A stretch of DNA of 30,099 nt from Antrodiella citrinella (taxonomy: Eukaryota; Basidiomycota; Agaricomycetes; Polyporales; Steccherinaceae), in the NCBI GenBank assembly GCA_004802725.1, contig SGPM01000328.1:1-30099 (forward strand), given 5' to 3'. Shown here piece after piece: positions 1-30,099 of the stretch. The first letter of the stretch is position 1. Each line of letters starts with the position of its first letter. A program made the position numbers and the translations under genes. Under the pieces are notes generated by a model. That model was given only the letters and a program-made list of their open reading frames with translations. It did no database searches and had not been told where the DNA came from.

Positions 1-548
1 TGTCGAATTCCTTTTCTTTTCTTAAACTCATTCAAAAGCTTCAGTTCATTTCTACCTCCCCTTGTTTTATTTTCTTTGGTCAGGAAGACTTTCTACTTCA
101 ACTGAAGTTAGAAACTTTCTTGACCATACATTCTTGTTCTGCATAAGCTCTTTTTTTTGAGTTTATACTATTCAACATCCTCTCAAAGCAAGACAATGTT
201 CTTCCCCGACACTATATTTATGTTCACGTTTGCCAGTCATTTTATATTCCCGTGCCCTCGTTTATCATACAACTGAATGTTCTGTTCGAGTACTATACCT
301 TTGCGGACTCTGACCCTAGTATATAAGCCTATCATCATTTACTGTTGTATCCTCAGTTCAGCTCTACAAGTCGCTGACTGAGGTACGCATCTCTCTTCTC
401 TACGAGTACATTCTCTTACTGATAGTATCTACAGTATCTTATTCTATTATCTGTTTGTTAGGTAATATCACGAATCTACTCAGTTCAGCTCTACAAGTCG
501 CTGACTGAGCATCTTATTCTATTATCTATTTGTTAACCCACGACTCAC
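1..548 (+). repeat. LTR-like sequence, right end of an LTR retrotransposon or solo LTR (left end outside window)
   Basis: There is no coding potential here. A TATA-like stretch lies at about 320-327 in a region rich in short T/C tracts. A 29-bp sequence at 354-382 recurs at 481-509. Just after about 548 comes TGGTACCAG (549-557), which resembles the primer-binding site that follows a 5' LTR in many retroelements (TGGTA-type, tRNA-derived). Seen: the repeats and the TGGTACCAG. Inferred: that this is an LTR. No gag or pol reading frame follows, so if it is an LTR it is solo or attached to a decayed element. An alternative is ordinary intergenic DNA with a local duplication. Confidence 0.35.
354..535 (+). 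repeat. Duplicated segment, second copy lacking an intron-like 52-bp insert
   Basis: The 29 bp at 354-382 are repeated exactly at 481-509. In the first copy a 52-bp stretch (383-434) follows that begins GTACGC and ends CTACAG, and then ATCTTATTCTATTATCTGTT begins at 436. In the second copy the matching ATCTTATTCTATTATCTATT follows almost directly (511 on), with one base between the blocks. The missing piece has intron ends and the intron length typical of this window. A simple deletion in one copy of a duplication would look the same. Confidence 0.6.
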
Positions 549-557
549 TGGTACCAG

Positions 558-2330
558 CCCTGGGCAATTCGTTTGTCATTAAGTCATGTTAAATCCCATG
601 ACTTTGTGTGTATACCACAATAGTCACTTACACAAGACTGTGATGATATTATCAGCGGGTAAGGAGGGTGTACTCTCATAAGACTATCACAATCTTTATG
701 ATATTTTTTTTACTGTGTGGGGATGCAGTTTCTTTCCTGTGTTTTATTATCATGAATATATATACAGCTCTGTCTTTCATTCCAGACAAGATTATATAGT
801 CTGTAAAAGATTTGTTGTGTTGTGAAGAGAGGACTCTCATGTTCATCCACAATTAATAAAGATAGTGTGTATGTCTTCCAATTACATTGATAGTCCTGTG
901 TAAATATATTGAAAAGTGAATCACTTGCTATCACATTGTGTATAAGCAATACAGTCTAAATATCTCTATAAGTGTACTGGAACCCTACAAAAGATTCTCA
1001 TTCTGTGCATTCTGTGTACTCTTTTCATGCTGACCTGTCATAATATATCATACATCAGTAAAACATCATGTTACTTGCGAGCTTGTGTCAGCTTGAGTGA
1101 ACTTGAGTGAACTTGGACGTCTCAAGCTGGAAAAGTAAATAAGGAGCACTAAAATAAGCTCAAGGACCAAAAAGTATGCTCAAGTGCGTACAAGCTATAC
1201 AAAGTATCTCGAAGCTGGCATTTTGAAGGGCAAAAGTAGATTCAAAAAGGTGTATATTAGGCTGCTGTCTAATACTACAGCTACACGAACAAGATATTCT
1301 TTACACTAACACCATATACCAGGTCACTGTTCTCACAGATGATGCAGCGGCATTGCAAAGGAATGACCGAGGGGGCACAGAAGTGCGAAACGTGCAGAAC
1401 CAACTGTGAAAGTGAGGGAAGAGGGGACTTTCAAAGAGGGGATGCGAAAGAGGTGTGAAGAGGAGGTATGACCGTGTGTTCGGTGGACTGGTAAGGTACG
1501 GTCGATGAGGATATGTGGCGTGTAGAGCTGTAGGCTACCGACGTGACTCAATCAGTGTGTCACGAACTCGGCAGAAGCAATAATGTACTTACCTGGTTGG
1601 ATTTACCCCTATGAGCTACTTTGACCAACAAAGGTGTTCTATGGAACAAAACCTATCAATATGTACAAGGTGAGGCTAAGGCGACTTACCAACAACGAAG
1701 TTCAAACAGGTGTCCAACGTCTGGTTGCCTTTGGTAGGTGTCAGAGTTGCAAACCTCGGGAGATGAGCCTAAGATCAGCTGTAAGCAAGCATCTGCACAA
1801 GCGCAAAGAGTGTACGCACGTCGACAGTCATGTCGCACAGTGATGTCTACGTCTTCAATACAGGCCTGGAAGCTGCATGTAACAGGAGTATAGTACGTCA
1901 ACAGGTCATCCTACAATATAGGGCATGCGTGCGTAGAGACTGAAGGTCGAAGGGTCGAAGGGGCTGCAGGGGCTGATTTCGAAATCGAGGAAGCTGCATT
2001 GAAGCTGATATATTGAAGCGAAGCAGGAGACAACGATGACGACGAATCATCGACGAGAAAGGAGAGAACATAAGGAGAGCTTGAACGCGCTGGCAGTCAT
2101 TGTCTGTTTCTGGTAGTTCAGGGCAGGCATCAATGACTTCTGGCATTTTCTCCAATTTCTTGATAGTCTGGTGCTGGCAATCAGAAGTCACCAAGAGCCC
2201 CAAGTCTAGGTAAGGTCCCACAAGGTACTTGCAAGGCCCACAAAGCAGGGTAAGTACAAAAGCAGACGAAAGCTTGCTCAAGTCGTCCCAAGTAACTTGA
2301 TGTTTTGCTGATGTAGCTTATTTACAGGTC
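558..2330. other. Gene-free stretch
   Basis: No reading frame here has support: candidates are short, lack ATG starts or show no family resemblance, and no splice-joined chain emerges. The region is relatively AT-rich at 600-1060. It contains a small tandem repeat (unit GAACTTGAGT, about 1090-1114) and otherwise nothing I recognise. It may be decayed internal sequence of the LTR-like element to its left. Confidence 0.5.
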
Positions 2331-2850
2331 ATGACATCTGTCATTGATTTATCTATGTGCCAGTGAGAACTGACCTGTCCTGGCATGAGCATATCCATAA
2401 AGACAGACTATCATTGACTTGTTTAATCTTCCAACATAGGCTATCATTTTTAGCATATCTTTCAATACCTGACTATCATTGATATTCACATTGAACATAC
2501 ACTTTCGTTGGCCTATCCATATTTTGTTAGAATTCCTGAGGACAGTAGGAATAGAATGAATATATTGTGTTTGGCTGAGCTCTTGCAAACGCATGAGAGA
2601 GGGGGAAATACACGAAAAGAGGGCTTTATCTACAAAAACGGGATCAATGATAAATTCATTGTTGATCTACGAGAACTGCCTCATCATAGATTTCAACATA
2701 TTTCAGATAGGATTTTCATTACCCAGCCATATCTTGAGACAAGGATGTCATTAACCTATCCATCTTTTAATTATAGACTGTCAATGATGTAAAAGACAAA
2801 GCATCACTGATCAACCTGTCTTTGAATAACAGACTGTTACTGACTTAAGT
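2325..2850. repeat. Degenerate dispersed or tandem repeats built on CTRTCATTGA and CCTRTCC motifs
   Basis: Variants of ACTATCATTGAC recur, for example at 2407-2418 and 2472-2483, with ACTGTCAATGAT near 2777 and a weaker form near 2827. They alternate with CCTGTCC or CCTATCC (2374-2380, about 2514, about 2755, about 2815). Spacing is irregular at roughly 40-65 bp, so this reads as an old, strongly diverged minisatellite or decayed element, not an active repeat. Confidence 0.45.
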
Positions 2851-3591
2851 ATGTCTACTATGGACACTATAAATACTGTAGTACTTCTACAAGGCTGTCC
2901 GTACATAAAAGGAGAAAGATAAACACCATCTCCCAACTCCTCTACCATCCAGCCACTATCTGTAATGCGGTATCGTTGTTGCGCGACCTTGATCTGAAGA
3001 TCTCGCGATCATGATCTCCCAGCGCCACAAAGGCCTCGGGAATCTCCGACATATCTATCAAGATGTCGCGATACATATCGTGAACAGAGAAAGGTCTGAA
3101 GTGTTAAGTGATAGTAGCGGTAGATCATCCTCTGCTCAGTCTCAAGCGTAGGTACGTGGTATCTTTGAGATTCTCAACCGTTTTTATTGTATTTCTAGGA
3201 CACCCATGTGAGATGTGCAGCGATTTTGGTACTCTAGTCTTAAGTCTCTAGTCTATTGGTGAAATACAATGTTGTTCCAGATCGAGTACATCAGTCGTCG
3301 GTCATTAAATAATATTCAATGGCTGGCGTGAAGGAACAAGCCTTTGGCGAATGCAACCCGACATGATTCCTTCTCGAATAGTGAAAATACGGACGACTCA
3401 TCGAGTACTCATCGATCTTGGTTATACCCTTATCCTTCTGTTGCCTGTAGTAGACCGGTAATACCGGAAGGAAAGTCAGGGATCATACATTCCTGCAAAA
3501 ATTCTAAAAAATAGATCGTGATGCTACAACGAAGGGCAGACAGCTTTTGAGTAACGCATAACTTAGCAGTCCACTGGCTCTCCTCACATCG
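2851..3591. other. Gene-free stretch downstream of the kinase gene
   Basis: This holds the 3' flank of the minus-strand kinase gene. A TATAAATA sequence is present near 2868 with a pyrimidine-rich tract after it, but the first ATG downstream (2964) opens a frame of only about ten codons. No coding or RNA gene is supported. Confidence 0.5.
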
Positions 3592-6500
3592 TTACCTCCG
3601 TCCAGACAAGCTGCCCTCTGCTCCCACCTTCTTCGCCACCGCAGCATCCCCCGAACCCTCCACAGCACGGTTCCACCGGTCAATCAACCTCGACACGCCC
3701 TGGAACGGCTTCTCCGGCGACGCGGACCTCTCCTCTGGCGGCGGCGGCGCAGACGCAGTGGCCTTGCGAGGTATGGGACGTTCGATAGTTGGCGTGGCCG
3801 ACGCACTGGTCGAAAATACCTTGCCAGAGTCAGGTGGGCCATTGCGTGAGGGCAGACCGTTCACAGCAGGTGTATTCTTCTCGAATCGTGAAAGTGACGG
3901 TGCAGGAGATGAACGACCTGGCAAGCCGGATATCGGTGACGTCCTCCCCGCTCTGGCCTGCTCTTTGCTGTCGTCGGGCACAGCAAGGTTAGCGTTTGCC
4001 ATAATTGGAGAGGATGTGGGTGACAGCCGAGGGAATCGAGATGCAGCAGTTGCGGGTGAAGAGACGCCAACACTCAAACTGCCGTCATTCCCATTGGGAG
4101 TCTTCACTGATAACCCAGCAGGTTTGGGAGCAGGAGCACCCGGGCCTGGACGAGCACCCTTATATGCTTCATATTTCTGAACCATGTCAGAGATGGACGA
4201 CCGTCTCTCAGAACGCTTCGCGCGAGCATCAGGAGCGGGGGGTGACAGGGATGAACTGGCAGCGTTGGGCGAGATGACTGAAGTGATCTGTTCGGAGGAG
4301 ATGGACTTCGACACGGCTCCAATGAGCATAGACTGCGGCCGAACTCGACCCGAGGTTGTCGTTGGAATAGGTGCAGGCAATGCTCGCGCACCAGGAGGTA
4401 AATGACCGGTGGTCTCTTTGCGATGTCCCTGTGTGCGTGATGGTGGCCTCGTGGAGTTCAAGCGACTCGTAGTGACACCCGGTGTCGTGGATGGCGCAGC
4501 AAGGGGAGCTGGGGAGGCGGATCGAGATTGCTCAGCGAAAACAGGTTGTTTCACTCTGGTAGCAGGGACGATCACAGACCGCCTCTTCTCGGGAGATTTG
4601 GGCGCAATGACACTCTTCTCTTTCTCCTTCTCCAAACCGCCACCCCAAAGGTCAACCAGATTGTGAACGGAGCTCTGCCGACTGTTGCTCTTGGTGCGTT
4701 TGCGTCTGGGTGAATCGTCAGGATTCCTCTCGACCAACTGATCCCGCAGTTTACTCGGCTCTTTGACTGTCTCCCGCGCACCACCCGTTGGTTGATAACC
4801 ACTGACATCCTCAGGACCGCCGTCACTTGAAGACGAAGACCCTTTCCGAGAAGGAGGCCCGGAAGGAGGTCCGACAGGACTCCAATTGTCGGTCAGACCA
4901 CTAGGGGAGGGCGCAGAGCTTCTCTTCGTGTCCAGAGCAGGGAGTTGGAGACCCCGAGTACTAGAGCCGGTGTTGTTGCTTCCAAGGCCTGGACGTGCGA
5001 TGAATCGGCTTGGCTTAGCTTGAGGCATAGGTTGCTCCTTCTCCTCACGTTCGCGTTCCTTCTCTCTCTCTCGTTGCTTTGCCTTCTCTCGATCCCGCTC
5101 CTCTCTCAGTCTTGACTTCTCCTTCTCCTCTTCATACTGCCTCTGTCTCTCCTCCAAAGAATCCTTCTCTTTCTGCCGCTGCCTCTCCTTATCCCGCCGT
5201 CTCTTTTGGTCTCTTTCCCTCTCCTTTTCCCGCTCCTGTTCCTTCTCGCTTTCCCTTTCTTTCTCCTTGAACCCCACTGATCCACCCTTCTCCAACTCCT
5301 CGACCGATGGCCAATGCCCGCTCACGGCCACATTCTCCGCCTCCAGTGCCTTCTGCATGAGCACAGGGCTCCTCTCGAAGAACGATGCCCTCTTGCTCGG
5401 ACTCTCCCGCAATATGGGCTCTCCTTGTGCAGGTGGAGGGACCGTCACCTCCTGTGATTCATCCGAGTTACCAGTCAACCAGTCTCGAGGTTCCTGCCCA
5501 GGAATAGGAATAGCCAGGGGACGTGGTGGCAATCTGGGCGGCGCATCGCTAGATCTGGAATTGGCTTGTGAATGAGGTGTTGGACCCGAGGAAAGGACCT
5601 CTGGCGGGGAGGATTGTGTGGGTGATTTGACAGTCAACGAGCTACGATGGCGTCGCGGAACGGGTCGAGAGACAGGGTTAGAGCTGGAACCTGATGGAGG
5701 TCTGGAGCTACTTCTGCCGTCCTTCTCCTTGGTCGAGACGTAGTCATTGTAATCTCCTCGACTCCAATCAGCCGTAGATAGCCTCGCAGCAGACATTCGC
5801 GACTCGCGCATAGCAGATCCAGTAACGTGCTGAGACCGTACACCATCGTATCGTCCTGCTCCAGCAGATGAAGAAACACCCACAGCGGTAGTTGCTCCGG
5901 TGCCTGTACTTCCGAGAGTCTGGCGAGGAGGCACCCCCAGCTGCATGCCCGCACGGGACAACGGGCGTGTAGGTGCAGTCGCAGGCACGGACTTCTCGTT
6001 GAGCTTCTCATTGGACGAAGGCTGAGACGGGACGCGCGGGCCAAATGACCCTCGCGCTGACGGCGCCGGAGACGGGGACGAGAACTTGCGATCGAGGTCC
6101 TCCAACGAGGGAAATTTCTCTTCCGCTGTGAGCTCACCAAGCTGGCGTGACGACGAGGGTGCTCTAGCATGAGGTGAAGAGCGCCATGATTCTGCTTGCT
6201 TGGAGGATGTAGATGGAGCGGGAGAGTGGGCACTGGGAGGTCGATAAGTCGTGTTACTAGTTCCCAAACCAGGCATGCCATTAGATGACGGTGCGATGAG
6301 GTATTGTGTTGAAGCCCTCTTCAGATTAGCACTGGGTTCGGGGCTGGCTGCGGAAGTGATTCCAGAACCGGTTCTCGTACGACGAGCATCTCCAAGTGTC
6401 TGCGGAGGTGGTTGAGACGGGATTCCTAGACCATCAAATGCGTCCTTTGGCTGGGAGCGCGAAAGAGGCACCTTTTTCGAAGGAGATGCAGAAGGAGACA

Positions 6501-8273
6501 GGTCTCCAGGCGAACGTGAAGGGCGGGATATAGGAGCTATCGGGATCGGCTGCGACTTGGCGTGAGGAGGCGGCTGAGCAGGAGATGACGGAGGTAGTGG
6601 AGACCTAGATGGCTCAAAAGTATCGCCGAATCCTTTCCCGAACGACGAGAAGTCACTGTCAAAGCCCGTAAATTTCCTCTCTGGTTTGTCGTCCCGCTCA
6701 TCCTTCTGCTGCGAAGTCATACCCCACGCATCCATCTTGGGCTGCGATGAACTACCTCCATAGCTAGCCATTCCAGACTTGTGACCCCGGATACCGCCCC
6801 ATGCACGATCACCGTCTGCACCAAACTTCGTATCCGTCAAAGCCTTCGAAGTTCGGTCTTTCTGTGGACTAGGGGGCGGCGTGATAACGCTACCAGGAGT
6901 GACAGTAGGACGTCCCCGGCGCATGGGAGCAATCGCTTCAAGCACTTTGTCGCGAGCTTCCACACCGGCATTGCGAGCAGGCGAAGAGGATTGTTGTGTA
7001 CGAGATTTGTACGTCACGAGATCGTCCAAGGGATTGACAGGTACGGGTGCGGGTAACAGAATATTTGGTGAGAGAGATTGCAAAGGGGGATATGGCTGCT
7101 GTTGTGTCGCCCGCGGTGGTATCGACTGCTGCTTGGATGGAATGGCGTACGTGAAGCGCGACTTGGTACCTCGAAGGGCGTGTACGTGTGTCAAAATCTC
7201 GAATACTGTTGGACGCTGAGCACCATGCTCCCGGAGCATTGAAGCTAGACGTTCTAAGTGAGGCTATTGATCTTGTTCTGAATGGGACTGTGGACGCACC
7301 TATTAGAGCGTTCATATGCTGCGAATAGACCGGGTATGGAGGGATCTTGTACTGAACATTGAGGATTGCCAGAGGCCCGTGCTCTTCGAAGGGGGTAGTA
7401 TAATAGCAAAGCTTGTAGAGTAGCACACCCAGCGCCCAGACGTCGCTCTTCTCATCTATAGGCCTCCGCATATGGACATCCACCATTTCTGGTGCTCGGT
7501 ACTGCAACGTAGTGTGGCGATTTAAATCGGCTTCAAGGGCCCGAAGCTCCTGGCTATTGCTCGGAATCTTCTGCACGGCAGTAGCACTTCCGAAGTCGCA
7601 GAGTTTGTACGACATAGCGGACGCCTGAAGAATGTTCTCTACTTTCAGATCGCGATGAAGCAACGGTGGTTTGAGGGAGTGCATAGCAGCAAGACCTTCG
7701 CACACTTCGACGAAAATTGTCAAGATCTCTGGTTCCGTCAATCGTTCACGTAGGCGACGATTCATCATATCGATGATGCCTCCTCCTGAGCAGAACTCCA
7801 TGAGGATGAAAACCTCGTACACTCCGTTGGACATTCGATGCCATGCCGCGTCGATCAGGTGAACGATGTTAGGGTGCCCTTTCAGTATTCGCTACATTAG
7901 AAAACCCATGAAACTAGATACATATAATCGTGAACTAAAGTTGCGCACCATGATATCAACTTCTTTCTTCACTTCTGTCAGCATGGACTCGTTTGGAACG
8001 GCGATGCGCTTCAGAACGTGGTGTGTGGTGCCGTAAACAGGCTGAGCGGTCCGTACGAGATAGACATGCGCGAATCCACCTGTTAGATAAGAGTGCAAGA
8101 AACCAAAGCATCTTCAGAGTTATAGTAGAGTATTTGTGAACAAAGCACGAACCTTGGCTCAGGTACCGGTCGACTTGGACAGTATATTTGTTGACCGCGA
8201 TGGTCTGACCGGGCATCAGAGTGCCTTTGTTTGACGACGGGGCTTGTGCAGGGAAGCCCTGAGGTTGCGCCAT
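3592..8273 (-). CDS. Ark1/Prk1/AAK1 (NAK) family serine/threonine protein kinase
   Basis: Exons 8273-8153, 8079-7949, 7891-7300 and 7253-3592 join in phase to 1,501 residues. The kinase domain (about residues 25-310) shows the glycine loop (SQGGFAHVY, 38-47), K64 in VLKRI, the catalytic loop HRDLKVEN with D165, DFGS at 183-186, and APEM. Family knowledge: NAK kinases (yeast Ark1/Prk1, animal AAK1/GAK) phosphorylate endocytic adaptors and regulators of cortical actin; DFGS and a large activation region are typical. The roughly 1,190-residue tail is disordered, rich in Ser, Pro and Arg, with many PP and SP sites and a Lys/Glu/Arg-rich predicted coiled coil at about 940-1024. The start is the first in-frame ATG; the frame stays open upstream through a serine run but has no ATG. 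The gene is divergent from the dehydrogenase at 8615. Family assignment is strong; substrates are inferred. Confidence 0.93.
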
Positions 8274-8614
8274 GGCCGGTGTCGTCGAGAGAAGGATGTG
8301 GTGAGCGTCGTGAAGGACGGTGCCAGACGACGACGACGACGACGATGACGACGGGGAGCTGGCCTGGCGACTAAGAACTGAGTGAGCTCGATTTCGATTG
8401 CAGTTGCACCGTTTGAGCGCTTCCGGCACCGGTTCGCGTAGCGGCACGTGGATCTAAACGCACGTGATGTGTCCTGATCAGATCGATGACGTACCCTCTT
8501 TTGGACTCGAAAGGGTTTACACGCCGGAATAACACTCGAGCTCGTCGTCCATCTCTCTCTCGACATCGTTGCCTACATCGACTGCCACAGATACCCGGCT
8601 ATATCTGCAGCAAT
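8274..8614. promoter_or_regulatory. Shared divergent promoter region of the kinase and dehydrogenase genes
   Basis: Only 341 bp separate the two start codons, which point away from each other, so both promoters must lie here or overlap the genes. No clear TATA box is visible. A GAC trinucleotide run (about 8326-8352, one interruption) lies in the presumed 5' leader of the kinase. Confidence 0.6.
8325..8353. repeat. GAC/GTC trinucleotide microsatellite
   Basis: About nine GAC units with one GAT interruption, in the presumed 5' leader of the kinase gene. Read on the minus strand in the kinase frame it would encode a serine run, but no ATG opens that frame upstream. Confidence 0.85.
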
Positions 8615-10025
8615 ATGGCCGAATTTCCGACAAGACTCTCGAACCCTCATCTCCACAGTCATGACAACCCCTTCTCGCGTCCACAAACGCCCCACGCTGG
8701 TGTTCAGCTTGGATTCTGTGGTCTCGGCGCGATGGGCTATCCGATGGCCAAGAACATGGCAAGCAGGAATATTGCACACGCTGCCGGCGCAAACCCCCTT
8801 CTCATATGGAACCGCTCGAGAGCAAAGTCAGAGAAGCTGCTGAAGGAGTTGGGCGACCACAAGATCAAGATTGCGGACAGCCCAGAGGAGGTCGCGCGAG
8901 AATCAGACATGATATTCACGAACTTGGCGAACGACGCTGTCGTGAAGGATGTCTTCTTGCAGTTTGCTAAAGCGTTGGAAGTACGTGATTACTTTGTCTG
9001 TTATTCACACTCACTTATCTTCCGCTGTCTACAGGGATCAGGATCCTCGAAGTCCAAGATCTTTGTTGAGACAAGCACGGTCTACCCTACATTAGCAGGT
9101 AGGACGATTGCTAGTACGCATTAGTCGTATGATGTCCTTATCAATTTCTTGCAGGCGAGCTTGATACTCTCATCTCTGCGCATCACTCTCGCCTTGTGAT
9201 GGCGCCCGTTTTTGGTGCACCGCCAGTCGCGGATGCAGGAAAGCTGTTGGTCGTAATGGCCGGAGACTATCGCTCGAAGAAAGAGGTGGCCCATGTTCTT
9301 ATTCCAAGCGTTGGTCGCAAGGTCATCGACCTTGGTGGGAACCTTGAGAAAGGTATGTCCTGACGCACCGAACAAGGAACAACGTGATCATTGACCAATG
9401 TTTGCAGCACCCACCTTCAAGCTCATCGGAAACTCCATGATTCTTGGATGCATTGAAATTCTTGCTGAGGCATTCACACTGGGGGAGCGAACAGGAATCA
9501 ATTCTTCTCTGGTCCAGACCTTGGTCAAGGAGCTTCTACCTGCCCCAATGTATGTCATACCTCCGAAATCTACTTCCCGACGCTCACGTGAATTTCACAT
9601 CCAGTATCGTCAACTACGGAGAAAAGATCCTCCACGATGCGTTCGATGGCACAACTGGCTTCGCAATTGACGGTGGTATCAAGGATGCCACTCACGTTCG
9701 GAGACTTTCGACTGAAATGGACTGTCCCATGCCCTCTCTTGTAAGCCTGGACTCTCCCCTTTCGTTATTTTTCTCATTGCATGTGATTGTGAAGGATTCC
9801 GCGCATCAACACCTACTCACTGCACGAGCCATCCATGCTGCGAAGAGTCTTCGGGGCGAAGATGTCTTTGCTACACTTGACTGGAGTTCTCTTGTCGCAG
9901 GTACTCGAGTTGCCGCGGGTTTGGATCCCTTCGATAGTGCCATGGTAGGTGTCCATCTCCTTCATTAATGCATACCCCCTTGAGCATTCATTTCACAGCA
10001 CGACAAGGTCATCCCGGAAGATTGA
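8615..10025 (+). CDS. 3-hydroxyisobutyrate dehydrogenase-like oxidoreductase (beta-hydroxyacid dehydrogenase family)
   Basis: Seven exons (8615-8980, 9035-9098, 9155-9352, 9408-9549, 9605-9740, 9795-9944, 9999-10025) keep phase and give 360 residues. Near residue 30 the Rossmann motif GFCGLGAMGYPMAKN marks NAD(P) binding. FVETSTVYP corresponds to the family's substrate-binding segment. The lysine in APTFKLIGNS aligns with the conserved catalytic lysine. The second half is the helical NAD-binding domain of the 6-phosphogluconate dehydrogenase-like group. Family knowledge: members reversibly oxidise beta-hydroxyacids, including 3-hydroxyisobutyrate in valine breakdown. About 30 residues precede the Rossmann fold; I see no convincing mitochondrial presequence. 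The exact substrate cannot be read from sequence; fungi carry several paralogues. The last coding exon is only 27 bp. Confidence 0.9.
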
Positions 10026-10461
10026 ACCATCATGAATTCAAATCGCAGGAGCCCGAAACAGATAGGAAAGAAGCCGCTGTGAAATGTAAATCTTACGCTG
10101 AGATTGTAGATCCATTGAAGGTGTACTGTACGTGTATCTTGCGTGTAACCAAGATTGTTGTTGTGAGGACGTTGCAATCCGAACCTGGCATTGATGTTGT
10201 ATCCCTACCAGCTTGGATCGCGACTCGTCCTCCGCAGATGAGTTTATCTGTTCAAAATGAAATTGCAGTCGCAGTGGCATGCTCAAGCTCTTGTCGCAAA
10301 TTATAAGCACAGAGCCATGAATAATATGACACCAGACGCAAATTTTCAGCATATCGAGAGCCTGGTATTGTGAAGTCTAAAATGGTCTATGTATACATTA
10401 CAACATGCAGCGCACACCATGGCATTGTCTCTAAGTCCGAAAACCCTCAGCGACCAATCTC
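10026..10461. other. Convergent 3' intergenic region
   Basis: 436 bp between the stop codons of two convergent genes (dehydrogenase on plus, transporter on minus). It must hold both 3' untranslated regions and termination signals. I see no other gene. Confidence 0.6.
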
Positions 10462-11726
10462 CTACTCCTTCTTCGTCTTGTCACCTGGGTCCTGCTTCGG
10501 CACAAGCGAATATGCCGATGTCCCTATAAACACTAACGCCCCCCCTCCTAGCATCATCACCTTGCTCTTCGCGTCCATCTGACTATACCGGTCGCTGAAG
10601 AGGAGGACGCTAATCAACAAGGAGACAGCTTTGCGCACGACGAGGACGAGCGTGACCGAGAGGGAGGTTACGCGTGAAGTTAAGCGGTGTACTCCGGCCA
10701 CGCAGACGAGTTGCGTGATCGTGTTGAGTAGAAGAATGACAATGGCAGAAGGGATGGCAAGGGAGTATGATGATTGAAGGTGGGTGACTGATGTAGAAGA
10801 GTAGCTCGAGACTCGCGGTACTCCAGGGGTAGTCGGGAGAGATATGTGAATACCAGGGCTGAGCAGCAGAGACTGGAGTTGTATCCCCAGTTCTTGTCGC
10901 ATAGTCAAGAACATGGGCATCGAGAGAAAGTGCAGGTAGAACATGGACTCTTGCCAGGGCTCCGATTGGGCTGGCTCCTTGGGCTGGTTGGCTACGCGTT
11001 TCCGGTAAGCGGTATACGTGAGATCCTGTACAATTCCGAGGATAGAAGAGAGGAGAAGCGCGATGGAAAGGATGAAGATGCCGGTCATATACAGCCGGGT
11101 ATCCATGGGTGGCGCAACTTGGGCTGTCTTCAAATTGTTGGTACTCGGTCTAACGGCGGATAGCGTAGTCAATACCACCCCTGCAGTTACGACAAGAACG
11201 GCAGCAATTTGTCGGGGATGGTAGCTACACCTCGATAAGAGATTGTTCATAGGTATCCTGATACTGTGACATACCGTTTACGTTGCAATATCCATCCCAT
11301 TATCATATTCACGATGAGTCCGCCACTCCTGAATACAATGTGGACGGGCATGGGTATCTTGTACGCAAACGCAGCGTTGTTCAAGAGGGATACCAAGTAG
11401 AAAAGAACGACTTGTAGCAGGTATGGCAGAATGGATATCTGTCGTGGCTTCAGCCGCGGGTATGGCGTGAACTGGACGAACTTGGATAGTCCGTGTAGCG
11501 AAATGAACAGAAACTGAGAGAAGGTGATGAGACTCCCGGCATGGGGATACTCGGAGGTCAATTGCTCCAAGGTCAGAGCATTGCTAGAGTGTATCAGCCA
11601 CTACACTCAGAATGCGAGATCGAGACCGGCGTACCTGCAGCAACCTCCGAAGATCAACGTCAAGGTTGTCGTCCAGTCCCATGCCAGAGCCAGAGACAAC
11701 CCTCCCACTAGAATGTCTTTGTCCAT
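10462..11726 (-). CDS. UAA-family nucleotide-sugar transporter (SLC35B4/Yea4-like, UDP-GlcNAc/UDP-xylose type)
   Basis: Exons 11726-11635, 11583-11275 and 11224-10462 join in phase to 387 residues. The protein is mostly hydrophobic, with about ten membrane segments. Diagnostic is the stretch around residues 110-135 (IPMPVHIVFRSGGLIVNMI, then an RKRY turn), which matches the conserved FRSG/N-M region of SLC35B4 and yeast Yea4. Near the C-terminus comes TSLSVTLVLVVRKAVSLLISVLLF, a family hallmark with VRK before a membrane helix. Family knowledge: these proteins exchange UDP-GlcNAc (and UDP-xylose in animals) across ER/Golgi membranes, supplying chitin and glycan synthesis in fungi. The C-terminus ends in KTKKE, a dilysine-like tail compatible with ER retention. 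Substrate choice between UDP-GlcNAc and other UDP-sugars is inferred. Confidence 0.88.
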
Positions 11727-12159
11727 AGGTTCAGACGACGTTCATGGACGTCAGAGGAAAAGAGATACGCGACACCATCAAAAATCTGCGATCTACGTAC
11801 TGTGCGCTGGAAGGAGTCATGGTGCAACGTGTTCACACGTGTAACTATGTTAAACACAAGAGTCGACAAGTTCTTGCATATTGATTTCTTCAGTCGACCA
11901 TTCGAAGAGCTGCTGGTTGCAAAGTGGCGACTGGAAACTAAGACTCGGATGTTCGGGGGCTCGGGGCGAAGAGAAATGAGGAAGGTGGTTAGTTCAGGGT
12001 AAGAACTTGAGGCCATCTGAGGGAAGGGATTCGTAAGAGTTATGGAAGTGGGGGAGTGCACCGTAGAAGAGGAGGCAGGAGCACCCGTCTGTGACCTTGT
12101 CGACATGGGAGCGGGGTACGACGACGGTGCCAGCAGTGTAGAAAAGCGTTCGGGTACCG
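11727..12159. other. Intergenic region upstream of the transporter
   Basis: 433 bp between two minus-strand genes, holding the transporter's promoter and the zinc-binding gene's 3' flank. An open frame crosses it on the minus strand, but it starts at GTG, has no acceptable splice phase to the gene upstream, and would run into the transporter's start. I do not call it. Confidence 0.5.
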
Positions 12160-12965
12160 TCACCGGCGCAGTGAATGTGGATGCGTTACGGTGGTTGTGT
12201 GGACACTGTGTTCACTCCCACCTTGGGCACTCCTCGAAGCGCTTTCAGCGACTGCACGCCCATTGCAAGGACCTGTATTCGTGGACAAGGATTCGTGCCT
12301 TAACAAAATTGCAATAGCCTGTAATCGAGAGAACGACTCACCGACCATCACTGCCAGGTCTCGTCTCACCAGTGCTGGAATGTATTCTAGCTCAGACGAC
12401 GCATCTTCCATCATGTCCGCTTCAGGTTCATTCGGAGTCTCCGAATCGTCCTCCGGCGGCTCAGCAAACACAGTACTATTCAGATACGGAGTCGTGATAT
12501 TGATGCGGCGGCGCGTACTAGTGTCTTGAGAGTCAGAAGGGACGACGGCTGCAGAGGTCGAGGCGTGCCCGTTCGGAGAATCTAAAGAGTATCCTGATGG
12601 AGAAGGAAGTGAAGCGCGAACGGAGACGTCGGCGGTCAAACTTGGAGGAATGTCAGGAGTTTGACCGCAGATTCTGGCGTGTCTCTGCACAAACAAGTCG
12701 TCAGCAAAACCTGCGTATATACTTTGAACACACTGACATGTAATTGCTTAAGGATCTCGTGCTCAAATATTGCACATCTTGGACACAGAAATTTGCCATT
12801 CTGCCCTCTGTGAGCGACGCTGCGGCTGGGAGGGTCTGCGGAGAAGGTAAATTTGCAAGTCTGCTGGTGTTGTCGGCGTTGATGTGCGTCGGGTTGTTCA
12901 GCAACCTGTTTCCTACATATGGCACAGTAGGATCTGGATTTTCGGTGGGGACTCAACCCTATCAT
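12160..12965 (-). CDS. Small Cys/His-rich (possible zinc-binding) protein of unknown function
   Basis: Not recognised. Exons 12965-12738, 12684-12342 and 12272-12160 give a 227-residue product with introns of 53 and 69 bp and good phase. The first exon plus the start of the second carries two Cys/His clusters: CAICRKQ followed by HQRRQHQQTC, then CPRCAIF followed by HEILKQLHRHARIC. Each has the C-x2-C...H...C spacing of a zinc finger. The rest is low complexity, Ser/Thr/Pro-rich with an acidic patch (EPPEDDSETPNEPE). The start is the first in-frame ATG; the frame runs further upstream only from a TTG. The second donor (GGTGAGTC) is strong, but the third exon has no resemblance to anything, so the C-terminus is the weakest part. 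It could be a DNA- or protein-binding adaptor. Confidence 0.5.
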
Positions 12966-13638
12966 GGTGGACGGATGGATGGCGGCGGGGCAATCCAAGA
13001 AACGATTGGGATTGTGCGATGTTGATTAGAGGTGCGAGAACGGTTCGGACGGTTTGGTTCGGACGGTTTGGTTTGTCTGTCAGTCCGACATGAACTATGA
13101 TCGGACCGGGAATGCTGGTGAAAAGAACCTCAGGACGACCAAATCGTGAATTGGCACATCTGCATGACGAGAAATGACGACACATGGGTTCAATACATCA
13201 ACTGGTATACAATGAGGCAGCAGAATTGAATGAAAGATAACAAATGGAACGATACAACGAAGCCATCCGAGGCTCATGGCAGAAGACACGTAGACTCTCA
13301 CTTTCTGGAGGAAGAGCGCCGCACCGAACCATAGGGGCGGTTCGTCGAACCCTTAGTACCTGTATCTGCACCCTGCCAATTTGGACCACTCCAGCCACCG
13401 TTACGAATGGGAGGGTTGGATATTGGCGGGAATGACATCGCTCACGGTCCTCGGTCGCTTCGAGTCGTGGCTTGTCACGGACTCGACCGCCTCTTGCAAG
13501 ACGCGCTTCTGTCCCCGGAAGGTCCTGCGGAGGTGCTCGGGGGAGGATTTGACTGAACTGTAACGACGCTCGACGGAGGGAGTCTCTGCGGCGAACCTGC
13601 GATTCCAGTCTGGCTTCCGGCGGCCACATACTTTCGTA
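12966..13638. other. Intergenic region with a short tandem repeat and possible FunK1 tail remnants
   Basis: 13042-13069 is two exact copies of the 14-mer GGTTCGGACGGTTT. Between about 13401 and 13638 two minus-strand frames look like a FunK1 C-terminal tail: one contains SHDSKRPRTVSD, a basic nuclear-localisation-like end common in that family. They are out of frame with the kinase body at 13639 and so would be part of the relic. Confidence 0.45.
13042..13069. repeat. Two-copy 14-bp tandem repeat
   Basis: GGTTCGGACGGTTT occurs twice head to tail, followed by a partial third unit. It is intergenic and of no evident function. Confidence 0.85.
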
Positions 13639-14702
13639 TCAAGTCGACCTCGTAGAGGTAAACACGAGTGCTGTGGCGGGGGAACCTCGTCGAAGGACAT
13701 CTGATTCTGGCCACTCCGTGTTCTTGATCGCACTGTCCAAAATGTCAATTACCTCGCGTCCAGGATCTTGGAGTTGCTTGTGACGGTACTCGTCCAGGGC
13801 GTTGGATTCTTCACCGTCAGCTTCAAATTGAACCACAAAGTACTTGTGGAAATAGCGTATGAAGCGCTTCATCAAGTCATCGAAAGCCTGACAGCCAAAT
13901 TTGACGCGCGAACGTGGTCTGGAAACGTAGGTGAATTTTTCATCGCCTCCAATGAACCCAGCGATGCCATCCGCCACTGTGTATCTGCGCCGGTTGAATA
14001 TATCCAAGACATATGACTCGGCGTCGCTATCGAACCTGTGTATGGCAATGTATAATATTATCCAATTCAAGGTCGTCAAGGCTGTCGTGAAGTTTGCCAG
14101 GGTCCGATGCCAGCTCAATGGATCTGAATTGCCATGTGCCCTATGTGTGTATCAAGTCAACACGAGAACTAGCATGGTGTAGCAATATCACGTACTGTGC
14201 GGGAAGACGCAACTGCTCGCCCAGGTTCGCCCTTCAGGGCATGGTCCCAATCAATCAAGATACCCTCCCCGATATCGTTCAGCATGATATTACTCAAGCT
14301 GAAATCACGGTGCAGCCATCTCGCAGCTTGTATACCTGATCGTATAGCAATCGTTCAGTGTGTGTATGATTGGAGAAGGATATCGACGTACATTGGACGA
14401 TGTCGCGTATCACTACCGCTAGCTCCCTCGAATTCCTGACATGCTCGATATCGAGTGAGAGGGCGCATCTATATCGGAGGGGAGTGCTTATACGATATAG
14501 GATGGCCAGAGAGTCGGATATGTCGTGCAATATCCCCGTGGACATGGCGACTGGACATGTTTCTGGGGAAAGCCGGGTCGGTATGAGCGCATCAAGTCGT
14601 GGCCTGATACCCTTTTGAAGTATATTTCTGTACACTGCGTTGTACAAGAGGGCCGCGTGGGGTGATGTGTTGGCCTCGAAGTTGGGAGAATATCCGTCAA
14701 AC
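13639..14702 (-). pseudogene. FunK1-type fungal protein kinase relic (C-lobe, frameshifted)
   Basis: Splicing 14702-14392, 14335-14196 and 14140 onward reconstructs a kinase C-lobe. The catalytic loop is WLHRDFSLSNIML, then GILIDWDHALKGEPG (D-W-D in place of DFG), then RTGTWQF and DPGKLHDSLDDLE, all hallmarks of the basidiomycete-expanded FunK1 family. Near 14065, just after LDDLE, the frame breaks. The annotated frame runs into a stop at 14029-14027, while the shifted frame continues with the expected family sequence (WIILYIAIHRF... through NTEWPESD, stop at 13639). The glycine loop and N-lobe usual in full FunK1 proteins (several hundred residues longer) are not found upstream; an ATG at about 14702 precedes only poorly matching sequence. 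Conclusion: a truncated, frameshifted copy. A sequencing error could mimic the frameshift, but the missing N-lobe would remain. Confidence 0.75.
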
Positions 14703-15323
14703 ATTCTGCGAGCTGAGAAGTTGTGTATTACAGCGAAGAACAGGCCAAGTCCCAATACTTATCCTAATCCCGATCAACTTGAAGATTTTGACGACTGTAT
14801 TTTGAGAGCAGGTGAGGTCAAAATTCGCAGTGACTATGGTGTACGCCAACCTTGGGCCAGCCAGAGGAGGAGAAACGAGTGTTAGGGAGAAATGAAGAGT
14901 CTTGAAGCGGCCGAGATGCATAAGTACTGGTCGGCTTTTACCGATTTGTACTGAGCTCGTTTGGCGCAGGTTACGAGCTCGGTAGATACTAAGTACATAG
15001 GTCAGTCAGTACGGGCACCCACCTACTCTCACCGAGTTCTGCTGGTGCTTTGTTTTGCAGAACGTACAGATCACAGACTCATACTATAGAATCGTCGACT
15101 GTGACAGCGAAAGAGAGCAGCGAGGCCCCGGATACACCGGTCCATTCCGGCCGCTCGTCCCGCTCAGCGCGTCCGGGCACTTGGCTTCAACCATCCGTTC
15201 ATCCGTTCATTCAACTTCAAAAAGCTTTAGATTTCACAATCCACATTGTAGAGAACCTTGTAAACTGGTATGTTCTATCCCTTTTCTACCCCTCATGTCA
15301 ACACCGACTTGACAACGCGAGAC
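14703..15323. other. Region between the FunK1 relic and the deaminase-like gene, with a possible 5' exon
   Basis: A pyrimidine-rich acceptor-like sequence ends at 15060 (TGTTTTGCAG). After it about 210 bp stay open in two plus-strand frames up to a GTATGT donor at about 15272. No ATG lies between, so coding use would need a further upstream exon I cannot locate, and neither open frame joins the next exon with a convincing acceptor. It may be a spliced 5' untranslated exon of the gene at 15324. Confidence 0.4.
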
Positions 15324-16872
15324 ATGTACACCGCGCTCGCTGAGGCCGATGTCCTGGACTCCTCCATTATCTCCATTGTCTGTCGGGAAGAACTCTGGTG
15401 ACGCGACAAATCATCGGAAGACGCTGGGTTCACATAGGAATAGTGTAGGGTCTCGGTCAACGACATGCCAGCGCGTTCAAGACTCGGAGGTGCTGTTTCC
15501 GCTCAGCACTATGGCGTAATTCTGTACGTCGCCGAGGAATTTGAACAAAACGCAGCCTCGTCACACTTTGCCGGACTGGTGAAGGACGTATGGAGCAGCC
15601 TCGCTAAACAGGGGCGAAAAGTCTCCAAGGACCCGATGAATACAACGGCGGAAGATTCGGACGTCTCAAAGTTCGTCCTTCAGTGTTCCATAGAGCGTCT
15701 GACATCCTTGATCAAGGAACACTGGGCTTCGCATGAAGCGTTGGCTGAGACGGTACGCCAAGTCGCCTCTGCTCCAGGTCTAACTTCGCGCGAGTCTGAA
15801 TGGGATAGCGACACGCTGGCAGATTTTGGCTTCCAACGTACCAAACTCCGCGGGGATTGGGGGGAGGATGAGGAGCTGACTAGAACCATCTCGAATCCTA
15901 CTTCTCGTGCTAGGCAATACGCAACGTTCAGAGACCTTGCCCATATCTTGTCTAGTATCAAGACGCTCTTGCTTCAAGAGGATCCATCCTTGCCAGCCGT
16001 TGTATCTTCTTTCCTCCGTTTGTACAAGAATTTCGACGCTCGCAAGTTGATGAGGTTCCTGGCTGCTTGTCTGAAGGAAGATACAGAATCTGAGTCAGGA
16101 CATGCAGAAGGTATGGGCTCTTTTCAAATGTTGCCAGCAGCGCATTGATTAGTAGGCACCGATAGCAGCGCAAAGTGTCTATGTGCACTTCTACGCCACG
16201 CTGATGAGCGTGGGCTTCTGCCTTGATACGCTGCATCGGGCTGTATTTCGAAAACGAATTCGGAAGCTACTCAGACGACGGCGATTCGATATCGTAATGG
16301 TACCAACACCTGCAGCGCAACCTATAGAGCGTTGCACGCTCTCAGAAGAAGAGTGGTACCGGTACCTGCACCGTCTAGTTCTCTGTGCCATATCTCGTTA
16401 TACGTTGGATCCTAAGTATGAGATCACTCCGCAGGAAGAAGCATATCTACGCGAGCTCGTTTTTGGAGTGACCAATAGATGTCACGAGGTAGAGAACTCC
16501 GACGCCCCCGTTCACTGCGAATGTACGATGCTCTTGCACCTTGACAGTCGCTTCCAACACCACAGCGGTAAAATGGACCCGTACATCGCAACATCGCACC
16601 TACCATGCTTTGGCTGCCGCCTTTACTTCCTTTCGTACGACGACCTCAAGTTCGATCCTATGCCACCGGTGTTGAACACTGTCCTTCGCCCACCCCAGCA
16701 GAATGACCCACTCTGGGAGGAGGAATGCTGGGAGCACGCTCTGCTTTGGACAATGCCTCAGATGAACGACAGCACGGAATGCGTTGTCGTAGCGTTTAGA
16801 GAGAAATGGTCTCGTGCCTGGTTATTCCAGATTATCTGGTTACTCGAGGCAACCGGACGATTCAAGTTCTAA
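15324..16872 (+). CDS. OTT_1508-like deaminase-domain protein
   Basis: Exons 15324-15397, 15449-16110 and 16166-16872 join in phase to 480 residues (introns 51 and 55 bp). The C-terminal third carries VHCEC (H362, E364) followed after about 28 residues by PCFGC (C393, C396). This H-x-E plus C-x2-C layout is the zinc and catalytic signature of the cytidine-deaminase fold, and the surrounding pattern (YIATSHLPCFGCRLYF) fits the OTT_1508-like deaminase family known from Orientia and from many copies in basidiomycete genomes. The N-terminal 240 residues are helical with no recognised domain. In bacteria this deaminase class is associated with effectors or toxins; the fungal role is unknown, and nucleic-acid or nucleotide deamination is inference. 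The first donor (GTGACG) is weak. The true 5' end may lie upstream; an alternative start is ATG 15465. Confidence 0.72.
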
Positions 16873-17248
16873 GATCGAGCGACGAGCTTGATCTGAGGGA
16901 GGGAAGGAACGACTTGCCCAATTTTCTTTTTCCTGTACCCGTGTCACCACTATTTTTTGGTTAGAACAGTACTACTATGTAAAACAGACGTTCTCTTATA
17001 TATGATGCCAGCCTGTAAACGAAGCGATCCTGTTCTGTGGTCCACGGCTGGGGCAACCCGCGAATGGTTACTGTTGAGATTCGTCCGCGTACGTGAGAGC
17101 ATATCCATATACACACAACTCTGGAGTCCAGCCTGTCGGACGGAGTCTGACGGACAGCCTATCCTTTCAACGAATGTAATGCAATGGTAGAATTACTGGG
17201 AGCATATAAACTGAGAAAAATACAGCAAAAAGAGAGCCAGACAATGGC
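16873..17248. other. Convergent 3' intergenic region
   Basis: 376 bp between the stop codons of the deaminase-like gene (plus) and FIP1 (minus). It is expected to hold both 3' ends. No further gene seen. Confidence 0.6.
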
Positions 17249-19578
17249 CTATCGCCGTTTTAAGCTTCGAGGATCTTCCGCCCCGGGAGAACTCCTCCGT
17301 TTTCTGCACGGTCATTTAGTTTACGGATTGGAGGGATTATTTTCTTGTCAGAACTCACCGACTGCGGTCCTCGTAATCTGGAGTTCCTCGTCCTTCTTTG
17401 CCGCCGCTGCCGCCGTAGTCAAGTCCGTCGACTGCAGGAGCACTACCATCAACATCCTTGTACTTGTTTTTGTTACGGGGCCCTGTGGGTACGTTAGGTG
17501 GTAATGGCGAGGCTGGTCGGGTGGGAAGTGGTTGGCCACCTGCGGAGAGAAAAACCGATGTTACAACGGTATCACGGAATGCATGGTAGAAGCGCATACC
17601 TCTGCCGCGACCAGCAAATGCAGCACCGCGACCGCGTGCCATGGAAGGAGGCATTCCCCGCCCTCTGAATTGGGTCTGAGGCACGGGAGTCGCACGAGGC
17701 TGTTGCGGTACCGGTCCTGGCGTATTCCCACTCTCCATCCCCTGGAACATCTGTTGGGGTATCTGCTGGCTCATTTGTTGGCCCATCTGCTGGCCCATAT
17801 TCTCCTGTTGTCAAAACGAGTGAGTGGGCGATCGAGAGCAGCAAATATAGGAATCAGTACCTGCATACCAAATTCCCCGCCCATGGGCATCATCTGTTGA
17901 CCGCCGTTACCATTGAACCCGTCGCCTACCAGACCCATCTGCTCAGGCGTCCCCTGTCCACCTCCCATGACCACACCGCCGCCCATGCCACCCATTCCTG
18001 GATCCGGCATCACACCTCCACCCATATTCTGCCCGGGTCCCATTGGCATACCTTGACCCATGCCCATGTCGCCGTTCATACCAACGACGCCCATGTCTTG
18101 CATCATCGGATTCATCATAGGGTTCATGTTCATCATAGGATTCATCATGTTCCCGTTCATGTTCATACCAACTCCAGGTGGCAGCATACCCCCTCCGTTC
18201 TGCGGATTGCCGGCTTGGGCAAGCATGGCGGTTGCGCCCGTCATGACCATCGTCCGGATTTCAGGTGGCAGAGGTGCGAGCTGTTCCTCGGACATGCCTG
18301 CAAAGTTCTACGGAAGTCGCGTGGATAAGTAAATATATTGAACATCTCCGTAGAATACAAGCCGAAGACGAGGTGTCCCTCAGAACTGAGATCAGCGATG
18401 GACATACCAATACATGTCCTTTCAGCATCGACGCCAGCTCGCCTGTCTCCCGACGTCTGTAGCAGTACGCCTCCCAAGATATCTCATCAAATCCATAGTT
18501 GAACCAGTCACTGACGTCGGAACCTGGTCTTCTCCACGGTTTCTCGGCCAAGGCGTCCATGTCGAATTCAAAGATAGAGCGTCCATCCAAGGTTCCCGGA
18601 AGCGAAGGATTAATGCTAGGATGCGAAGGAGGAGCGGTCGCGACAGGCAGAGTAGATGGGTCAGGGCCTGAGTCCGCTACTTGTGTTGCTTGCACTTCGG
18701 CCGTAGGTGTAGTACCGGGCGCTGAGGGCGGGACAGAACCAGAAGGCTGTGGTGTTGTAGGTGGCAGTTTGGAGATGGTACCTCTCTCTCTCGGCGTATA
18801 CTCAGTCGTCAGAGATGGAGCAGGTTGGTTTGGTGCTAGAAGAGACAGTCAGAAAGTGCGGGGATCACGAATGGTAATCGAGACATACGTCGTGTTGACA
18901 GTGATGCACTTGGGGTCGTTGTCGCGGGTCGCTTTCTATTGCGTCGTAAGTCATCCTGGAAGTCAATATGCGATATACACTACTTGCCTGAAATCAACGG
19001 AGCGTGTTGGCAGCTCCATGATGAACTCGACGTCCTATACCAAACTCAGATAAATGCGGTTGGGGTGGACTGAGAAACTGACGTCTTCGCTATCTTCTTC
19101 CTCCTCTTCGGCGTCCCCTCTCTCCCCGTCCATATCATCATCATCTTGATCCTCATTTGCTCCCTCGGCGTCCGCCTCCGCAGTTTGAGGTGCCTCTGCA
19201 TCTTCGTCGCCCACAAGACTGTCTTTATCGCTGAGGCTTACCGCATCACTGGAAGCCTTTTGTTCCAGATGTGCTACAAGGCCATTCGTCACAGCTTGCG
19301 CCTCCTCGAGAGGTATTCTTCAGGATGCCATCAGTCTTGGGTTTGTTTGGTACGTGAAGACGCGTTACTCACGGATGTGGTTCTGTCCGCAGCTCAGTGA
19401 CAACGGATTAGCAGGAGGAGCAATGTGACTTACCTGCAGGTGGTACAGACGTCTGGCCTCTAGAACTGGTTCCATTCTCAGAACCGCCGTACAGAAAAAG
19501 GTCGTCGTCGTCGCTATGATATAATGGGTGAATAGAACCGACTTTTCATTCATTTGCGACAACATACATATCTGACAT
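17249..19578 (-). CDS. FIP1: FIP1, pre-mRNA 3'-end processing (polyadenylation) factor
   Basis: Eleven exons (19578-19568, 19513-19434, 19382-19373, 19317-19083, 19034-18988, 18935-18889, 18835-18408, 18307-17861, 17804-17600, 17539-17359, 17303-17249) join in phase to 581 residues. The Fip1 motif is unmistakable at about 242-270: KPWRRPGSDVSDWFNYGFDE followed by WEAYCYRR. The N-terminus is acidic (MSDIDDDDDLFLYG; later a long D/E run), then comes DVEFIMELPTRSVDFR, another conserved Fip1 block. The C-terminal half is low complexity: Met/Gly/Asn/Gln repeats (NPMM, MGQQ), an RGRG-type segment, and a basic end (KRRSSPGAEDPRSLKRR). Family knowledge: Fip1 tethers poly(A) polymerase to the cleavage and polyadenylation factor in the nucleus. 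Exon 1 (11 nt) and exon 3 (10 nt) are microexons, and the intron after 18988 uses a GC donor (GCAAGT). Divergent from SYO1. Confidence 0.93.
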
Positions 19579-19883
19579 AGTGGCAAACGTGCTCCTTGAT
19601 ATACTACTGATTTATGTATCCAAGGAGAGAACACGACAGTAGTTGGAGTGAAAACAGCTATGGCCGATGTGTCCAATGGAGAAGAGCAAAACAGTGTGAG
19701 CTCTAGAAGCGCCTGTCGTGCAGATATTAATTTCTAGCGTTTCTGACATTAACGTCCAAATACAGACATAACTGATAAGCAGATCTTGTGCAGAAGAATT
19801 TTGATCACGCTATCGCGCCTCAAGACACTCACTACCACTGTACCAGTCTCTGTTGTATTTTAGTGTTGCTACTTCCACGCAAG
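19579..19883. promoter_or_regulatory. Shared divergent promoter region of FIP1 and SYO1
   Basis: 305 bp between two start codons on opposite strands. One gene serves mRNA 3' processing and the other ribosomal-protein import, so a shared growth-linked control region is plausible but not shown. No clear TATA box on either side. Confidence 0.55.
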
Positions 19884-22473
19884 ATGGGCAAGTCACAGAA
19901 GAAACGTTCAATGCGGCGGCACAATCCCATGAGAGTTCCGGATTCTCATTTGCCCAAGGGCTTGGCTGCCGCTTCCGCTTCCTCCTCAAAATCTGAAGCA
20001 ATTCTACCGATTATACAAAAGGTATGTGGGCTGCTCCGTGTTCACTCATGACCAATGACCTCATCGGTATTGCGCGCAGATGGAAAGTGTGGACTCTGCT
20101 GAACGTAAATGGGCATGCGTCGCCGTGTCAAACCTCATTCAAAACGATCCAGCGACCCGGAGACTTCTTCAAGGAAAGAATGTCGTCGGTGCTCTCATCA
20201 CGCGTCTTTCGGATAGTGAGGAAGAAGTTGTGGTAGAGGCGGCAGGAGCATTGAGGTGAGCGGTCCCTCTCATCTTAACATTCGAAAGCTTACGGTCTCG
20301 TAGAAATCTTTGCATCGATGGTGGATATGATATTTGTGGTGAAATGTATAACAAAAACATATTGTCTCCTCTGAAAGCATTCATACCTAAGGTACGTGCG
20401 TTGAATATGATAATAAAACATGTAATGACGATGTGTACAGATCTCCATAACTTTGTCTCGGTTCTTGGAAAACCCTCAAAACGCGCCCGAGAATGCTCAG
20501 AAACTTGTATATGAATTCGCAGACAATGTCATCACCATATTCTGGTGTCTCTCGTGAGTGTCACATAATGTCTACGACTAATGTATCTCATACCAAGGAA
20601 GCCTAGAGAAACATCCAATAAAGCACTCACCACTATCAATTCACTGAGTCTGGTACCCTTCCTTATGTCGTTTCTCGCCGCACGGACCAACCTTCCCTTA
20701 TCTACTGTGACCTCTGCCGGTGCGTAATATGAGAAGCCTTCGGATACGACGTACTCAACGTATTGACCTACTTAGCCCAATGTCTCTATGTCCTGAGCGA
20801 CGACAATCCACCAGCTATTCATGAGATCCGGCCGAACGCAGCGTACACAACATGCCTGCTGGAAATTGCTAAGACCGAAGGTTCTCCTAATCTCAATGAG
20901 AAGGGAAAGGAGGTCTCCAACGAACGGCTGGTTACGCTTCGTGTTCTTTGCTGCGGTACGTCTTCTGCTACTCGTGTACTCCTTGAGCTGACTTCCCAAA
21001 TCAGGAATATTGAAGAACGTGTCGCCTGTTCCTCCCCCTTCGATAGCTGCAAGCGTCGAGCTCGACCGGGATGTGATACTACCCACACTGCATCCAATCT
21101 TAGCGTCAACATCACTGCAAGAAGCATCTCAAAGGGTACAGGAGCTCATAGCTCAACAAGTCAGTTTCTCTTGTGCGATTTCAGATTACTTAGATTACTT
21201 ACGTAGCTGACGGCCTCTCAGGATGCGATTCCTGCTCTTGATAAGTTGACAACAGAGAAGACCCCAAAATCGGACCACAAATCCCCTACGGATACGGAAC
21301 TTGAAGGAATCGAATGGAAGCTCAGGACCGTCCAATTATCCCTAGAGGTCCTGACAGGCATATGCGCCACTCTTCCTGACCCCGAACCTGTAATAGAAAG
21401 CGACGACGTGTTCGAGGATGCCGAAGGTAAGGATACTTTCTGACTCTATTCTGCAACGCAGACTGATGAAGAGTGTAGAGGATGACACGATAGAAACTGA
21501 TGCAGATATGCTGCTGGATGAGAGCTCAGGCCCGAGTGACTTGCACACAATATCTACATCTTTCCTACCCGCTCTGGTTGCACCTCTCCTTCCCCTCGTT
21601 CAACCCACGCTGTTATCCTTCCCGCCTCCCACGGGTGGTCCCTCTCCTCATCCACCTACCACATCGGTCCTGAGCGCTATCCACATATGTGCGATGGAAT
21701 GCCTCAACAACATCTTCTTCTCGCTCGCAAGCCCCAGAAAGGGCCAGAACCCTAGTATCAACTTGAGATCAGAAGTTGAGAGTGCTACGCATGTGTGGAG
21801 CGAGGTCTGGCGGGCCCTTGATGCCATTGGAACCGACTTTGAAACCCCCGGACAAGAACGACGGCGTGAGATGTGGCAGCTCGGTGTGGGCGTGCTTTGG
21901 GGTATCGGTGTGGTGTGGAAGGGTGTTCTGGTGGGTCTAGCCCTTGTCTTTATTTATCGAATTGTCGATATATTCCTCTTCTCAGGTCCCAGTCGATGCG
22001 CAGGTCCAGCTCCTGATGCAGTTCTGCGAGGTCTCGACTGATCAAGCTGTCAAAGTCAAATGTCTCGGTACATTGGAATGTCTCGCTCAGCACCCACAGT
22101 CCATAGATGCCAATCGAGTAAGTTTTTTGTTGTTCGCCGCGTTTCTCAAGATTTGACCCATGGATTCCAGGTCATCTCGACGTATCTTCTGACGTATCTC
22201 CCCTCTCCGAGTCGGTCTACGCCACTGCTCGCGGAGCCGTGCTTACAAGCACTCTCGGCCCTCATCGATATCTACTCAGACGAAGCTCTCCCATACGATG
22301 TCAATTTCCGACAAGGGGGCTATGTGAACATATTGGCGTCGTGCATAGAGGCTGTCAGGAAGGTAGTTCGTGGCATTGACAGGAAGCGTGAGCGAGAACT
22401 GAGGCGCAGGGGCGAAGAAGTTCGAGACAACCTGGTGGCGTTCGTGGAATACAGGAGGGCGTTGAAGCTATGA
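19884..22473 (+). CDS. SYO1: SYO1/HEATR3-like ARM/HEAT-repeat protein (ribosomal protein chaperone and import adaptor)
   Basis: Eleven exons (19884-20021, 20080-20255, 20304-20391, 20441-20553, 20607-20719, 20776-20955, 21005-21159, 21222-21426, 21479-21930, 21986-22117, 22171-22473) keep phase and give 684 residues, about the family length. The N-terminus is MGKSQKKRSMRRHNPMRVPD, the basic start typical of Syo1. Helical ARM repeats follow (KWACVAVSNLIQ, VVVEAAGALRNLCIDGG), then an acidic insert (SDDVFEDAEEDDTIETDAD, near residue 400), then HEAT-like repeats to the C-terminus (LECLAQHPQSID, LSALIDIYSDEALPYD). Family knowledge: yeast Syo1 binds uL18 (Rpl5) through its ARM part and uL5 (Rpl11) through its HEAT part, importing both together and loading them on 5S rRNA. 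The acidic loop matches that architecture. The final exon ends in a Lys/Arg/Glu-rich stretch. Assignment rests on architecture and local motifs. Confidence 0.85.
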
Positions 22474-22982
22474 ACGCCGTTAACTCCCTTGGGGTGCGGA
22501 CGATCTTTGGTTCTCAGGGATTTCCTTTGCATGCTTGTCCCTCTGTTCTAGGCCCTATGCTACAACAAGGCTACGTTGTGACAGCGGATCGTGCCAGCCT
22601 GAATGAGAATCATGCAACAACCCATCAACAGATTGGATCCTAAGTTGTCTTCGGAGTAAGCACACCGTGACCTTTCGCTGATTGTTCTGAAGAGCTTGCG
22701 GCGATATGGCCACCAGTCCTGTGCCGCGAGCATTTCACCAGGTGAGCCGTCGACGGCTTCGAGTTACCGTTTAACTGTGGCCTGCCTCATATCCTGGACA
22801 ATCCCGCCCCTCCGCGGACCAATCCAACAATACTAGAGTTACCAAATGCGGATGATTTGTCGTTCTCGCCGGTCTCGCGGGTTTTCTCGAGCTTACCACT
22901 GCGTCGCCGAGTGAGTGTGCATGTGCCATACGCATGCATTAGGTGAGTATATCCCAGTATGAAATCCGAAAATTTAGCTCAT
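22474..22982. other. Intergenic DNA between SYO1 and the transposon
   Basis: This is the 3' flank of SYO1 and the left side of the transposon target site. No coding frame or RNA gene is supported. Confidence 0.6.
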
Positions 22983-22990
22983 TTGTAGGC
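22983..22990. repeat. Left target-site duplication (TTGTAGGC)
   Basis: Eight bases, TTGTAGGC, directly before the left inverted repeat. The same eight bases follow the right inverted repeat at 28324-28331. The next base outward differs (T on the left, G in the transposon end on the right), so the duplication is exactly 8 bp. Confidence 0.92.
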
Positions 22991-23028
22991 CAAGGGGCGT
23001 TCACGCCAGCAAGCGCTGAATACAACCC
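22991..23028 (+). repeat. Left terminal inverted repeat of the transposon
   Basis: Bases 1-16 and 27-38 match the reverse complement of the right end exactly. The 10-base spacer (CAGCAAGCGC here) differs from the right end (TGAGAGTTTT). Conservation in two blocks with a fixed-length spacer suggests two separate transposase contact sites about one and a half helix turns apart or more. Confidence 0.92.
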
Positions 23029-23049
23029 CAGTAGTAGTTGCAGCGGCCT

Positions 23050-23078
23050 GTGCTTTCGGGGTCCTGATTTTAACTTTT
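23050..23078 (+). repeat. Subterminal 29-bp direct repeat, left copy
   Basis: GTGCTTTCGGGGTCCTG (23050-23066) and the following TTTTAACTTTT-like bases recur at 28255-28283 in the same orientation (17 identical bases, then 9 of 12). Here it is 21 bp inside the inverted repeat; at the right end it abuts it. Its relative orientation is opposite to that of the inverted repeats. Confidence 0.85.
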
Positions 23079-23200
23079 GAGATGACTCTGCCTCATATCG
23101 TGTGTAACGAGAGCGTCCGCCATTCGAGCGACTTGCAATAACCTCTGCGTGTATCCAACATATCATATTGATCAACTAGAATAGTCAGAAAGCTCATAAG

Positions 23201-23422
23201 ATGAGAAATACACGTAGAATTGCATATGAAGGCGCGAAGTCGCTTGGCGCTTCGGCTTCATCAGACGATCGCAAGATCGATAACGCGATACAAATCGTGC
23301 TCACTGCTCTACTTCGACCACCATCATCGACCAACCTTTCTACAAGGACGGCAGCCTGTAATCTCACCTACGACAAGGTATTGTCCTCGTATTTCTCGTT
23401 AATCACACTTCTCATCGTATAA
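23201..23422 (+). other. Possible upstream ORF in the transposase 5' leader
   Basis: An ATG at 23201 opens 73 codons ending 20 bp before the transposase ATG. The CAAG/GTATTG near 23376 and the CACAG at about 23435 could form a 5'-leader intron, but the phase does not let this frame fuse with the transposase. It may be a chance frame or an upstream ORF that reduces translation. No family resemblance. Confidence 0.25.
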
Positions 23423-23442
23423 ATCTCCGCCACAGCCCCACC

Positions 23443-26400
23443 ATGCCTAAGCCGCCGTTACCAGAGGTCCTCGAAGGCGAATCCGATAACACCAAGACCA
23501 TCCGCTTTTCCGATGGTGCTCAGCTCAAGACCTGGATTGGAGATGGTGCCGGGACACACTATGTGACCTGTGACCTGTGCGGGTTGGATATCGGACTCAC
23601 TGTCCATGCCCATCCGCTGTTCTTAGTGCGGCACCGAGGTACAAAGGTATGCAAGGCACGACAGAAGAAGAACCAGTTGGAAGAAGAGAGAACGAGAGCA
23701 GAAGAGCTCACCAGGACATTGTTCCCTCCCCCTCCAGCAACACAGCCGCCTTCAATGTCCGCAGCAGGATCGTCAACAGGTCCTCGTGAGGAGGGTGGGC
23801 CGTCTCACGCTGCTACTTCACTGTCTCGCCCAGTGACCCCGAGTCCACCTTCTCGTCCGGTGACCCCGCCGTCTCCTCTTCCTCCCTCCGATCCAGCACC
23901 TTCCACGCCTCCTCTAGTTCTCTCTCACTCGCCCCGTTTGAGGCGGTCCAATGTTACCGCTCGCACGATCTTCGAGTCCCTTCCAGAAGATGGTGAGGCC
24001 AATGACGATTGGTATAGTGCTTCAGACTCGGGAGCGTCTTCTGATTCCAACGGAGACTCCTCCCCCACACCTCGTCCCCCCAAATGTCAAGGTATTCTTG
24101 TCCGATGGAGTGCTGGCTCGGTGTGGGCGGATTATCCATACTTGCAACACGAGGAGCGGACTTGGCCTTGGGTACCGATTGGCTGGGAGAATGAGAACTG
24201 GCTGCGACTTCGGGCGACTGCCTGTAAGAACTGGGCTGAAGGTGACGAAGATAATTGTGTATCATGTCGAGCGGTACCGAGCTCTCGTCAATACATGAAT
24301 TTTCTGTCTCGCGCAAAAGACGGTGTTCGGAGCCATACGCCGTGGGCGTACTTGACGGGAAATCAAATGAAGGCAATGCTTGGCAAGTTGACAACAGACT
24401 TCCGACAGCTATCAGTCAAGGTAGGTTTATTCATTTTCATCTGTGAAGCCAGTCTACTCACGGCGTTGAATTCAGTATCAGAACTTAAAGCGTAAAATTG
24501 CAACATTGAATAGGAAGTTGAACGATAACCAGCGGATCGTGATGCTTCTTTCAAAGCATGATGTACGCGGACTTCGACGCCTTCTATTGGTTTCACTGCG
24601 TCGCGGCGCTAGCCCTCGTGCTATCCTGGATCAGCTAGAACGAGCAATCGCGGGTACATACTCGCCGAAAGGTGGTTTTACTCAGCGGGACATTGACATA
24701 TCCTTCCTTGTGAAAGCAATTGGTGGACCCCGTTTATTATACGCTCTCTATCGATCTCACGGGCTTGCTTCTGTTACGACGATCTCCCGCCATCAGAAGA
24801 TACCACGTCTCATTGCATGTCGAGGAAATCCTACCAAGGCGGAAGTATTGGCGAATATCGCTGCATTCTACGACCCGGAGAATACACGGTCATCATCCGA
24901 GTCCTCTCCTATTCAATCAACATCCGGTACCTCTGCCCAACCGACGGCGACTCAGAAGCTTCCTGGACACATCGTGATGGTCGACGATGTGACTATAAAC
25001 GAGAAGTGTCGGTATGACACAAAACGGGACTGTGTCTTAGGGCTCTGTAGACAACATTCGCATAATGTGGTCACTCAGGTGACAGACCTGGCATCCGTGG
25101 AAAGAATTGCAAAAGCCCTTGAAGATGAGAAGTGTTGCTTCGGAAAGGACGCCACAATTGCTGCTGTTGCTCCATACGGCCGGCGTGTTCATTATAGTCC
25201 CACACCTGTCTTAGCGTCGCCCACTTGCAAACATGACACGGGAGAGAATATCGCTGAGTGGCAGGCAATTGTTCTGGAAGCATGGTCGGAAAGTCCGTAT
25301 GGGGAGGCCCTTCACGGTCCCATATGGTCGTTGGGTACCGATGGCGAGGCTTCCTTTCGCCTTGCACAGTGCATTCTTTGTTTGGCCCATCCGGTGGACC
25401 CCGACTCTGTGCTAGGCCGCGCTTTGCAGAAGCTTGACGGTGTCAATACCATGACAAGCCGTACTGGTGTTGTCGCAACCTGTGACCCCAAGCATGTTAT
25501 CAAACACTTCGCAACTTTAGCACGCAACCCCCAAGGTATTGCCATCGGAACCACGGTTGTGACATGCGACGACATATACGAGAACCTGCAAACTATCACT
25601 GGTGTTACACCTGAGACAGCCATGCAGCTTCTTGATCCCGCAGACAAGCAGAATGTACCGAAAGCTGTCAATCTTGTCCAACACATGCTTATGCTAGAGG
25701 CGCAGCCGCTGCCGCTGCTTCCTGGAAAAGAGCATCGGCGCAAGCAGCTTTCCCTCTTTGCAAAGATTGTTGGGAGTTTCACTTTACCATTCATTATCAC
25801 GGATATGAGCCTCTCACAGCAAATCCGATCTCTGGCAAAGTATGCATACGCCGCTGCAGCTATGTGGATCAAACACGGGACTGGGTTCATGACAGGCGCA
25901 CTCTACGCAGACTCACAGGCGATTGTCAAGAACATCATCTTCTGTATACTGCGTCTTCAGGAGATTGACCCTGAGCTCGAACTCTTCATCATGCACGAAG
26001 GAACAGACCGCCTCGAAGGCCTATTTTCCGACTGCAGAACACAAGATCACAATGTCAATTTCGACATTCTACAGTTGACGGAGAAGCTCAGCACGGCTGC
26101 CATCATCGATCGTATTATGGAACGCAACCCCGACTTGGACCGGGGGCATCGACGTTTGGACCTCAAAGGTGCTATGGGAGTCGACCGCGTGAACCCACAC
26201 AGTTGGCGAGGTGACGTGCATGTCGGACGAGTCGAGTTAGCGGCTGAGCTATCAGCTGCACGAGATGAGGCGAACGAGCTGTTGGTCTCATATTTGGGGG
26301 CAGATGCTCGATGCGATTTCGTGGCGCTGTTCGCGAAACCAAACCATGATCTATTGCGTCCAGAAGGAGAATATGTAGGCGTACATCTAACAGAGGATGA

Positions 26401-28114
26401 TCGCCGCACGGAGGACCCTGAACCTACTATTCCGGATATTGAGAAGCCACTGGAAGGTGATAGCGACAAGACTGATGAGGCCGACGACGACCTTCATGAT
26501 GATCTACCCGAAGGTATGGACATTGACGACTTCCTTCCCGATACCATGGATGCGATGGACCGGGGAGAGGATTCGGACAATATGAAGCAAGTGATCATGG
26601 TCGAAGGAAAGAAGTACCTGAAGGCGTCGGTCGTGTCGTCATTACTCAGCTCCAAACGGGCCCGAAAAGTGACAATGCGACCTCTGCGTGTACGCGGTGT
26701 GACACTGGAGGAGCTACATAGTGGACGCAACAACTTGAACTCCGTGGATATAGCAGGCGACGACCATATCAAGAGTGGCGACACGGCATCAACCTTGGTG
26801 CGAGTGGAGGAGCAGTTGTGTCTAGCTATTGTGGAGGTTGTAGCTTTTGTGAAAGGGGCCACCGGGGCAAGCAAATCGAGGCTATCGTCGATGTCAGTCG
26901 ATGAATTGGAGAAGGCTGGATCTAAGGTTGAGGTACTCGCCCAGGTCTTAGAGATGACGCCCTACCAGAGCGAGGGAAGCAGCGAGGAGGGGGAGGGCAC
27001 CGCGGACTCGACGGAACCAAAGTACTGGAGATGGACCTGTCAGTATATCCGCTTTGAATCAAAATCAGGACGAACTGGCCAACGTCAGCTCATGATATCC
27101 ATACCTGGGTCACTGTTACATCCACTGGGTCCCGATATTCGACCGCAGCCCCCATCAATAGAAAGAGCTCTTCGGACCGAGGAGTCCCTTCCGCGGTCAG
27201 AGATAACGTGGATATTTGAGCAATCTCAGCTTGAAGAGATCCTCCATTTCGCATGGGAATCGTTGCAGCCAACGAGCGAGTCCGTCGTCGCAAACCTCAA
27301 GCTCGTCCCTGCTGTGAAGACATGCAGTCTTCCTTACAAGGGGCCTCAAGGTACGTGATCTTCTTCCACAAACGTATGAAGAATTGGGAACAAATCTACA
27401 AACAGGAGATATGCAATTGATTGTCAATGATCTTCCTGCACATTTGATGGTGAAGAAGCTCACCAAAGATGCACGAGTCTCGTGCTACCTCTGCGGACGG
27501 GAAGAGACCCTCGCCGCGATGCGCAATCATGTTGGCATCCACATCTTGCGAGCGATGCGACACGCGAAGGAAAAATTGATCATGGAGGTACGATGTTTGT
27601 TCCTACGCTAACTCACCGTGACACTAAAACGTGCATCTAGGTTGGCGCAGAACCTTGTGGCTTCTGTGGTCGCGATGGCTCCTGCGTGACATACTTCACG
27701 CAAAACGGATCCAAGACATCGATCGAATCAAGCTGCCGGTACCACCATGATAATATGAGCTACAGCGCAGCTGAAAAAAGCACGAAGAACTCACCTAGCA
27801 CCAATGTTCCCATTCTATGTCCTTTATGTGCCTCAGCCGACCCGCCTGTTGGTCCCCACACATCGTGGAAGTACAACATGCCATTTCACATCTTGAAGGA
27901 GCACGGGGTCGACCAGGTCACGCCGGAACTCGTTGTTCGAATGTTCATAAGCCGAGAGGAAGAGGAGAGGATAGGGATTGAGGAAGAGGAGACGAAAAAA
28001 TTCCGCGATGAGTTCAAGATACCGGGAAGTGACGATGTGAAGGAGATACGGAAGCGGGAACGAGCAGCGTCGATGCTGAGCGCAGGGAGGCGAAGGAAAT
28101 ATGTGAAGAAGTAG
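23443..28114 (+). CDS. Large RNase H-like transposase with N- and C-terminal zinc-binding clusters (uncharacterised agaricomycete family)
   Basis: Exons 23443-24420, 24476-27350, 27406-27587 and 27641-28114 join in phase to 1,502 residues. N-terminus: CDLC...H...C (C43, C46, H64, C70), then a Pro/Ser-rich disordered linker (about 100-210) and a basic helical segment (QNLKRKIATLNRKLNDNQR, from 328). Catalytic core: VMVDDVTINEKCRYD (D496/D497) followed by LGLCRQH; WSLGTDGEASFR (D615); TCDPKHVIKHF (D663); and EGTDRLEGLFSDCRTQDHNVN (D837, E840). This order of acidic residues and the late D-x2-E before an R...H/N motif is that of P/hAT-like RNase H transposases with an inserted helical domain. C-terminus: an acidic stretch, then C2H2-like CYLCGREETLAAMRNHVGIH, CGFCGRDG, and CPLCASADP with a distant HILKEH, and a basic end. 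Similar proteins recur in agaricomycetes as hypothetical proteins. Catalytic assignments are inferred. Confidence 0.85.
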
Positions 28115-28254
28115 TGCAATGTCCGATGTTGGTCTCGAGTACGAGGGGAATGTGTTCAGACGATTCGGACAAGCAGTAATCGCCTGAGCGATCAATGTCC
28201 GATCATGCAAGCTTCGGTGAGATCTCATCTTATCAGTAGTAGTCCACCCTTCCC

Positions 28255-28283
28255 GTGCTTTCGGGGTCCTGGCTTCAACTTTT
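28255..28283 (+). repeat. Subterminal 29-bp direct repeat, right copy
   Basis: Matches 23050-23078 in the same strand orientation; identical over the first 17 bases. It ends next to the right inverted repeat. Confidence 0.85.
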
Positions 28284-28285
28284 CA

Positions 28286-28323
28286 GGGTTGTATTCAAAA
28301 ACTCTCAGCGTGAACGCCCCTTG
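28286..28323 (-). repeat. Right terminal inverted repeat of the transposon
   Basis: On the minus strand it reads CAAGGGGCGTTCACGC, ten variable bases, TGAATACAACCC. It is the exact mirror of the left end outside the spacer. Confidence 0.92.
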
Positions 28324-28331
28324 TTGTAGGC
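28324..28331. repeat. Right target-site duplication (TTGTAGGC)
   Basis: Perfect copy of 22983-22990, directly after the last base of the right inverted repeat. Confidence 0.92.
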
Positions 28332-29708
28332 TGATGATCGAGTTCTTACATGGACCATGGCCTATGGATTCGAGTCATTCGACTGATACCCCGCGGCACA
28401 GGGTCGCGAGGTGTCGTGTGGACATATAAACTCGGGGACAAACGGAGCGACTCCGAGTCAGCAAGTCCTCGAAGGGGATACCGCGTATAGCACTGACAAT
28501 TTCTCAGCTGGTTCAGTTTCCGAATCGGCGCGCTGGAACTGCTCATTTGCCATTCACTGGTTGGTACATGTAAAGCCTCTGGTTGTATAGTTGCACACCT
28601 TCAAATTACACCTCAAAATCTGTTGACATAAAGGAATGACAAACGACCCCGACGGTCGACTGAACTCTCGGAACTCACCGTCGGATATATACAGTGTTTC
28701 CCCGGCACTTGTCCCATCCCCATCACTTGTCCCAGCGCGAGAACTATGGCTCTGGTTGTTCGTCCCAATTTCCCTTTGCTCATTAAATTACATATTTGTG
28801 TAGCCTATGCTTATTTTATTCTGAACATGCGAGATAGTAATGTGTTTTGGACGGGAATGTGTCCGATGAAGCTGTAGAGTACACGAAGGTACAAAAATCA
28901 CATCTTCTTGAAGTTGTGTCGAGACAATCTACAGCGATCCTGTACGTTAAATGCTCTGCCAATATTTCAGTATACTTGACTAGTATCTGAACGTCTTTTC
29001 TGTACAAAAGATCAAGCCTAATAACACCAAAGTGCATATGTGAGACAAGGAGAACGTCGGAGGGCCACAAAGTGTGATGAATTCGATCAACCGCCCGCTG
29101 GAATAACGGGAATAACCGTCAATTGGCGTCACATCGTGACTATACAGTGACATTATTCAACCATTTACGGTAGATCGTAGCATCTGTCACAGTGGGACAC
29201 TGGCAAGTGCCCGGATTTCGTGACCGTTGGGACATTTTCATGAATACACAATCCGACGAGTCTTCTCCTCTGCGATGGACTATTGCTTGTTGCGATATCA
29301 ATTCTAAGAGCTTTTGAAAGATATTACATGACTCAGATGTAGCATACGGAGGGGAGCACTCTTTCAAAACAAAATTCTCAAGTTGGTGGGACATGTGCTG
29401 GGGAAACACTGTATCAATCAAGATTCAAACATCTGTATGGACCTTACAAAAATAATATACCACCATCCACGGACTTGGGAAGAGTTGCTGACCATACCAA
29501 CTGAGATATTGTCGCATCCGACGTCATGCATAGCGATGTATGCAACTATCTCTTTTGCTTTCTAAAACTTGGCTAGACATGACTTATGGAGGTCCTGTTG
29601 AACATGATTTCGGGGTCTTGGACATCGTCACAGAGAGCGTGTCTAATTATTATCACTTGGCAACTGGGAAGGCTGAGCGAACTACAGACCGGGTATTAGG
29701 CTCAGATC

Positions 29709-29740
29709 AAGCCCCTCACACGGAACGTGAGAGGGGCTTG
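29709..29740. repeat. Imperfect inverted repeat (hairpin)
   Basis: CAAGCCCCTCAC on the left and GTGAGAGGGGCTTG on the right pair over twelve bases with a two-base bulge, around a short loop. The stem is GC-rich. It could be a terminator-like or small-element structure; no gene end is known beside it. Confidence 0.7.
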
Positions 29741-29863
29741 TCGCAAAGTACGCGTTGTGATAGGGACATGTTTTGATAGAGATCGTATAGTATTTGATTG
29801 TATTGAGGTAACAACCAGTCTAAAGACTGATCAATCGTTCGGTGTAATGCGCTGGCAATGATG

Positions 29864-29926
29864 GGTCACGGAATGGGAATGGTCACCGGCAGTCACGATG
29901 GGTCACCACGCGCTAACCATGGTCAT
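29864..29926. promoter_or_regulatory. Cluster of GTCAC boxes upstream of the edge gene
   Basis: GGTCAC at 29864, 29881 and 29901, AGTCAC at 29891 and GGTCAT at 29921, with starts 17, 10, 10 and 20 bp apart, all on the plus strand. The near-helical phasing just upstream of a start codon (29974) suggests a protein-binding array, either a promoter element or subterminal repeats of a second mobile element. Confidence 0.35.
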
Positions 29927-29973
29927 TATCGACGCGTCGCGTTATCGATCGACTCTACTCAACGTCGAGAAGA

Positions 29974-30099
29974 ATGGATGAGGAAGCCGCAACCTCCCCT
30001 CAAGATGCTAAGGTCAAGGCTACAGCCACCGCCATCAAGTCCAATGGATGGCGCTCAGTGAACGACTTCATTGTTGACTACTATCGTTCATCCGGAGGG
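29974..30099 (+). CDS. Hypothetical protein, N-terminus only (cut by window edge)
   Basis: ATG at 29974 opens 42 codons that run off the window. The visible residues are MDEEAATSPQDAKVKATATA, then IKSNGWRSVNDFIVDYYRSS and two glycines. The amphipathic pattern NGWRSVNDFIVDYY is like the N-termini of repetitive agaricomycete proteins that I associate with transposase-like families, but there is too little to name it. Start context (AGAATGG) is acceptable and no in-frame ATG lies closer upstream. Confidence 0.45.
   Translation, partial: MDEEAATSPQDAKVKATATAIKSNGWRSVNDFIVDYYRSSGG

Follow-up and report, generated by a model that had tools for sequence, protein, structure and literature searches.

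The locus described here, in the genome of the mushroom Antrodiella citrinella, raises the question of whether a large gene lying between two inverted repeats belongs to a mobile element and, if so, to which group of transposons that element should be assigned. The window, which is the whole stretch of DNA analysed (30,099 nucleotides), carries an element whose nature as a DNA transposon is near certain, and whose boundaries are defined by the following features:

22983..22990, no strand: left target-site duplication TTGTAGGC, read directly, identical to 28324-28331
22991..28323, + strand: transposon (5,333 bp), delimited by inverted repeats and duplication; a deleted copy on contig C542 has ends of the same type
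22991..23006, + strand: left terminal inverted repeat, outer block CAAGGGGCGTTCACGC, 16/16 to 28308-28323
23017..23028, + strand: left inverted repeat, inner block TGAATACAACCC, 12/12 to 28286-28297
28286..28297, - strand: right inverted repeat, inner block
28308..28323, - strand: right terminal inverted repeat, outer block
28324..28331, no strand: right target-site duplication TTGTAGGC, read directly

Compared over their outermost 38 bp, the two ends agree at 29/38 positions, with 16/16 in the outer block, 1/10 in the spacer and 12/12 in the inner block. Both the exact 8-bp duplication and the 38-bp two-block inverted repeats of the original prediction are borne out. A scan for 16-bp inverted repeats adjoining 8-bp duplications was performed at eight transposase loci (8.6e7 position pairs), where 3e-7 perfect matches of repeat plus duplication are expected by chance, assuming equal base frequencies; 40 shuffled loci yielded no perfect match, and three at four mismatches. 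The joined flanks of the element match the window alone in this assembly, and no second near-identical copy was found in the genome. Elsewhere in the window, frames on the reverse strand at 3592-7834 appear to encode a protein kinase (HRDLK motif) with a long Ser/Pro-rich tail, and the remaining frames upstream of the element resemble ordinary host genes.

The gene within the element is predicted to consist of four exons, separated by GT-AG introns of 55, 55 and 53 bp:

23443..24420, + strand: exon 1 (splicing predicted), N-terminal Cys/His motif C43-x2-C46...H64-x5-C70, disordered linker and a second Cys-containing part
24476..27350, + strand: exon 2 (structure predicted), RNase H-like catalytic core with helical insertion, followed by a beta-rich part
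27406..27587, + strand: exon 3 (read directly, splicing predicted), C2H2-like Cys/His motif (CYLCG...HVGIH)
27641..28114, + strand: exon 4 (read directly, splicing predicted), further Cys/His motifs and stop codon

The gene had been described as uninterrupted and 1,502 residues long; the length stands (1,502 codons followed by one terminal stop), but the frame is uninterrupted only after predicted splicing. Judged by its sequence, the window copy looks potentially autonomous. The best match in a protein search is EUX98_g7582, the public model of this same gene in Antrodiella citrinella (1,270 aa), and the search, which scored 7,991 candidates, identified 139 relatives at E <= 0.001. Among the 120 of these that were listed, those named by organism are what we take to be Agaricomycetes, and the labels read hypothetical or uncharacterised, with the exception of a few C2H2-type proteins and one fused model bearing the label GMC oxidoreductase. 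When a 35-row alignment was used instead, 214 were obtained at E <= 0.01. It is of note that the database model EUX98_g8999 (contig C549) fuses the transposase to a GMC oxidoreductase, likely an annotation join. Comparison of the window protein with 24,736 Pfam models gave only two matches at E <= 10, both weak and unrelated, and no transposase model appears among the 25 families listed, of 27, in a scan of 35 family members. After the N-terminal C-x2-C...H-x5-C motif a long helix is predicted; a fold search with this N-terminal part gave no identification.

If this protein is a transposase, elements of the same kind should be recognizable elsewhere in the genome. The exon 2 protein matches at least 17 stretches on eight contigs, the window included (counts for large families in this search being lower bounds). 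Eight other transposase-bearing loci can be distinguished, of which six have both ends, one has a single end (C410) and one has no end that was found (C218a). The six both-ended loci are:

C575: 5,302 bp, exact duplication GGAGTATG
C218b: 3,841 bp, exact duplication GACAGACG, protein matched in parts only
C549: 5,292 bp, exact duplication GGTACAGC, repeats 20/24
C462: 15897-20971, 150/150 inverted repeat, duplication 6/8, protein 30-32% identical
C590: both ends of the window-element type, repeats 20/20, no duplication
C542: 247882-249718 (1,837 bp), internally deleted, 89-91% identical over matched parts, ends of the same type, no duplication

With the window element, seven both-ended elements are thus available, and four carry exact 8-bp duplications, all different, while one reaches 6/8 and two have none. 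These sister elements, with like ends and duplications of their own, support the proposal that the protein is the transposase of a cut-and-paste family. In the deleted C542 copy, approximately 520 bases between the matched parts are unlike the full element, and at one end the 10-bp spacer that should separate the repeat blocks has been lost.

The more distant branch typified by C462 has 150-bp perfect inverted repeats that begin CAAGGGGTGTCAGATCC, and its left end is matched on eight contigs (C462, C463, C160, C318, C190, C175, C91, weakly, and C218 at 34353); on C190 the matches include a 652-bp element resembling a non-autonomous copy. A C462-type end on C160 has the octamer CGTCGACA on its outer side, and a second such end, on C463, has this octamer in the matching orientation; the two ends therefore probably belong to a single element that the assembly has split. 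Likewise, ACATGATG lies outside the C462-type ends on C218 and C190, which may represent a further insertion across contigs. Both cases were left out of the counts of both-ended elements. The region C218:24700-34648 is a nested arrangement, in which are found the fragment C218a, a C590-like 5' subterminal stretch adjoining C218b, and a C462-type end located 8 bp past the right duplication of C218b, close to the contig end. A KDZ domain on the same contig (21971-22657) lies about 5 kb from C218a.

The nature of the enzyme is best approached through its central region, where conservation was measured over 119 aligned rows:

24983..24985, + strand: predicted catalytic Asp 1, D496 (exon 2 D170), in strand 165-173, conserved in 0.99 of rows
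25340..25342, + strand: predicted catalytic Asp 2, D615 (exon 2 D289), just past strand 283-288, invariant
25484..25495, + strand: D-x2-H signature, D663/H666 (exon 2 D337/H340), before the insertion, invariant
25646..25657, + strand: KQNV motif within the insertion, K717-V720 (exon 2 K391-V394), 0.98-0.99 of rows
26006..26017, + strand: D-x2-E with the predicted catalytic Glu, D837/E840 (exon 2 D511/E514), 1.0 and 0.99 of rows

According to the structure prediction, the core (D496, D615, E840) is an RNase H domain that carries an all-helical insertion ahead of the Glu helix, an arrangement also seen in P. In the predicted structure this insertion lies between beta5 and the Glu helix of the DD..E core, a trait of the P superfamily, as is the 8-bp target-site duplication. 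The predicted fold matches P far above all others, this being the match of a prediction. In addition, the signature (D337-P-K-H340 in exon 2) recurs in Drosophila P as D339-x2-H342, D837/E840 are spaced as D528/E531, and K398-Q-K-V401 is the proposed counterpart of KQNV, with which it is paired in one global profile alignment.

At the level of sequence, the link is weak. A P profile built from 32 of the 120 P relatives listed gave, in local profile comparison, P-values of 0.0017 over 95 columns and 0.0026 over only 38, the 95-column alignment being limited to the first Asp, its surroundings and the stretch preceding it; the local score of 33.2 exceeded those of 59 of 59 block-shuffled P profiles (mean 21.7, maximum 26.9). 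Global alignment produced a P-value of 4.9e-6 with one setting, leaving the second Asp unpaired with P D303, and no signal with the other (a score of 3.1, with shuffles averaging 3.1 as well), and is not relied upon because its outcome depends on the setting. The family profile against a single P sequence gave E 0.076, and profile searches of the PDB matched no P entry by sequence. The P-type Pfam models PF21787, PF21788, PF21789 and PF12017 did not match the window protein at E <= 10. For the C462-type relative, one piece has the P-type RNase H model PF21787 as its sole Pfam hit at E <= 1 (0.11, below the cut-off) and the other piece has no match at that threshold; PF21787 was without a match in the genome, as was its control. 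Since the match of the predicted fold is outstanding but the sequence link is weak, membership of the P superfamily is regarded as likely rather than proven, and the enzyme is, with good probability, a divergent mushroom branch of that superfamily which would work by cut-and-paste in the manner of P transposase.

The same weak and partial similarity could potentially be explained by a separate, as yet undescribed DDE superfamily, having in common with P only the RNase H core with its helical insertion plan and the 8-bp stagger. The 1,502-aa length with extra C-terminal parts, the failure to detect a THAP domain (the Pfam model has no match to the window protein at E <= 10), and the lack of an assigned counterpart for the GTP residue D444 of Drosophila P all speak in its favor, and we consider it an unlikely reading. 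An assignment to hAT, whose elements share with the window element CA-type ends, 8-bp duplications and an insertion-bearing RNase H core (predicted in the present case), would fit the CAAGG ends, but is largely refuted already, models of the hAT dimerisation and catalytic domains having no match to the window protein at E <= 10; it is therefore very improbable. Slighter still is the likelihood of a KDZ element: Kyakuja, Dileera and Zisupton are DNA transposons of Agaricomycetes, common in this genome, and Zisupton as well as Zisupton-1_PGr, a Dileera, are described as making 8-bp duplications (PMC12730594), but none of the 27 genome matches to PF18758 falls within the both-ended elements and that model does not match the window protein at E <= 10; two Kyakuja families are described with 7-bp duplications and no inverted repeats, unlike the window element (PMC12730594). 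That an immobile host gene came to lie between repeats by chance, as a single full-length copy with an open frame might suggest, is scarcely credible given the chance expectation above, the deleted copy, and the diverged relatives with ends of the same kind and different exact duplications.

If the P-like reading is retained, the sites at which such an enzyme might recognize its ends become of interest, and two candidates lie within the window element:

23057..23066, + strand: left subterminal box CGGGGTCCTG, candidate transposase-binding site, position 67 from the left end
28262..28271, + strand: right subterminal box CGGGGTCCTG (CAGGACCCCG read inward), candidate transposase-binding site, position 53

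Either CAGGACCCCG or a one-mismatch form lies inside each end of five of the seven both-ended elements, representing four of six types (C255, C542, C549, C218b and C590). On the gene-3' side the box points inward and lies 52-67 bp from that end (33 in the deleted copy C542); on the gene-5' side it points outward and lies at 67-77 bp, so that the two boxes of an element form direct repeats with respect to the coding strand. The element interiors, 27,562 bp in all, contain two such sites. In C575 and C462 no box is found when one mismatch is allowed; in C575 a form shortened by one base reads inward at 48 from both ends, and at the single C410 end (gene-5' side) the box reads inward at 47, opposite to the others. 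In the whole genome, 4/6 matches to one pattern of end plus box and 4/8 to the other are ends of these elements, and the backward controls matched nowhere. The 10-bp transposase-binding sites of Drosophila P lie 9 and 21 bp from its repeats, an analogy that points to possible pairing of two unlike ends by the enzyme.

A mechanism can thus be envisaged in which the Cys/His parts, in place of THAP, would bind the 10-bp boxes, whose unequal spacing would serve to pair both ends; cutting would occur at CAAGGGG, and the ends would be joined across an 8-bp stagger in new DNA. The use of GTP as in P, whose transposase is called unique in having GTP as cofactor by a 2020 review (PMC7776569), is plausible but unproven; the KQ-x-V motif is kept, and D444 has no assigned counterpart.

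P elements are a standard example of an animal transposon. A P-like family in mushrooms would extend such cut-and-paste transposons beyond animals and rust fungi, and would account for proteins that 24,736 Pfam models leave blank. Elements at present catalogued as hypothetical host genes could be annotated by their defined ends, the length of the duplication and the subterminal box. As a THAP-less outgroup in Agaricomycetes, it could help to sort the parts of the P mechanism, such as GTP use and asymmetric ends, into ancient ones and those added in animals. A wider proposal, which we advance tentatively and as somewhat short of an even chance, is that mushrooms harbor a large, kingdom-specific P branch that never had THAP, in which cut-and-paste is likely GTP-assisted, other zinc fingers read the ends, and a direct-repeat, unequally spaced 10-bp box pairs them in a manner resembling a 12/23 rule; if true, THAP, which the 2020 review describes as restricted to animals (PMC7776569), would have been acquired in animals by a more ancient enzyme. 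No paper on P elements in mushrooms was recognised among the open-licence papers listed, although a Repbase or Dfam entry may exist, and the outline and sections 3.1 and 3.2 of a 2025 survey of TET-bearing fungal transposons contain neither 'P element' nor 'P superfamily' (PMC12730594).

Comparison with known P systems places the element in context. Drosophila P (6p5a / 6pe2) has a THAP domain, whereas the window protein has Cys/His motifs at its N and C terminus; the element also differs in its mushroom host, its CA[A/G]GGG ends, its 1,502-aa protein with an extra C-terminal beta-rich part, and in the arrangement of the boxes, in five of the seven both-ended elements, as coding-strand direct repeats. 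THAP9 and the zebrafish P-like elements resemble it in their 8-bp duplications and short outer and inner repeats (13 + 12 bp) (PMC7776569) and in the D-x2-H signature (PMC8230255), but are found in animals, have a THAP domain, and show a gap of about 400 bp between outer and inner repeats, as opposed to 10 bp here. Among fungi, P-superfamily elements were reported in Puccinia in 2011, having until then been unknown in any Dikarya according to that report, which also describes intact P elements with 8-bp duplications in Melampsora (PMC3164196). These rust elements (P-1_MLP and P-2_MLP of Melampsora and P-1_PSt of Puccinia, in Repbase) belong to a different host subphylum and are likened to the window element by description rather than by sequence, but they too have basidiomycete hosts, 8-bp duplications, and both autonomous and non-autonomous copies (PMC3164196).
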